From: Sphingomonadaceae bacterium
Lineage (GTDB): Bacteria; Pseudomonadota; Alphaproteobacteria; Sphingomonadales; Sphingomonadaceae
DNA: 64,000 nucleotides
Assembly (NCBI GenBank): GCA_025056155.1
Contig: JANWWL010000006.1
Coordinates: forward strand, 186,001 to 250,000
Reading direction: 5' to 3'
In this document: positions 1-64,000 of the stretch, piece after piece
Layout of the letters: each line of letters begins with the position of its first letter
How positions within the stretch are numbered: the stretch's first letter is position 1
Program-made: the position numbers and the translations under genes
Notes under the pieces: model-generated
Seen by the model: the letters and a program-made list of their open reading frames with translations, nothing else
Told to the model about the DNA's origin: nothing
Database searches by the model: none

Positions 1-1099
1 AATAGGTGGGGTCGAGCAGGCCGGCGACGGGAATGGGGGCGAAATCAGGGTCTCCGCCCCAGACCTCGCGGTCCGCAAAGGCAAGCCGCATCGATTCCGC
101 CAGCAGGTGCCAGGCGATGGGATCCGCAGGGCCGCGCGCGGAAAGATCGAACCGTTCAAGTTGCAGGAGGATCTGCAACAGAGCGATCCCGCCGGCCGAG
201 GGCGGGCCCATGGTGCAGATCCGATGGCCCCGGTAAGGCGCGCACAAGGGGGGGCGTTCGACGACGCGGTACGCCTTGAGATCCCCAAGCGTAATCCGGG
301 CCGGGTTCACGGGAGCCTCCGCCACCGCGCGGACGATCTCGTGCGCGACGCGGCCGCGGTAGAAGGCCTCCGGGCCGCGCACGGCGATCTCGCGGAGGGT
401 GCGGGCAAGCTCGGGCTGGCGCAGCCGATGGCCGGCCGGCCACGGTTGGCCGTCGGGGGCCAGGAACACCCGCCCGGCGGGCAGAGCCCGCAGCGTCTCG
501 GCGCGGAAGGCGGCGAAGCGCACGAACCTTTCGGACAGCACGATGCCATCCTCGGCCATGGCGATGGCGGGGCCGAACAGCGTGGCCCAGGGTAGGCGGC
601 CCCAGCGCCGATGCATCTCGGCCGCCAGCTTCACGACCCCCGGCACGCCCACCGATCGGCCGCCCGGCACCGCCTCGCGGAACGACATGGGTCGGCCGTC
701 GGGATGCAGGAACCGGTCGGGCCGGGCCGCGGCGGGGGCCCGCTCGCGCCCGTCGATCGTCACCACGCCGCCGGTCGCCGGGTCGTGCCACAGCACGAAG
801 GCCCCGCCCCCGATCCCACTCGACTGCGGTTCGACGACGGTCAAGGCCACCATCGTGGCGATGGCCGCATCGGCCGCCGTGCCGCCCAGTTCCAGCATCC
901 GAGCTCCGGCCGCCGCCGCGCGCGGATCGGCAGCCGACACGACGGCCCGGCCGATGGCCGTGGGCGTCAGCCGGCGGAACTGCCCGCCCTGGGGCTCATA
1001 GACTTCGAAGCTCGCGCGGCTCTCGACCGTCGGAGGGGCCGCGGGGCCGCCAGCGCAGGCGGCGACCAACAGGGCCGTGAGCACCGGCAACGCACGCAT
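1..1099 (-). CDS. ggt: Gamma-glutamyltransferase, lipoprotein form (partial, C-terminus outside window)
   Basis: This gene encodes gamma-glutamyltranspeptidase, a periplasmic N-terminal-nucleophile hydrolase that cleaves glutathione and other gamma-glutamyl compounds. The start is the ATG at 1099, followed by a short hydrophobic leader ending in a lipobox (LVAAC), so the protein is probably a lipoprotein. The family's large-subunit motifs are readable: a GGTAADAAIA-like stretch near residue 50, SSGIGGGAF near residue 70, an IDGRE motif near residue 95, and MGPPSAGG and AFADR further on. The reading frame stays open to base 1. The catalytic threonine that starts the small subunit therefore lies outside the window, and I cannot say whether the gene is intact. 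pyrD follows upstream on the same strand after about 30 bp. Confidence 0.9.
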   Translation of the reverse strand, partial: MRALPVLTALLVAACAGGPAAPPTVESRASFEVYEPQGGQFRRLTPTAIGRAVVSAADPRAAAAGARMLELGGTAADAAIATMVALTVVEPQSSGIGGGAFVLWHDPATGGVVTIDGRERAPAAARPDRFLHPDGRPMSFREAVPGGRSVGVPGVVKLAAEMHRRWGRLPWATLFGPAIAMAEDGIVLSERFVRFAAFRAETLRALPAGRVFLAPDGQPWPAGHRLRQPELARTLREIAVRGPEAFYRGRVAHEIVRAVAEAPVNPARITLGDLKAYRVVERPPLCAPYRGHRICTMGPPSAGGIALLQILLQLERFDLSARGPADPIAWHLLAESMRLAFADREVWGGDPDFAPIPVAGLLDPTY

Positions 1100-1132
1100 G
1101 CCGCGATCGTTAGGCGCCCAGGCCGGGCCGCC

Positions 1133-2155
1133 TCAACCCGCCGGCCGGTCGAACGCCGCAGCGAGCGAGGGGGCGCCCGTTCGGTCGAGCCAGAGGGTGA
1201 GGTCGCGGTGGATCCGGGCCACGAGCCCCAACCCCTCGTAGACGAGGGCGGTGTAGAGTTGGACCGCGACCGCCCCGGCCTGAAGTTTCGCAAGTACGTC
1301 GTCGGCCGAGGCGATGCCGCCCACCCCCACCAGCGGCAGCGCGCCCGCCAGCTCGACCGCGAAGCGGGCCAGCACCTGAGTGGATGGCTCCATCAGCGGC
1401 CGGCCCGACAGCCCACCCGCCTGGGCGGCGTGTCGGCTCCGCAGGCCGGGGGGCCGGGCGAGCGTGGTGTTGCCCACCACGAGGGCCGCGATCGCTCGGG
1501 ACTCGACCGCGGTCCGCGCCACGGCCGCCACCTGGGCGGCGTCGAGATCGGGAGAGACCTTGAGGAACAGGGGCGGGCCGCCCGGCCCTCGCGCTTCGGC
1601 CGCCGCCGCCACCAGCTCGCCCAGGGCCGCCCCCTGCAGGTCGCGCAGGCCGGGCGTGTTGGGAGAGGACACGTTGAGCGTGATCCAGGCCGCCACCGGG
1701 GCGACGGCCGCCACCGCCCGGGCGAAGTCGGCCAGCCGTTCGGGCGAATCGCGGTTGGGGCCCACGTTCACCCCCAGCTGCGGATGCGCGCGCAACCTGG
1801 CCCGCGCGGCCTCCACCCCAGCGTTGTTGAAGCCCAGCCGGTTGATGACAGCCCGGTCCTCGTGCAGGCGGAACACGCGGGGGCCTGGATTGCCCGCCTG
1901 CGGCCGGGGGGTGAGCGTGCCCACCTCAACGAAACCGAAGCCGACCCGCAGCAGGGCGCGCCAGGCGCGCGCGTCCTTGTCGAAGCCGGCGGCGAGCCCC
2001 AGGGGCGAGGGGAAGCGAAGCCCCCCCACCCGCACCGCAAGCCTCGGGTCGGGGCGAGCGGCCCGCGGCCCCAGCCCGAGCGCGAGCAGCCGCAGGGCAA
2101 GGCCATGGGCGGCCTCGGGCGGCAGCAGCTGGAAGAGGCCCTGGACGCCCCGCAT
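1133..2155 (-). CDS. pyrD: Dihydroorotate dehydrogenase (quinone), class 2
   Basis: This enzyme oxidises dihydroorotate to orotate in pyrimidine synthesis, using FMN and passing electrons to membrane quinone. It is 340 residues from the ATG at 2155, the usual class 2 length. Class 2 features are an N-terminal helical region, an AAGFDKD motif, NRLGFNNAG, and the active-site loop NVSSPNTPGLR, in which serine replaces the cysteine of class 1 enzymes. The C-terminal GVGGI and VQLYTALVYEG motifs bind the FMN phosphate. The frame stays open upstream to 2461, but that part is repeat-derived Arg/Gly/Pro-rich sequence and is not family-like, so 2155 is preferred. ggt lies 33 bp downstream on the same strand. 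Confidence 0.95.
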   Translation of the reverse strand: MRGVQGLFQLLPPEAAHGLALRLLALGLGPRAARPDPRLAVRVGGLRFPSPLGLAAGFDKDARAWRALLRVGFGFVEVGTLTPRPQAGNPGPRVFRLHEDRAVINRLGFNNAGVEAARARLRAHPQLGVNVGPNRDSPERLADFARAVAAVAPVAAWITLNVSSPNTPGLRDLQGAALGELVAAAAEARGPGGPPLFLKVSPDLDAAQVAAVARTAVESRAIAALVVGNTTLARPPGLRSRHAAQAGGLSGRPLMEPSTQVLARFAVELAGALPLVGVGGIASADDVLAKLQAGAVAVQLYTALVYEGLGLVARIHRDLTLWLDRTGAPSLAAAFDRPAG

Positions 2156-2201
2156 CGCGGGCCTGCTTGGCGAGCGCACGGGGCCGGCACAAGCCCAAGC
2201 C

Positions 2202-2279
2202 CACGGGAGGCTGGCGCGGCCAGAGCCCACGGGAGGCTGGCGCGGCCGGAGCCCGCGGGAGGCTGGCACGGCCGGAGCC
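2202..2279. repeat. Tandem repeat, three copies of a 26-bp unit
   Basis: Three consecutive 26-bp units lie at 2202-2227, 2228-2253 and 2254-2279. Each has the core GGGAGGCTGGCGCGGCC followed by (A/G)GAGCC, with only a few substitutions between copies. The array sits in the 5' region of pyrD, upstream of its start. It has no obvious coding sense, because 26 is not a multiple of three. Its function is unknown. It may be simple replication slippage. Confidence 0.9.
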
Positions 2280-2297
2280 TGCGGGCCGCGCGCCCCC

Positions 2298-2420
2298 GGG
2301 TGCGCACCCTTCTGTCGTTTCCGTGCAAGCGGGCCCGCCCGCCCATCCGTAGGGCAACGCCCGCGACCCGGGGCCGGAGCGTCACCCTTCCCGCCACGGA
2401 AGACGATCTGGCCCGACCTC
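2298..2420 (+). other. Possible structured RNA or leader upstream of a terminator
   Basis: This non-coding stretch between pyrD and the AraC-type gene has self-complementarity. A 12-bp palindrome (GGGTGCGCACCC) lies at 2298-2309. Bases 2314-2325 can pair with 2395-2407 in about 12 pairs with one bulge and two G-U pairs. An inner GGGC-AAC-GCCC hairpin lies near 2352-2362. A strong terminator follows immediately at 2421-2450, and no plus-strand protein gene precedes it. It could be a small RNA or an attenuator leader for the AraC gene at 2547. I could not match it to SRP RNA or 6S RNA motifs, so identity is unknown and confidence is low. Confidence 0.3.
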
Positions 2421-2450
2421 CCCCCGGCGGACCCCCGCCGGGGGCTTTTT
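2421..2450 (+). terminator. Intrinsic terminator on the plus strand
   Basis: A perfect 10-bp GC stem (CCCCCGGCGG, 2421-2430, with CCGCCGGGGG, 2435-2444) has a 4-base loop and is followed by C and five T. Only the plus-strand reading has the T run. It lies about 95 bp before the AraC-type gene and has no protein-coding plus-strand gene before it. It therefore either ends a small RNA or attenuates read-through into the regulator. Confidence 0.75.
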
Positions 2451-2546
2451 CGCTTGACCACGGCCGCCCGGGTTGGGTCTCAAGGATCCCATGCGGATTC
2501 GGTTGCGGACAAGGCGCAGGCCGACCGCCTCGGCGGGCGAGGACCG

Positions 2547-3413
2547 GTGACGACCGGGGCCGGCCCGCCGTCGATCCGCTATTTCCCGCCGGCGCCGGCG
2601 CTCAAGGGGTTCGTCTCCAGCTACTACCTCTTCGAAGTGCGCGCCCCCTTCGTGCGCGACGTGATGCGGGCCGAGACGGCGCAGATCCGATTCGTCCTCG
2701 AAGGCCGCGGTGCGATCGGATATGGCGATGGCGCGTGGGGCCCCATGCCGCGGGCCTCGATCGCGGGTCCGTCGCTTTCGGCTAGCCGCTTCGAGATCTA
2801 CGGGCCCTTCCGCCTGTGGGGGGTGGGGCTCACACCGGCCGGCTGGGCGGCCCTGATCGGTGAAGAGGCCGACCGCTATGCCGACCGGGTGGTCGAGCTC
2901 GACGGGCTTGCGCCTGCGCTCGTCCTGTCCGTCTGGGCCGAGTTGGCCGAAGCCTCTGGCCCCGACGTATGGGTGGCCGCGACCGACCGGCTGCTGTCGG
3001 CCCTGGCGCGACGCGCACGCCCGGTCCCCTTCTGGCTCACGCGGACCACCGACCGCTGGCTCACCGAGCACGACGATCCCGACGTCAACCGCCTCGTGGC
3101 TGAGCTCGGAATGTCGAACCGGCAGGTCGAACGGCTCGTGCGCCGCCACTACGGGGCGAGCCCCAAGCTCATCGCCCGCAAGTTCCGAGCGCTCAAGGCC
3201 GCCGTGCGGCTCGGGCTGGATCCGGAAGGCGGTTGGCAGGCGGCGGCCGGCTGCGCCTTTTACGACCAGTCCCACTTCATCCGCGAGTTCCGCCGGTTCG
3301 TGGGGCTCACCCCCGGCCGGTTCCTGGCGCGCGATCCCAGCATGGTGAGCCACCTCACCATCGCCGAGCGGGCCCGCGCCCCCGAGCTGCCGGCCCTGCT
3401 GCGCCTGAGCTAG
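2547..3413 (+). CDS. AraC-family transcriptional regulator
   Basis: This is a 288-residue DNA-binding regulator. The N-terminal half (about residues 5-140) looks like the DUF6597-type sensing domain common in sphingomonad AraC proteins. The C-terminal half (about 165-270) carries two helix-turn-helix units: NRLVAELGMSNRQVERLVRR in the first, and FYDQSHFIREFRRFVGLTP in the second, which is a classic AraC signature. The GTG at 2547 is chosen because conserved sequence begins just after it and no ATG lies close by in frame. The ligand and targets cannot be told. The gene ends three bases before regA on the opposite strand. The two TAG stops lie in a shared palindrome (CTAGGCCCTAG). Confidence 0.85.
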   Translation: MTTGAGPPSIRYFPPAPALKGFVSSYYLFEVRAPFVRDVMRAETAQIRFVLEGRGAIGYGDGAWGPMPRASIAGPSLSASRFEIYGPFRLWGVGLTPAGWAALIGEEADRYADRVVELDGLAPALVLSVWAELAEASGPDVWVAATDRLLSALARRARPVPFWLTRTTDRWLTEHDDPDVNRLVAELGMSNRQVERLVRRHYGASPKLIARKFRALKAAVRLGLDPEGGWQAAAGCAFYDQSHFIREFRRFVGLTPGRFLARDPSMVSHLTIAERARAPELPALLRLS

Positions 3414-3416
3414 GCC

Positions 3417-3971
3417 CTAGCGAGGGCTGCGCTTGGCCAGGATGCGCTGGAGGGTGCGCCGGTGCATCTTGAGTCGGCGGGCGGTCTCGGAGACGTTGCG
3501 GTCGCACAGCTCGTAGACCCGCTGGATGTGCTCCCACCGCACGCGGTCGGCCGACATGGGTTCGGCCGGAGGTTCGGGCTTCCCCCCTTCCGGCGCCAGC
3601 AGGGCGTTCACGATGTCCTCGGGGTCGGCGGGCTTGGCCAGATAGTCGGTCGCCCCTTCCTTCACCGCCGCAACCGCCGTGGCCAGATTGCCATAGCCCG
3701 TCAGGATCACAATCCGCGTGTCGGGCCGCACGCGCCGCAGCTCGGACACCAGGTCGAGCCCGTTGCCGTCGCCCAACCGCAGATCCAGAACGGCGAAGTC
3801 GGGCTTCAGTTGCGGGATGAGCTCGCGGGCTTCGGCGAAAGACGCCGCCGCCGTCACCGTGAAGCCTCGCCGCCCCAAGGTGAGGGCCAGGCGCTGGCGG
3901 AAGCTCGTGTCGTCGTCGGCCAACAGCAGCGTGCCCCGCGGCTCGACGGGGGTCGCTTGCGTTTCCATCAT
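3417..3971 (-). CDS. regA: Redox response regulator of the ActR/PrrA/RegA family
   Basis: This 184-residue response regulator is the partner of RegB. The receiver domain spans about residues 14-125, with the acidic pocket at Asp20-Asp21, the phosphorylated Asp63 (VLDLRLGDG) and Lys113 (LAKPAD). The C-terminal Fis-type helix-turn-helix (about 143-184, ending ETARRLKMHRRTLQRILAKR) is the near-invariant DNA-binding tail of RegA proteins. The family activates or represses genes for respiration, photosynthesis and carbon or nitrogen fixation when oxygen falls. The start at 3971 overlaps the regB stop in an ATGA junction, so the two are translationally coupled. A second ATG lies one codon further in. 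Confidence 0.95.
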   Translation of the reverse strand: MMETQATPVEPRGTLLLADDDTSFRQRLALTLGRRGFTVTAAASFAEARELIPQLKPDFAVLDLRLGDGNGLDLVSELRRVRPDTRIVILTGYGNLATAVAAVKEGATDYLAKPADPEDIVNALLAPEGGKPEPPAEPMSADRVRWEHIQRVYELCDRNVSETARRLKMHRRTLQRILAKRSPR

Positions 3972-5278
3972 GCACCCTCCTTCTGGCGCTGTCGCAATCC
4001 GGCCTCGATGGTGGCGCGCCGCCAGACCACCTCCACGCGGGCCCCGCCCTCGGGCCGGTTGGCGAACAGAATGCGGGCCCCCGTGCGCTCGAGCAGCGTG
4101 GTCGCGATGAAGATGCCGAGCCCGGTCGAGCCCGAGCGGGAGAACGACGGACCCAGGAACGGTTCGCCCAGCCGGGGCAACAGGTCGGGTGCGAAGCCGG
4201 GGCCGTCGTCGGCGATCGCCACCCAGAGTTCCTCGGGCGTCTCGCCCCCCTCGATCGTCACCCGGCGCTGGGCGTGCCGCAGCGCGTTCGACAGGAAGTT
4301 GCCCAAGCCGTGCAGCAGCTCGGGCGAGCGGCGCACGCGCGGCCCGCCTCGCGGCTCCCAGGGAACCACGAGCTCGACCGGCACACGGGTGGGCTCGAAC
4401 GGCTCCACCACCTCACGCAACAGGGCGGGCAGCGGCACCTCGGGGAAGGGATCCTCGGCTTCGGCGCGGCTCGCGATCCCCTCCAGGATGTCGCGCGCGC
4501 GCCGCACTTCCTGGGCCAGCAAGCGCACGTCGGGGCCGTAGGCGGGATCCCGGCCCAGCGCGTCCTCGAGGTCGCGGGCGATAAGCGTCATGGTGCCCAA
4601 GGGCCCGCCCAGCTCGTGCGCGGCGGCGGCGGCCAGCGCCCCCAGGGCCCCCAGCCGGCTTTCGCGCTCGAGCGCGGCTTGGGTGGCCACCAACGCCGCC
4701 TGCCGCCGGCGCGCCTCGGCCGAGATCGCCCAGGCGTAGGCCGACAGGAACAGCATGCCGAGCGCGATCGCAAGAAAGATGCCCAGACGATAGGTGTCGG
4801 GCAGCTCAAGCCCCTGGCCGGGATGCCAGGGCAGCGGCAGGGCCCGCTGCCACAGGACGGTGAGCAGCCCCAGCGCGAACAGCACGAGAAGGGCGGTGGC
4901 CCGGGCGGACAGCAGCGTGGCCGAGATGGTGACGGGCACCATCAGCCACAGGGCGAAGGGGTTGGCGAGCCCGCCCGTGAGGAACAGCAGCACCGAGATC
5001 TGCAGCAGGTCGAAGGCCAGGTTCCAGAAGGCGTTGGCGCCGTCCAGACGGTCCCCGGCGCGATAGAGGAAGTGCAGCGCGAGGTTCAGGAAGGCGGTGG
5101 CCCCCACGGCGGCCAGCGCGGGCCACCAGGGGATGGGAAAGCCCAATCCCAACCCCACGACGAGCAGCGTGACGAGCTGGCCTGACAACGCCGCCCAGCG
5201 GATGCGGATGAGGGTACGCACCTGGACGCCCGGCCGGTCGAGCCCCAGGGGCGAGCGCATGGACCGCCGTTCCACCAT
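3968..5278 (-). CDS. regB: Redox sensor histidine kinase of the RegB/PrrB/ActS family
   Basis: This membrane kinase phosphorylates RegA. Several transmembrane segments occupy roughly residues 25-190 and include the quinone-site heptapeptide GGLANPF. The H-box is AAAAHELGGPLG, with His221 in this numbering. The ATP-binding N, G1 and G2 boxes (NFLSNALRHA, DDGPGFAP, GSTGLGIF) are present. The classical redox-box cysteine, expected 40 residues after the histidine, is alanine here (Ala261, bases 4496-4498, context VRRARDIL). The ATG at 5278 has GAGG upstream. An ATG at 5260 and an extension to 5317 are alternatives. The gene is coupled to regA by a 4-bp overlap. An ankyrin gene ends about 50 bp upstream on the same strand. 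Confidence 0.93.
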   Translation of the reverse strand: MVERRSMRSPLGLDRPGVQVRTLIRIRWAALSGQLVTLLVVGLGLGFPIPWWPALAAVGATAFLNLALHFLYRAGDRLDGANAFWNLAFDLLQISVLLFLTGGLANPFALWLMVPVTISATLLSARATALLVLFALGLLTVLWQRALPLPWHPGQGLELPDTYRLGIFLAIALGMLFLSAYAWAISAEARRRQAALVATQAALERESRLGALGALAAAAAHELGGPLGTMTLIARDLEDALGRDPAYGPDVRLLAQEVRRARDILEGIASRAEAEDPFPEVPLPALLREVVEPFEPTRVPVELVVPWEPRGGPRVRRSPELLHGLGNFLSNALRHAQRRVTIEGGETPEELWVAIADDGPGFAPDLLPRLGEPFLGPSFSRSGSTGLGIFIATTLLERTGARILFANRPEGGARVEVVWRRATIEAGLRQRQKEGA

Positions 5279-5329
5279 CGACCTCGAGGCGTTGGGGCGT
5301 GACGTCGCGCGGGGCAAGAGGCCGCAAGG

Positions 5330-5923
5330 TCACAGGCGGGGGCCGGGCGCCCCCTTGGCCTCGCGCCGCGGTGCTTCCGCCAGCAGGCGGGCGATCGGCC
5401 CCGCCCGCGGGTCGTTGGCGGCCAGGTCACGCGCCGACAGGCCCGTCTGGGTTTCCGCGATATCGGGGTTCGCCCCCTGGTCCAGGAGCAGGCGCACGGT
5501 CGGCACGTCGCGGGCCTGCACCGCAAGGAACAGCGGCGTCTGCCCACGGCCGTTGGGCACGTCGATGCCGGCCCGCCCGGCCAGCAGGATCCGCACGCCC
5601 TCGGTGAAGCCCGTGCCCGCCGCCAGGGTCAACGGCGTCTCGCCCGCGCGGTCGCGCACGTCGGGGTTGGCGCCATGCTGCAACAGGAAGGCCATCCAAG
5701 GCACGTCCTTGCGGCGTGTGGCGATGTGGAGGCCCGTCTCGCCGGTGGAGAAGTCGCGGGCGTTGACGACCGTCGTGCCCGGCTTGTCGAGCAGGGCCTT
5801 GGCAGCCGGCCCGTCGCGATCCCGCACGGCCTTGAGGAAGTTATAGGAATCCGAGAACTGCGCGGCCGCCGGCAGGCCCGTCAGGGCGAGGATCGGCACG
5901 AGAGCCTTGAGAGCGCGACGCAT
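5330..5923 (-). CDS. Exported ankyrin-repeat protein
   Basis: This protein of about 197 residues has a Sec signal peptide (hydrophobic core ending LPAAAQ) and four or so ankyrin repeats. The repeats show in the recurring TGLHIA, GETPLTLAA and GQTPLFLAV segments and in HGANPD/QGANPD loops. Ankyrin repeats mediate protein binding, and a periplasmic location is expected. The ATG at 5923 is preferred over an in-frame GTG at 5935. It lies upstream of regB on the same strand and may share its transcript. Small periplasmic ankyrin proteins of this type are common in alphaproteobacteria without a defined partner. Confidence 0.85.
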   Translation of the reverse strand: MRRALKALVPILALTGLPAAAQFSDSYNFLKAVRDRDGPAAKALLDKPGTTVVNARDFSTGETGLHIATRRKDVPWMAFLLQHGANPDVRDRAGETPLTLAAGTGFTEGVRILLAGRAGIDVPNGRGQTPLFLAVQARDVPTVRLLLDQGANPDIAETQTGLSARDLAANDPRAGPIARLLAEAPRREAKGAPGPRL

Positions 5924-5972
5924 TGTCGGTCCCACCTACCCACACGCCTCGTGACCTGCATATAGGCGGGTC

Positions 5973-6587
5973 ATGATCCGGCGCCAGAGCCGTTGGCCCC
6001 TCCTGCTCGTGGCGGCGGGGCTCGTCCTGCTGGTCGTGGCCCTGATCCAGGCGCCCCGGCGGGACGGCCCCCAGGGAAACCTCGAGGGAGCGGCCGTCGG
6101 CGGCGATTTCGCGCTCGTCGACGAAGACGGCCGGCCCGTGAGCCACCGCAGCTTCGCTGGCCGCTGGCGCCTCATGTACTTCGGCTACACCTTCTGTCCC
6201 GACGTCTGCCCGGTGGACCTGGGCCACCTGGCGCGCGGGCTCGCCCAGTTCGAGACGGAGTGGCCCGAGCGCGCGCTCAAGGTCCAGCCGCTCTTCGTGA
6301 CCGTCGATCCCGAGCGCGACACGCCCGCCGTGCTCAAGACCTTCACCGCGGCCTTCCATCCCCGCCTGGTGGGTCTGACGGGCACGCCCGAGCAAGTGAA
6401 GGCCACCCTTGCCACCTTCCGCATCCACGCCTCCCGCCGCGAGGGCGCAACCCCCGGCGCCTATCTCATGGACCATACGGCCGCGCTCTACCTGTTCGAC
6501 CCCGAGGGCCGACCGGTCGCCTTCCTGGCCGGCCCCGAGGCGACCCCCGAGGCCGTGCGGGATCTGCTCGCCCGGTTCGTGCGCTGA
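5973..6587 (+). CDS. senC: SCO1/SenC/PrrC copper chaperone
   Basis: This is a membrane-anchored thioredoxin-fold protein that delivers copper to the CuA or CuB site of cytochrome oxidase. It is 204 residues long, with an N-terminal anchor (about residues 8-28), the copper-binding CPDVC motif (near residue 75) and the conserved distal histidine in [10 protein letters not shown] (near residue 162). Its divergent position next to ankyrin-regB-regA matches the regB-senC-regA clusters known from purple bacteria, where SenC/PrrC influences redox signalling. It overlaps the following gene by an ATG inside the stop (TGATG). Confidence 0.95.
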
Positions 6588-7042
6588 TGCGCCCCCGGTT
6601 CTGGGAACGCTTCGCACTCGCCGAACTCTCCGCCGAAGAGTGGGAGGCGCTGTGCGACGGCTGCGGACGGTGCTGCCTGTTCACCCTCGAGGACGAGGAG
6701 ACCGGCCGCCTCTACCGCACGAACGTCGCCTGTCGGCTGCTGGATCCCGCCACCTGCCGCTGCCGCGACTACGCCCGGCGCACGACCCATGTGCCCGATT
6801 GCGTGGTGCTGACCCCGACGAACGTCGCGACCCTGGGCTGGCTGCCCCCCACCTGCGCCTATCGCCGGCTGGCCGAGGGCCGGTCTCTGCCCGCCTGGCA
6901 CCCCTTGGTCTCGGGCGATGCCCGCTCCGTCCACCGGGCCGGGGCCTCCGTGCGCGGCCGGACCATCCCCGAGGACGACGCCGGGCCGCTCGAAGATCAC
7001 GTCGTGGAGGACGACGCCTTGGGCGGCGAGGCCGATGGTTAG
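6587..7042 (+). CDS. YcgN-like cysteine-cluster protein (UPF0260/YkgJ family)
   Basis: This 151-residue cytoplasmic protein has a CDGCGRCC cluster near residue 23, with further cysteines near positions 44, 55, 57, 68 and 86. It belongs to the UPF0260 (YcgN/YkgJ) family, which probably binds zinc or an Fe-S cluster and has no firm function. Its start overlaps the senC stop, so the two genes are probably coupled. Its TAG stop overlaps the TAA of the convergent mutT gene. The last 20 residues are acidic. Confidence 0.85.
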
Positions 7043-7467
7043 AGCAGGCTTGCCAGCTGGCCCAAGAGGGGGCGGTCGGCGGGCGGCATGGGCAGGGTGA
7101 ACAGGTCGGCCAGCCGCACCCAACGCAGCCGCTGGCCCTCGCGCGGGGTCGGCCGGCCCTCCCACCGGCGAAGCGCGAAGGCCAAGAGCACCACCTGGGC
7201 CTCCGGATAGATCTCCGAGGCGAAGCCACAGGGGGACAGGCAGGCGGGAGCCGCCACGACGCCCAGCTCCTCCGCGAGCTCCCGCACCAGCGCCGCCTCC
7301 GGCGCCTCGCCGGGCTCGATCTTCCCGCCGGGGAACTCCCACAACCCGGCCATCGGCCGGCCGGGCGGCCGTTCGGCCACCAGCACCCGGCCGTCCGGAT
7401 CCACCATCACCGCGCAGGCCACCCAGTGCACCGGCCGGCCAGTCGGATCCGGCCTTGCGTCAGCCAT
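7039..7467 (-). CDS. mutT: MutT/Nudix 8-oxo-dGTP diphosphatase
   Basis: This 142-residue Nudix hydrolase probably removes 8-oxo-dGTP from the nucleotide pool. The Nudix box is complete: GGKIEPGE at about residue 47, followed by ELAEELGV (the GX5EX7REUXEEXGU pattern). The WEFPGGK lead-in is typical of MutT. The start at 7467 overlaps the end of the M48 protease gene by 8 bp, so the genes are cotranscribed. A different Nudix substrate is possible. Confidence 0.88.
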
Positions 7468-8896
7468 CGACGATGATTTTAAGCTTCTCGCCCGGCACCA
7501 GCGGCCGGTTGGTAATGCCGTTGAGGGCGAGGAACCGAGTGAGCCGGTTGTCGGGAAAGGCCATGCGCTCGGCCAGGGACTGAACCGTGTCGCCCGGCCG
7601 CACGGTCACGATGCGGATCCGCTTGCCGCGCAGCGCGGCTTCGGCCTCGGCCTTCGTGAGCCGCCGGAGCGAGGCCAGAAGGGAACCGAAGGCCGCCTGC
7701 CGGCCGGCGGCCGCCTGGGTCAGGAACAGGTAGGCCTCGTCGGGTGCCCAGCGATAGACCGCAACCCCCACGTCGACCGGCCCCTGCCGGCCCATGAGCC
7801 GCGCGCGCGTAACGAGGGTGTCGATCCCGTTCACCCGGGTGGTCAGGCGCTCGTAGCGCGGCACCTGGCCTTGCAGCAGCGAACGCCAGGCCTCGACCGC
7901 GACGTCGTCGAGGTCGCGTCCCGGCCCCAGCCGGGCGCCCGTGAACTGGAAGACGCTGCCGTCCGGGCCTCGGCCCACGACCGCCGCGTCGCCGTTCAGC
8001 AGGCGGAAGCCCGGCGGAGCCGTGAACTCGAGGCCGATCCGGCCATGGCGGAAGCGCTGACCCTCGACGATGCCCTGTTCGGGGCTGTCGCCCCACACCA
8101 GGCCGTCGATGGCGGCCAGGAAGCGGTCGCGGCCCGTCTCGCGCGTCCCCGGGGGGATGCCGGTGTCGCGGGCCATCCGCTCGGCGCGGGCCACGCGCTC
8201 GGCCGTCACGGGGTGGGTCGAGAACCAGCTCGCCGCCGCGTAGCGCTCGGTGGTGGCCTTGCCCTCCACCAGCGGCTGGCGGTCGAGGGCGGCCAGCATG
8301 GCGGGCGTGGCCCACGGGTCATAGCCAGCCGCCAGCGTGTACCGGAAGCCGAGCGAGTCGGCCTCGAACTCTTGCCGGCGCGAGTAGCTGGCGAGCACCC
8401 CGCCCCCCAGGATCTGCGCCCCCAGGCCCACCAGGTCCGACCCGGTCACGACGGTGGCGGCCGCCCCCAGGATGGCCGCCAGCGTGGCCCGGGTCTGCTG
8501 GCGCGCGGCATGGCGCGCGGCCACGTGGCCGGCCTCGTGCCCCAGCACCGAGGCGAGCTCCGCTTCGCTGTTCATGAGCGCCAAGAGCCCCCGCGTCACG
8601 TAGAGATAGCCCCCCGGGGTGGCCAGCGCGTTGGGGATCGGCGTGTCCAAGAGGGTCAGCTGATAGTCCTCGGCCCGCACGCGCGGGTCGGTCTCAACCA
8701 CCACGCGGCGGGCCACGTGCCGGACATAGTCGGCGAGCGGCCCCTTGAGCTCGCCGCCGAATTGGCGAAGGATCTCCTCGCGGGCGCGGGCTCCCTGTTG
8801 GCGTTCGGCGGGCGACAGACCGGCCGGCGCCTGGCCCGCAGCCGGCACCGCCATCGCCAGGACGAGCGCCGCCAAGACCCACCGGAGCGCGCGCAT
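7460..8896 (-). CDS. Periplasmic M48 family metalloprotease with C-terminal LysM-like region
   Basis: This 478-residue exported zinc protease is similar in its first half to BepA/YfgC-type M48 proteases. A signal peptide ends at VPAAGQ. The catalytic motif is VLGHEAGHVAARHA (near residue 120), and the downstream glutamate ligand lies in RRQEFEADSLG. The C-terminal end (about 425-478) reads VRPGDTVQSLAERM...PGEKLKIIV, a LysM-like peptidoglycan-binding unit. BepA-type enzymes check the quality of outer-membrane proteins, a plausible role in a genome with large TonB receptors. It lies 10 bp downstream of trmB and overlaps mutT. Confidence 0.9.
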   Translation of the reverse strand: MRALRWVLAALVLAMAVPAAGQAPAGLSPAERQQGARAREEILRQFGGELKGPLADYVRHVARRVVVETDPRVRAEDYQLTLLDTPIPNALATPGGYLYVTRGLLALMNSEAELASVLGHEAGHVAARHAARQQTRATLAAILGAAATVVTGSDLVGLGAQILGGGVLASYSRRQEFEADSLGFRYTLAAGYDPWATPAMLAALDRQPLVEGKATTERYAAASWFSTHPVTAERVARAERMARDTGIPPGTRETGRDRFLAAIDGLVWGDSPEQGIVEGQRFRHGRIGLEFTAPPGFRLLNGDAAVVGRGPDGSVFQFTGARLGPGRDLDDVAVEAWRSLLQGQVPRYERLTTRVNGIDTLVTRARLMGRQGPVDVGVAVYRWAPDEAYLFLTQAAAGRQAAFGSLLASLRRLTKAEAEAALRGKRIRIVTVRPGDTVQSLAERMAFPDNRLTRFLALNGITNRPLVPGEKLKIIVDG

Positions 8897-8905
8897 GCCG
8901 GCCTC

Positions 8906-9607
8906 CTAGCGCCGGCGATAGAGAAGGCGCCAGACGTCGTGGCCCAAGCGGCGGGCCTTGAGCGCGAAGCGGGTGTCGGGCCAGTCGGCCGGCACCTCCC
9001 GCCAGTCCTCCGGGCCTTCGGCCGTCCAGGCGAAGTCGGGTTCGTGCTGCATCACGGCCAGCGTATGGCGCAGGAACACGGGGTGGTCGGTTGCGATCCG
9101 CAGCTCGGCTCCCGGTGCCATGGCGCGGGCCAAGAGCTTCACGGGGCCGGGGTTGATGAAGCGCCGCTTTGCGTGGCGGGCCTTGGGCCACGGGTCGGGG
9201 TGCAGGAGGTAGACGGCCACCAGGCTGCCCGGGGCCAGCCGCTCGAGCACCTCCAGCGCATCCCCCCGGTGGATGCGCAGGTTGGCCAGCCCCGCCGCCT
9301 CGATGCGCGCCAGAAGCCCCGCCACCCCGTTCAGGTAGGGTTCCGCACCCAGGAAGCCCCAGTCGGGCCGGCGGGCGGCCTGAAAGGCCAGATGCTCGCC
9401 CTTGCCGAACCCGATCTCGAGCGCCAGCGGCCGCTCGTCTCCGAACAGCCGGACGGCGCTCAGCGGCCCCTCGGATGGGATGGCCAGGCGCGGCAGCCAT
9501 TCGTCCACCAGCCGCCGGGCGTTGGGCTTGAGCGCAGGGCCCTGCCGACGGCCGTAGAGCCGCCGGATCGACAGCGGGTCCGAGGCTGCGCCTGGGAACG
9601 ACGCCAT
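8906..9607 (-). CDS. trmB: tRNA (guanine-N7-)-methyltransferase
   Basis: This SAM-dependent enzyme makes m7G46 in tRNA. From the ATG at 9607 it is 233 residues long. Its motifs are LALEIGFGKGEH (SAM binding, near residue 64), LHPDPWPKARH (catalytic, near 138) and RIATDH (near 176), as expected for TrmB. The open frame continues upstream to 9712, but that extension does not resemble the family. It is divergent from the Rieske oxygenase gene across about 130 bp. Confidence 0.93.
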   Translation of the reverse strand: MASFPGAASDPLSIRRLYGRRQGPALKPNARRLVDEWLPRLAIPSEGPLSAVRLFGDERPLALEIGFGKGEHLAFQAARRPDWGFLGAEPYLNGVAGLLARIEAAGLANLRIHRGDALEVLERLAPGSLVAVYLLHPDPWPKARHAKRRFINPGPVKLLARAMAPGAELRIATDHPVFLRHTLAVMQHEPDFAWTAEGPEDWREVPADWPDTRFALKARRLGHDVWRLLYRRR

Positions 9608-9738
9608 GCCCGCGCTATAGGGGGGTGGGAAGGCCCCGCAAGGCCCGGCACCCGGGCCGTGGGGAGAGGGAACGGTGAACCGGCGCGCCCGGTGGCGATC
9701 GCCCCCCGTCACCGGCGCCGCCAGGAGAGGGAGACACC

Positions 9739-11109
9739 ATGGCCGACCGCGAACCTGCCGTCGCCCGTTGCCCCGGCTTGAGCGCCGACGACATCCTGGC
9801 GCGCGACGATCCTCCCGTGCCCCAGCGGTTGCGGCGGGATTCCTGGGAGGATCTGGGCACCGCCCCCATCGCCGCCCACCGCTACACCAGCCGCGAATTT
9901 TTCCTGGCCGAAAAGGAGCGGATGTGGCCCCGGGTTTGGCAATTCGCGGCCCGCGACGAGGAATTCCCCGAGCCCGGCGACCTCGTGGTGTACGAGAACC
10001 TGGGCAAGACGGTCCTTCTCGTCCGCCAGCCCGACCGGACGGTGAAAGCCTTCTGGAACGTCTGCCTGCACCGCGGCCGCAAGCTGCGCACCGCGGCCGG
10101 CCATGCCACCCACCTCCAATGCCCGTTCCATGGCTTCACCTGGCATCTCGACGGGCGACTGAAGCACATCCCCTGCCGCTGGGACTTTGCCCACCTCGAC
10201 GACGACGCCATGGCCCTGCCGCAAGTCCGCTGCGACCATTGGGCCGGCTATTGGTTCGTGAACTGGGACGGCCAGGCCCCGCCGCTCCACGAATATCTGG
10301 CCCCTCTGCCCGAACTCTTCGCTCCCTGGCAGCAGGAACGCAACTTCACGGCGGTGTAGGTGGCCAAGGTCATCCGCTGCAACTGGAAGGCCGTGGCCGA
10401 GGCGTTCATGGAGGCCTGGCACTCGGTGGTGACCCATCCGCAGATCCTGCCGTTCACGGGCGATGCCAACAGCCGCTATTCGCTGTGGGGGGACCACGTG
10501 AACCTGGCGCTGACTCCCTTCGGCGTCCCCAGCCCGCACCTCGGCCCCCTGCCCGACGAGGCCATCCTCGAGGCCTTCGCGGGCGGTGCCGGCCGCACGC
10601 AGGCCGAAGGCCAGGCGGTGGAGCTGCTGCCGGGCCGCACCGCGCGCCAGTCGATCGGAGAGCGCAACCGGCGTCTGTTGAAGGCCACGGGCTTCCCCGG
10701 GGCCGACCGTGCGTCCGACAGCGAGCTCTTGGACGCCTGGACCTTCAACGTCTTCCCCAACTTCTCGCCCTGGGGCGGCTTTACCAACAACATCGTCTAT
10801 CGCTGGCGCCCCTGGCCGGACGAGCATGCGACGCTCATGGAAGTGCGCATCCTCATGAAGGCGCCGGAAGGGGCCCCCGTGCCCCGGGCGGCCGAGATGA
10901 TCCTGTTGGCCGAGGACCAGCCCTGGTCCAGCGTGACCGCGTGGGGGCGGCTGGGCCACGTGTTCGACCAGGACATGGGCAACCTGCCCTACGTCCACGA
11001 AGGGCTGCTCTCCTCGCCCAACGACCGGGTGGAGCTCGGCCGTTATCAGGAAAGCCGGATCCGGCACTTCCATCGGACGCTCGACCGGTACCTTGCGGGC
11101 GAGATCTGA
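9739..11109 (+). pseudogene. Rieske non-haem iron oxygenase alpha subunit, interrupted by in-frame TAG
   Basis: The frame encodes a ring-hydroxylating oxygenase-type protein of 457 codons, broken only by a TAG at 10357-10359. The first half (206 residues) has the Rieske [2Fe-2S] ligands CLHRGRK and CPFHGFTW. The second half resumes directly at GTG and has the mononuclear-iron region CNWKAVAEAFMEAWHSVVTHP. No frameshift is present and both halves keep the family pattern. The break may be a real nonsense mutation, a sequencing error, or two polypeptides made by re-initiation at the GTG. SD-like AGGAGAG precedes the start. The substrate is unknown, and no reductase or beta subunit is adjacent. 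Confidence 0.85.
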
Positions 11110-11274
11110 GCCCGCCGCGGACCCGTGCCGCGACTCGCCCGCCGGGCCCGCCCACCCAACCTCGCCGCGGGCGAGGGCTGCCGGTGGCCGCGGCGGTGGG
11201 GTCGGAGGCGGTAGGCGCGGCGCCTGGGTCGCGGGCCGGTGGGCGCGGCGGCGGGGTTCGGAGGGCCAGTGGCG

Positions 11275-12426
11275 TCAGCGCCAGCGCAGGTGCCCGCGGC
11301 CCAGGTCGGCCACACGCGCCACGCCCATGAGCTTCATGTCGCGCTCGATCTCGTCGCGCAGCAGGCGAAGTGCCCGCATCACGCCCGCCTCGCCCGCGGC
11401 CGCCAGCGCATAGAGGTAGAGCCGCCCGCCCGAGACGGCCCGCGCCCCAAGCGCGAGCGCCTTCAGCACATGCGTCCCGCGGCGCACGCCGCCGTCCAGG
11501 ATCACCTCGATCCGGTCGCCCACCGCATCCACGATCTCGGCCAGCTGGTCGAAGGGTGCGCGCGCTCCGTCCAGCTGCCGCCCCCCATGGTTCGAGACCA
11601 TGATGGCGCTCGCCCCGATGTCGATGGCGCGGCGGGCGTCGGCCACGCTCATCACGCCCTTCAGGCAGAAGGGCCGGTCGCCCCAGCACACGCGGATGCG
11701 CTCGGCCGCCTTCCAGTCGAGCCGCGGGTCGAGCATCTTCGTGAAATAGTCCCCCACGCTCATGGCCGTCCGGGTGCCGGCGGCCACGTGGGTCTCGAGG
11801 TTCGGCAGGCGGAACCGCTCGCGCACCAGGAAGTTCCACACCCAGCCCGGCCGCCGGGCATAGGACAGAAGGCTGGCCGGCGTGAGCCTTGGGGGGGAGG
11901 TGAAGCCGGTCTTGAGGCACCGCTCGCGGTTGCCGCCCACGGCCGTGTCGACGGTGAGGGTGAGGGCATCGAAGCCGGCCGCCTTCGCCCGGTCGATCAG
12001 CGCGGCGTTCAACCCCTCGTCGCGGTGGACGTAGAGCTGGAACATCTTGGGCGCCCTCACGCGGGCCCCGATCTCCTCCAGCGCAATGGTGGCGAGCGAG
12101 GAGATGCCGAACCAGGTGCCGAAGGCATCAGCCGCCCGCCCCACGGCGCGCTCGCCCTGCCAGTGGAACAGCCGCTGGAGGGCCGTGGGCGAGAGCATGA
12201 GGGGCATGGCGATGCGTCGCCCCAGGACCTCGACCGAGAGGTCGACCGTCTCGAGGCCCTTGAGCACGTCGGGGACGAGGTCGACGTCGTCGAAGGCGGC
12301 CGTGTTGCGGGCAAGCGTGACTTCATCGTCCGCCCCCCCGTCGATGTAGTGGAACACGGGGGCCGGCAGCCGCCGGCGGGCGAGCTCGCGAAAGTCGCGC
12401 ACGTTGTGGCAGTCGGAAAGGCGCAT
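11275..12426 (-). CDS. FMN-dependent alpha-hydroxy-acid dehydrogenase (L-lactate dehydrogenase-like)
   Basis: This 383-residue enzyme belongs to the family that oxidises L-2-hydroxy acids using FMN. The conserved parts are the N-terminal [20 protein letters not shown], the [13 protein letters not shown] strand, and the catalytic [11 protein letters not shown] loop with His and Arg (about residues 270-280). They are followed by [20 protein letters not shown] for FMN phosphate binding. L-lactate is the most likely substrate, but mandelate or glycolate cannot be excluded. The ATG at 12426 matches the family start. The gene is divergent from cobS across 250 bp and convergent with the Rieske locus across 165 bp of GC-rich sequence in which I see no gene. 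Confidence 0.9.
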
Positions 12427-12677
12427 GGACCGGCCGTAGCGGGGTGCCGCCCCGGGGGAAACGGTGCCGGCCGCCTCGTCCTTGGCCACCGCCTGCCCCC
12501 ACGAGGAACGCCGTGGGCGCCATGGCGCGGTGGCCCCCCCACCTGCGGCAGACGCGCGGGGCCGCCGGACGGGCGGGACCGCTGCCGGCGCCGGGACCTG
12601 GGCGGCCGGGGGGCCGGCGGCCCGGGGGTCGGGCGGCGTCATTCCCGCTTGCGCGGCCGCAAGCCTTGCCGCAAGCG

Positions 12678-13712
12678 ATGGACATGTCCGCCCTCAGCCT
12701 TTCGTCGGATGCCGACCGGCACGGGCGCACGCTCCTCGATGCGCCCGATACGTTCGTCGACGCACGCGAGACCTTCGGGGTGGACCTTGACCTCAAGGTG
12801 CCGGCCTTCTCGCGGGCCGACGAGCGCGTGCCCGACCTCGATCCGGCCTATGTCTTCGATCCCGACACGACGATGGCGATCCTGGCCGGATTCGCCTTCA
12901 ACCGGCGGGTGATGATCCAGGGCTACCACGGAACCGGCAAGTCCACCCACATCGAGCAGGTGGCCGCCCGGCTCAACTGGCCCTGCATTCGCATCAATCT
13001 CGATTCGCACATCAGCCGGATCGATCTGGTGGGCAAGGACGCGATCGTGCTGCGCGAGGGCAAGCAGGTAACCGAGTTCCGCGAGGGCCTGCTGCCCTGG
13101 GCGCTACAGACGCCGACCGCCCTCGTCTTCGACGAGTATGACGCGGGCCGGCCCGACGTCATGTTCGTGATCCAGCGCGTGCTGGAGGTGGAGGGGAAGC
13201 TCACCCTGCTCGACCAGAACCGGGTGATTCGGCCGCATCCCTGGTTCCGCCTGTTCGCCACCGCCAACACGGTGGGGCTGGGCGACACATCCGGGCTCTA
13301 CCACGGCACCCAGCAGATCAACCAGGGCCAGATGGACCGCTGGTCCATCGTGGTGACCCTCAACTATCTGCCGGCCGAAACGGAGCAGCGGATCGTGCTG
13401 GCCAAGATGCCCTCGCTCGATACGCCCGAGGGCCGGCGAACCGTGGCCGGCATGGTGAAGGTGGCCGAACTGACCCGCGCGGGCTTCATGGCGGGCGACA
13501 TCTCGACGGTGATGAGCCCGCGCACCGTCATCACCTGGGCGCAGAACGCCGAGATCTTCGGCAACATCGGTTTCGCCTTCCGGGTGAGCTTCCTCAACCG
13601 CTGCGACGAGGCCGAGCGCGCCGTGATTGCGGAATACTACCAGCGCGTGTTCGGCGAGGACCTGCCCGAATCGGTCGCAAGCCGCGCCCGCCGCGCGCTG
13701 GCCGCTCGCTAG
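12678..13712 (+). CDS. cobS: Aerobic cobaltochelatase subunit CobS
   Basis: CobS is the AAA+ ATPase subunit of the CobN-CobS-CobT chelatase, which inserts cobalt into hydrogenobyrinate a,c-diamide in aerobic B12 synthesis. It is 344 residues. Walker A is GYHGTGKST (near residue 82), Walker B is LVFDEYD (near 150), and sensor-1 is LFATANT. The CobS-specific [16 protein letters not shown] stretch is intact. The ATG at 12678 is used, and an ATG two codons later is also possible. cobT often follows cobS in alphaproteobacteria but is not next to it here. The 250 bp upstream contain no convincing cobalamin riboswitch. Confidence 0.92.
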
Positions 13713-13815
13713 GCCGGGGGCCGGGATCCTCGACTGCCCGAACGGCGGGGCGAGGCCCAAGCAACGTCATGCCGGGTGCGAGATCGTTCGGCTCGTCGAT
13801 CCGCGGGCACCGCCC

Positions 13816-15129
13816 TCATTCGGCCACGGCGGTGCGGCCGTACGGATTGTGGCCGCTTGCGTCGGCCGCCCGGAAGAAGGCCCGCAGCAGGTCGCGCTCG
13901 ATCTCGGTCAGGTGCGGGTTCCAGGTGTCGAGGATAAGAACCGCGCGCAGGCTGGGCCCCAGGTTCCAGGCCTCGTGTTCGATCGTGTCGTCGAAGACCA
14001 ACGCCTCACCCTCGCGCCAGGCCCGCGTCTCGCCGCCGACGCGCAGGCCGCAACCCTCGGGCACGATGAGGGGCAGGTGGACGATCGCGCGCACGTTCGA
14101 CACACCGGTGTGCGCGGGCAGGCGCGTGCCGGGCTCGAGCAGCGAGAAGAAGACCGTGGGCGCCCGACCCGGCATGTCGGCCAGAGGCAGGGATTCCACC
14201 ACCCGCGCCGTTTCGGGGCAGCGCGCGCAGGCCTCCGACCGCCGCTCGCCCAACTTCCACAGGAAGAACGCCCCCCAGTCCAGCCGGTGATCGAGCGCGC
14301 TCCACTTGTTGGGCGGCGTGCCGGGCGCCATCGCCACGTAGGGCTCAAGACCCGGGGCCCCCTCGGCCAGAAGCGCTTCGAGCTCGGCCCGGATCCGGGG
14401 GGTGGCCGCTTCCAGTTCCGCAAGCCAGGGGAAATGGGCCCGGTCGAAGAACTCATCAGCCGGCAGGAACGGAAAATGGACCCCCGAACAAACGTTGGGG
14501 AAGATCCGGCGCCGGCCCAGCACCGCATCGAGGCAGGCGTCGAACCGGCGGCGCGCCTGGGGAGCCAAGTCGCGACGCAGCGGGTCGAGTGCCGTCTCGA
14601 CGGCACGCCCGAACTCCTCCATCCGGGCCGTGACGAACGCCCGGGCGTGGGTCAGCACGGGTTCGAGCCCCGGCGGGGTGTCGGCAAGGGAGGCGGCGAG
14701 CTGCAGCACGGCGCTCCAGCGGTGCGTCGCCCGGGCCAGGTCGCCCGTGCGCTCGTGGAGTTCGGCAAGGCGGACGTTGGCCAGAAGGTCCGTCTGGTCA
14801 AGCGCCAGGGCCCGCTCGAGGGCGGCTTCCTCGCCCGCGACGTCGCCCGCCCCCCGGCACGCGGCGGCAAGGTTGATCCATAGCGCGCGGGCCGTGGGAT
14901 CCGCCTGGGCGGCGCGTTGGAAATGGCGGGCGGCCACGGCGAAGTCGCCCGCGCGCTGGGCGGCGAGCCCCAGGGCGTTTTCCACGGCCGGATGCCCAGG
15001 AGCCAGGCGGGCCGCCTCGGCCCGCTGGCGCGCGGCTTCCGCCCCTTGCCCCGTGCGCTCGAGCTCGGCTGCGCGGCGCAACGCCTGCGCGGCGGCAGCA
15101 GGCAGGGGCGGGGCGGCGCGGACGTCCAT
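13816..15129 (-). CDS. TPR-containing aspartyl/asparaginyl beta-hydroxylase family protein
   Basis: This protein of about 437 residues has two parts. The first 150 residues contain TPR-like helices (NALGLAAQRAGDFAVAARHF, then LWINLAAACRGAGD). The C-terminal part (about 310-420) is an Asp/Arg hydroxylase domain with iron-binding histidines in LPAHTGVSN and FDDTIEHEAWN and a family-typical VRAIVHLPL strand. Such 2-oxoglutarate/Fe(II) oxygenases hydroxylate protein side chains. Here the target is unknown and may be bound by the TPR part. It is divergent from a sulfotransferase-like gene 86 bp away, and a TonB receptor follows that gene. The ATG at 15129 is chosen over an in-frame start at 15186. 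Confidence 0.85.
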   Translation of the reverse strand: MDVRAAPPLPAAAAQALRRAAELERTGQGAEAARQRAEAARLAPGHPAVENALGLAAQRAGDFAVAARHFQRAAQADPTARALWINLAAACRGAGDVAGEEAALERALALDQTDLLANVRLAELHERTGDLARATHRWSAVLQLAASLADTPPGLEPVLTHARAFVTARMEEFGRAVETALDPLRRDLAPQARRRFDACLDAVLGRRRIFPNVCSGVHFPFLPADEFFDRAHFPWLAELEAATPRIRAELEALLAEGAPGLEPYVAMAPGTPPNKWSALDHRLDWGAFFLWKLGERRSEACARCPETARVVESLPLADMPGRAPTVFFSLLEPGTRLPAHTGVSNVRAIVHLPLIVPEGCGLRVGGETRAWREGEALVFDDTIEHEAWNLGPSLRAVLILDTWNPHLTEIERDLLRAFFRAADASGHNPYGRTAVAE

Positions 15130-15215
15130 CACCCCGTCCTTACGAAGCGCTTGCCTGGGGCGCCAGCCGCCCGCCCAGCTTGTCAAACTCCCGCCCTCCG
15201 CCCACGGCTCAGGCC

Positions 15216-16247
15216 ATGTCGACCCGAGCGCCCCTCACGGCGGCCGAGGTGCTGGCCGACCCCACCTGGCTTGCGCATCGCTACGAACCGCAGGGCGACC
15301 GGCTGGGGTTCCTTTACGTGCCTCGGGCCCGGCGGCGGGCCGTTTCCTTCCTGATCGATGCCCATCTCGGTGACTGCGGTCCGGCGATCGCCCTGCCGCG
15401 GGCCGACGTCGCGGCGCCGTTGGCCGGCGCCTCCCTCCACTTCCTGTTCCACTCGGCCTTCTGCGGCTCGACGCTCCTTGCCAACGCCCTCGAACGCCCA
15501 GGGTTCGCCCACACGCTCAAGGAACCCCAGATCCTGAACGACGTCCTGGGCTTCCGGGCCCAGGGGGAGGACGAAGGTCGGGTGACGGTGGTGCTGCGGA
15601 CGGCGCTCGGCCTGCTGGCCCGACCGTTCGTTGACGGCGAAGCGATCGTGATCAAGCCGTCGAACGTAACCGCCGCACTCGTGCCCGGACTTTTTGCGTT
15701 GTCGCCGGGGTCCCGCGCGATCTTCCTGTTCGCCCCCTTGCCCGAGTTCGTGGCGTCGGTCGCCCGCAAGGGGCTCGAAGGGCGCCTGTGGGTGCGCGAG
15801 CTGGCGTGGAAGCTGCGCCGCGACGGCCTGCTGGATTTCGGCTTCACGCCCGAAGAGGAGTTTCGCCACACCGACCTGCAGGTCGCGGCCCTCGCGTGGC
15901 TTGCCCAGCACCGGCTGTTCGCCGGCCTTGCGGCTCGGCTGGGGCCCGAGCGGTTGCGCGCCTTGCCCAGCCCCGTGCTGCTCGCCCGACCGGGCGACGC
16001 GCTGGAGGCGCTGGGGGCCCATTTCGGGCTGCCGCTGGGGCCTCAGGAACGGGCGGCCATCGTCGCCCGCGAGTTCGGCCGCCATGCCAAGACCGGCCAG
16101 CCCTTCGACGCCAGGCGGCGCGCCGAGGCGTATGCCGCCGCCCTCGCTGCCCATGGCGAGGAGGTGAAGGTCGTGCTTCGGTGGGCCGAGGCGGTGGCCG
16201 TGCACGCGGGCCTTCCCGCCGTGGCGGCCGCGCCGCTGCTTAGCTGA
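15216..16247 (+). CDS. Sulfotransferase-like P-loop protein of unknown function
   Basis: I do not firmly recognise this 343-residue protein. A segment near residue 75 (FHSAFCGSTLLANAL) resembles the 5'-phosphosulfate-binding loop of sulfotransferases, and a later IVIKPSN stretch could fit the 3'-phosphate region. No signal peptide or membrane segment is visible. It starts at the ATG at 15216, and a TTG at 15180 is less likely. It is divergent from the aspartyl-hydroxylase gene and convergent with the TonB receptor gene. Neighbouring hydroxylase and sulfotransferase-like genes suggest linked modification chemistry, which is inference only. Confidence 0.6.
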   Translation: MSTRAPLTAAEVLADPTWLAHRYEPQGDRLGFLYVPRARRRAVSFLIDAHLGDCGPAIALPRADVAAPLAGASLHFLFHSAFCGSTLLANALERPGFAHTLKEPQILNDVLGFRAQGEDEGRVTVVLRTALGLLARPFVDGEAIVIKPSNVTAALVPGLFALSPGSRAIFLFAPLPEFVASVARKGLEGRLWVRELAWKLRRDGLLDFGFTPEEEFRHTDLQVAALAWLAQHRLFAGLAARLGPERLRALPSPVLLARPGDALEALGAHFGLPLGPQERAAIVAREFGRHAKTGQPFDARRRAEAYAAALAAHGEEVKVVLRWAEAVAVHAGLPAVAAAPLLS

Positions 16248-16270
16248 CGCGCCTGGCCCCGACGAGCGAA

Positions 16271-16296
16271 GGGGCGGGCTCCCGAAAGCCCGCCCC
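16271..16296. terminator. Hairpin between convergent genes
   Basis: A perfect 10-bp inverted repeat (GGGGCGGGCT at 16271-16280, AGCCCGCCCC at 16287-16296) with a 6-base loop lies in the 67 bp between the convergent sulfotransferase-like and TonB receptor genes. Its position suits a bidirectional terminator. There is no good T run on either side, so efficiency is uncertain. Confidence 0.6.
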
Positions 16297-16314
16297 CGCG
16301 CCGCTTTCCCGCCG

Positions 16315-19300
16315 TCAGAAGCGCAGCCGCAGCGTGGCCGCGTACCGCCGGCCCAAGGGATCGTAAGTCGACGGATAGGTGTTGCCGCTGTTGAACGCGG
16401 TAGGGCCGGCCTCCTGGCCCACGATGGGCGGGTCGGCGTTCAACAGGTTCTGCACCAGGAACGAGACGTTGATGTTCTCCGTCACGTTGAAGCCGACCGA
16501 CAGATCCAGGTAATGCTGATCCGGCATCTCGCGGAAGTTCACTTCCCGTCCGGCCAGGTTGCCCCCCGTCAGGCGCCCCTCGAAGTAGGGCGCGCGGGCG
16601 GCGTCCAGCGGCTCCTGGATGAAGCCCGTGAAGAAGCGGTGCAGCAACGAGACGTCGACGCGCTGCCAGCTCAGCGTGAAGCGATTGTAGATGCTGAACT
16701 CGGGCTGCAGCGAGCCGCAGTTGGTGCTGAAGAAGCCCAAGCATTCGCGGTTCACGCTGGTCGGGGTCGCCTGGAACTTGTTGGTGAAGGTGTAGTTCCC
16801 CACCACCGACACGGCGAAGTTCCAATCTTCCCCGATCGGGGTCGACCAGTTGGCCGTGAAGTCGATGCCCGACGTCTCGAGGCGGCCTTGGTTGGTGAGC
16901 GCCATGAACAGCCCGCGCACGACGTTGGGGTCGCCCGAAAGCGAGCCCGTGGCCGGGTCGCGGCTGATGCCGGTGGGGCCCACGCAGTCCGGATTCGTGA
17001 CACTCAGCTTGTCCGGGGCGAAGCAGGCCGCGATCCGGTCCCCCGGCGTGGGGTTCGTGATCGCGTTCGTCACCCGGATGTTGTAGTAGTCGACCGTCGC
17101 ACTGAAGTTGCGCACAAACTTGGGCGTGAACACTGCGCCCACGGTCCAGCTGGTCGAGTCTTCGGGTTTCAGCAAAGGATTGCCGCCGAACACCGCATTG
17201 ATCTGGCCCACCGTGGGCTGCGGGATGAATCCGATGGCCGACGGCGGCGCCCCTTGCGCGATGCAGACGTCGCGCAGCACGCCCGTCGGCACGGGCCGGC
17301 CGGGAATGGGCGTTCCGTCGTCCCGCAGGTTGGCGCAGGGATCGTCCGACAGGTTGGTGAGTTCGACGTTCTGCGGGAAGAAGAACTCCGTGATGTTGGG
17401 CGCGCGCGAGGCCTTGCCGTAGACTCCGCGAAGCCGCAGGCCTTCGAAGGGCGCCCACGAGCCTTCCGCTTTCCAGGTGAGCGTGTCGAAGGTGGGATTG
17501 CCGGCCGCGTCGACCGAGTACTTCGAGTAGCGCACCCCGCCGCCCACGGTCAGCTCTTCGAAGAAGCTGCGCCCGGTGATGAGGGGGACCTGGAGTTCCC
17601 CATAGATCTCCCACACGCTGTAGCCGCCGTCCACGTTGGGCTCGGCCCCCCCGGCGCCCCCCAGGTCGCCAGAGCTCGCGAGCGTGTCGGACGTGCGGGT
17701 CGCCCGATAGCCCCGGAATTCCGCACCCAGGGCGAAGTTCGCGTTCCGCTCGGCCAGCGGCGAGGCGATGCCGGTGTCGCCCTGCAGTAGGCCCCGACCC
17801 TGGATGAGGTCGGCCGTGTTCTCGACGAAGCTCTGCTCGTTGAGGAAGTCGTTCATCTCGGGCGTGATCGAGCCCGCCGGGCCGAACCAGTTCACCGGAA
17901 CGCAATCGTTCGACGGATCGAAGCAGACCGGATTGCCCGCCGCGTCGCGTCCCGCGAGCATCGATTGCCGCACCCGGGAGTTGAGATAATAGCCCTTGAT
18001 CTTCGACAGGTTGCGCGAGCGTCCGTAACTGCCCGAGACGTCCCACGTGACCCCTTCCACAAGACCGCCGCGCGCCCCGAACAGGAGGTCGTAGAAGTCG
18101 GTCGTGTACTCGCTGATGCGCGGGCCGAATTCCACCGCCCGCCGCCACAGGGTGACCCCGCGGACCTCGCGATAGTCGGCATCGCCGGGGCGCAGGCGGG
18201 GATTGGCCGCGCGCGCGCATTCATCCGGCGTGAAGCGCGGCCGGTAGTTGATGGTCGGGTCGAGGTCGAACGCGCAGAAGGCGTTGCGCTGTGCCGGAGT
18301 GAGGAAGGGATTGTTGAGCGGCACCGTCACGTTCGACAGTGCGAAGGCGCCTGATGGGGCGATGATCGTGGAGATGACGTTGTTCGAATAGAGGCCGCGG
18401 CCGTAGACCTCGATATCGTCCGCCACTTCGTAGCGGCCGGCCGCGTAGATGTTGATCCGCTCGAAGGGCACCTGGTAGACGTTGAAGGGATTGAAGTTGA
18501 ACGGATCGAAGGCGGCCGTCGTCCGGAACGCGGTGCCGTCGGCCGTCACTTGGCGGGCCCCGGCCTGGGGATTGAAGCAGGCGGGCTGACCTGGGCCGCC
18601 GCAGCCTACCGTGATCAGGTTGCCCGCCGTCGGGTTCACCAGCGTGAAGCGGGAGGGAACCGACGTGCCCGAACCGCTCGCGAAGCCCCCCAGGGTGGAA
18701 TAGGCCGTGAAGCCGAAGTCGCGGTCTCCCTGATAGACGGGCTGAACGTCGATGTAGCCGATACCCAGCACCACGTTGCCGCGGCCGTCGCCAGTGCCGG
18801 TGCCCACCACCAGGTCGGTGCGGAACCGCCGGCCGTCGCCCTGCTCGGTGATCCCAAGGTTCGAAGTGACGTCGATGCCGGTGAAGTCGCGCTTGGTGAT
18901 GAAGTTCACCACGCCCGACACGGCGTCGGCCCCGTAGGTGGTGGACGCCCCACCCGTCAGCACGTCGGCCCGCTGCACAAGGGCGAGCGGGATGTTGTTG
19001 ACGTCGAACACGCCGTTAAGGCCCGAGGGCGACAGCCGCACGCCGTCCAACAGCACGATGTTGCGGTTGGAGCCCAAGCCGCGGAGGTTGAGGAACGCCG
19101 CCCCGCCGTTGCCGTTGTTCACCTGGGCGCCGATCGACGGCACGACGCCCGGGATCTCGCGCAGCAGCTGTTCGGCGCTGTCGAACTGGCGCAGCTGGAT
19201 CTCTTGTTCGCCCACGACGTTGACCGGAGTCGCCGCGATCAGGTTGGGATCGCGGATCAGCGTGCCGGTGACCACGATCGTGCCGGGCTCGTCGGTCGTC

Positions 19301-19410
19301 GCGGCGGCCGTCTGACCCTGAGCCCAAGCGCCTCCACCCGCCAGAAGACCGAACGAGACGGCCAAGGTCGCCACACCACCCCGAAGCGCCGCACGCGAGA
19401 AGCTCGTCAT
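16315..19410 (-). CDS. TonB-dependent outer-membrane receptor
   Basis: This 1031-residue outer-membrane transporter has a signal peptide ending GGAWAQ at about residue 30, then a segment reading GTIVVTGTLIRD. The plug domain follows (about 45-170; LREIPGVVPS, FLNLRGLGSNRNIVLLDGVR, GGASTTYGADAVSGVVNF). The long beta-barrel ends LGRRYAATLRLRF with a terminal phenylalanine. Energy for uptake comes from TonB/ExbBD, which are not in this window. The barrel contains several cysteine pairs. It could import a siderophore, a peptide or another large ligand, and the sequence does not say which. It lies next to the hydroxylase and sulfotransferase-like genes. Confidence 0.92.
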   Translation of the reverse strand: MTSFSRAALRGGVATLAVSFGLLAGGGAWAQGQTAAATTDEPGTIVVTGTLIRDPNLIAATPVNVVGEQEIQLRQFDSAEQLLREIPGVVPSIGAQVNNGNGGAAFLNLRGLGSNRNIVLLDGVRLSPSGLNGVFDVNNIPLALVQRADVLTGGASTTYGADAVSGVVNFITKRDFTGIDVTSNLGITEQGDGRRFRTDLVVGTGTGDGRGNVVLGIGYIDVQPVYQGDRDFGFTAYSTLGGFASGSGTSVPSRFTLVNPTAGNLITVGCGGPGQPACFNPQAGARQVTADGTAFRTTAAFDPFNFNPFNVYQVPFERINIYAAGRYEVADDIEVYGRGLYSNNVISTIIAPSGAFALSNVTVPLNNPFLTPAQRNAFCAFDLDPTINYRPRFTPDECARAANPRLRPGDADYREVRGVTLWRRAVEFGPRISEYTTDFYDLLFGARGGLVEGVTWDVSGSYGRSRNLSKIKGYYLNSRVRQSMLAGRDAAGNPVCFDPSNDCVPVNWFGPAGSITPEMNDFLNEQSFVENTADLIQGRGLLQGDTGIASPLAERNANFALGAEFRGYRATRTSDTLASSGDLGGAGGAEPNVDGGYSVWEIYGELQVPLITGRSFFEELTVGGGVRYSKYSVDAAGNPTFDTLTWKAEGSWAPFEGLRLRGVYGKASRAPNITEFFFPQNVELTNLSDDPCANLRDDGTPIPGRPVPTGVLRDVCIAQGAPPSAIGFIPQPTVGQINAVFGGNPLLKPEDSTSWTVGAVFTPKFVRNFSATVDYYNIRVTNAITNPTPGDRIAACFAPDKLSVTNPDCVGPTGISRDPATGSLSGDPNVVRGLFMALTNQGRLETSGIDFTANWSTPIGEDWNFAVSVVGNYTFTNKFQATPTSVNRECLGFFSTNCGSLQPEFSIYNRFTLSWQRVDVSLLHRFFTGFIQEPLDAARAPYFEGRLTGGNLAGREVNFREMPDQHYLDLSVGFNVTENINVSFLVQNLLNADPPIVGQEAGPTAFNSGNTYPSTYDPLGRRYAATLRLRF

Positions 19411-19912
19411 TCGTGCAATCCTTCCCTGACCTGGCCCGCCCCCCGCAAGCCGACACCAACGCTCGCAGGGCCAGGGCCCCGACGCGGGGCACCGCTCAGG
19501 GCGCCCCCTCGGTTCCACGGCGCTTCCTATCGCGCCCCTGCCACCCACCTGTAAAGAATGAGGGCCGGCGCCGGCCACCGGACGAGGCGGCCCTGTGGCG
19601 AAAGCGCAACAGCGGATCGGCCGTTCGCCGCAAGTCCCGAACGAGCCCGCCCGCGAAGGGCCGAGAAACGCGGGGCCGAACCGACTTCCTGGGTCACCCG
19701 GCGCACGGGTCTTGCCGGGTCGTGGCCGAAGCGCGGAAGATGGACCCTCCGTGCGGCCTCCGGCACGGGCCGGCCATCGCGCGCACGCCCTGTGGCACCG
19801 GCGGCCAGCTCCGCCCGCCTGAGGTCTCCTCAGGCGAGCGGGCCGGGAAAGCCTTCAGCGCTCATCCCCTGGCGCGGGCTGCGCGACGCCCGGGCGGCGC
19901 GGGCGGGGGCTG
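19411..19912. other. 502-bp intergenic region with two inverted repeats
   Basis: No credible gene was found here. The region holds the 5' side of the TonB receptor gene. It contains a 14-bp perfect palindrome (GGCCGGCGCCGGCC, 19563-19576) and a 9-bp stem with a TCT loop (CGCCTGAGG, 19816-19824, with CCTCAGGCG, 19828-19836). The second lies just downstream of the minus-strand DUF2093 gene and could act in termination, although no T run follows. Short open frames on the plus strand look like GC-driven noise. Confidence 0.55.
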
Positions 19913-20131
19913 TCAGAGCAGGCCTTTGGCCCGGGCCTCGCGCCAGCGGCGATGCGCAGCTTCGGCATCCACATAGGCCTCCTGAAGCTCGTGGCTCCAA
20001 TAGCGCAGCTGGGCGAGCGGGATGGCCACTCCTGTGACCGCGCAGCGCACGTGGTCCCCGGGCTCCAGCACCTGGTAGCTCCCCGGCAGATAGCGCAGCC
20101 GTGCCGGCCGACCGTCGGGGGCCCGCAGCAC
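19913..20131 (-). CDS. DUF2093 domain protein
   Basis: This small cytoplasmic protein of 72 residues has the DUF2093 pattern (ARLRYLPGSYQVLEPGDHV, then CAVTGVAIPL and LRYWS). Its function is unknown. In many alphaproteobacteria this gene sits directly after xseA, as it does here, 11 bp downstream. The start is a GTG at 20131 with AAGG about 10 bases upstream. Two cysteine-free, basic/acidic helices form the C-terminal third. Confidence 0.85.
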   Translation of the reverse strand: MLRAPDGRPARLRYLPGSYQVLEPGDHVRCAVTGVAIPLAQLRYWSHELQEAYVDAEAAHRRWREARAKGLL

Positions 20132-20142
20132 GAGCGTCAGCC

Positions 20143-21498
20143 TTAGGGCCCGAGGTGGGGCGGATCGGGGATGGCGCCCACCTCGCCGTCACGCAGCCGC
20201 AGTCGAACGCGCGGGGCGGCGCGCACGGCCGTCGCGTCGGCCAGCACGCGTCCGCCTTCCGACAGCACGAGCGCATAGCCGCGGCCCAGCGTGCCCTGGG
20301 GCGACAGGCCCGTGATCAGCCGGTCCTTCGCGTCGAGCGCCTGCCGGCCGAAGCGCACGCGTTCGCGCAGCAAGCGCGGCTGCAGGCGCCCGGCGGTGGT
20401 GGCAAGCCGCGCGCGCGCCGTTCCCACCGCCACGGCCAGCGCCCGGGGCAGCGCGGCGCCCGTCGTGTCGAACCGGCTCCGCGCACCCGCGGCCCGGGCC
20501 TTGAGCGCGCGGGGCAGCCGCTCGGTGGCGTCGTCGAGCCGCTGCCCTAATCCTTCCACGAGGCGCATGGGCCGCGGCAGGCGGGCGGAAAGTCCTTCCA
20601 GCCGTTCGCGCCTTATGGTCGCAGCCCGGCGCCCGGCCTGGCGCATGCGCAGCCCGAGCCCCATGACCCGGTCCACGAGCTCGGCGCGCACGGGCACGGC
20701 CATTTCGGCCGCGGCCGTGGGCGTGGGCGCGCGCCGATCGGCCGCGTGGTCGAGAAGCGTGGTGTCGGTTTCATGGCCCACCGCCGAGATGAGCGGGATG
20801 CGGCTTTCGGCGGCGGCCCGCACCACCGCCTCGGTGTTGAAGGGCATCAGGTCCTCGACCGAGCCGCCGCCCCGGGCCACGATCAACAGGTCGGGGCGTC
20901 GGTCTTCGGGAAGGCGGTTGAAGCCGCGGATGGCGGCTGCGATCCTCAGTTCCGCTCCCTCGCCCTGCACCGGCACGGGCCACAGCAGCACGTCGCGCGG
21001 GAACCGGTCGGCCAGGCGGTGCAGGATGTCGCGGATGACGGCCCCCTGGGGCGAGGTGACGATCCCGATGCAGCGGGGCAGGAAGGGCAAGGGGCGCTTG
21101 CGCGCGGGGTCGAACAGGCCTTCGGCGGCCAGGCGCCGGCGCCGCTCCTCCACCTGGGCCAGAAGCGCGCCCACGCCCGCCACTTCCAGCCGGTCGACCA
21201 CGAGCTGATAGCGCGACCGGCCGGGAAAGGTGGTGAGCCGGCCGGTAGCCACCACCTCGAGGCCGTCCTCGGGGGCAAAGCGCAGGCTTTGGGCCACGCT
21301 GCGCCACATCACGGCGTCGAGCACGGCGTTCGCGTCCTTGAGGGCGAAATAGCAATGGCCCGAGCTCGCGTGGCGCTTGAAGCCCGAAAGCTCCCCCCGC
21401 ACCCGCACCAGGCCGAAGGCCGTCTCCACCGTGCGCTTGAGCGCCTGAGCCAGTTCCGAGACGCTGAGCTCGGGCAGGTTCGACGGCGCCGTGGCCAT
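20143..21498 (-). CDS. xseA: Exodeoxyribonuclease VII large subunit
   Basis: This is the large subunit of the single-strand-specific exonuclease VII, active in DNA repair and recombination. It is 451 residues. The N-terminal OB fold spans about 10-105 (VRVRGELSGFKRHASSGHCYFALKD). The central catalytic domain has IGIVTSPQGAVIRD, IVARGGGSVEDL and LISAVGHETDTTLLDHAAD. A long helical region follows, and the closing GTLGRGYALV beta segment is present. The small subunit xseB is not adjacent. The gene is divergent from purD across 76 bp. Confidence 0.95.
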   Translation of the reverse strand: MATAPSNLPELSVSELAQALKRTVETAFGLVRVRGELSGFKRHASSGHCYFALKDANAVLDAVMWRSVAQSLRFAPEDGLEVVATGRLTTFPGRSRYQLVVDRLEVAGVGALLAQVEERRRRLAAEGLFDPARKRPLPFLPRCIGIVTSPQGAVIRDILHRLADRFPRDVLLWPVPVQGEGAELRIAAAIRGFNRLPEDRRPDLLIVARGGGSVEDLMPFNTEAVVRAAAESRIPLISAVGHETDTTLLDHAADRRAPTPTAAAEMAVPVRAELVDRVMGLGLRMRQAGRRAATIRRERLEGLSARLPRPMRLVEGLGQRLDDATERLPRALKARAAGARSRFDTTGAALPRALAVAVGTARARLATTAGRLQPRLLRERVRFGRQALDAKDRLITGLSPQGTLGRGYALVLSEGGRVLADATAVRAAPRVRLRLRDGEVGAIPDPPHLGP

Positions 21499-21574
21499 GG
21501 ACGGACCCTAGCGACCGCGGCCGCCCGCCGCCAAGCCTTGCGTCGGCCCCGGACGACCGTCATGCGCTTGAGCC

Positions 21575-22840
21575 ATGCAGCCCCTGCGCGTCCTGTTGCT
21601 GGGGGGGGGCGGGCGCGAACATGCCATCGCGTGGCGTCTGGCCCAGTCGCCCCACCTCGCCCGGCTGTTCGCCGCCCCCGGCAATCCGGGCATCGCCGCC
21701 CACGCCACGCTGGTGCCGGAGCTCGACATCCTGGATCCGGACGCCGTGGCCCGCTGGGCCCAGGCCCAGGGCATCGACCTCGTCGTGCCCGGCCCCGAAG
21801 CGCCGCTGGTGGCCGGCGTGGCCGATGCCGTGACCGCCCGAGGCATCGCCGTGGCCGGGCCGTCCCGCGCGGCCGCCCGCCTGGAAGCCTCGAAGGCCTT
21901 CACGAAGGAGCTGTGCGCGGAGGCCGGCATTCCCACCGCCCGCTGGGCACGGTTCGACGCGCTGGCACCGGCGCTGGCCTACGTCCGTGCGCAGGGCGCC
22001 CCTATCGTCGTCAAGGCGGACGGGCTGGCGGCAGGCAAGGGCGTGACAGTGGCCGCCACCCTCGCCGAGGCCGAGGCCGCCTTGGCCCGCCTCGTCGCGC
22101 AAGGCTTGACTCCCGTCGTCGTCGAGGAGTGCCTGGCCGGCGAGGAGGCGAGCTTCTTCGTGGCCGCCCACGGCACGACGGCCGTGCCGCTGCTCGCCGC
22201 CCAAGACCACAAGCGCCTGGGGGAGGGCGACACCGGCCCCAACACGGGCGGCATGGGGGCCGTGGCGCCAGTCACGGCCTTGACACCCGAGACGGCCCGC
22301 CGGGTCATGGAATGCATCGTGCGGCCCACGCTTCAGGCCCTGGCCGCCCGGGGGGTCGAGTATCGCGGCATCCTGTTCGCCGGCCTGATGCTGACCGAGG
22401 ACGGCCCTAGGCTCTTGGAATGGAACGTCCGCCTGGGAGACCCCGAGGCCCAGGCGCTCATGATGCTCCTGGAATCGGATCTTCTGGAACTCCTCTGGGC
22501 CGTGGCCACGGGGGGGCTCGAGCGGATGTCGCTTGGCTGGGCGCCCGGCCGGGCCATCGCCGTGACCGTCGCGGCCCGCGGCTATCCGGCGGCGCCGGCG
22601 ACGGGCGCCGAAATCGGAGGCCTTGCGGACTGTGGCGCCACGGTGTTCCACGCCGGCACGAGCCTGAACGCCGGGCGGCTCGTGGCGGCCGGCGGCCGGG
22701 TGCTCACCGTGGCCGCCCGCGCCGGGACGCTGCGCGAGGCCGCCGCGCAGGCCTATGCCGCCATCGAAAGGATCAGCTTTGCCGACGCGGTCTTCCGCCG
22801 CGATATCGGCTGGCGCGAGCTCGCGAGGGAGGCTCCATGA
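21575..22840 (+). CDS. purD: Phosphoribosylamine-glycine ligase
   Basis: This ATP-grasp enzyme joins glycine to 5-phosphoribosylamine in purine synthesis. It is 421 residues. The N-terminal motif is LLLGGGGREHAIAW, and ATP-grasp motifs include VKADGLAAGKGV (near residue 147), EECLAGEEAS and the GARS signature GPNTGGMGA (near 221). LEWNVRLGDPEAQ provides metal ligands. Its TGA overlaps the next ATG (ATGA), linking it to the phosphotransferase gene. Confidence 0.96.
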   Translation: MQPLRVLLLGGGGREHAIAWRLAQSPHLARLFAAPGNPGIAAHATLVPELDILDPDAVARWAQAQGIDLVVPGPEAPLVAGVADAVTARGIAVAGPSRAAARLEASKAFTKELCAEAGIPTARWARFDALAPALAYVRAQGAPIVVKADGLAAGKGVTVAATLAEAEAALARLVAQGLTPVVVEECLAGEEASFFVAAHGTTAVPLLAAQDHKRLGEGDTGPNTGGMGAVAPVTALTPETARRVMECIVRPTLQALAARGVEYRGILFAGLMLTEDGPRLLEWNVRLGDPEAQALMMLLESDLLELLWAVATGGLERMSLGWAPGRAIAVTVAARGYPAAPATGAEIGGLADCGATVFHAGTSLNAGRLVAAGGRVLTVAARAGTLREAAAQAYAAIERISFADAVFRRDIGWRELAREAP

Positions 22841-23922
22841 GCGACATGGCCAGCCGCCAGGCCCAATTCGAGGGCACGACCGACGTCCGCGACGCGCACC
22901 GCTTCGACGAGGCGGCCCTGGACGCCTGGATGCGCGCCCACGTCGAAGGGTATCGCGGGCCGCTCACCGTTCGCCAGTTCCGGGGCGGGCAGTCCAACCC
23001 CACCTACAAGTTGGTCACGCCGGAACGCTCCTACGTGCTGCGGCGCAAACCGCCGGGGCCGCTCCTGAAGTCCGCCCATGCCGTCGACCGCGAGTTCCGC
23101 GTGATCTCGGCCCTTCATCCCACGGGCTTTCCCGTGGCCCGGCCCTATGGGCTGTGCACCGATGAGACGGTGATCGGCACCTGGTTCTACGTGATGGAGC
23201 ATGTGGAGGGCCGCATCGTCTGGGACGGAACCTTCCCCGACGTAGCGCGGGACCAGCGCCGGGCCCATTTCTGGGCGATGTGCGACACGCTGGCCTGGCT
23301 GCACCGCATCGACCCCGCCTCCGTGGGACTGGCCGACTTCGGCCGGCCCGGCAACTATTTCGCGCGCCAGATCGCGCGCTGGTCCAAGTCCTACGCCGAG
23401 GACGTGCCCTTCGCCGGCCGGGTGGAGGAGATGGAGAAGCTGGTAGACTGGCTTCCGGCCCACATCCCCCCGGGCGACGAGACGGCGATCGTCCACGGCG
23501 ACTATCGATGCGACAACATGATCTTCCACACCACCGAGCCGCGCGTGTTGGCGGTGCTCGACTGGGAACTTTCCACCCTGGGCCATCCCTTGGCCGACTT
23601 TTCCTATCATCTCATGATGTATCGGATGCCGCCCTCGGGCACCGTGGGGCTGGCCGAGGCCGACCTTGCGGCCCTCGACATCCCGACCGAGGCCGACTAC
23701 GTCGCGCGCTATTGCGCTGGCACCGGCCGCGACCCGGCCGAGGTGACGGCCATCATGGATTTTTGCATCGCCTACAACATGTTCCGGCTGGCCGCGATCG
23801 TCCACGGCATTCGCGCACGGGTGGCGCGGGGCACGGCGGCCAACCCGGCCGCCCAGGCCATGTCCGCCAACGTCGAGGTCTTGGCCCGCCGGGCTTGGGA
23901 ACAGGCGCAACGGGCGGCCTGA
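22837..23922 (+). CDS. Phosphotransferase family protein (ACAD10/11-like kinase)
   Basis: This 361-residue protein has the aminoglycoside-phosphotransferase/choline-kinase fold. Its motifs are GGQSNPTYKL (nucleotide loop, near residue 50), YVLRRKPPG (the ATP-binding lysine region), the catalytic loop IVHGDYRCDNM (near 222), and VLDWELSTLGHPLADFSYH for metal binding. This subgroup resembles the kinase domain of ACAD10/ACAD11, which phosphorylates 4-hydroxyacyl-CoA compounds, so a lipid or hydroxy-acid substrate is more likely than an antibiotic. It is coupled to purD by a 4-bp overlap. Confidence 0.85.
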   Translation: MSDMASRQAQFEGTTDVRDAHRFDEAALDAWMRAHVEGYRGPLTVRQFRGGQSNPTYKLVTPERSYVLRRKPPGPLLKSAHAVDREFRVISALHPTGFPVARPYGLCTDETVIGTWFYVMEHVEGRIVWDGTFPDVARDQRRAHFWAMCDTLAWLHRIDPASVGLADFGRPGNYFARQIARWSKSYAEDVPFAGRVEEMEKLVDWLPAHIPPGDETAIVHGDYRCDNMIFHTTEPRVLAVLDWELSTLGHPLADFSYHLMMYRMPPSGTVGLAEADLAALDIPTEADYVARYCAGTGRDPAEVTAIMDFCIAYNMFRLAAIVHGIRARVARGTAANPAAQAMSANVEVLARRAWEQAQRAA

Positions 23923-23929
23923 GGGTGGG

Positions 23930-24196
23930 CTAGCGGTCGCGGGCCAGGAGGAGGCCGGCGGCCAGCACCACGAGGAGGCCCAAGAGCCACACGAGCCCCA
24001 CCACCAGGCGGGTGGCGGGGGCCGCTTCCTCCAACAGGTCGGCCAGCCACACGAGCCGGGCCGGCGCCACGCCGAACCCTTCGCCCACCCGGAACACGAG
24101 CGGGCCCAGCGCGTCCACGCCCCGCCAGAGGGCGAGGCACAGGCCGGTCCAGCCCAGCGCCACGAGGCCGAGGACCAGGCCGCCGCGCCACGTCAC
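23930..24196 (-). CDS. Small membrane protein of unknown function
   Basis: This 88-residue protein has two hydrophobic segments (about residues 5-25 and 64-84) joined by a loop with several acidic residues. No domain is recognised. Its start lies 2 bp after the stop of the CBS-domain protein on the same strand, so it is probably translated with it. It may be an accessory subunit, which is inferred from position only. It ends about 8 bp from the convergent kinase gene. Confidence 0.65.
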   Translation of the reverse strand: MTWRGGLVLGLVALGWTGLCLALWRGVDALGPLVFRVGEGFGVAPARLVWLADLLEEAAPATRLVVGLVWLLGLLVVLAAGLLLARDR

Positions 24197-24198
24197 CG

Positions 24199-25500
24199 TC
24201 AGTCGGCCGGCAGGCGGCGCACGAGCAGCCGGTCGATCTTGCGGCCGTCCATGTCGACCACCTCGAAGCGGAAGCCGTGGGCGTCGAAATGTTCACCGGT
24301 GGCCGGGATGTGCTCGAGTTCGGCCAGCACGAAGCCCGCCACCGTCTGATAGTCCCGCTCCTCGTCCAGCCGGAACCCCAGCCGCTCGGCCAGCTCGTCG
24401 GCGGCGAGACTGCCCGAGACCAGGAGCGAGCCGTCCTCACGCTCCACGATGGCCGGCTCCTCGCCCTCGTCGAGGTCGGAGGCGAATTCGCCCGCGATCG
24501 CGGCCAAGAGGTCGGAAGGCGTCACCACCCCTTCGAAGTGGCCATACTCGTCGACGACGAAGGCCATCGGCACGTCGGAGTCGCGCAGGGCGGCCAGCAC
24601 CGCCGTGGCGTCGGCCACGTCGGGCACCACGGGCGGCTTGCGCATCAGCTCGCGCAGTGCCACGGGCCCGCCGGCCAGCACGGCGGCCAGCAGGTCCCGC
24701 GCCTGCACGATGCCCACCGCTCGGTCGACCGAGCCTTCGGCCACCACCAGGCGGGTGTGGGGCGTGCGCATCAGGTGGGCGCGCAGCGTCTCCCAGTCGG
24801 CGTCCGCATCGATCCAGTCGACGTCCACCCGCGGGGTCATCACGCCGCGCACGCGCCGGTCGGCCATGCGCATGATGCCCGTGATGAGCTCGCGCTCGTC
24901 CTCCTCGATCACCCCGGCGCTCTCGGCCTCGGCCACCACGGTGCGCAGCTCCTCCTCCGTCACGCCGGCGTCCCGCTCGCGCTTGAGGCCCAAGAGGGCG
25001 AAGACGGCCGCGGTCGAGGCGTCGAGGAGGGCCACCACGGGGCCGAACAGGCGGGTGAGAGCCGCCATCGGCGGCGCGGTCCAACAGGCCAGGCGCTCTG
25101 GCGAACGAAGCGCCAGCTGCTTGGGGACCAGTTCGCCCGCCACCAACGACAGGTAGGTGACGACGAGAACGACGAGCGCGAGGCCCAAGGGCCCGGCCAG
25201 GCCGGCCGGCACGCCCCACGCCATCAGGCCCCGCGCCACCGGCCCGCCCAGCACCGCGGCCGAAAAGGCCCCGCTGCCGATGCCCACCAGCGTGATCCCA
25301 ACCTGCACGGCCGAGAGGAACCGGCCCTGGGCTTCCTGCAGGCGGATGGCGGTGGCCGCCCCTCGCACGCCCGCCCGCTCGAGAAGCTGCAGGCGCGCCC
25401 GCCGCGCCGAAACGATGGCGAGCTCGGCGGCCGCGAACGCCCCGTTCACCAGGATGAGCAACAGGACGAGCCCGAGATCGACCCAGGGGAAGGCGGGCAT
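24199..25500 (-). CDS. Hemolysin-family CNNM/CorC-type transporter-associated protein
   Basis: This 433-residue membrane protein has the standard order of the family. The N-terminal DUF21/CNNM transmembrane domain spans about residues 1-190 (LVNGAFAAAELAIVSARR, SLVAGELVPKQLAL). A CBS pair follows at about 205-325 (MTPRVDVDWID; VDEYGHFEGVVTPSDLL). The C-terminal CorC_HlyC domain spans about 345-430. Members are linked to magnesium or cobalt efflux, and true hemolytic activity is not expected. The ATG at 25500 matches the family, and upstream extension to 25812 is not family-like. A small membrane protein gene follows after 2 bp. Confidence 0.9.
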   Translation of the reverse strand: MPAFPWVDLGLVLLLILVNGAFAAAELAIVSARRARLQLLERAGVRGAATAIRLQEAQGRFLSAVQVGITLVGIGSGAFSAAVLGGPVARGLMAWGVPAGLAGPLGLALVVLVVTYLSLVAGELVPKQLALRSPERLACWTAPPMAALTRLFGPVVALLDASTAAVFALLGLKRERDAGVTEEELRTVVAEAESAGVIEEDERELITGIMRMADRRVRGVMTPRVDVDWIDADADWETLRAHLMRTPHTRLVVAEGSVDRAVGIVQARDLLAAVLAGGPVALRELMRKPPVVPDVADATAVLAALRDSDVPMAFVVDEYGHFEGVVTPSDLLAAIAGEFASDLDEGEEPAIVEREDGSLLVSGSLAADELAERLGFRLDEERDYQTVAGFVLAELEHIPATGEHFDAHGFRFEVVDMDGRKIDRLLVRRLPAD

Positions 25501-25624
25501 GGCGCCGGTCTCGCTATGACGGAGCGAGCCGGCGCGCTCAAGGCCGGCCGGCCCCTCGGGGTGGAAAACCGCCGCCGGCCAGCGTAAGGCCCGCGACGAC
25601 GTGAGCCCGCAGCGGAGAGCCTCC

Positions 25625-26326
25625 ATGGTGCGAACCCCACGCCGGCCCCGACGCCAGTCCTGGCTTGCGGCCGCCACCTTGAGCGTTCTGTTGGGTGCCA
25701 CCGCCTGCACCACCGACCCCGACACGGGCCAGAGGGTGCTCTCGCGCGGAGGCAAGGGCGCCCTGGCCGGGGCCGCAGGGGGGGCCCTGCTGGGTGGGGC
25801 CTTCGGGGGCAAGAAGGGGGCGTTGATCGGTGCTGGCGTGGGCTCGATCGCCGGCGGGGCGGTCGGCGGCTACATGGACCGGCAGGAACGGGCCATGCGC
25901 CAGGCCCTGGCGAACTCGAAGGTAAACGTCGACCGGGAAGGGGACGAGCTCAAGCTCACCTTCCCCGACAACATCACCTTCGACGTCAACTCGGCGATCG
26001 TGCGGCCGGAATTGCGGCCGAGCCTGGAGCAGGTAGCCCGGGTGCTCAACGAATATCCCTCGACCGTGATCGGCGTCTTCGGCCACACCGACAACACGGG
26101 CTCGGCCGAATACAACCAGCGCCTGTCGGAACGGCGGGCGCGGTCGGTCGCCGACACGTTGGTGGGCTTCGGGGTGAACCCGGCCCGCATCGAGACGCGG
26201 GGCTTCGGCTTCAATCAGCCCGTGGCGTCGAACGCGACTCCGGAAGGGCGCGCGCGGAACCGCCGGGTCGAGATCCGGGTGATCCCGGTAAGCCGCGAAG
26301 ACGTGAGCGCCGGCCGGCTGGGCTAA
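25625..26326 (+). CDS. OmpA-family lipoprotein with glycine-zipper region
   Basis: This 233-residue outer-membrane lipoprotein starts at the ATG at 25625. The signal ends in a lipobox (LGATAC). A glycine-rich zipper segment follows at about residues 45-90 (ALAGAAGGALLGGAFGG). The OmpA C-like peptidoglycan-binding domain spans about 105-225, with VFGHTDNTGSAEYN, LSERRARSV and the closing NRRVEIR. It likely ties the outer membrane to the cell wall. It is divergent from the CNNM/CBS gene and convergent with pheT across 7 bp. A GTG at 25601 is a less likely start. Confidence 0.9.
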   Translation: MVRTPRRPRRQSWLAAATLSVLLGATACTTDPDTGQRVLSRGGKGALAGAAGGALLGGAFGGKKGALIGAGVGSIAGGAVGGYMDRQERAMRQALANSKVNVDREGDELKLTFPDNITFDVNSAIVRPELRPSLEQVARVLNEYPSTVIGVFGHTDNTGSAEYNQRLSERRARSVADTLVGFGVNPARIETRGFGFNQPVASNATPEGRARNRRVEIRVIPVSREDVSAGRLG

Positions 26327-26333
26327 GGCCGGC

Positions 26334-28688
26334 TCAAGCCCTCAGCCGTGCGCCCACGCTGGCGGCAGCCGCCTCGACGCGGGCGCGGAACGCGTCGAGC
26401 TCCGCCTCGGTCAGGGTGTGCGTGCGGGGCTGCAGCCGCACGGAAAGGGCCAGGCTCACCTCGCCTTCGGGCACGCCGGGCCCCGTGAAGCGGTCGAACA
26501 GCCGCACCTCGACCACGAGATCAGGGTCGGCGGCCGCCACGGCCCGTACCAGGCGTTCGGCCGGCAGCCCCTGGGGCACCAGGAACGCGAAGTCGCGCAC
26601 CAGTGGCTGAAAGGGCGACGGCGCGTAGGCCGGGCGTTCGCGTGCGGGCGCGGGCCAGGCGTCGAGGAACAGTTCGGCCACGGCCGTGGCCGGCAGGTCG
26701 TGCGCTTGGGCCAGGGTGGGGTGGAGTTCGCCAAGCTCGGCCAAGGTCACCCCGTCCCGCACCAGGCGAACGGAGCGCCCCGGATGGAAGTGCTCCGGAA
26801 GGCCGCCCTCCACCGTCGTCACCTCGGTGGCGGAAAGGCCCCAGGCCTCGAGGGCGGCAAGCGTCGCCGCCTTGGCGTCGAAGGCGGAGGCCTGCCGCGC
26901 CGGGCCCCGTCGCCAGTCGCGGGGCGAAAGCTCGCCCGCCAGCACGAGGGCGGCCGTCAGCCGCTCGCCTTCTGCCCGGTACCGCCGGCCGATCTCGAAC
27001 AGGGCGACACCAGGTGCCGCCCGGGCGAGGTTGCGCTGGGCGGCCGCCACGAGACCGGGCAACAGCGACGGCCGCATTACGGCGAGCTCTGCCGACAGGG
27101 GATTCAAGAGCCGACACGTCGCCCCGCCGAAGGCCTGGGCTTGCGCCTCGGCCACGAAGCTCCAGGTGATCGCCTCGGCCAGGCCGCAGGCGGCCAGGGC
27201 GCGGCGGACGACGCGTTCGATCCGCTGGGTGGGTGTCGCCACCGGGCGGGCCACGCCCGGCGCGCGGGGCAGGGGCGCGGCCGGCACGCGCTCCAGGCCC
27301 TCGATGCGCACGATCTCGGCCACGAGGTCGGCAGGTCCCTCGATGTCGCGGCGGAAGCTCGGGGGCCGCACCTCGCCCGCCGCGAGGGAAAACCCCAGGG
27401 CCTCGAGGATCTCCCGCTGGCGGGCGGGCGGCACGTCCAGGCCCGCCAGACGCCGGACCGCCTCGGGTGCGAAGGGGATCGAGCGGCGGGCGACGGGTGG
27501 GGCGCCGGCGCGGACGGCCTCGCTCACCACGCCCCCGGCCAGCTCCCGCATCAGGTGGGCGGCGAGAGTGAGCCCAGGGTCGACGAACTCGGGGTCCACA
27601 CCTCGCTCGAAACGCAGCCGGGCTTCCGAGACGATCCCCAGCCGGCGCCCGGCGGCACCGATCCGGGCGGGGGAGAACCAGGCGGCCTCGATCAGCACGT
27701 CGGTGGTCCTCTCGCCCACCCCCGAATCCCGGCCGCCCATGATGCCGCCGATGTCGTGCACCGCCCGGCGATCGGCGATCACGCACACGTCGGGGTCGAG
27801 CGCGTAGCTCCGCCCGTCGAGGGCTTCCAGCCGCTCGCCGGCGCGGGCCCGCCGCGCCACCAGCTCGCCGTCGAGGGTGGCGAGGTCGTAGACGTGGAGT
27901 GGGCGGCCGTAGGCGATCGTCATGTAGTTGGTGACGTCCACCAGCGCCGAGATGGGCCGCAGGCCCGCCTGGCACAGCAGGGTCTGCAACCAGGCGGGCG
28001 ACGGGCCGTTTCGGGCCCCCAGCAAGGCGCGGGCGAAGAAGGCCGGGCAGCCGTCGGGGTCCTCGATGCGCACGGGCAAGGGGCAGGGGGGGCCGGGCGG
28101 CAGCTCCGGCACGACGAGCGGGCGCAGCCGGCCCAGACCCGCCGCCGCGAGGTCGCGCGCGATGCCGCGCACCGACAGGCAGTCGGCCCGGTTGGGGGTG
28201 ATCGCAAGGTCGAGCACGGGGGTGTCGAGGCCCGCCCAACGGGCCCAGGGGGCCCCGACCGGCGCATCGGCCGGCAGCTCCACGATTCCGTCGTGGTCGT
28301 CGCCCACGCCGAGCTCGCGGGCCGAACACATCATGCCCCGCGATTCGACACCTCGGATGGTGGCCACGCCCAGCACCTGGCCCGTGGCCGGGATCCGGGC
28401 GCCCGGCGGGGCAAACACCCCCACCAGTCCTTCGCGCGCGTTGGGCGCGCCGCACACGACGGGGATCGGTTCGCCCAGCCCCGCATCGACGCGAAGCAGC
28501 TTCAGCCGATTCGCCCCAGGGTGGGGGGCGGCCTCGATCACCCGGGCGATCCGGAACGGCCGCAGCGCCTCCGCCGGATCGTCGATCGCCTCCACCTCGA
28601 GGCCCAGGCGGGTCAGCGTCTCGGCGATCCGATGTGCGTCGGCGTCGAAGTCGAGCTCGCGGGCCAGCCAGGCGAGGGGTAACCGCAT
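26334..28688 (-). CDS. pheT: Phenylalanine-tRNA ligase beta subunit
   Basis: This 784-residue beta chain of the alpha2-beta2 enzyme charges tRNA-Phe. The B1/EMAP-like tRNA-binding domain is at about 40-150 (VVCGAPNAREG...FAPPGARIPATG). The B3/B4 editing domain reads DVTNYMTIAYGRPLHVYD, the B5 domain lies near 400-470, and the C-terminal ferredoxin-like anticodon-binding domain (B8) spans about 690-784. It starts 9 bp after pheS and ends 7 bp from the convergent ompA-like gene. Confidence 0.96.
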   Translation of the reverse strand: MRLPLAWLARELDFDADAHRIAETLTRLGLEVEAIDDPAEALRPFRIARVIEAAPHPGANRLKLLRVDAGLGEPIPVVCGAPNAREGLVGVFAPPGARIPATGQVLGVATIRGVESRGMMCSARELGVGDDHDGIVELPADAPVGAPWARWAGLDTPVLDLAITPNRADCLSVRGIARDLAAAGLGRLRPLVVPELPPGPPCPLPVRIEDPDGCPAFFARALLGARNGPSPAWLQTLLCQAGLRPISALVDVTNYMTIAYGRPLHVYDLATLDGELVARRARAGERLEALDGRSYALDPDVCVIADRRAVHDIGGIMGGRDSGVGERTTDVLIEAAWFSPARIGAAGRRLGIVSEARLRFERGVDPEFVDPGLTLAAHLMRELAGGVVSEAVRAGAPPVARRSIPFAPEAVRRLAGLDVPPARQREILEALGFSLAAGEVRPPSFRRDIEGPADLVAEIVRIEGLERVPAAPLPRAPGVARPVATPTQRIERVVRRALAACGLAEAITWSFVAEAQAQAFGGATCRLLNPLSAELAVMRPSLLPGLVAAAQRNLARAAPGVALFEIGRRYRAEGERLTAALVLAGELSPRDWRRGPARQASAFDAKAATLAALEAWGLSATEVTTVEGGLPEHFHPGRSVRLVRDGVTLAELGELHPTLAQAHDLPATAVAELFLDAWPAPARERPAYAPSPFQPLVRDFAFLVPQGLPAERLVRAVAAADPDLVVEVRLFDRFTGPGVPEGEVSLALSVRLQPRTHTLTEAELDAFRARVEAAAASVGARLRA

Positions 28689-28697
28689 CGGGACCTC

Positions 28698-29771
28698 TCA
28701 GGCCGAAAGGCCCAGGGCGAGTGACGGCGCGCGTAGGGCCGAGAAGCCGAAATGGGCAAGCCAGCGCAGGTCGGCGTCGAAGAAGGCGCGCAGGTCGGTC
28801 ATGCCATATTTCAGCATGGCCAGCCGGTCGATGCCGCAGCCGAAGGCGAAGCCCTGCCAGCGCTCGGGATCGATTCCGCAGTTGGCCAGCACCCGGGGAT
28901 GCACCATGCCCGCCCCCAGGATCTCGAGCCACTGGCCCTCGCCCCCGATCACGAGCCGCCCCCCTTCGCGCCGGCACCCGACGTCGACCTCGACCGACGG
29001 CTCGGTGAAGGGGAAGAAACTCGGGCGGAAGCGCAGCGTCACCGCCTCCACCTCGAAGAAGGCCTTCACGAACGTCTCGAGCGTCCAGCGCAGGTGGCCC
29101 AGATGCACGTCGCGATCCACGACGAGGCCTTCCACCTGGTGAAACATGGGCGTGTGGGTGGCATCCGAATCCGCCCGGTAAACCCGCCCCGGGGCCACGA
29201 TGCGGATGGGCGGGGCCGTGGCGGTCATGGTGCGGATCTGGACGGGAGAGGTATGGGTACGCAGCAGCCGCCCGTCGGTCAAGTAGAAGGTGTCGTGCAT
29301 CGCCCGGGCGGGATGCTCAGGGGGAATGTTGAGCGCGGTGAAGTTGTGCCAGTCGTCCTCGATTTCGGGGCCTTCGGCCATGGCGAAGCCTAAGTCGGCG
29401 AAGATTTCCAAAAGCTCTTCCACGACCCGGGTGACGGGGTGGAGCGTGCCCGGCCGCGGTGGCTCGGCGGGCAGCGAGAGGTCTTCGCGTTCGGCCACGA
29501 GCCGGCGGGCGAGCGCCTCGCGCTCGAGGACGGCCTTGCGCGCTTCGAGGGCGCTCGTCAGCTCGTCGCGCAGGCGCTGGTAGACGGGGGCCCGCACCCG
29601 CCGCTCATCGGGGGCAAGCGCGCCCAGGGTCTTGAGCAGAGCGGTCACTTCACCCGCCCGGCCGAGCGCGCGCACGCGGACGGCTTCGAGCTCCTCGAGC
29701 GTTCGGGCGGCGGCGATCGCGGCCGACAAGCGGAGGCGCAACGCCTCGGCTGCGCTGGCGGCGTCGGTCAC
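28698..29771 (-). CDS. pheS: Phenylalanine-tRNA ligase alpha subunit
   Basis: This 357-residue catalytic subunit starts at a GTG (29771). The N-terminal coiled-coil region spans about 10-90. Class II motifs are [19 protein letters not shown] with [16 protein letters not shown] (motif 1 region), [11 protein letters not shown] and [20 protein letters not shown] (motif 2), and the closing [17 protein letters not shown] (motif 3). It lies between rplT and pheT in the classical order. The open frame continues to 29990, but that part overlaps rplT and is not family-like. Confidence 0.95.
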
Positions 29772-29797
29772 GAGGGGCCGGGCCCGGGGGCCGGCCC

Positions 29798-30169
29798 TCA
29801 GGCGGGCGACGCCCCGGCCAGGGCCGCCTTCACCTGCTGGGCGATGGCGGCGAAGACCGCCGGCTCGGCGAAGGCCAGATCGGCCAGGATCTTCCGGTCG
29901 ATCTCGAGGCCCGCCCGCTTCACGCCGTGGATGAAGCGACCGTAGGTGAGCCCATGTTCCCGGGCCGCCGCGTTGATGCGCTGGATCCACAGGGCGCGGA
30001 ATTCCCGCTTGCGGTTCCGCCGGTCGCGATAGGCGTATTGGCCGGCCTTCTCGACCGCCTGCCGGGCAACCCGGATCGTGTTCTTGCGCCGCCCGTAGTA
30101 ACCCTTGGCCTGGGCCAGGACCCGCTTGTGCCGAGCGCGTGCCGTGACGCCGCGCTTCACGCGTGCCAT
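29798..30169 (-). CDS. rplT: 50S ribosomal protein L20
   Basis: This 123-residue protein is complete from [16 protein letters not shown] through the [20 protein letters not shown] helix to the C-terminal globular part ([20 protein letters not shown]). L20 is needed early in 50S assembly and in several bacteria represses its own operon. It is 10 bp downstream of rpmI and 26 bp upstream of pheS. Confidence 0.97.
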
Positions 30170-30179
30170 CGGCGCCCTC

Positions 30180-30383
30180 CTACTTCAGCCCATAGGGCGC
30201 CCAGCGCTTCACCGCGGGCGCATCCGCCGCCGAAAGCACCGACGTGCCGCGGTTGGTGCGGACATACTTGCCGTTGTGGCTGATGAGGCGGTGGCGCTTG
30301 CCCGCCACGCCGTGCAGCACCTTGCCCGTGGCGGTGATCTTGAACCGTTTCTTGACCCCGCTTTTGGTCTTGAGCTTGGGCAT
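30180..30383 (-). CDS. rpmI: 50S ribosomal protein L35
   Basis: This 67-residue basic protein reads [20 protein letters not shown] at the start and has the L35 pattern of basic residues ([15 protein letters not shown]). The open frame extends far upstream but only as GC-biased noise, and the ATG at 30383 fits the family exactly. infC usually precedes rpmI in bacteria but is not present here. Confidence 0.95.
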
Positions 30384-30754
30384 CTTCGTCTCCGTGGCGC
30401 GGGGTCTCGGGCGCCGCCCTTGGGTGTGGGAAGGGGCGGGTGGGACCGCGGCGCGCCTGCGCGCGGCCCGATAGGGGCAACGGCCCCGGCGCGCAAGGCC
30501 GGACCGGCCCGCCGCCCGCGCGCCGAACCGCCCCGCCGGCCCGCCCTGCGTCCCGGAACCGCCCTGCCGGCCCGCCGCGCGGCAGCGCCGCAAGCCGACC
30601 CGCCGCCCCACCGCCCGCGCCCGCCCCGGGAGAGCCAGGGCCCTGCCCTCGCAAGCCGCCGCCCGGGCCCGCGCCGCCCCCGGCCTGCCGGCCCGAGCGC
30701 CCGCGGGCCCGACGACCCCCCAGACCCCGACGCTGGCCCGCGCGCCGCCGGCCC
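30384..30754. other. 371-bp GC-rich intergenic region with imperfect repeats
   Basis: No gene is supported here. The sequence is dominated by C/G runs and has an imperfect direct repeat of about 31 bp around 30525-30590 (core AACCGCCC(C/T)GCCGGCCCGCC). The minus strand must contain the promoter and leader of the rpmI operon. I see no clear infC-like or L20-operator structure in it. Confidence 0.5.
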
Positions 30755-31315
30755 TCAGGCCCGCCCAGCTCCGGCCGAGAGCATCGCCACGTCGACGCCT
30801 GCCTCGCGGAAGGCGCGCTGCCACCGCTCCGCGGTGGGGGTGGCGAAGATGAGGTCGAGCGAGCCCGGGCAGGTGAACCAGCCCGGCATCGACAGCTCCT
30901 GTTCCAGCTGGCCTTCCCCCCAGCCGGCGTAGCCCAGCGCCACCACCCAATGCCGGGGCCCGCGGCCGCGGGCGATGGCTTCCAGCACGTCGCGCGTGGC
31001 CGTCAGCGCCCAGCGCCCGGCCACGAAGCGCGTGTCCTGGCCGGCGAAGTCGGGCGTGTGGAGCACGAAGCCCCGGTTGGGCTCCACGGGCCCGCCCGCC
31101 AGCACGGGCACGGGCGGCGTCTCGCCGGGGTCGACGTCGAGCTGGCGCATCAGGTCGGGAACCGTAAGCCCCTCGATTTCGGCGTGCAGGCACAGGCCGA
31201 AGGCGCCGCCGGCGTCGTGCGCGCACATCGCCACCACCGACCGGGCGAAGCGCGGATCCGGCATCCCGGGCATCGCCAGCAGGAACTGGCCGGACAGATA
31301 GGGAGGGCCGTCCAC
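30755..31315 (-). CDS. YqgE/AlgH family protein
   Basis: This 186-residue protein of the YqgE/AlgH (DUF179) family has the motifs [20 protein letters not shown] at the start, [26 protein letters not shown] and [16 protein letters not shown]. The family function is unsettled, and AlgH was once named a transcriptional regulator. The start is a GTG at 31315 with AGAGGA about 6 bases upstream. It is divergent from the peroxiredoxin gene across 95 bp. Confidence 0.9.
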
Positions 31316-31410
31316 GGCGTTCCTCTAGCGGCGCGGCCGGCCGCTGACCAGGTGGCGCCGCGTTCACGCCGGTGGCAAGGGGGCGGCACAACGACGGAGG
31401 AGAATCGCCG

Positions 31411-31896
31411 ATGCCGATCGCCAAGGGAGACCGGGTGCCAACCGCGACGCTGATGCGGATGGGGCCCAACGGGCCCGAGCCGGTGGTGACCGACGACCTG
31501 TTCCGCGGCCGCACCGTCGCCCTGTTCGCGGTCCCCGGGGCCTACACCCCCACCTGTTCCGCCCGGCATCTGCCCGGCTTCATCGAGAAGGCCGACGAGA
31601 TCCGGGCCAAGGGCGTGGACGAGATCGTGTGCGTGGCCGTGAACGACGTGTTCGTGATGGACGCCTGGGGCAAGTCGGCGGGGGCGGACGGCAAGGTGAC
31701 GATGCTGGCCGACGGCAACGGGGAGTTCACCAAGGCCTTGGGCCTCGAGATGGACGCTTCGCGCTTCGGCATGGGACTGCGCTCGCAGCGCTACTCGATG
31801 CTGGTGAAGGACGGGGTGGTGGCCGAGCTCAACGTCGAAGAGCCGATGGCGTTTCGCGTGTCGTCGGCCGAATACCTGGTGGGCCAGCTGGGCTGA
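31411..31896 (+). CDS. Peroxiredoxin (Prx5-type)
   Basis: This 161-residue thiol peroxidase of the Prx5 group reduces hydroperoxides. The peroxidatic cysteine is in [16 protein letters not shown] (near residue 49). The partner motifs [14 protein letters not shown] and [11 protein letters not shown] are typical. No second clear resolving cysteine of the 2-Cys type stands out, so it may use glutathione or glutaredoxin. GGAGGAG lies 7-13 bases before the ATG. The dienelactone hydrolase gene follows after 8 bp. Confidence 0.92.
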
Positions 31897-31904
31897 AGGG
31901 GAGC

Positions 31905-32630
31905 ATGGGGATGGTGACGGTATCCGACCTGGAATATTTCGACGGCGACCAGCGCTGCCTGGGCGTGCTGGCCGTGCCCAGCGGTGCGGGCCCGTTCCCC
32001 GGCGTGGTCGCCGTGCACGAGGCCTGGGGCCTGGGCGCCCAGGTGCAGCGGCGCGTGCGCATGCTGGCCGAGCTGGGCTATGTGGCCCTGGCGGCCGACA
32101 TCTTCGGCGACCGCCACATTCCGTCCGGCCCGCCCGAAGCCTTCGAGATCATCGGCCGGTGGTTGGCCGACCGGCTGGCCTTGCGGCGGCGGGCGGGGGC
32201 GGCCGTGGCCGCGCTCAAGGCCCAGGCCGCCTGCGACGGGCGGATCGCCGCCATCGGCTACTGCTTCGGCGGCTCGACCGTGCTCGAGCTGGCGCGGGGC
32301 GGCAACCCGGACGTGAAGGGCGTGGTGAGCTTCCATGGAGCCTTGGACACGCCGCTCAAGGCCGAGGCCGGCCAAGTGCACGCCAAGATCTTGGTGTGTC
32401 ACGGCGCGGAGGATCCCCTGGTGCCGCACGAGCAGCTGAACGCCTTCCTGGCCGAGATGGCCGCCGCCGGGGCCGACTGCCAGACGATCTGCTACACGGG
32501 CGCCCAGCACAGCTTCACCAATCCCGAGGCCAACGGCACGGTGATCCCGGGCGTCATCTACCACGAGCGCACCGACCGGCGGTCGTGGGCGGCCATGCAG
32601 GACTTCTTCGCCCGCGAGGTCTTCGCCTGA
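31905..32630 (+). CDS. Dienelactone hydrolase family protein
   Basis: This 241-residue alpha/beta hydrolase has the dienelactone-hydrolase triad: the cysteine nucleophile in GYCFGGS (near residue 119), the aspartate in GAEDPLVP, and the histidine in AQHSFTN. VHEAWGLG near residue 35 supplies the conserved glutamate. The role here is unclear, because no other aromatic-degradation genes of the chlorocatechol type are present. The ATG at 31905 has AAGGGGAG just before it, and an ATG two codons later is possible. The gene is probably cotranscribed with the peroxiredoxin. Confidence 0.88.
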   Translation: MGMVTVSDLEYFDGDQRCLGVLAVPSGAGPFPGVVAVHEAWGLGAQVQRRVRMLAELGYVALAADIFGDRHIPSGPPEAFEIIGRWLADRLALRRRAGAAVAALKAQAACDGRIAAIGYCFGGSTVLELARGGNPDVKGVVSFHGALDTPLKAEAGQVHAKILVCHGAEDPLVPHEQLNAFLAEMAAAGADCQTICYTGAQHSFTNPEANGTVIPGVIYHERTDRRSWAAMQDFFAREVFA

Positions 32631-32634
32631 CGCC

Positions 32635-32665
32635 CCAGGCCCGGCCGGTCTTTCGGCCGGCCTGG
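32635..32665. terminator. Hairpin downstream of the hydrolase gene
   Basis: A 12-bp stem with a single bulged C (arms 32635-32647 and 32654-32665, loop GTCTTT) begins 5 bp after the hydrolase stop. It probably ends the peroxiredoxin-hydrolase transcript. It has no following T run. The remaining 140 bp to dapD are GC-rich with no gene. Confidence 0.55.
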
Positions 32666-32805
32666 ATCGCGGGAGGGCCCCCCAAGCGCGCCGGTGCGGG
32701 CGGGAGTTCCTGTCGAGACCGGGGGGCGGGCCGTGCGGCCCGGTTTCGCCTGGCCTCGGCACGGGGCCGCCGGTGCGGCCCGCCGAACGCCGGGCGGGCC
32801 CGACG

Positions 32806-33636
32806 TCAATCGCGCAGCAGCTCGTTGATGGTCGTCTTGGCGCGCGTGCGCGCATCCACGCGCTTCACGATCACGGCGCAGGCCAGGGCCGGGCCACCGC
32901 CCGGATCGGGCAGGCTGCCCGGCACCACCACCGCATAGGGCGGCACCTCGCCCATGCGCACCTCGCCCGTCGCCCGGTCGACGATGCGAGTGGAGGCCCC
33001 CAGAAACACCCCCATGGCGATCACCGCGCCCTGGCGCACGATCACCCCTTCGGCCACCTCGGCCCGGGCGCCCACGAACACGCCGTCCTCGAGGATGACG
33101 GGGGCCGCCTGCAGCGGCTCCAGCACCCCGCCGATGCCCGCCCCGCCCGAAATGTGGCACCGGGCCCCCACCTGCGCGCAGCTGCCTACCGTCGCCCACG
33201 TGTCGATCATGGTGCCCTCGCCCACGCGCGCGCCCACGTTGACGAAACACGGCATCAGCACCGCCCCCGGCGCCACGTAGGCGCCCCGCCGCACGATCGC
33301 CCCCGGCACCATGCGGAAGCCCGCGCGTGCGAAACGCGAGGCATCCCATCCCTGAGTCTTGAGCGGGACCTTGTCGAAGGCGGGCGCCACCCCCCCCGGC
33401 ATCACGGCCGCCCCCTCGAGCCGAAAGGAGAGCAGCACGGCCTTCTTGATCCATTCGTGCACGATCCAGTGGCCGTCCGGTCCCGGCTCGGCCACCCGCA
33501 GCCGGCCTTCGTCCAGGGCCTCGATCACCGTCTCGACCGCGGCGCGAATCTCCCCTCCCGTGGCCGGCGACAGGCCCTCGCGCTGCGCCCAGGCGCGCTC
33601 GATCGTCTGTCGAAGCGAAGGCGGATCCCACCTCAC
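32806..33636 (-). CDS. dapD: 2,3,4,5-tetrahydropyridine-2,6-dicarboxylate N-succinyltransferase
   Basis: This enzyme succinylates tetrahydrodipicolinate on the way to meso-diaminopimelate and lysine. It is 276 residues from a GTG at 33636. The N-terminal part reads [19 protein letters not shown], and then left-handed beta-helix hexapeptides run from about residue 100 to 240 ([52 protein letters not shown]). The GTG overlaps the TGA of the upstream HAD phosphatase gene, so the two are coupled. The longer open frame through that gene is an artefact. Confidence 0.95.
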
Positions 33637-34274
33637 GCCACCACCCGCTCCAGGAAGTCGGCGAGCTCCGTGGCTTCGTAGTCCACGAACTCGGGGCCGT
33701 GGCCGAAGGCGCCCCGTTCCGATCCGTTGTCGAGCCAAACGGTCGTCATCCCCAGCGCTTTCGCCGGCCGGAGGTTGTAGGCCATGTCGTCGACCATCAG
33801 GGCCGAATCGGGGCGGATGTCGAAGGTGTCGAGAAGCTCGCGATACGCTCGGGGGTCGGGCTTGGGATGATAGGCCATGGCATGGATGTCGAACAGGCCG
33901 TCGAAACAGTCCTCCACCCCCAGGGCACCCAGCACCTTGAGGGCGTAGGGCCGGTCGCCGTTGGTGAAGACGAACCGGCGCCCGGGCAGCCGCAGCAAGG
34001 CCTGCCGGAGGCGTGGGTCGGGGCTCAAGACCGAGAAGTCGATGTCGTGGACGAAGCTCAGGAAGTCGTGGGGGTCGACGCCATGGCTCAGCATCAGGCC
34101 GCGCAAGGTGGTGCCGTGCTCGTGGAAGTAGCGTTTCTGCACGGCGCGGGCTTCCTCGGGCGGCAGGCCCAACAGGCGGCCCACGTAGGCCTCCATCCGT
34201 CGGTCGATCTGGGCAAACAGGTTGACGCGGGGCGAATAGAGCGTGTTGTCCATGTCGAAGACCCAGGTCTTCAC
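33633..34274 (-). CDS. HAD-superfamily pyrimidine 5'-nucleotidase
   Basis: This 213-residue HAD-IA phosphatase resembles yeast SDT1-type pyrimidine 5'-nucleotidases, which are often found beside dapD in alphaproteobacteria. HAD motifs are FDMDNTLY (I), FTNGD (II), the lysine in [10 protein letters not shown] (III) and MVDDMAYN (IV). The start is taken as the GTG at 34274, just before the conserved beginning. An ATG at 34352 would overlap the divergent protease gene by 10 bp. It is coupled to dapD by a GTGA junction. Confidence 0.88.
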
Positions 34275-34342
34275 ATGGCCAAGGCTCGGCGACCGGACGG
34301 GTGCTGCCGTGCGCACGGGCGCGCCCTTGGCAGGAACCGCGT

Positions 34343-36517
34343 ATGAAGTCATCCCGCCCCACGCCCCTCTGGGCCATCGCGTCGTTGGCCGCGCTCGCGG
34401 CGTGCGCGGGTGGCGGGGGCCCCGCCCCGGTGGTGCAGACGGCGCCGCCCCCGCCCGCGGCCCCCTCTCCGCCGCCCTCCTCGCTCGATACGGCGGAATA
34501 CCGGCGCTCGAACGCCGCGACCCAGGTGGGCGTGCTGCCCGTGTGGCAGGCCGGCATCGAAGGGGCGGGCGTGACCGTGGGCATCGTCGATACGGGGATC
34601 GCCACGGCCAGCCCCGAGTTCCTGGGCCGGATCCATCCCGCAAGCCGCGACGTGACCGGCCTCACCCGCCCGATCACGGACGAGGACGGGCACGGCACGT
34701 TCGTCGCCGGCGTGCTGGCGGCCGCGCGCAACGGCCGGTCGATCGTGGGCATCGCCCCGGCCGTGCAGCTGGCGGTGATGCGGGGGGACCGGCAGGGCAG
34801 CTGCGCCACCGACCAGGGCTGCCGGTTCTCCGACGCGTCGGTGGCAGCCGGCATCAACGCCGCCAGCGACGCCGGGGCCCGGGTGGTCAACATTTCCCTG
34901 GGCGGATCGCCCGGCTCCTCGGTGCTGCGCCAGGCCTTCGCTCGCGCAGGCGCGCTGGGCACCATCCTGGTGATCGGGGCCGGCAACGGCGCCGGGCCCG
35001 AGGTGGACCCCATGGCGCGCTCGGCCCTCGAGTCCGGCAATCGGGACCTGGTGATCGTGGTCGGGGCGGCCACCGCCCAGCGCGACGTCGCTCCTTCGTC
35101 CAACCGCGCCGGCGCGGCGGCGGCCAACTACCTCCTGGCCCCGGGCGAGCGCGTCCTGGCCTTCGACCATACGGGGGCCGAATATCTCGTCTCGGGCACC
35201 TCGATCGCCGCCCCAGTGGTGAGCGGGGCCGTCGCCCTGATGGCCCAAGCCTTCCCCAACCTCACCCCGGCCCAGATCGTGGACTTGCTGCTGCGCACGG
35301 CCGACGACCTGGGCGCACCCGGCCCCGATCCGGTCTACGGTCGCGGTTTCCTCAACATCGCGCGCGCCTTTCAGCCCCAGGGCCCGACGGTGCTCGCCGT
35401 CTCGGGCCTGCCCGTGTCGCTTGCGTTCAACGGCACCCTGGGGCCCGCCCTGGGCGACGGCGAAAGCCTCAAGAGCGCCCTGGGCGCCGTGCCCATCGCC
35501 GACGGCTACGGGCGCCCCTACGCACTCGACGTGGGGGCCACGCTGGCCCCCGCCGCGGCCGGCCGATTGTGGCCGGTCTTGAGCGCGGCCGCCTCATCCC
35601 CGCGGCGATGGGGCCTCGGCTGGGGGGACGTTCGCCTCGGCTTCGCCGCAGCGCGCCGGGCGGAACGCCTGCCGGCCACCGCCGATCCCGACGCGCATCT
35701 GGGCCTCGCGCAGCGGGGCTTGGGCTACTTCTCCGCGCGCGCCGCGCAGGGCGAGGCGCGGCTGGACCTCGATCTCGGGGCACTGCGGCTGGCGATGGGC
35801 ACGGGGGCGCTGCAGCCCCACGGGCCCGACATGGGGCCTGGGCTGGTCGCCGTCGACGCGGTGAGTGGCTCCCTCCCGCCTCGCGGGCTTGGCGTGCGGG
35901 CGGAAGTCGGGTCGAGGGCGTTGCAGGCCGCCGTGGCGCACGCGGCCGACCGTGGCGACCATCCCGCCCCCGGCCATGTGGTGACGTCGCTGTCGGTGGC
36001 CAGCGGCCATGGGCCGGTTCGGGCGACGGCGGTCGTGGCCCGGCGGAAGGAGACGCGCGGGCTCCTCGGATCGCGTTTCGGCCCGGCCTTGGGCCTTGCC
36101 GGAACCGCAAGCGTCGAGCTGGGGGCGGCCCTTGACTGGGGCGTGGGCGCCCTGGGGCTGCGCGGGGCCTTCCGCCACGGCTGGCACCGGATCGAGGCAC
36201 GCGGCGCAGGCCTGCTCGCGGGCGGGGCGGGCCTGCGCAGCACGGCTGCGTCCCTTGTCGGGCAGGTCGAGACGGGCGTCGGCACCTTCCATCTGGGGCT
36301 CGCCTGGCCTGAGGCGCTGACCGCTGGTCGGCTCGCGCTGGGCCAAGCGGCGGGCGGCGGGGCGGCCGCGCTTGCGGTGCGCGCGCGCGAGAAGGCCATC
36401 GAGGCTGGCCTCGCCCACGGCCCCCTGGCCCTTCACCTCTTCCACCGCCTCGACGCCGGCAACCGCGTGGGCCTCTCCGACACCGGCGTCGCGCTCCGCC
36501 TGTCCACCGCCTTCTAG
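34343..36517 (+). CDS. S8 subtilisin-like serine protease, autotransporter type, with lipobox
   Basis: This is a 724-residue exported subtilase. The leader ends in a lipobox (LAAC, near residue 21), followed by a Pro-rich linker. The S8 domain spans about 60-360, with the catalytic Asp in VGIVDTGIA, His in DGHGTFVAG and Ser in [12 protein letters not shown]. The last 280 residues are rich in alternating Gly/Ala/Leu and end in a terminal phenylalanine (ALRLSTAF), as in an autotransporter barrel. The protease part should be shown at the cell surface. The lipobox with a barrel is unusual, and the cysteine might simply follow a normal signal. dnaB starts 88 bp downstream. Confidence 0.88.
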
Positions 36518-36605
36518 GGGCTGTCCCCGGCGCTCCACAGGTTCCTCCCCACGGTCGTCCACAGGGGGCGATTGCAGCCGGGGCCGGCCCTTGCGAAACG
36601 GCGCC

Positions 36606-38084
36606 ATGGCCACGCGCGTCGCTGCCGTTCCGCCCCCGCCGGCCCCGACCCCGACCGGCCCCGGCAACATCGAGGCTGAGCGTGCGCTGCTCGGCGCACT
36701 CCTCCTCGAGAACCGCTTGGTCGAGGAACTGCCCCCCGATTTCGACGAGGACCATTTCCTCGAGCCGCTGCATGGGCGGATCTTCGCCCGCATCCGCCAG
36801 CTCGTCGACCAGAACCGGATCGCCAACCCGATCACGCTCAAGCCGCTCCTCGAGGCGGATCCCGCCCTCGCCGAGCTCGGCGGCCTCGCCTACTTGACCG
36901 GCCTCACCCAGGATCCGGCGGTGCTGCTCGCCGCGCGCGATCTGGCACGCCAGATCCGCGACCTCGCCTTGCTGCGGGCGCTGGTGCGGGTGGGCACCGA
37001 GCTCGTCCAGCGCGCGACCGACACGTCGAGCGACCTCGATCCCCGGGCCCAGGTCGAGGCGGCCGAGGAGGCCCTGTTCCGCGTGGCAAGCCGCGGCGAG
37101 GTGGCGGACGGCACGATCGGCTTCGCGAAGGCGGCCGGCCGTGCGCTGGCGATGGCCGAGCGGGCCATGAAGTCGGGCGGGCACCTGTCGGGCCTCACCA
37201 CTGGTCTCGCCGGCCTCAACAACAAGCTGGGCGGCCTGCACGCGTCGGACCTTATCGTGCTGGCGGGCCGACCGGGCATGGGCAAGACGGCGCTCGCCAC
37301 CAACATCGCGTTCCACTGCGCCTGGCGGCACGTGCTCGAAGAGGAACAGGGCTCGGCGGTGCGCAATGGCGCCCCCGTGGCATTCTTCAGTCTCGAGATG
37401 TCGGCCGAGCAGCTCGCCTTACGGATTCTCGCCGAGCGCTCGGGCATCAACAGTGAGGATCTGCGCACGGGGCGCATCGCCCAGCGCCAGTTCAACGACC
37501 TGGCGCGCGCCGCCGAGGAGCTGCAGCGGCTGCCCCTCTACATCGACGACACGCCCGCCCTGTCGATCGCCGGGCTGCGCACGCGGGCCCGGCGGCTCAA
37601 GCGCCAGAAGGGCGTAGGCCTGGTGGTCGTCGATTACCTGCAGCTGTTGCAGGGAAGCCTGCGGGCGGGCAGCGAGAACCGCGTGCTCGAGATCAGCGAA
37701 ATCACCCGCGGGCTCAAGACCCTGGCCAAGGAGCTCGACGTCCCCGTGCTCGCCCTGTCGCAGCTGTCGCGCGCGGTCGAGAACCGGCCCGACCGGCGCC
37801 CGCAGCTGGCGGACCTGCGGGAATCGGGCACCATCGAGCAGGACGCCGACATCGTGCTGTTCGTCTATCGCGAAGAATATTACCACGCGCTGGCCAAGCC
37901 CGAGGACGGATCCGACAAGTTCCCGGCCTGGCTCGAGAAGGCCGACCGCATCGCTGGGCGGGCGGAGGTGATCGTGGCCAAGCAGCGCCACGGCTCGACG
38001 GGGCCCGTGCCGCTCATGTTCGACAAGGCCCTCACCCGCTTCTCGGACCCGGCCGAGGGCGACTGGTCGGGCTGGTCGGGCTGA
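36606..38084 (+). CDS. dnaB: Replicative DNA helicase
   Basis: This 492-residue DnaB has both domains of the hexameric replicative helicase. The N-terminal primase-interaction domain spans about 20-125 (IEAERALLGALLLENR; FLEPLHGRIFARIRQL). The RecA-like motor has Walker A AGRPGMGKTALA (near residue 218), FFSLEMSAEQL, Walker B VVVDYLQLLQ and the LSQLSRAVENRPDRRPQLADLRESG motif. TGA ends the gene. Upstream are two direct repeats of TCCACAGG. Confidence 0.96.
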   Translation: MATRVAAVPPPPAPTPTGPGNIEAERALLGALLLENRLVEELPPDFDEDHFLEPLHGRIFARIRQLVDQNRIANPITLKPLLEADPALAELGGLAYLTGLTQDPAVLLAARDLARQIRDLALLRALVRVGTELVQRATDTSSDLDPRAQVEAAEEALFRVASRGEVADGTIGFAKAAGRALAMAERAMKSGGHLSGLTTGLAGLNNKLGGLHASDLIVLAGRPGMGKTALATNIAFHCAWRHVLEEEQGSAVRNGAPVAFFSLEMSAEQLALRILAERSGINSEDLRTGRIAQRQFNDLARAAEELQRLPLYIDDTPALSIAGLRTRARRLKRQKGVGLVVVDYLQLLQGSLRAGSENRVLEISEITRGLKTLAKELDVPVLALSQLSRAVENRPDRRPQLADLRESGTIEQDADIVLFVYREEYYHALAKPEDGSDKFPAWLEKADRIAGRAEVIVAKQRHGSTGPVPLMFDKALTRFSDPAEGDWSGWSG

Positions 38085-38120
38085 ACGGGCGGCCCATCCG
38101 CTCGGCACGGGCGCTCGAGG

Positions 38121-39134
38121 TTGGACTTCCTCTCCGACAACGCCGCGGGCGTGCACCCGGCGGTGCTGGCCGCCCTGGCCCAGGCCGCACCCGCCTGCGC
38201 CGACGCCTATGACGCCGACCCCTGGTCGCGCCGGCTGAAGGCGATCGTGTCCGACCTGTTCGGCCGCCCGGCCCGGGTCTTCCCCGTGCCCACGGGTACG
38301 GCCGCCAACGCGCTGGCGCTTGCGGCCTGCGTGCCGCCGTGGGGCGGGGTGGTGGCCCATACCCATGCCCACGTGGAACGCGACGAGGCCGGTGCCTTGG
38401 GCTTCTTCGGCCATGGCGCCTCGCTCCTGTTGGTGCCGGGTGCCCACGGGAAGCTCGCGATCCCGGAACTCGACGCGGCGCTGGCCCGCCGGCGGGCCGA
38501 CGTCCACCAGGTGCAGCCGGCGGCCCTCACCCTCACCAACGCGACCGAAGCCGGCACGACCTACGCGCCCGACGAGGTGCGGGCTCTCGCCCGCTGGGGG
38601 CACGCCCGGGGACTGCGCGTGCACCTCGACGGCGCGCGGCTTGCCAACGCCATCGTGCACCACGGGGCCCGGCCGGCCGACATGGTGGCCGAGGTCGACC
38701 TCCTGTCGCTGGGCTGCGTGAAGACCGGGGGCATGACGGCCGAGGCAGTGGTGGTGTTCGCGCCCGACCTGGCGGCCACGCTGCCCGTGCGCCGCAAGCG
38801 GGCAGGGCTCATGCCGTCCAAGGGTCGGCTGATGGCCGCCCAGATCCTGGGGCTTCTGGAGAGCGGCGCGTGGCTCGAGACGGCCCGCCGGGCCAACGCG
38901 GGCGCCCAGGCCCTGGCCGACGCCCTGCCGGCCAAGCGGCGGCTCCATCCCGTCGAGGCCAACATGGTCTTCGCCCACCTCGAAGCGCACGAGAAGGCCG
39001 CCCTGCGGGCGGCAGGGTTCCGCTTCCACGACTGGGAGGTGGACGGGCCCGCGGCGGCCCGCTTCGTGGTGCGCTGGGACCAGGAGGATTCCGCCATCGA
39101 GGCCTTGGCCCGGCGCTTCCGCGCCCTGCCATGA
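38121..39134 (+). CDS. ltaE: Low-specificity L-threonine aldolase (PLP-dependent)
   Basis: This 337-residue PLP enzyme of the beta-eliminating lyase family cleaves threonine or allo-threonine to glycine and acetaldehyde. Motifs are MDFLSDNAAGVHPAV at the start, PTGTAANALAL, LHLDGARLANA (Asp contacts PLP) and LGCVKTGGMTAEA, with the Schiff-base lysine. The start is a TTG at 38121, supported by the near-universal N-terminal sequence of the family. Overlap with the next ATG (ATGA) couples it to the transporter gene. Confidence 0.9.
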   Translation: MDFLSDNAAGVHPAVLAALAQAAPACADAYDADPWSRRLKAIVSDLFGRPARVFPVPTGTAANALALAACVPPWGGVVAHTHAHVERDEAGALGFFGHGASLLLVPGAHGKLAIPELDAALARRRADVHQVQPAALTLTNATEAGTTYAPDEVRALARWGHARGLRVHLDGARLANAIVHHGARPADMVAEVDLLSLGCVKTGGMTAEAVVVFAPDLAATLPVRRKRAGLMPSKGRLMAAQILGLLESGAWLETARRANAGAQALADALPAKRRLHPVEANMVFAHLEAHEKAALRAAGFRFHDWEVDGPAAARFVVRWDQEDSAIEALARRFRALP

Positions 39135-40021
39135 CGACGCGCCAGCGCCGATCGTTCCTGGGGGTGGTGCTGCTGTGGGGCACCACCTGGATCGTCATCA
39201 AGGACCAGCTGGGAACGGTGGACCCCAGCTGGTCGGTCGCCTATCGGTTCGCAGCAGGCGGGCTTGCCCTGCTCGGCTGGTGTCGGCTCAAGGGCGAGCC
39301 GCTGGGCGTTCCTCGGGGGGCGCTGGGGTTCCTCAGCCTCTTCGGCCTCCTCCAGTTCGTGCTCAACTTCAATTTCCTCTACCGGGCCGAAGCGTTCGTG
39401 CCTTCGGGCCTGCCGGCGGTGGCCTTCGCCCTGCTGATGGTGCCCAACGCCCTGTTCGCCTTCCTGTTCCTGGGCCGCCGGCCCTCGGCCCGCTTCGCCG
39501 CCGGCTCGGGCCTGGGCGTGGCCGGAGTGGCCCTCCTGTTCGCCGAAGAGCTGCGGCGCGCCACCGATCCGGCCGGCACGCTCGAGGGCATCGCCCTGCT
39601 GGCCGCGGCCATCCTCTCGGCGTCGGCCGCCAACGTGCTCCACGCCTCGCCCGCCGCCGCGCGGATCCCACCGCTGGGAGGGCTCGCCTGGGCCATGCTG
39701 CTTGCCGCGGCGATGAATGCCACGCTGGCCGCGGCGGTGGCGGGGCCGCCCGCCTGGGATCCCCGGCCGCAATACGCCGTGGGCGTCCTGTTCCTGGGCG
39801 TCCTTGCCTCGGCGATCGCCTTCGCGCTCTACTTCGACCTGGTGCGGACCCTAGGCCCGGCCGAAGCGGCGTGGACGGGCGTCCCCATCCCGGTGCTCGC
39901 CATGGCCATCTCGACCGTCGTCGAAGGCTATCGCTGGACCGGGCCGTCGGTCGCTGGAGCCGCGCTCGCGCTGGCTGGGCTCGTCGTGGCGCTGCGCGCG
40001 CCCGCCTCGGCCCGAACGTAG
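39131..40021 (+). CDS. EamA/RhaT-family (DMT) transporter
   Basis: This 296-residue membrane protein has about ten hydrophobic segments arranged as two EamA repeats (WGTTWIVIKDQLG at the start; a LGPAEAAWTGVPIPVLA loop in the second repeat). DMT proteins export or import amino acids and metabolites. Coupling to threonine aldolase hints at amino-acid export, which is inference. Its last 94 bp overlap the convergent flavin reductase gene. Confidence 0.9.
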   Translation: MTTRQRRSFLGVVLLWGTTWIVIKDQLGTVDPSWSVAYRFAAGGLALLGWCRLKGEPLGVPRGALGFLSLFGLLQFVLNFNFLYRAEAFVPSGLPAVAFALLMVPNALFAFLFLGRRPSARFAAGSGLGVAGVALLFAEELRRATDPAGTLEGIALLAAAILSASAANVLHASPAAARIPPLGGLAWAMLLAAAMNATLAAAVAGPPAWDPRPQYAVGVLFLGVLASAIAFALYFDLVRTLGPAEAAWTGVPIPVLAMAISTVVEGYRWTGPSVAGAALALAGLVVALRAPASART

Positions 40022-40476
40022 CGACCGCGGAGGTAGAGAAGCGGCTCGCGGTCCGGCGCGGCGCGGAAGCTGTCGATCCGCCCCACCAGGATCACGTGGT
40101 CGCCCGAATCGACCTCGAGATCGAGGCGGCAGGCGAAGTGCGCGCAGGCCCCTTCGAGGAGCAGCACGCCCGATTCCGCCTCGACCCAGTGGCCGGCGGC
40201 GAACCGGTCGACCCCCCGGCGGGCGAAGCGTTCGGCCAGCGCGCGCTGGGAATCCGCCAGCACCGACACGCCGAACAGGCGATGCGCGCGGATCGCGGGC
40301 AGGCTCGAGGCCGTCTTGGCCACGCAAACCAGCAGCTGGGGCGGATCGAGCGAGACCGAGGTGAAGCTGTTGGCCGTGAAGCCCACGGGGCGACCTTCCG
40401 CATCGGCCGACGTGACGATCGTCACGCCGGTCGCGAAGCAGCCGAAGGCGTCGCGCAGCGCCCGTTCATCCGCCAT
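39928..40476 (-). CDS. Flavin reductase family protein (FMN-binding split barrel)
   Basis: This 182-residue protein reduces FMN or FAD with NAD(P)H for a monooxygenase partner. Motifs are FATGVTIVTS near residue 13, GFTANSFTSVSLDPP, LLVCVAKTASS and the DHVILVGRID strand. The last 30 residues are Ala/Ser/Thr-rich and lie inside the 3' end of the transporter gene, so this tail could be GC-driven extension past the usual stop. A partner oxygenase is not adjacent. Confidence 0.88.
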   Translation of the reverse strand: MADERALRDAFGCFATGVTIVTSADAEGRPVGFTANSFTSVSLDPPQLLVCVAKTASSLPAIRAHRLFGVSVLADSQRALAERFARRGVDRFAAGHWVEAESGVLLLEGACAHFACRLDLEVDSGDHVILVGRIDSFRAAPDREPLLYLRGRYVRAEAGARSATTSPASASAAPATDGPVQR

Positions 40477-40529
40477 GGGCCTGCCAAAGCCTCAAGGTCC
40501 CGCGGGCGCAAGGCGCCGCGCGGCCGCCC

Positions 40530-41339
40530 CTAGCGACCCTGGAAGTTCGCCGGGCGCTTCTGCAGGAAGGCCGCCACGCCCTCCGCGAAGTCGGCCGTGC
40601 GGCCGGCCAACAGCTGGTTGCGCCGTTCGATCATCAGCGCTTCGGTGAGCGTCGCGTCCAGGCATTCGCGCAGGCCCGTGCGGATGAGCGCCAGGGCCCG
40701 AGTGGGGCCCCGGGCCAACTGGCGGGCGATCTCGGTCGCGCGGGGCATCAGCTGGTCGTCGTCCACCACCTCCGAGATCATGCCCCAGGCGAACGCCGTC
40801 TCGGCCGGGATCCGCTCACCCAGCATCATCATGCGGGCCGCCCGCGCCCGGCCGATCATGCGCGGCAGCATCCAGGTGGAGCCCACGTCGGGCACCAGGC
40901 CGATGTTGACGAAGGCCTGCAGGAAATAGGCCGACCGGGCGGCCACGATGATGTCGCCGGCCAGCGCATAGGAGCAGCCCGCGCCCGCCGCCGGCCCATT
41001 GACCGCGGTCACGAACGGCACGGGAAGGGCGAACAGCCGTTCCAAGAGCACGTTGAAGTGCGTCTCGAGCACGCGGCCGGCATCGGGCGGGCCGCGGTCG
41101 GCCTCGCCGCTGCCCGCGGCCGCCCCCCCGCCCGACAGGTCGGCCCCCGACGAGAAGCCCCGGCCCGCCCCCGTGAGGAGCAGGCAGCGCGCCGTCGACT
41201 GCCCGTCGCGGATCCGGTCCACGGCCCGGATCATCTCGGTGATGACCTCAGGGTGCAGTGCGTTCAGCACCTCGGGCCGATTGATGGTGAGGGTGGCCAC
41301 CCCCTCCTCCTCGTGCCAGAGGATGTGGCGGAAGTTCAT
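40530..41339 (-). CDS. Enoyl-CoA hydratase/isomerase (PaaG-like)
   Basis: This 269-residue crotonase-fold enzyme has the oxyanion-hole segments GRGFSSGADL (near residue 63) and NGPAAGAGCSYALAGD (near 117). The motif NIGLVPDVGSTW has an aspartate where PaaG-type ring-epoxyacyl-CoA isomerases carry their catalytic acid, so PaaG-like isomerase or hydratase activity is likely. A short Gly/Ala insertion (about residues 73-83) is unusual. GGGAGGA lies about 6 bases before the ATG at 41339. No paa or beta-oxidation gene is adjacent. Confidence 0.85.
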   Translation of the reverse strand: MNFRHILWHEEEGVATLTINRPEVLNALHPEVITEMIRAVDRIRDGQSTARCLLLTGAGRGFSSGADLSGGGAAAGSGEADRGPPDAGRVLETHFNVLLERLFALPVPFVTAVNGPAAGAGCSYALAGDIIVAARSAYFLQAFVNIGLVPDVGSTWMLPRMIGRARAARMMMLGERIPAETAFAWGMISEVVDDDQLMPRATEIARQLARGPTRALALIRTGLRECLDATLTEALMIERRNQLLAGRTADFAEGVAAFLQKRPANFQGR

Positions 41340-41419
41340 GGCGGGTCCTCCCTTCCGGACGTGGGCCGCCGTGCTTAGGTCGCCCGCAGCGCCGCCGGCC
41401 GCTCGCGAAGGTGCGAGGG

Positions 41420-42820
<1,401 letters not shown>

Positions 42821-42920
42821 CGCGCGTCCGGTCCTGCGGGAGAGCCCCCTTCGCTCTATCGCAGGGCCCGGCTGAGCGACAAGGCCCGCCTCCGGCGCGG
42901 CCGGAAGCGGACCCTAAGGT

Positions 42921-45803
42921 TCAGAAGCTGGCGCCGACCGCGATGCCGTAGCGGCGCGGCTCGAGCGTGAAGATGTTCGTGAACAGCCCCGACGAGGGAT
43001 CGGTGATGTACTGGCCCGTGATCGCGTCGCTGTCGAAGGCGTTCTGGACGAAGGCGCGCACGAACCAGCGGCCGTCAGGCGAATTGACCTGCGCCTGGGC
43101 GTTCACGATCTCGTACGACGGAACCCGGTCGATGGGCCTGTTGAACGTCCGCGAGTAGAAGTCGTCGGTGAAGCTGTAGTCGACGCGCACCACCAGGTTG
43201 AAGTCGCCGGGCAGTGGCAGCGTGTACTGGCCCCCGACCGCCACCTTGAAGTTGGGGGAGTTGGGCAGCTCGTTCCCCTTGAGGTCGAACTCGATGCCGG
43301 CGGGCAGGATGCCCGAGGTGTCGAGCGTGACCGGAATGCGATTGGCGACCGCCGCATCCCGCAAGGCGTTGCACAGCGAAAAGGCCCCCGTGGTGGTCGT
43401 GGCCGGAATGGGGGTGGGCGGCCGCAGGCCCAACGCCGCGTTGAAGGCAGCCACGAACCCGTTGGCGAGCGCCGGATTGCCCTTCACCTGGAAGACGCAG
43501 TTGGCCCCCCCGGCCAGGTCCTTGATGATGACCGTGTCGCTCGTGCCCCCTGACGGATCGCGCACGTCGACAAGCGACAGTTTCTTCACCTTGGTGTCGA
43601 GGTACGAGGCCGTGATGTTGAACAGCCAGCGCCGCGAGGGCGCGATCACGAACTCGCCTTCGATGCCGTGGATCGAGGCGTCGGTGTTGTCGTTGAAGCT
43701 GGTGCGGTTGAGGATCCGCGACAGCTGCAAGCCCTTGTAGTCGTAGTAGAAGCCCGTGAGGTTCGCCTGCAGCTGGCCACCCCGGAACGTGTTCTTCAGG
43801 CCCACCTCGAAGGCGTTGATGAACTCGGGCTGGAAGGTAACGGGTGCGGTGAACAGCGTGGGGTCGAACGGCGGGTTGATGCCGCCCGACTTGTAGCCGC
43901 GCGCATAGGAGAAATAGACCAGCGTATCGTCGGTGAAGGACAGGTCGGGCCGCCAGTCGAGCACCGCCCGGCCGGTCACCGCGTCGAACTTGGCCGAGGC
44001 TTCGCGGAACGGCTGGCGGCCGGGCCGCGACGGGTCGGCGTCATAGAGCTGGGCGAACTGCGGCGTCTGGGTCAGGTCGGTGGTGCCGTAGGGGATGGGG
44101 AAATTGTAGAGGAACTGGCGATCGCGCACGAACTTGTCGTCGTTCGAGTAGCGCACGCCCCCCGTGAAGCGCAGGTTCGGGGTCAGGTCGAAATAGACCT
44201 CGCCGAAGATGCCGTAGGACTTCAGGCGATAGAGGTCGGTCTCGGAATTGAAGAAGGGCGAGCCCGAGGCGGCGTTCGGCCCGCCCTGCGCCGCGCCCAA
44301 CACGATCGCGCCATAATCGAGGCTGGACGAGGCCACGAAATAGTCACTCGAAGCCTTGCCGCGCAGATAGATGGCGCCCAGCAGGAAGTTGAAGCGCCCC
44401 TCCCAGTTTGACTTGAGGATGCCCTCCACCGTCCACGCTTCGCCATAGTTGGTCGAGAGGTCGTAGTTGACGTCGATCGCCGCACAGCGATCGATCTCGT
44501 TGTTGATGAAGCCCACGTAGCGCCGGCTCACTTGCGAGACGCACATGGTGTTGCCGCGGAACAGGCGCTGGGCCCCTTGGGCGAACAGGGGGAAGTTGCG
44601 CAGGGCGAAGATGCCGCCGCCCGGGGCGAAGTTGAAGGGATCGGCCGCGCTCAGGTTGTAGTCGGTCCGGCTCTCGTGCAGACCCTTGCTCCACCCGCCC
44701 GACAAGTTGAAGGTGAAATCGTCGCCGATCTCCTGCTGGCCCTTGAAGTGGATGAAGCTCTGGCGGGACTTGTAGGTGGGCTCGTAGTCGATGTTGACGA
44801 CGCGCACGTCGGGCGGGTTCACGGCACCGGCGTAGGCGTCGCGCCCGTAGACGCTGCCGATGCCGAAGGGCGCCAGCGCTCCGCCCGAGATGGCGCCGAA
44901 GAATTCGCGGCTGGTGATCGTGCCGCCCAGCGTGCCGTTGCCGTTCAGCGTCTGGAAGGCCAGCCGGTCGGGAAGGCAGCCCAGCACGCCCGTCGGGTCG
45001 CGGTTGCACAACTGCTTCTGGATGCGCGAGCGGTTGGAGTCCTCGCGGTAGACGTAGCCGATGATGTCGATGAGGGTGCGGTCCGAAGGCTCCCAGCGCA
45101 GGGTGCCGCGCACCGCCCACTGGTCGCGCCCGTCGATGCGGTTGCCCGTATAGAGGTTCTTCGTGAAGCCGTCGCGGTTGAGCGTGGTGCCGGCGATCCT
45201 CAGGCCGAACCGCTCGCCCAAGGGAATGTTGAGCATCCCCTCGGTGCGCAGCGAATCGTAGTTGCCATATTCCACGAAGGCGCGCGCCTGGAAGTCGCCC
45301 AGGACGGGGCGGGCGGTCACGAAGTTGAGCACGCCCGAGGTCGCGTTGCGGCCGAACAGCGTGCCCTGCGGCCCGCGCAGCACTTCGATGCGCTCGAGGT
45401 CGAAGTAATCGGCCTCGAACAGGTTGCCGGCCTGCGGAATTTCGTTGACGTGCAGGCCCAGCGACGTGTCACCCGACGTGGCCACCGCCGCATCCCCCAC
45501 GCCGCGGATCGTGAAGTTCGCCCCGCCGGCGAAGTTGCCCTTGGTGAACGAGACGTTCGGCAGGTTGAGCTGAAGATCGGAGACGTTGTTGATCTGCTGG
45601 CGTTCCAGCGCTTCGGTCGAGAAGGCCGAGATGGCGATCGGCACGTCCTGCAGGCTCTGGGCCTGGCGCTGGGCCGTCACGATGATGTCCTCGAACGTCC
45701 CGCCGGTCTCGGCCGTCTGGGCCAAGGCCGGGCCCGCCACCAAGGCGACGAGCGACACCGCGGCCCGCAACGCCCCGCGGGCGAACGCCATGGGTCCCGT
45801 CAT
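42921..45803 (-). CDS. TonB-dependent outer-membrane receptor (tandem copy A)
   Basis: This 960-residue receptor has a signal peptide ending GPALAQ, then a FEDIIVTAQRQAQSLQDVP segment. The plug follows (LPNVSFTKGNFAGG...FTIRGVGD; DLERIEVLRGPQGTLFGRNATSG), and a 22-strand-type barrel ends in phenylalanine. The barrel carries CNRDPTGVLGCLP and the late SSGLFTNIFTLEPRRYG segment, both also found in the neighbouring copy. The ATG at 45803 has a strong GGAGG 4-8 bases before it. The ligand is unknown. This subgroup (IIVTAQRR plus GPQGTLFGRNATSG) is the large sphingomonad receptor type. Confidence 0.93.
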   Translation of the reverse strand: MTGPMAFARGALRAAVSLVALVAGPALAQTAETGGTFEDIIVTAQRQAQSLQDVPIAISAFSTEALERQQINNVSDLQLNLPNVSFTKGNFAGGANFTIRGVGDAAVATSGDTSLGLHVNEIPQAGNLFEADYFDLERIEVLRGPQGTLFGRNATSGVLNFVTARPVLGDFQARAFVEYGNYDSLRTEGMLNIPLGERFGLRIAGTTLNRDGFTKNLYTGNRIDGRDQWAVRGTLRWEPSDRTLIDIIGYVYREDSNRSRIQKQLCNRDPTGVLGCLPDRLAFQTLNGNGTLGGTITSREFFGAISGGALAPFGIGSVYGRDAYAGAVNPPDVRVVNIDYEPTYKSRQSFIHFKGQQEIGDDFTFNLSGGWSKGLHESRTDYNLSAADPFNFAPGGGIFALRNFPLFAQGAQRLFRGNTMCVSQVSRRYVGFINNEIDRCAAIDVNYDLSTNYGEAWTVEGILKSNWEGRFNFLLGAIYLRGKASSDYFVASSSLDYGAIVLGAAQGGPNAASGSPFFNSETDLYRLKSYGIFGEVYFDLTPNLRFTGGVRYSNDDKFVRDRQFLYNFPIPYGTTDLTQTPQFAQLYDADPSRPGRQPFREASAKFDAVTGRAVLDWRPDLSFTDDTLVYFSYARGYKSGGINPPFDPTLFTAPVTFQPEFINAFEVGLKNTFRGGQLQANLTGFYYDYKGLQLSRILNRTSFNDNTDASIHGIEGEFVIAPSRRWLFNITASYLDTKVKKLSLVDVRDPSGGTSDTVIIKDLAGGANCVFQVKGNPALANGFVAAFNAALGLRPPTPIPATTTTGAFSLCNALRDAAVANRIPVTLDTSGILPAGIEFDLKGNELPNSPNFKVAVGGQYTLPLPGDFNLVVRVDYSFTDDFYSRTFNRPIDRVPSYEIVNAQAQVNSPDGRWFVRAFVQNAFDSDAITGQYITDPSSGLFTNIFTLEPRRYGIAVGASF

Positions 45804-45909
45804 CGACCTCCCTCCCATCATCCTCCGGCCGCCCATGGCGGCCGCCCTGTGGGGAGGACCTCCCGTTCGTGCGCCCGGGCCGGGGGCCTCCCCTCCCCCG
45901 GCCGGTGCT

Positions 45910-48807
45910 TCAGAAGTTCACCCCTACTGCCACCCCATAGCGCCTGGGTTCAAGGGTGAAGATGTTCGTGAACAGACCCGAGGACTGGTCGGTCACGTAG
46001 AGACCCGTCACGGCGTTGTTGTCGGTCAGGTTCTGCACATAGCCGCGCACGAACCAGCGCCGGTCGGGCGCGTTGAGCTGGGCCTGCAGGTTGACCACCC
46101 CATAGGACGGCACCCGGTTCACGAAGCCGTTGAAGATGTTGCCGAAGCTTTCGCCCGTGAACGCGTAGTCCACCCGCGGCACGAACGACCAGCCTTGGGC
46201 GAACTCGAAGGTGTATTGGGCGCCGACGGCGAACTTGAAGTCGGGCGCCTGCGGCAGTTCGTTGCCCCGGATGTTCACGGGAACGCCGGCCGTCAACACC
46301 TCAACCGCGGGGGTGGTCGGGAACGCCGGGTTCTGCAGCTGGGCGCAGATCCCGAAGGCTCCCAGCGCGCCATTGAGCCCGCTGTCGGCCGGGAAGGCCG
46401 TCGCCGGCCGCAGCCCCAGGACCGAGTTGACGACGCCCACGTGGACGGCCGCCGCGTTCGACCCCGCCACGCGCGGCACCACCGCACAGTTCGAGCCGTT
46501 GGAGAGGTCCTTGATGATCACGGCGTCGGCCCGCCCGCCGGAGGGATCGCGCGGGTTCGACAGGAACTTGTCCTCCGACACGCGGGTGTTGAGGAAGCTC
46601 ACGTTCAGGTTCACGACCAGGGGCGGGATCGGGTTGAAGACGAACTCGCCTTCGATCCCCCAGATGTTCGCACTCACGTTGTCGTTGACCGACGTGCGCG
46701 CCACGATGCGCGACAGCTGCAGGTCCCTGTACTTATAGTAGAACGCCGTGAGGTTGGCCTGCAGCGTGCCGTCGAGGAAGCTGTTCTTGGTCCCCACCTC
46801 GAAGGCGTCGATGAACTCGGGCGTGAAGCTTTCCGGCACCTCGAACACGGGCTGCAGCGGCGGGTTGATGCCCCCCGACTTGTAGCCGCGCGCGTAGGAC
46901 ACGTAGATCAGGGTGTCAGGGGTCACCCGCCAGTCGAGCACCGCCCGGCCGGTCACCGCGTCGAACCGGGCGCGGCGCTCCTGCCATAGCTGGTTGCCGG
47001 GCCGGCCCGGATCGGCGTCGTAGGCGCCGACAAAGGGCGAGGCGAAGGCGTCGGCGATGCCGAAGGGGGCGAGGAAGCTCGCCAGCGTCGAGCGCGCGCG
47101 GACTTTCTTGAGGTCGTTGTTGTACCGCACCCCCCCGGTGAACCTCAGCCGGTCGGTGAGGTCGAGGTAGACTTCCCCGAAGATGCCATAGGAATGCAGG
47201 CGATAATCGTCGGTGTTGTTGCGGAAGAACGGCGTGGCCAGGAACGAGTTGGGCAGGCCCGCGCCCAGCGACTGCGCCACGCCCAGCACGCCCGCGATGT
47301 AATCGATGCCGAAGGCGTTCACGTAGTAACTGTTCTCGGTAAGGTGATAGTCGGAATAGATCGCCCCCAAGAGGAAATTGAACCGGCCGTCATATTGGCT
47401 TTCGAGAATGCCCTCGACCGTCCAGCTCCGGTTGGTCTGCACCGAACGGTCGAAATCCTGGGGCGTGGCCGAGCAGAGCCGACGGCCGCCATAGGCGCCC
47501 GTCCCGCTCGTCTCGGTCTCCGACGTGCAATAGGGCCCGCCCACGCCGTTGGGGAACAGCGCGGCGATCACGGGCCGGAACTGCGGCAGAGGCCCTGCGG
47601 CCAAGGCCTGCATCGCCGCCAGGCCCGGCCGATAGCCGGTCGGGTCCTGCACCGACAGGTTGTAGTCCTCGCGGCTGTCGACCGTGCTCGCCTGATAGAT
47701 ACCGGACACCCGCGCCTTGAGCGGACCGAAGTCGTGCTCGATGCGCGCCATGTACTGCTCTTCCTCGGCGAAATATTCAGGCGCGAAGTCGGTCGCCACC
47801 TGCCGCACGTCGGGCGGGTTCACGAAGTTGGCGTAGGCGTCGGGGCCGTAGACGCTGCCCAGCCCCACGTTCTGCAGCACCGGCCCCAGGGCCGGCCCGC
47901 CGGCGATGCGCAGGAATTCCCGGCTGGACAGCACACCCACGAAGGTGGAGTTGGCGTTCAGGATCCCGAAGTCGCGCCGGCCGGGAAGGCAGCCCAGCAC
48001 ACCCGTCGGGTCGCGCTGGCAGAGCTGCTTCTGGATGCGGGAGCGGCCGTCGTTCTCGCGGAAATAGTAGGCCATGGCATCGACGCGGGTGTTCTCGCCC
48101 AGGTCCCACCGCACCGAACCGCGCACGGCCCACAGCTTGCGGTCGTCCACGTCGGTGTTGAGGAAGACATTCCGAGTGTAGCCGTCGCGCTGAAGATAAA
48201 GGCCCGCCACCCTCACGCCGAACCGGTCGCTGAGGGGCAGGTTGACCATGGCCCGGCCCAGGATGGAGTCGTAGTTGCCGTAGTCGAAGCTGGCGTTGGC
48301 TGCGAAGCCGGCGAGATCGGGCTTGGCCGTGACCAGGTTGACGACGCCCGAGGTGGCGTTGCGGCCGAACAGCGTGCCTTGCGGGCCGCGCAGCACCTCG
48401 ATCCGCTCGAGGTCGAAATATTCGGTCTCGAACAGGCGGGTCGAGAAGACGGGAAGCTCGTTGACCGCGATCCCGGTCGCCTGGTCGCAGGTGACCCCGA
48501 CGCACAGGTCGCCGATGCCGCGGATGGTGAAGCTCGAGCCCGTGAAGTTGGTCTTGGTGAAGGTGATGTTGGGCAAGGTGAGCTGCAGGTCGAGGCTGTT
48601 CTCGATCTGCTGGCGTTGCAGCGCCTCGGCCGAAAAGGCCGACACGGCAATCGGCACGTCCTGCAGGCTCTGCGCCTGCCGCTGCGCGGTGACGATGATC
48701 TCCTCCACGCCGGCACCCGCGTCGACCGTCTGGGCGCCGGCCGCACCGGCCGCCAGCGCGAGCACCGACGCGCAACCGCGCACGGCCCATCCGAAGTGCT
48801 TGGTCAT
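45910..48807 (-). CDS. TonB-dependent outer-membrane receptor (tandem copy B)
   Basis: This 965-residue paralogue of the downstream receptor has the same layout: a signal peptide ending AAGAQ, a VEEIIVTAQRQAQSLQDVP segment, a plug with the RGPQGTLFGRNATSGVVN motif, a barrel with CQRDPTGVLGCLP, and a C-terminus reading VTDQSSGLFTNIFTLEPRRY. Differences concentrate in the central barrel loops, which suggests distinct ligands. The plug has an extra cysteine pair (DLCVGVTCDQ). The ATG at 48807 has GGAAGGAGA about 7 bases upstream. It lies 106 bp before copy A on the same strand, so the two may share a transcript. Confidence 0.93.
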   Translation of the reverse strand: MTKHFGWAVRGCASVLALAAGAAGAQTVDAGAGVEEIIVTAQRQAQSLQDVPIAVSAFSAEALQRQQIENSLDLQLTLPNITFTKTNFTGSSFTIRGIGDLCVGVTCDQATGIAVNELPVFSTRLFETEYFDLERIEVLRGPQGTLFGRNATSGVVNLVTAKPDLAGFAANASFDYGNYDSILGRAMVNLPLSDRFGVRVAGLYLQRDGYTRNVFLNTDVDDRKLWAVRGSVRWDLGENTRVDAMAYYFRENDGRSRIQKQLCQRDPTGVLGCLPGRRDFGILNANSTFVGVLSSREFLRIAGGPALGPVLQNVGLGSVYGPDAYANFVNPPDVRQVATDFAPEYFAEEEQYMARIEHDFGPLKARVSGIYQASTVDSREDYNLSVQDPTGYRPGLAAMQALAAGPLPQFRPVIAALFPNGVGGPYCTSETETSGTGAYGGRRLCSATPQDFDRSVQTNRSWTVEGILESQYDGRFNFLLGAIYSDYHLTENSYYVNAFGIDYIAGVLGVAQSLGAGLPNSFLATPFFRNNTDDYRLHSYGIFGEVYLDLTDRLRFTGGVRYNNDLKKVRARSTLASFLAPFGIADAFASPFVGAYDADPGRPGNQLWQERRARFDAVTGRAVLDWRVTPDTLIYVSYARGYKSGGINPPLQPVFEVPESFTPEFIDAFEVGTKNSFLDGTLQANLTAFYYKYRDLQLSRIVARTSVNDNVSANIWGIEGEFVFNPIPPLVVNLNVSFLNTRVSEDKFLSNPRDPSGGRADAVIIKDLSNGSNCAVVPRVAGSNAAAVHVGVVNSVLGLRPATAFPADSGLNGALGAFGICAQLQNPAFPTTPAVEVLTAGVPVNIRGNELPQAPDFKFAVGAQYTFEFAQGWSFVPRVDYAFTGESFGNIFNGFVNRVPSYGVVNLQAQLNAPDRRWFVRGYVQNLTDNNAVTGLYVTDQSSGLFTNIFTLEPRRYGVAVGVNF

Positions 48808-49016
48808 GTCCGGTCTCCTTCCCCGTGGCCTTGTTCGGGTCGGCTCAGAGGTGCCGCCCCAGGGCTCCCGCGTGCCGTTGCAGGGCCCCTGGGCCTTCAT
48901 GGGCCGGCCGGGCGCCGCTGTCCACGCAGACCCTTCGGTTCCGGCGGTCCGGCCCCTGCGGAACGGGCGGGGCGTTGCAGGAAGGACACGCCCGCCCCCC
49001 GACCCGCGCCCGAGGG

Positions 49017-49868
49017 TCAGGAAGCCGGCTTCTGGAAGAGGAGCGTCATCCGGTCGCTCTCGCCGATGGCGAGATACTTGTCGCGGTCCTTCTCACCCAG
49101 GGCCAGGGTGGGGGGAAGGGTCCACACGCCGTCCGGCCAGTCGGCCGTGTCCTTGGGGTTGGCGTTGATCTCGGAGCGCGCGACGAGGCGGAAGCCCGCC
49201 TTCTGGGCCAGCGCGATGACCTGGCTTTCCTTCACGTAGCCGCCCTGCAGGGGGCCGGGCAGGTTGGGCCGGTCCTCGCGCTGACGGTGCTGCTCGATCC
49301 CCAGGAAGCCGCCCGGCTTGAGCACGGTGTAGAATGCGCGGAACGCCTCGTCGGCCAGACCACGGCCGATGAGCCCATGCAGGGCCCGGAAGGTGACCAC
49401 CAGATCCACGCTGCCCGGGGCCGCGATCGTGTCCATCACGCCCGGGCCGAAGCGGGTGATGCCGATGTGGCCGAACGTCGCGGGGTCGGAGAAGCGGGCC
49501 ACGAACTCGTCGCGGGCCTTGGCCGCCTGGGGCGACGCGGCCGGGTTCGCGATGGCGGCGATGTAGCGGCCCCGATCCTTGAGCGCGGGGGCCAGGATCT
49601 CGGTGTACCAGCCCTGGGCGGGCAGGATCTCCACCACCGTCATGTCGGGCCGGAAGCCGAAGAACAGCAGCGTCTCCTTGGGGTGCCGGTAGCGGTCGCG
49701 AGCGCGGTTCTCCGCACTCCGCCACGGGCCGTTGATCGCGGCCTCCAACGCGGCCGCCGCCTCGGCCTCGCTGGCCCTGGGCCGCGCCAGAGCCGAGCCC
49801 GCGCCCAGCACGACCGCCGTGATCCCCACCGCCACGCGCACCCAGCTTCGCCTTGCGGTCCTGCGCAT
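49017..49868 (-). CDS. Exported predicted SAM-dependent methyltransferase
   Basis: This 283-residue protein has an N-terminal signal-like segment (about residues 8-30, RVAVGITAVVLGAGSALA) and then a Rossmann methyltransferase domain of the COG4798 type (VVEILPAQGWYTEIL, with an AIANPAA segment and DLVVTFRALHGL further on). Such exported homologues are common in proteobacteria. SAM is not usually present in the periplasm, so its real activity is unclear. GGGAG lies about 7 bases before the ATG at 49868. It is 58 bp downstream of the broken SIMPL gene and 209 bp from the TonB pair, and that spacer shows no gene. Confidence 0.85.
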   Translation of the reverse strand: MRRTARRSWVRVAVGITAVVLGAGSALARPRASEAEAAAALEAAINGPWRSAENRARDRYRHPKETLLFFGFRPDMTVVEILPAQGWYTEILAPALKDRGRYIAAIANPAASPQAAKARDEFVARFSDPATFGHIGITRFGPGVMDTIAAPGSVDLVVTFRALHGLIGRGLADEAFRAFYTVLKPGGFLGIEQHRQREDRPNLPGPLQGGYVKESQVIALAQKAGFRLVARSEINANPKDTADWPDGVWTLPPTLALGEKDRDKYLAIGESDRMTLLFQKPAS

Positions 49869-49925
49869 CGCCGTTCTCCCGGGCTGCCCCTCCAGATCCC
49901 CCACCGGCCCCAGCAAGCCGCCCTA

Positions 49926-50636
49926 TCAGTCGTCCAGCGCGAACTCCACGGTCGTGACGACGCGGACCTTCTGCAGGGGTGTGTCGGTGCCAGGGCCCGG
50001 ATCGCCGTCGCGCCCGGTGATCGAGAACAGTCCCTGGGTCGCCTGGCGGATGGCGCCCACCTTGGTGCCGGAATCGGTTGCGAACTGCTCCGCGGCCGCG
50101 CGGGCGGCCTTGGTCGCTTCCGCGATCATGGCGGTCTTCACGTCGTTGAGCCTGGTGAAACTGTAGACCACCGTGTTGCCCAGGTCGGCGTCGAGGGCGA
50201 CCCCCGCCCGGATGAGCTCGGCCTGGTCGGCGAAGGCCCGCTGCATCCGCGCCACGTCGGTGGTGCGCGCCTAGAACCGCTGGCGGATGGTGACCACGAG
50301 CTTGCCCCGGCTGCTGTCGTAGAACTGGTTGACGCCCGAGCCGCGCACCTCGACCTCTTGGGGCTGGAACCCGCGGGCGGCGAGAAAGGCCCGCACCGCC
50401 GCCGCATCGGCATCGGCGCGGGCCTGGACGGTAGCGAGGTCGGACCCCGTGGCCTGGGTCGCGATCGTCCAGGTGGCGAGGTCGGCCATCACGTCGCGTT
50501 CCGCCACGCCGCGCACGCTGACGGTGGCGGGCGGCGTGCGGACCCGCGCCACGCCCTGACCCACGAACAGGCCGGCCAGCGCAAGACCCGCGGCCACCAG
50601 CGCACTCGCGCCCAGCTGTGCCCTGGCCGAATCCAT
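49926..50636 (-). pseudogene. SIMPL-domain (DUF541) exported protein, interrupted by in-frame TAG
   Basis: The frame of 237 codons encodes an N-terminal signal anchor (about residues 8-28) and a SIMPL/DUF541 domain (VSVRGVAERDVMADLATWTI; GSGVNQFYDS; NTVVYSFTRLNDVKTAMIAEAT). A single TAG at 50271-50273 breaks it after residue 121 (RQRF, then ARTTDVARMQ). No frameshift is present. SIMPL proteins are periplasmic and affect signalling or stress. The C-terminal part could restart at the GTG at 50255. It may be a recent nonsense mutation, a base error in the sequence, or a gene in decay. Confidence 0.82.
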
Positions 50637-50681
50637 CGCCCCTGGCTGTCCCTAGCGGGATGTGCGGTCTAGGAACACCCC

Positions 50682-51140
50682 ATGGCTCGGGCCGGTTACC
50701 GATTCGCCTTTCGCCGCCGCGTGCGCTATGCCGAAGTCGACGCTCAGGCCGTCGTCTATTTCGCGCGCTACCTGGAATGGGCCGATGTCGGCGTGGTGGA
50801 ATATTGGCGCGCGGCGGGCGTGTTTCAGCGCACGCCGATCGCCGGCGGCGAAGCCGAGTTCCACGTGGTGCGCGCCGAGGTCGACTATCACGCGCCCATG
50901 CGGCTGGACGAAGAGATCGACATCTGCGTGACACTCGAGCGAATCCGGCGGACCTCGGCCACCTTCCGCTGCGAGTTGCACGGCCTGGCGAATGGCGAGG
51001 CGGCCGACGACCTGCGCGCCACGATCCGCCAGGTGCAGGTCCACGTGGACCAGGCCGGCGGCCGGCCCACCCCGGTGCCCGGTTGGTTCATAGACCTGTT
51101 CGAACGGTACGAAGGTCGTCCACTGAAGGAATCCGCCTGA
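50682..51140 (+). CDS. Acyl-CoA thioesterase (4-hydroxybenzoyl-CoA/YbgC type)
   Basis: This 152-residue hotdog-fold thioesterase has the catalytic aspartate in RYAEVDAQAVVYFARYLEW (near residue 20), as in the YbgC/4HBT family, and a VRAEVDYHAPMRLDEEID segment. The substrate is an acyl-CoA of unknown type. Its TGA overlaps the ATG of gloA, which places it at the head of the glyoxalase operon. The divergent SIMPL gene starts 45 bp away. Confidence 0.88.
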   Translation: MARAGYRFAFRRRVRYAEVDAQAVVYFARYLEWADVGVVEYWRAAGVFQRTPIAGGEAEFHVVRAEVDYHAPMRLDEEIDICVTLERIRRTSATFRCELHGLANGEAADDLRATIRQVQVHVDQAGGRPTPVPGWFIDLFERYEGRPLKESA

Positions 51141-51556
51141 TGCGCTATCTGCACACCATGATCCGCGTGTCCGACCCGGACGCGACCGTGCGCTTCTTCG
51201 AGCTCTTGGGGCTAAAGGAGCTGCGCCGGCGCGATGATCCCAAGGGGCGCTACACCCTCATCTTCATGGCGGCCCCGGGGAACGAGGAGGCGCAGATCGA
51301 ACTCACCCACAACTGGGACGAGAAGGGCTACACCTCGGGCCGGAACTTCGGGCACATCGCCTATGCCGTGCCCGACATCTACGCGGTGTGCGACCGGCTC
51401 GCCGCCCACGGCGTTCCCATCAACCGCCCGCCGCGCGACGGGCGCATGGCCTTCGTTCAGACGCCGGACGGCATTTCGATCGAACTCCTGCAGGACGGCC
51501 CGCCCCTCCCCCCCCGGGAGCCGTGGGCGTCGGCCCCCAACATCGGCACCTGGTGA
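51140..51556 (+). CDS. gloA: Lactoylglutathione lyase (glyoxalase I)
   Basis: This 138-residue metal enzyme turns the methylglyoxal-glutathione adduct into S-lactoylglutathione. The vicinal-oxygen-chelate repeats are complete: LHTMIRVSD at the start (first metal His), IELTHNW (Glu), FGHIAYAVPDIYAVC (second His) and TPDGISIELLQ (Glu). The gene overlaps the thioesterase stop by one base and is followed after 2 bp by gloB. Confidence 0.95.
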   Translation: MRYLHTMIRVSDPDATVRFFELLGLKELRRRDDPKGRYTLIFMAAPGNEEAQIELTHNWDEKGYTSGRNFGHIAYAVPDIYAVCDRLAAHGVPINRPPRDGRMAFVQTPDGISIELLQDGPPLPPREPWASAPNIGTW

Positions 51557-51558
51557 GC

Positions 51559-52290
51559 ATGCCCGAAGTCTTCGTGCACCGCGTGCCGGCCCTGGCCGAC
51601 AACTACATCTGGCTCTTCGAGTATGCGCCAGGCTTCGCGGCCGTCGTCGATCCCGCGGTGGCGGACCCCGTGCTCGAGGCCGCCCGGCGCCTCGGCCTTC
51701 GCCTGACCCACATCCTCAACACCCACTGGCATCCCGATCACGTGGGGGGCAACGATCGGATCAAGGCCGCCTCGGGCTGCCAGGTGGTGGGCCCGGCACG
51801 CGAGGCGGGCCGCATCCCGGGCCTCGACCGGGCGGTGGACGAAGGCGACGTCGTCCGACTGGGAGACCACGACGGCCACGTGCTGTTCGTGGGCGCCCAC
51901 ACGGCCGGCCACGTCGCCTACCACTTCCCGTCGGCGGACGCCCTGTTCTGCGGAGACACGCTGTTCGCCATGGGCTGCGGCCGCTTGTTCGAGGGCACCG
52001 CCCAGGACCTGTTCGCCGCCCTCGGCAAACTCTCCGCCCTGCCGCCCGAGACCCGGGTGTTCTGCGCGCACGAATACACGCTGGCCAACGCCCGCTTCGC
52101 CCTCTCGGTCGAGCCCGACAACGCCCCCCTCAAGGCCCGTTATCGGCAGGTTCAGGAGCAGCGGGCGAGAGGCGAAGCGACCGTCCCCTTCCGGCTGGCC
52201 GAGGAACTGGCCACCAACCCCTTCCTTCGGGCCGGAACGGTGGAGGAGTTGGCCGAACGCAGGAGGGCAAAGGATGTCTTCCGGGGTTAG
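51559..52290 (+). CDS. gloB: Hydroxyacylglutathione hydrolase (glyoxalase II)
   Basis: This 243-residue metallo-beta-lactamase-fold enzyme hydrolyses S-lactoylglutathione to D-lactate and glutathione. The metal motif is NTHWHPDHVGGND (near residue 52), followed by TAGHVAYHF, FCGDTLFAMGCGRLFEG and CAHEYTLANARFA. It starts 2 bp after gloA, and a GTG two codons earlier would overlap the gloA stop. Together GloA and GloB complete methylglyoxal removal. Confidence 0.95.
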   Translation: MPEVFVHRVPALADNYIWLFEYAPGFAAVVDPAVADPVLEAARRLGLRLTHILNTHWHPDHVGGNDRIKAASGCQVVGPAREAGRIPGLDRAVDEGDVVRLGDHDGHVLFVGAHTAGHVAYHFPSADALFCGDTLFAMGCGRLFEGTAQDLFAALGKLSALPPETRVFCAHEYTLANARFALSVEPDNAPLKARYRQVQEQRARGEATVPFRLAEELATNPFLRAGTVEELAERRRAKDVFRG

Positions 52291-52693
52291 AGCGGCCTGG
52301 GCGGGCCTGATGGTGGCAATTGCCGCGCCGGCCTTCGGCGGGGGACCGGCCGACCGCGCCCGCCTGGACGCCGAACGCGCCGCCGCGCTGGAAACCCGTG
52401 GCCCCCCGGTGCGCTGCCTGATGGTGGGCGAGGCGCGGGAAAGCCGGCTCTTGTCGCCCCAACTCGTGCTGGTGCGCCGCGGGGCCAACCAGTGGTTCCG
52501 CAGCCGGCTGCAGTCGGCCTGCCCCTGGGCGTCTCCCGCTCGCTTCATCGCCTATCGGACGACCACGGGCCTTGTCTGCCAGGGGGATTCCTTCGACGTC
52601 GTGGACCCGGCAAGCCGCATTCGGTTCGGACCCTGCGTCCTGGGCGAGTTCGAGCCGGTGGACGCACCCGAAGGACGCTCGGCGCGCCGGTAG
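52274..52693 (+). CDS. Small exported protein, DUF6491-like
   Basis: This 139-residue protein has a signal peptide (cleavage likely after AAPAFGG) and three conserved cysteines in a pattern like DUF6491 proteins (RCLMV, QSACPWASPARFIAYRTTTG, LVCQGDSFDVVD, FGPCVLGEFEPV). DUF6491 has no known function, and the assignment is by pattern only. Its ATG at 52274 lies inside gloB (17-bp overlap), so the gene probably belongs to the glyoxalase operon. The last eight residues are basic. Confidence 0.7.
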   Translation: MSSGVRAAWAGLMVAIAAPAFGGGPADRARLDAERAAALETRGPPVRCLMVGEARESRLLSPQLVLVRRGANQWFRSRLQSACPWASPARFIAYRTTTGLVCQGDSFDVVDPASRIRFGPCVLGEFEPVDAPEGRSARR

Positions 52694-53036
52694 GACGGGT
52701 GCCTTGCCACGCCGCGGCGGGCCGAGTGCCAGACCGCCGCGCGCACTCGGGCGGCGGAGGTTGCGGGCCGCGGCACGGATGCGGGTGGCGGAGGTTGTGA
52801 GCCGCCCTGGGGCGCGGGGCCGGCGCGGTCGCCGCGCCGCCAGGGCCACCGGGTTTCGGCCGCTTGGGGTCGCGTGCGTTGGGGTCGCGTGCGGCCGAGG
52901 CCGGCGCCTGGGGGGATGCGCCGACACGACCGTCCGGCCAGGCCCGGGCGAGTTGGGCCGACGGGCCCACCTCGACGGACTTGCGGATCCCTCCGCCGCT
53001 TGACTTCCTCCGGCCCGCCCGCTCCGCAGGCGCCCC
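52694..53036. other. 343-bp GC-rich intergenic region
   Basis: This is the region between the DUF6491-like gene and gltX. No gene is supported. It contains repeated GCGGAGGTTG(C/T)G segments (near 52754-52764 and 52789-52799) and a duplicated short stretch TTGGGGTCGCGTGCG (near 52864-52892). I see no tRNA and no clear terminator. Confidence 0.45.
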
Positions 53037-54365
53037 ATGGTCACCACCCGCTTCGCGCCCTCGCCCACGGGCCGGCTGCACGTGGGCAACTTGCGCACGG
53101 CCCTTCTCAACTGGCTGTTCGCGAAGCGCCACGGCGGCCGGTTCCTGCTGCGCCTCGACGACACGGATCCCACCCGCTGCCGCGCGGAATTCGCTACCGC
53201 CATCGAGGACGACCTGGCCTGGCTGGGGCTCGTGCCCGACGCGCGGTTCCGCCAGTCGGACCGGCTGGACCGCTACGAAGCCGCCCTCCATCGCCTTGCC
53301 GCCCAGGGCCGCACCTATCGCTGCTGGGAGACGCCCGAGGAGCTCGAGCTCAAGCGTCGGCTGCAGCTGTCCCGAGGGCAGCCTCCCGTCTACGACCGAG
53401 CCGCCCTCGCCCTCAGCGAAGCCGACCACGCCCGTTTCGCCGCCCAGGGCCGCCGGCCGCACTGGCGCTTCCTGTTGAAGGCCGACGACCCCCACGAATG
53501 GGTGGACCTGATCCGCGGTCCCACGCGCATCGATCCGGGCTCCGTCTCGGACCCAGTCATCCGCCGCGAGGACGGCAGTTGGCTCTACATGCTGCCCTCG
53601 GTGGTGGACGACATCGAGTTCGGCGTGACGCACGTGATCCGCGGGGAGGATCACGTGACGAACACGGGGGTCCAGCTGCAGATATTCGCCGCCTTGGGCG
53701 CCACGCCGCCGGCCTTCGCCCACGCCCCCCTCCTCACCGCGGCCGACGGCAAGCTGTCGAAGCGGCTGGGCTCCATGAGTGTCGACGAGTTCCGAGCGCG
53801 AGGCTTCGAGCCCATGGCCATCAAGGCGCTGCTGGCCCGGATCGGCACCCGCCACGCGGTCGAACCCGTGTGCGACGACGCGGCGCTCATCGAGGCGTTC
53901 GACCTCGCCGACCTGGGGCGGGCCCAGCCGCGTTTCGACGAGGCGGAGCTTGCAGCGCTCAACGCCCGCATCGTCCATCAGCTTCCCTACGCCGCCGTGC
54001 GCGACCGCGTGCCGCTGTTAGAAGCCGAATGGCTGGCCGTGCGCGGCAACCTGACGACCGTGGCCGAGGCCGAAGCCTGGGTTCCGGTGCTGCGAGGCGA
54101 AGTGCCCCCACCGGCGCTGGGCCCCGAGGCCGAGGTCGCCCGGGCGGCCGCGGAGCTCATCGAAGACGTCGAACGCCTGGGGCCCGAGAGCTGGGCCGAG
54201 CTGACGAGGCGCCTCGCCGAACGCACGGGCCGGCGCGGCCGGGCCTTGTTCCGCCCCCTGCGCCTGGCCTTGACCGGCCGCGAAAGCGGGCCCGACATGG
54301 CGGCCCTGCTGCCCTTGATCGGGCGCGAGCGGGCGCTGGCCCGCCTGCGCCGGGCCGCGGCCTGA
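53037..54365 (+). CDS. gltX: Glutamate-tRNA ligase
   Basis: This 442-residue class I synthetase charges tRNA-Glu and, in organisms lacking GlnRS, tRNA-Gln. The HIGH-like signature is PSPTGRLHVGN (near residue 8), and the KMSKS-like motif is GKLSKRLG (near 240). IRGEDHVTNTGVQLQIF is typical. Alphaproteobacteria often carry two gltX genes, so this may be one of a pair. It runs into the prepilin peptidase gene after 8 bp. Confidence 0.95.
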   Translation: MVTTRFAPSPTGRLHVGNLRTALLNWLFAKRHGGRFLLRLDDTDPTRCRAEFATAIEDDLAWLGLVPDARFRQSDRLDRYEAALHRLAAQGRTYRCWETPEELELKRRLQLSRGQPPVYDRAALALSEADHARFAAQGRRPHWRFLLKADDPHEWVDLIRGPTRIDPGSVSDPVIRREDGSWLYMLPSVVDDIEFGVTHVIRGEDHVTNTGVQLQIFAALGATPPAFAHAPLLTAADGKLSKRLGSMSVDEFRARGFEPMAIKALLARIGTRHAVEPVCDDAALIEAFDLADLGRAQPRFDEAELAALNARIVHQLPYAAVRDRVPLLEAEWLAVRGNLTTVAEAEAWVPVLRGEVPPPALGPEAEVARAAAELIEDVERLGPESWAELTRRLAERTGRRGRALFRPLRLALTGRESGPDMAALLPLIGRERALARLRRAAA

Positions 54366-54373
54366 CGAGGCGC

Positions 54374-55111
54374 GTGGACCCATTGGCCGCGCCCGCCGCC
54401 CTGGCCCGCGCCCTGGCCGGGGGTGCGCTGGGCCTGGTGGCCGGCAGTTTCGTGGCGACCCTCATCGCGCGCTGGCCTCAAGGCCAGAGCCTTGGGGGCC
54501 GGTCGCGCTGCCCCGGCTGCGGCGCGCCGATTGCCGCTCACGACCTTATCCCCCTTGTCGCGTTCATCCGGCTGAAGGGTCGGTGCCGAACGTGCGGGGC
54601 CGCAATTCCCCGGCTCTATCCCGCCATCGAAGGGGTCGCTGCCCTCATGGGGGCCGCCGCCCTCGCCGCCACTCCCGGCGGGCCCGGCGTGGCGGGCGCG
54701 CTCATGGGCTGGCTGCTCCTCGCCCTCGCCTGTCTCGACGCACGGCACTGGTGGCTGCCCGATCGGCTCACCTGGCCGCTGCTCGCCCTGGGGCTTGCGG
54801 CCGGGCCGGCGCCCCTTGGCCAGCGCCTGGCGGCCGTGGCCATCGCCGGGGGCGGCCTCTCTCTCCTGCGCCTCGGCTACCGGCACCTCAAGGGGCGCGA
54901 GGGAATGGGGCTGGGCGACGTCAAGCTGGCGGCCGCCATCGCGTCATGGTTAAGCCCCATGTGGCTTGCGCCGTTCATGGGGCTGGCGGCGCTCCTCGGC
55001 CTGATGGCGGTGGCGCGCCGCCCAGCGACTCGCGTCGTGCCGTTCGGCGCCTGCCTCGCCGTGGCCGGCTGGGCCACCTGGCTGGCGGCGACGTTGGCCG
55101 GCCATGGCTAG
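54374..55111 (+). CDS. gspO: Prepilin leader peptidase/N-methyltransferase
   Basis: This 245-residue inner-membrane aspartyl protease processes the type II pseudopilins. The two CxxC zinc motifs (RCPGCGAPI and RCRTCGAAI, near residues 47 and 72), the first aspartate in CLDARHWWLPD and the GLGDVKLAAA motif identify it, and they imply both cleavage and methylation activity. The GTG at 54374 has GAGG just upstream. It lies before the gsp operon and follows gltX by 8 bp, an unusual neighbour. Confidence 0.92.
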   Translation: MDPLAAPAALARALAGGALGLVAGSFVATLIARWPQGQSLGGRSRCPGCGAPIAAHDLIPLVAFIRLKGRCRTCGAAIPRLYPAIEGVAALMGAAALAATPGGPGVAGALMGWLLLALACLDARHWWLPDRLTWPLLALGLAAGPAPLGQRLAAVAIAGGGLSLLRLGYRHLKGREGMGLGDVKLAAAIASWLSPMWLAPFMGLAALLGLMAVARRPATRVVPFGACLAVAGWATWLAATLAGHG

Positions 55112-55577
55112 GCCCCGGGGCCGACGCGACGCCGGCGCGCCCCGGGGTGCCCTGAGGGGTCCGGGGAGCTGACCGGCGGGGCGGGCGTGGCCGGCGACCC
55201 GTGGGACGGGAAGGGCCGGCGGAGACGAGCGGGCCGCCAGGCGAGCGAAGGCGGTCAGGCGGGGGGTCGGCGGGAACCAGGGGGCGGCGAGGCGGGCGAA
55301 GGCGGTCAGGCGGGGGGTCGGCGGGAACCGGGGGGCGGCGAGGCGAGAAGAGGGCTACGAGGCGGGGAAGGCCGGCGGGGATGAGCGGGCCGCGAGGCGA
55401 CCAGTGGGCGGCGGGCTCGGCGGCGCCGGGGGTTCATGGCGGTAAAGCCGCCGGGTTGCTGACCGCCGGCGGTCGGGGGACGAAGGGGCAGCAATGGACC
55501 GGATTGCCACGCAACGGTCACCAAGTCCGCGCAAGGGGCTGCACGGGCAGTCTTCCGTGGCGGATCCAGGGGCCCGC
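55112..55577. other. 466-bp intergenic region with a GC-rich repeat before gspC
   Basis: No gene is supported, despite short open frames rich in Gly/Arg. It contains the 51-bp direct repeat described separately and, past it, the start region of gspC. The promoter of the gsp operon may lie here, but no motif can be named. Confidence 0.5.
55245..55346. repeat. Two direct copies of a 51-bp GC-rich unit
   Basis: Units at 55245-55295 and 55296-55346 share almost all bases. Each begins GCGAAGGCGGTCAGGCGG and contains GGTCGGCGGGAACC. The period (51) is a multiple of three, so both copies are open in all-frame Gly/Arg/Glu-rich readings, but nothing suggests translation. It lies upstream of the type II secretion operon. 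Confidence 0.85.
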
Positions 55578-56123
55578 ATGAACCCGCGCCTGCGCTGCGC
55601 CCTGCTCGCGACCCTCGCCCTGTTGCCCTTGGGCGCCTTCGCGCTGTGGGCGGGCCAGCAGGCGCTGGCCTCCTTGCGCCAACCCCCGCCCCCCGTGGCG
55701 CTGGCCGACCCGGCGCCGGCCGATCCGTCGATCCTCGCGCGCCTCGATCCCTTCTTCCGCATGGGCCCGCTCGAGGGGGCGGCCCTGCCCGTCACGGCGC
55801 TGCCGCTATCGCTCAAGGGCATCCGCCTCGACCCCGCCTCAGGCCGCGGGGCAGCGTTCATCGCCGGCGCCAACGGCCCGCAGCGGCCGGTGGCACCAGG
55901 CGAGGAGGTGCAGCCCGGCGTGACCCTGGTGGCCATCGCCGCCGACCATGTCGTGCTGGAGCGCGACGGTCGCCGGGAATCGCTCTGGCTCGAGGCCGTG
56001 GGCCGCCGACCGGCCGCTGGGCCGGCCGCGACCCCCGCGGCGGCCACGACCGTGGCACCCCGCGACGAGGCCCCGCCCGACGACCCGCCGCCACCGCCCG
56101 AGGACGAGGAGGAGGAACCGTGA
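55578..56123 (+). CDS. gspC: Type II secretion protein GspC (short, no PDZ domain)
   Basis: This 181-residue inner-membrane anchored protein has one transmembrane segment (about residues 6-27), then the GspC homology region (about 55-140; LPLSLKGIRLDPASGRGAAF, then VAPGEEVQPGVTLVAIAADH and VLERDGRRESLWL). GspC links the inner-membrane platform to the secretin GspD. The usual C-terminal PDZ domain is replaced by a Pro/Ala/acidic tail ending in EDEEEEP. The ATG at 55578 has AGGGG upstream. The frame is open from 55494, but that extension is not family-like. Its stop overlaps the GTG of gspD. Confidence 0.88.
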   Translation: MNPRLRCALLATLALLPLGAFALWAGQQALASLRQPPPPVALADPAPADPSILARLDPFFRMGPLEGAALPVTALPLSLKGIRLDPASGRGAAFIAGANGPQRPVAPGEEVQPGVTLVAIAADHVVLERDGRRESLWLEAVGRRPAAGPAATPAAATTVAPRDEAPPDDPPPPPEDEEEEP

Positions 56124-58180
56124 TCCGGGCGCTGCTCGCCCCGCTGTTCTTGGCCCTGGCGCTCGCCGCGCGCGCCCAGACCACGCTCGACCTGCGCGAT
56201 GCCGACATCCGCGCCTTCATCGCCGACGTGGCCAAGGTGACGGGGGCGAGCTTCGTGATCGACCCCCGCGTGCAGGGGACGGTGTCGGTCGTCTCCGACC
56301 GGCCGCTCAGCCGCCAGGCCTATTTCGAGCTGTTCCTGGCCACCTTGCGTGCCCACGGTTTCGTGGCCGTCCCGACCGGGGCGGGGCAATACCGGATCCA
56401 GCCCGCCGAAGCGGGAGCGGGAGCGACCGGCCGGTTCACCACCGCGGTCATTCCCCTGGCCCACATCGATGCGGCCTCGGCGGTCGAGTCGCTGCGGCCG
56501 GTGCTGAGCCGCAACGGCACGGCCGCGCCCAACCGGGCGGGCAACGCCGTGATCGTGACCGATTTCGCCGACAACGTGGCCCGCGCCCGCCAGACGCTGG
56601 CCGCCATCGACCGCGACCGCGCGGCGGCCGAGGTGGTGACGCTCAAGGACGCACCGGCCCGCGAGGTGGCCCAGGCGCTCGACCAGCTGATTCGGCGCAG
56701 CCGCGGCCCCGACGGCCAGGGCCCGACCGTGGCGCTGGTCGCCGTGGAATCGGCCAACGCGATCGCGATCCGGGGCGAGGCAGGCCAGGTGGCACGGCTG
56801 GCCGCCCTGGCCCGCGATCTCGACCGCCGCGCGGCCGAGGGGGGGGAGACCCGCGTCATCTTCCTGAACCACGCCGATGCGGGATCGATCCTGCCGGTGC
56901 TCCAGACCCTGGTGGGCCAGCCGCCCGCACCGGCACAGGCCCCGCGCGACACGACCTTGGCGGCGCTCGCGGGCACGCCGTTCGGCGCCGGGCGCGGCCC
57001 CGCCCGCGAGGGCCCCGAGCCGCCCACGGCCCAGGCGGCGGTGGGCGCGGCCCTGGGCGTGGCCGCCGGCCAGCCCACGCGGCCCGCATCCATCGCCCGG
57101 TTCGAGGGGGCCAACGCCATCGTCATCTCGGCCCGCGGCGACCTGCTGCGCGAACTGACCGACGTCGTCCGCCAGCTCGACCGCGAACGCAGCCAAGTGC
57201 AGGTCGAGGCCATCATCGTCGAGATCTCGGACACGCTCGCCCGGCAACTCGGCATCCAGTGGCTCGCCAAGTCGCGCTCGGCCGCCACCCCCTTCCTGTC
57301 CACCAACTTCACCAACGCCGCGCCGGACCTGCTGGCGCTGGCCGGGGCCGTGGCGGTCGAGCGCAAGGCCGTGACCAACCCCGACCTCGTCAAGGCGCTG
57401 GTGGCCAACGCGGTCAACGCCCTGTCGCAGACCCCCGTCTACGGTGGCACGGCGGCCCTCACCTGGAACGTGGGCAACGCCGTGATGGGCACCATCATCA
57501 ACGCCGCGCAGAACGATTCGGCGTCCAACGTCCTGGCCACGCCGTCGGTGATGGCGCTCGACAACCAGCCGGCCCGGCTGCTCGTGGGCCAGGAGATCCC
57601 CATCATCACGGGCGAGGCCTTGAGCCAGAACCTCGACAACCAGTTCCGCACGGTGGCCCGCCAAGACGTGGGCGTGCAGCTGGTGGTAAGGCCCCAGATC
57701 AACGCCGGCGGCACCATCAAGCTCGAAATCCGCCAGACCGTCTCGTCGATCGCCTCGGTCGCCCCCGGCCAGGGCTTCATTCTGAACAAGCGCGAAGTGG
57801 AAACGGTGGTGACGGTGGCCGACGGTGAGATCCTGGCGCTGGGGGGCCTGCTTTCCGAGCAGGAGCGCCGCAGCTTGCAGAAGGTGCCCGGCCTGGGCGA
57901 CATCCCGGCGGTGGGCGAGCTGTTCCGTTCGCGCAACACGACGCGGGAGAAGACCAACCTCATGGTGTTCCTGCGCCCCACGATCGTCACGACCCGCGAG
58001 GAGGCGGCCGAAGTGACGGCCGCGCGATGGAACGCGATTCGCACCCGCCAGGAGGCCGATTCGGGCTTCTCGAGCCTCGATGCGCTGGCCTTCGAGTACC
58101 TGCGCACCCCGCCCCCCCCGCGGCCACGTCCGCTGCCGTCGGGCGAGACGACCCCGCCACCTTCGGCGAGCGAGGGATGA
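56120..58180 (+). CDS. gspD: Type II secretion secretin GspD
   Basis: This 686-residue outer-membrane secretin has a signal peptide ending AARAQ. N0 follows at about 20-95 (TLDLRDADIRAFIADVAKVT), N1-N3 at about 105-355 with a Pro/Ala-rich insertion near 285-320, and the secretin domain at about 365-640 (NVLATPSVMALDNQPARLLV, QEIPIITGE, ALGGLLSEQERRSLQKVPGL). The start is a GTG at 56120 with GGAGGA upstream, overlapping the gspC stop. No pilotin gene is visible nearby. Confidence 0.94.
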   Translation: MIRALLAPLFLALALAARAQTTLDLRDADIRAFIADVAKVTGASFVIDPRVQGTVSVVSDRPLSRQAYFELFLATLRAHGFVAVPTGAGQYRIQPAEAGAGATGRFTTAVIPLAHIDAASAVESLRPVLSRNGTAAPNRAGNAVIVTDFADNVARARQTLAAIDRDRAAAEVVTLKDAPAREVAQALDQLIRRSRGPDGQGPTVALVAVESANAIAIRGEAGQVARLAALARDLDRRAAEGGETRVIFLNHADAGSILPVLQTLVGQPPAPAQAPRDTTLAALAGTPFGAGRGPAREGPEPPTAQAAVGAALGVAAGQPTRPASIARFEGANAIVISARGDLLRELTDVVRQLDRERSQVQVEAIIVEISDTLARQLGIQWLAKSRSAATPFLSTNFTNAAPDLLALAGAVAVERKAVTNPDLVKALVANAVNALSQTPVYGGTAALTWNVGNAVMGTIINAAQNDSASNVLATPSVMALDNQPARLLVGQEIPIITGEALSQNLDNQFRTVARQDVGVQLVVRPQINAGGTIKLEIRQTVSSIASVAPGQGFILNKREVETVVTVADGEILALGGLLSEQERRSLQKVPGLGDIPAVGELFRSRNTTREKTNLMVFLRPTIVTTREEAAEVTAARWNAIRTRQEADSGFSSLDALAFEYLRTPPPPRPRPLPSGETTPPPSASEG

Positions 58181-59631
58181 GCCTGCGCCTGCCCTACGCC
58201 TTCGCCCGCCGGGCCGGGGTCGAGATCGTCCCCGGCGATCCGCCGGCTCTCGCCATCCGGCCCGACGCACGGCCGGCCGCCGTCCTCGAGGCCCGGCGGG
58301 TCGCCCGGCGGGCGCTGCAGCCCCGGCCCATGGACCCCCAGGCCTTCGACCGGTTGCTGCCCGAACTCCACGCGCTGGACGGCGTGGCCGACCTCGAGGA
58401 TCTGGCGCCCGACGGCGAGGCCCCGACGCTCGCCCTCGAGACCGGCGACCTCCTCGACAGCGAGGGCGAAGCTCCCGTCGTGCGCCTCATCAACGCGCTG
58501 GTGGCCCAGGCAGTGCAGCAGGGCGCCTCCGACATCCACCTCGAGCCCGGCGAGGAAGGGATGAGCGTCCGCTTGCGCCGCGACGGCGTGATGGAGGAGG
58601 TGCTGCGCCTGCCCGCGGAGGCCGCCCCCATGCTCGTCAGTCGGGTGAAGGTGATGGCCCGCCTGGACATTGCCGAGCGCCGCCTGCCGCAGGATGGCCG
58701 CATCTCGCTGGCGCTGGGTGCGCGGGCCTTCGACGTGCGAGTCTCCACCCTGCCCGCGCGCGGTGGAGAGCGCGTGGTGCTGCGCATCCTCGACCAGGCG
58801 GCCGTGGCCCTCTCGCTCGACGAGCTGGGTTTCGAGCCCGCCACACTGCGCGCCTTCACTGAGGCGCTGGACCAGCCCAACGGCATGATCCTGGTGACGG
58901 GGCCCACGGGGGCGGGGAAGACCACCACGCTCTACGCGGCGCTGCGGCGGCTCAACACGGGCAAGCGCAACATCCTGACGGTCGAGGACCCCGTGGAGTA
59001 CGCCGTGCCGGGCGTGGGCCAGACCCAGGTGGACCCCCGCGTGGGCCTCACCTTCGCCACGGGCCTGCGCGCCATCCTGCGGCAGGACCCCGACGTCGTG
59101 CTGGTGGGTGAGATCCGCGACCGCGAGACGGCCGAAATCGCCGTCCAGGCGGCCCTCACGGGGCATCTCGTGCTCTCGACCGTCCATGCCAACTCGGCGG
59201 CCGGCGCCGTCACGCGCCTCCGGGATTTCGGGATCGAACCGTTCCTCATCGCCGCCACGCTGCGCGCCGTCGTGGCCCAGCGGCTGGTGCGGCTGGTGTG
59301 CCGCGCGTGCGTCGAGCAGGAGCCGCTGCCCGCCGCCCTCGCCCAGCGCCTGGGCCTGGCGCCGGGCACGCCGGTGGCGCGCGCGCGCGGGTGTCCCGCC
59401 TGCCGCATGACGGGCTACAGCCGTCGGACGGGCCTGTTCGAGTTCATCCGCATCTCGGGCGAAGTGCGCCGCCTGGTGGCGGAGGGCGCGGACGAAGCGC
59501 GCATCGAGGCCGCCGGACTCGCCATGAGCCTGCCCGATGCGGCCCGTGCGGCCGTGCGCGACCTGCGCACCACCCCGGCCGAAGCCCTACCCCTGTTCCT
59601 CGAGGAGCGCGCGGCCGGAGCGTTGGCATGA
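58177..59631 (+). CDS. gspE: Type II secretion ATPase GspE
   Basis: This 484-residue secretion ATPase powers pseudopilus assembly. The N1E-like region precedes residue 95. The catalytic domain has Walker A GPTGAGKTTTL (near residue 246), an Asp box DIHLEPGE, LRQDPDVVLVGEIRD (Walker B region) and the His box STVHANSAAGA. A four-cysteine zinc module (VCRACVEQ...RGCPACRMTGY) lies near residues 373-415. The ATG overlaps the gspD stop. Confidence 0.95.
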   Translation: MSLRLPYAFARRAGVEIVPGDPPALAIRPDARPAAVLEARRVARRALQPRPMDPQAFDRLLPELHALDGVADLEDLAPDGEAPTLALETGDLLDSEGEAPVVRLINALVAQAVQQGASDIHLEPGEEGMSVRLRRDGVMEEVLRLPAEAAPMLVSRVKVMARLDIAERRLPQDGRISLALGARAFDVRVSTLPARGGERVVLRILDQAAVALSLDELGFEPATLRAFTEALDQPNGMILVTGPTGAGKTTTLYAALRRLNTGKRNILTVEDPVEYAVPGVGQTQVDPRVGLTFATGLRAILRQDPDVVLVGEIRDRETAEIAVQAALTGHLVLSTVHANSAAGAVTRLRDFGIEPFLIAATLRAVVAQRLVRLVCRACVEQEPLPAALAQRLGLAPGTPVARARGCPACRMTGYSRRTGLFEFIRISGEVRRLVAEGADEARIEAAGLAMSLPDAARAAVRDLRTTPAEALPLFLEERAAGALA

Positions 59632-60716
59632 ACGCCCCGCTTGCGCCTGCCACCCGCCGGCCGCCGCCTGCCCTGTCGCGCGCGGCGCGGGCGGCCCTGG
59701 TGCGCGAGCTCGCCACGCTGACCGCCGTGATGCCCATCTCCGACGCGGTCGACGTGCTGGCGCGCCAGCCCCGCCCGGCGCGCGAAGCGGCCGTCCTGGC
59801 GGCGACCGACCGGGCGCTCAAGGCCGGCCGTTCCCTGGCCGCGGCCCTGCCGGCGTCGAGCTTCCCGGCCGACCTGCGCGCCACCGTCGCCGCCGGCGAG
59901 GCCTCGGGCCGGCTGCCCCAGGTGCTGGGCCGGCTGGCCGACGGGCTCGAGGCCGACCTGCAGCTGCGCTCGCGCCTCCTGGCCTCGCTCGCCTATCCGG
60001 CCCTGCTCGTCGTCGTGGCGCTGGTCGTGGTGCTGGCCATGCTGCTGTTCGTGGTGCCGGGCATCGCCCGGCAGTACGAAGGCACGGGAGTCGACCTGCC
60101 CTGGCTCACCCGCGCCGTGCTGGCCGTCTCGGGCTTCGTCGCGCGCTGGGGTTGGCTCCTGGGGCTCCTCGTGGTGGCGGGGCTTGCAGCCTTCCTGGCG
60201 CTGCGCCGACGCGAGGCCGGGCGGCACCGCTTCGATGCCCTGCTCTTGGCCCTGCCGCTCGTCGGCCGCTTCGTCGCCTGGGGCGAAGCGGTGCGCTATG
60301 CGCGCCTGATGGCCGTGATGCTGGGGGCGGGCCTGCCGGTGGCCGAAGCCCTGCAGCTCGTGGCCCCGGCGCTCGCCACCCGGCCGTGGACCGAGGGGGT
60401 GCGGCGGATGACGGCCGACGTGCGGGCGGGCCGCTCACTGGCCGCGGCCTCGGCCGCCCTGCCCCGGGCACCCGCCCTCTTGCTGTCGCTCACCCGCACG
60501 GGCGAAGCCTCGGGTCGGCTGGGCCCCCTGCTCGACGGCGCAGCCGCCGCGCTCGACCGCCAGCTGGCCGACCGAACGCGCGCCCTGATGTCGCTCGTGG
60601 AGCCCGCCATCATCGTGGCCCTGGGGCTCGTGGTGGGCGGCATCATCCTGGCCGTGCTGCTCCCCATCCTGCGGCTCAATGCGCTCGCGGGCCAGTCGTT
60701 GGGTCTGGGCGGATGA
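59628..60716 (+). CDS. gspF: Type II secretion inner-membrane protein GspF
   Basis: This 362-residue platform protein has three predicted membrane spans (near residues 118-145, 160-190 and 330-358) and two T2SSF cytoplasmic repeats (VAAGEASGRLPQVLGRLADG; TRTGEASGRLGPLLDGAAAAL). The usual first ~45 residues of GspF, which contact GspE, are absent, and conserved sequence begins around ELATLTAVMP. Either the domain is lost or an upstream start lies inside gspE. It overlaps both neighbours by 4 bp. Confidence 0.92.
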   Translation: MNAPLAPATRRPPPALSRAARAALVRELATLTAVMPISDAVDVLARQPRPAREAAVLAATDRALKAGRSLAAALPASSFPADLRATVAAGEASGRLPQVLGRLADGLEADLQLRSRLLASLAYPALLVVVALVVVLAMLLFVVPGIARQYEGTGVDLPWLTRAVLAVSGFVARWGWLLGLLVVAGLAAFLALRRREAGRHRFDALLLALPLVGRFVAWGEAVRYARLMAVMLGAGLPVAEALQLVAPALATRPWTEGVRRMTADVRAGRSLAAASAALPRAPALLLSLTRTGEASGRLGPLLDGAAAALDRQLADRTRALMSLVEPAIIVALGLVVGGIILAVLLPILRLNALAGQSLGLGG

Positions 60717-61144
60717 CGTCGCCTTCCACCTCGCCTCGCCGTCCGCCCGCGCCCGGGCAGGCGGGCTTCACCCTGGTCGAACTCCTGGTGGTGCTGGCCA
60801 TCATCGGCCTGCTCGCCACCATCGTGGTCGTCAACGTGCTCCCCGCCCAGTCGGGCGCCAAGGTCAAGAAGGCCCAGGCCGACCTTGCCCTCATCGAGCA
60901 GGGGCTTGAGCTGTGGCGGCTCGAGATGGGCCGCTATCCCGACGCGGCCGAGGGCCTCAAGGCCCTGACTGTGCCCGGAGCCATGGGCCCGGCGCTCAAG
61001 CGCCTTCCCGACGACCCCTGGGGCCGACCCTACAACTATCGGATCCCGGGCGAGGACGGCCGGCCCTACGACCTGTGGTCCTGGGGGTCCGACGGCGAGC
61101 CGGGCGGCGAGGGGGACGCCGCCGACATCACGAACTGGCGCTAG
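60713..61144 (+). CDS. gspG: Type II secretion major pseudopilin GspG
   Basis: This 143-residue pseudopilin has the prepilin cleavage motif G/FTLVELLVVLAII (near residue 18), including the Glu at mature position 5. The C-terminal calcium-binding loop (LWSWGSDGEPGGEGDAADIT) is intact. GspG forms the shaft of the pseudopilus and is cleaved by the peptidase encoded upstream. It starts inside the gspF stop and ends just before gspI. Confidence 0.95.
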   Translation: MTSPSTSPRRPPAPGQAGFTLVELLVVLAIIGLLATIVVVNVLPAQSGAKVKKAQADLALIEQGLELWRLEMGRYPDAAEGLKALTVPGAMGPALKRLPDDPWGRPYNYRIPGEDGRPYDLWSWGSDGEPGGEGDAADITNWR

Positions 61145-61146
61145 GC

Positions 61147-61581
61147 ATGATCCGGCCCCCGACATCCCGGCGCCCGGCACCTGCCCCACGAGGCGCGCGC
61201 TGGGCCTGCCCCGACCCCGAGGCGGGCTTCACCCTGGTCGAGGTGCTGGTGGCACTGGCGCTGGTGGCGCTCGTGGGGCTGGCCCTGGTGGGCGTCCAGA
61301 CCGGCCAGGCGGCGAGCGCGCTGCGGCTCAAGGCCCACCAACTGGCCGCCATCGAGGCCGACAACCAGGCCGTCGAACTCCTCCTCGCCCCGTCCGTGCC
61401 GGCCGCCCGCCTGATCCGGCCGGCGCGCAACGGCGGGGCCGACTTTCTGGTGGAAACGGTGCCCGGCCCATCGCCCGATCCCGAGCGCTTCCCGCGCCTG
61501 GCGACCGTCGAGGTCCGCGTGCGGGCGGCCGAGGGGGACGGGCCCGTGCTCGCGCGGCGGGTGCTGGTGCGGCCCCGATGA
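61147..61581 (+). CDS. gspI: Type II secretion minor pseudopilin GspI
   Basis: This 144-residue protein has a long hydrophilic prefix and the prepilin motif G/FTLVEVLVALALVAL near residue 28. The T2SSI-type region follows (AIEADNQAVELLL near 70, then ATVEVRVRA). GspI caps the pseudopilus with GspJ and GspK. Its start lies 2 bp after gspG and its stop overlaps gspJ. A GspH identity is less likely because the order G-I-J-K is continuous and the length fits GspI. Confidence 0.85.
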   Translation: MIRPPTSRRPAPAPRGARWACPDPEAGFTLVEVLVALALVALVGLALVGVQTGQAASALRLKAHQLAAIEADNQAVELLLAPSVPAARLIRPARNGGADFLVETVPGPSPDPERFPRLATVEVRVRAAEGDGPVLARRVLVRPR

Positions 61582-62156
61582 GCGCCTCGCCCCCGCCGCC
61601 CGCGCGCCAGGCGGGCTTCACCCTGGTCGAGCTGCTGGTGGCCTTCGCCCTGTTCGCCGGGCTGGCGCTGGCCGTCGTGCTGCTGTCGCGATCGGCGCTC
61701 AGCACCTTCGCAGCCGGCGAACGCGCGCTCGCCTCGGCCCAGGCGGTCGAGCGCGCGCGCATGCTGATGGCCGCCGACCTCGGCCAGGCCGCCGCCCGCC
61801 TTCACCTCGACCCCGAAGGACGCCTCCTCCAGGCCTTCACGCTCACGCCCTCGGGCTTCGTGCTGGTGCGCCGCGGCGTGCGCGGCCTCGATCCCCCTGT
61901 CCAGCGGATCGCGTGGGGGCACGACGGCCAGACGTGGCGGCGGCAGGCCTGGCCCGCGGTGGACGGCGCCCTCCCGGACCGGCCCGTCGTCGTCCTGCCC
62001 GGGATTCGCGAGGTGCGCCTCAGGGTCGATGCCGGGCAGGGCTTCGTCGAGGCGTGGCGCCCCCCCTCGCCCGAGGCCCTGCCGCGCGCGCTCGAACTCA
62101 CGCTGGTGCCGGCCGAGGGTGCGCCGTTGCGCCTGCTGTTCCTGGTGGCGGCATGA
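61578..62156 (+). CDS. gspJ: Type II secretion minor pseudopilin GspJ
   Basis: This 192-residue minor pseudopilin has the cleavage motif G/FTLVELLVAFALFAGL near residue 13 and a T2SSJ-type body (SAQAVERARMLMAADLGQAA; RIAWGHDGQTWRRQAWPAV). GspJ forms the tip with GspI and GspK. It overlaps gspI and gspK by 4 bp on each side. Confidence 0.92.
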   Translation: MSASPPPPARQAGFTLVELLVAFALFAGLALAVVLLSRSALSTFAAGERALASAQAVERARMLMAADLGQAAARLHLDPEGRLLQAFTLTPSGFVLVRRGVRGLDPPVQRIAWGHDGQTWRRQAWPAVDGALPDRPVVVLPGIREVRLRVDAGQGFVEAWRPPSPEALPRALELTLVPAEGAPLRLLFLVAA

Positions 62157-63034
62157 GGGAGGCCGGTCCCTGCAGCTCGGGGCCCGCCGAGCGCGGGGCA
62201 GCCCTGTTGGCCGCACTGGCCCTGGTCGCCCTGCTCTCGGGCCTGGCGGCGCTTGGGCTCACCCGGGTGCGGGCGGCGAGCGACGCCGCGGTCGAGCTCT
62301 CGAGCCGGGCCGAGGAGCGGCTGGCCACCCTCTCGGCGGTTGCGATCGCCCAGGACCTCATCACCGAGCTCAAGGCCCGCGCCGACCGGCGCGTGGCCGC
62401 GCTCGAAGCGCCGCTTGCCCTCACCCTGGGCGATCGGCGGGTTGTCTTCCGCTTCACCCACGCCGGCGCGTGCGTGAACCTGAACGCGGCTGGCGGAGCG
62501 GGGGGCCTGCGGCGCCTGTTGGACGCGACCGGCCTGCCCCCGGCCGAGGCCGAACGGGTGGCCGAGGCGACGCGGATCGCGGTGGAACGCCGCGGCCTGA
62601 TGTGGGCCGAGCCTTCCGAATGGCGGGCGGCCGTGGGCCTGGCGCCCGAGGCGTTCGCGCCGCTCGCCCCCTTGCTCTGCACCCTCCCCACGCGGGAGCC
62701 CGCGGGCTTCAACGTGAACGCGCTCACCGCCGCCCACCTGCCCGTGCTCGTGGCCCTGGGGCTCTCGCCCGACCAGGCCCGGCGCGCGCTCGCCGCGCGG
62801 CCAGCGGGCGGTTTCCGCTCCACCGCCGATTTCTGGCAGGCGGCCACCGGTGCCGAGCCCGACGACTTGCCGGAGGGTCTCGTGGGCACCACGGCCCGCT
62901 GGTTCCAGCTCGAGGTGACGGTCGATGGCCCTGGCGGGCGGTCGCGCCGGAAGCTCCTGCTGGATACTGCCGTGCAGCCGGCCCGCATCGCCGCCAGCGC
63001 GTGGCTGGCCGAGCCCGAGGCACCCGCCGCATGA
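62153..63034 (+). CDS. gspK: Type II secretion minor pseudopilin GspK
   Basis: This 293-residue large minor pseudopilin has a signal of the GspK kind (RGAALLAALALVALL), which lacks the Glu5 of other pseudopilins. A long alpha/beta body with helix-hairpin-helix-like segments follows (CVNLNAAGGAGGLRRLL; GFNVNALTAAHLPVLVALG; LAARPAGGFRSTADF). GspK starts the pseudopilus tip. Both ends overlap neighbouring genes by 4 bp. Confidence 0.92.
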   Translation: MREAGPCSSGPAERGAALLAALALVALLSGLAALGLTRVRAASDAAVELSSRAEERLATLSAVAIAQDLITELKARADRRVAALEAPLALTLGDRRVVFRFTHAGACVNLNAAGGAGGLRRLLDATGLPPAEAERVAEATRIAVERRGLMWAEPSEWRAAVGLAPEAFAPLAPLLCTLPTREPAGFNVNALTAAHLPVLVALGLSPDQARRALAARPAGGFRSTADFWQAATGAEPDDLPEGLVGTTARWFQLEVTVDGPGGRSRRKLLLDTAVQPARIAASAWLAEPEAPAA

Positions 63035-64000
63035 GCCGCTACCTCATCCTGGACGAGGAGGGCCTCAAGCCCCTCGGCCCCCCGGCCGATGGGCCGGCCG
63101 TGGCCCTGCTGGCGACCACCGACGTCGTGGCCCACCGCCTCGCCCCTCCGGCCGACGGGAGCCGGCCCAGCCGGTCGGACGCTTCGGCGCACGCCGCCGA
63201 GCTCGCCGCCCAACCGGTCGACGACTTGCACCTGGCGCTGGGGCCACCCGGGCCCGACGGCCATCGGTGGCTGGCCCTCGTATCGCGCGAGCGCATGGCC
63301 GAGCTCTGCCGGTCGCTGGCCGATGCCGGGGTCGAGCGGGTGCTGCCGGCCGCCCTGGTCCTGCCGGCCCCGGCCGGTGCCACGCCGTCGGCCGCGGCGG
63401 CCGGCGGCCTGGTGCTGGTGCGCGGGGCCGACTTCGCCGGCAGTGCCGAGCCCGAGCTCGCCCAAGCGCTGGGCGCCCCGCCGACCCCGCCGCCGCTCGA
63501 GGCCGTGCTGCCGCCCGAGCCGCCGGCCGACGCCCCCGACCTGCTGCAAGGCGCGTTCGCCCCCGCCCGACCGTTCTGGCGCGCGCGCGGCTTCCGCCTG
63601 GCAGCGGTGGCGCTGGCCCTGGTGGCGGGGCTGTTCCTGGCGGTGCCCCCCGCGGCCCGATACGTCCGCGGCCAGGCCGAACGCCAGGCAGTCGACGCCG
63701 CCGCGGTGGCGATCGCCGCCCGCGCGCTGGGCGAGGAGATGACGGATCCGGCCCAGGCCACGGCCCGCCTGCTCGAGGCCGCACGCCAACACCCCGAGGC
63801 GGGCCTCGCCGAACGGTTGGCCCGCCTGTTCGCCGCGCTGGAGCCCGAGCCTCGCGTGGAGCTTACGCGCCTTGAGGCCGGGCCCGACGGCCGACTGGTC
63901 GCCACCCTGTCCGGGCCGCCGGAGGCCGTGAACGCCATCGCCCAGCGGCTGCGCCGGCAACCCCTCTCCCTGCGGCAAGACGGCGAACGGCTGATCCTGG
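63031..64000 (+). CDS. gspL: Type II secretion protein GspL (partial, C-terminus outside window)
   Basis: This is the first 323 residues of GspL. A cytoplasmic actin-like domain that binds GspE spans about 1-165. One membrane span lies near 192-210 (LAAVALALVAGLFLAVP), followed by the start of the periplasmic ferredoxin-like domain. The cytoplasmic part is short and Pro/Ala-rich compared with classical GspL. The frame is still open at base 64000. gspM would be expected next. Confidence 0.85.
   Translation, partial: MSRYLILDEEGLKPLGPPADGPAVALLATTDVVAHRLAPPADGSRPSRSDASAHAAELAAQPVDDLHLALGPPGPDGHRWLALVSRERMAELCRSLADAGVERVLPAALVLPAPAGATPSAAAAGGLVLVRGADFAGSAEPELAQALGAPPTPPPLEAVLPPEPPADAPDLLQGAFAPARPFWRARGFRLAAVALALVAGLFLAVPPAARYVRGQAERQAVDAAAVAIAARALGEEMTDPAQATARLLEAARQHPEAGLAERLARLFAALEPEPRVELTRLEAGPDGRLVATLSGPPEAVNAIAQRLRRQPLSLRQDGERLIL

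Follow-up and report, generated by a model that had tools for sequence, protein, structure and literature searches.

Which redox signal does a RegB-type histidine kinase still read once its redox cysteine is gone? The question is raised by a gene in the window, by which we mean the whole stretch of 64,000 nucleotides that was analysed, from a Sphingomonadaceae genome (2.2 Mb, 9 contigs) that shares one GTDB genus with Thermaurantiacus tibetensis. Descriptions of RegB give it two redox inputs, a quinone site and a conserved cysteine; according to the accepted model, the kinase is inhibited by either oxidised ubiquinone or oxidation of Cys265 (PMC9147068, where 'Cys265' is named, and PMC5359404). 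The cysteine is likewise described as a conserved feature in the relevant passages of PMC8191878, PMC6530869 and PMC5506826. A sequence-only reading of the window had claimed that alanine stands in place of this cysteine, exactly 40 residues past the H-box histidine, that the quinone motif is retained, and that the sensor may thus rely on quinone state rather than thiol oxidation. In Rhodobacter RegB the two residues are, in the usual numbering, H225 (phospho-histidine) and C265 (redox cysteine); below, positions are counted from the histidine as H+40 or H+4. The features of the gene that bear on the question are these:

3968-5317, reverse strand: regB, a quinone-motif histidine kinase free of cysteine (NF033792, ORF translation, AlphaFold model)
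4496-4498, reverse strand: alanine codon GCG at the RegB redox-cysteine position (H+40), residue 274 of the ORF
4604-4606, reverse strand: glycine at H+4 (HELGGP), placed by alignment, the predicted HisKA phosphatase residue (role of the position as given in PMC3510030 and PMC11502775)
4616-4618, reverse strand: H-box histidine, codon CAC, residue 234, invariant in a 37-row alignment
4955-4975, reverse strand: GGLANPF, placed by alignment, a putative quinone-binding motif
4997-4999, reverse strand: Ile107, adjoining a nearly invariant glutamine in the helix that precedes the quinone motif

The protein scores 460.2 bits against the ActS/PrrB/RegB equivalog model NF033792 (cut-off 350) and is an ActS/PrrB/RegB ortholog; with the narrower, Rhodobacter-type model NF045988 it stays below the cut-off (333 versus 570). 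Its most upstream start is the TTG at 5317, with the ATG at 5278 as the alternative. HATPase_c matches above its cut-off, and Pfam HisKA and 6TM_PilS match only below theirs. The AlphaFold model (pLDDT 87 on average, dropping to blocks of 63-69 near the phospho-histidine) predicts a membrane domain of six helices, followed by a two-helix dimerisation (DHp) domain, in whose second helix the H+40 residue is placed, and an ATPase domain; the closest solved folds are the cytoplasmic domains of ZraS, CpxA and EnvZ.

For comparison, RegB-type kinases from searches of relatives, the family, the class and the phylum, together with a scan of named genomes, were aligned. The family survey covered 397 Sphingomonadaceae genomes, 45 of which carry a RegB ortholog at E below 1e-110. 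The rows outside the window's clade number 270, same-genome rows and identical sequences being excluded: 208 come from relatives, class and named genomes (167 + 41), the phylum draw supplied another 22 alphaproteobacteria and 20 Pseudomonadota outside that class, and 20 are kinases of a second RegB-like type found in the family, which together with three already present (L026-L028) make 23 of 30 examined. The class search contributed the best match per genome for 190 other genomes (149 + 41), with weaker second matches left out. From the phylum search, 28 of the 61 genomes within the class were examined, 6 of which had been counted before, along with 20 of the 35 from elsewhere in the phylum.

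Translation of 3968-5317 confirms the alanine exactly 40 residues past the H-box histidine, in the context EVRRARDIL. The alignment with RegB-type kinases and the survey of relatives for alanine, both of which the sequence-only reading had called for, bear this out as a real departure. Because all 270 distinct RegB-type kinases outside the window's clade have cysteine at H+40, the only invariant cysteine column among them (the next best reaches 92/270), the alanine is, judged by this alignment, more than chance. The aligned spacing from histidine to site equals 40 in all 45 family orthologs and in 150 of the 167 class-survey rows (39-44 in the remaining 17). Within the family, 20 orthologs have Cys at the site, 21 have Ser and 4 have Ala; the Ser codons are AGC or AGT in 19/21, one base away from TGC or TGT. 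The sequence-only reading had named another cysteine in the redox box as the outcome that would speak against it; this is ruled out, since the ORF holds 0 cysteines in 449 residues read from the most upstream start, and none whichever start is used. A sequencing error is an unlikely source of the alanine, because RegB of T. tibetensis (L029) and of MAG bin52 (L030) also has Ala here, encoded by GCG and GCC. The window protein is without the H+40 cysteine that a thiol-switched (Cys265-type) RegB requires. Seventeen of the 25 family rows that lack this cysteine have none across the aligned region; each of the other 8 has one cysteine, or at most two, with seven other positions involved and residue 365 shared by three.

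Glycine at H+4 is a second change, one that the sequence-only reading had missed. This position is Thr or Ser in 270/270 outside rows (Thr 194, Ser 76) and Gly in 44 of the 45 Sphingomonadaceae orthologs, a residue seen in 0 of the 270. All 25 Cys-less family kinases carry the glycine, as do 19 that keep the cysteine, while the lone ortholog whose H+4 residue is Ser carries Cys at H+40; cysteine loss is seen only on the glycine background. Given that the cysteine persists in 19 of the 44 Gly-bearing kinases, the glycine appears to be the older of the two changes.

According to PMC3510030 and PMC11502775, the H+4 residue completes the E/DxxT/N phosphatase motif of HisKA kinases, N375 of CrdS is required for its phosphatase activity and for nothing else, and most of the Streptococcus systems became active when alanine took the place of the phosphatase residue. 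The motif is absent after the phospho-histidine of the window RegB (HELGG), and phosphatase activity is predicted to be weak or lost in this clade, by extrapolation from other HisKA kinases in which Asn or Thr became Ala, not Gly. The extrapolation reaches into a diverged domain, as the HisKA scores below the cut-off indicate: against Pfam HisKA (cut-off 26.9 bits) the three kinases of this clade that were scanned score 14.0 (window), 17.6 and 14.5 bits, and of five scanned outside RegB proteins four exceed the cut-off (27.3-36.4 bits) and one reaches 25.6. The diverged dimerisation region of regB spans about 4460-4650. Compared with the engineered phosphatase-deficient HisKA kinases, CrdS N375A and the Streptococcus HK+ Thr-to-Ala set, as these are described in the same two papers, the clade shares a small H+4 residue and the retained phospho-acceptor histidine; unlike theirs, its glycine is natural and occurs in 44/45 orthologs.

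The claim that the quinone motif is retained holds: GGLANPF lies at 4955-4975, and GGxxNPF is present in 45/45 family orthologs and in 264/270 outside rows. With the thiol site lost and this motif kept throughout, reliance on quinone state rather than thiol oxidation was a natural reading of the sequence and is partly supported. It is nevertheless an incomplete account, as replacement of the cysteine, by Ser or Ala, is seen in 25 of the 45 orthologs, the same clade has exchanged Thr/Ser for Gly at H+4, which should alter the output too, and RegA keeps Cys156 (see below), so that a thiol route may persist downstream. A possible trace of adjustment near the quinone site is residue 107, which in the family is Leu in 20/20 Cys-bearing orthologs and Ala or Ile in 22/25 Cys-less ones (Ala in the Ser clade), and which is Leu in 161/167 outside rows of the first survey. 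This column was picked post hoc by ranking all columns, and its covariation is confounded by relatedness; we take it as a lead, in that such a co-change would fit a retuned quinone site.

The genes around regB are arranged as follows:

3417-3971, reverse strand: regA, response regulator (NF033791, 285.5 bits, cut-off 250), overlapping regB by 4 bases (ATGA)
3504-3506, reverse strand: codon of RegA Cys156, a residue kept in the window
5330-5935, reverse strand: ankyrin-repeat protein, directly upstream of regB
5973-6587, forward strand: SCO1/SenC homolog, divergently oriented

A cognate RegA with its phospho-acceptor aspartate and a C-terminal HTH, for which the Pfam HTH_8 score stays below the cut-off, thus adjoins regB. 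The order SenC, ankyrin-repeat protein, RegB, RegA is kept in eight close relatives (L029-L036) among the ten wide-flank loci tested; the two distant loci (L037 and L038) have RegB and RegA, and no match to SenC or the ankyrin-repeat protein was found within the stretch examined. RegA was found at 44 of the 45 family loci, the contig ending inside regB at the remaining one, and both the phospho-acceptor Asp and Cys156 are present in 44/44. RegA thus retains Cys156 while its partner kinase in the window has lost all cysteines. For R. capsulatus RegA, PMC9147068 describes a Cys156 disulfide, driven by O2 and Cu, that lets the unphosphorylated regulator bind DNA.

Next to R. capsulatus RegB/PrrB/ActS/SpdS (NF033792), the window RegB is orthologous and shares the six predicted membrane helices, GGxxNPF, the H-box, the adjoining regA and a nearby SenC, but has Ala for the redox cysteine, Gly rather than Thr/Ser at H+4, and no cysteine at all. 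The second RegB-like kinase occurs in 30 of the 397 Sphingomonadaceae genomes (E 1e-49 to 8e-41, matches being counted down to 1e-40 only). At E 1e-40 or better, it is found together with a RegB ortholog (45/397) in one genome only (G237). It has the quinone motif and H-box in common with the window RegB, and differs in keeping both the Cys and the Thr at H+4 in 23/23 examined of the 30. The regBA system of Sphingopyxis granuli, to go by what PMC7713065 says of it, may belong with these second kinases. In the source genome no second RegB was found, the next best kinase matches reaching 31% over parts of the protein only. Nor did the papers listed in our literature searches yield a report of a RegB without the redox cysteine; the primary RegB papers are known to us through papers citing them, and an earlier report is possible.

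How often the cysteine was lost was addressed with a maximum-likelihood tree of 57 RegB rows, from which the two trait columns were omitted and which includes a named MAG outside the 45 (L031, with Cys at H+40 and Gly at H+4). Parsimony requires at least 3 changes between Cys and non-Cys, or 4 with three states. The alanine of the window lineage is nested among close members with Cys (G001, G274 and the group of L031 and L082-L085) or Ser (G065), and one deep clade of 19 rows has Ser throughout. A single GTDB genus holds both forms (Cys in G001; Ala in G000, G002 and G004), and the tree pairs G001 with G274, apart from the other three. Since the deep forks are poorly settled and long branches meet, including those of G011 and G067, the tree is compatible both with three to four losses and with one loss followed by regains.

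Our best reading, and in our judgement a rather probable one, is that the window encodes a working RegB that would be blind to thiol oxidation, set by quinones and equipped with weak or no phosphatase activity. Without the cysteine, O2 would no longer shut the kinase off via a sulfenic acid or disulfide at the dimerisation helices; as only the quinone input should then remain, autophosphorylation would track the ubiquinol/ubiquinone balance at the membrane and nothing else. RegA~P should be dephosphorylated slowly for want of the H+4 side chain, any direct thiol or O2 input would act on RegA Cys156, and the expected outcome is a kinase that is harder to silence by air. The two inputs might also be redundant, in which case loss of the cysteine could matter little in the cell. 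A bolder version, which we offer tentatively and regard as rather unlikely, would make this a class of RegB minus both off-switches, thiol brake and phosphatase: a quinone-only rheostat that would keep RegA phosphorylated in air, with the retuned membrane site (Leu107 to Ala/Ile) and RegA Cys156 taking control.

Against the reading of a working, quinone-set kinase stand several alternatives. That regB is simply decaying or mis-assembled we consider highly improbable: apart from the missing cysteine nothing was found in its support, whereas the ORF is full-length, related genomes share the substitution, gene order is conserved, and the 37-row alignment shows no variation at the H-box His, the N-box Asn or the D/G-box residues. 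The gene is under purifying selection, with dN/dS of 0.22-0.28 for four pairs involving the window and 0.20-0.28 for three other pairs; on these values and the same Ala in related genomes, decay is rejected. Neutral drift is harder to dismiss, although we hold it to be doubtful. On this account the thiol switch became irrelevant after the H-box change, the cysteine slipped to Ser by one base and on to Ala, and signalling goes on via quinone as in other RegB proteins. The single step separating most Ser codons from Cys would agree with such slippage, as would the persistence of Cys in 19 of the 44 Gly-bearing orthologs, the absence of the remaining cysteines too in 17/25, and the co-occurrence of Cys and non-Cys forms in one GTDB genus, even though the RegB tree sets G001 apart. 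However, one would not normally expect drift at a residue that is the same in each of the 270 outside rows, and Ser is uniform across the 19 rows of its deep clade.

The remaining alternative ties the loss to aerobic phototrophy: with the O2-sensitive thiol removed, RegB would stay on in air and photosystem genes would be made aerobically. The source organism is probably an aerobic phototroph itself, as pufLM and a PpsR/CrtJ repressor lie on another contig of its genome. Across the family, PufLM (PF00124) is present in 20/25 Cys-less versus 4/20 Cys-bearing genomes (Fisher p 8e-5, a value that ignores relatedness), and two of the five PufLM-negative Cys-less genomes (G026 and G090) carry a PpsR/CrtJ match over the cut-off. 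That marker was sought in 37 genomes out of the 45 and exceeds the cut-off in 17; only such matches were used, weaker ones occurring also in 8/14 control genomes. Yet just 2 pairs lie on well-supported branches, of which on average 0.4 change the same way and 1.6 show no difference (sign test, median p 1), although the traits are never opposed in the few independent pairs. Four phototrophic relatives (G001, G128, G274 and G307) keep the cysteine, as do all 15 of the PufLM-bearing genomes among 149 RegB-bearing ones outside the family, and the searches found no RegB ortholog in 52 of the 76 family genomes that bear PufLM. Strong as the crude association is, it is unsupported once relatedness is considered, and we do not claim a link. 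With too few independent events, and with outside phototrophs keeping the cysteine, phototrophy is rejected as the cause of the loss; as an explanation we rate it improbable.

For the family, these kinases suggest that a RegB without the usual predicted phosphatase residue can be evolutionarily stable. Close relatives bearing Cys, Ser or Ala at the redox site are natural proteins that separate the thiol from the quinone route, and the clade lets one ask which of the two RegB routes matters in organisms that live in air.
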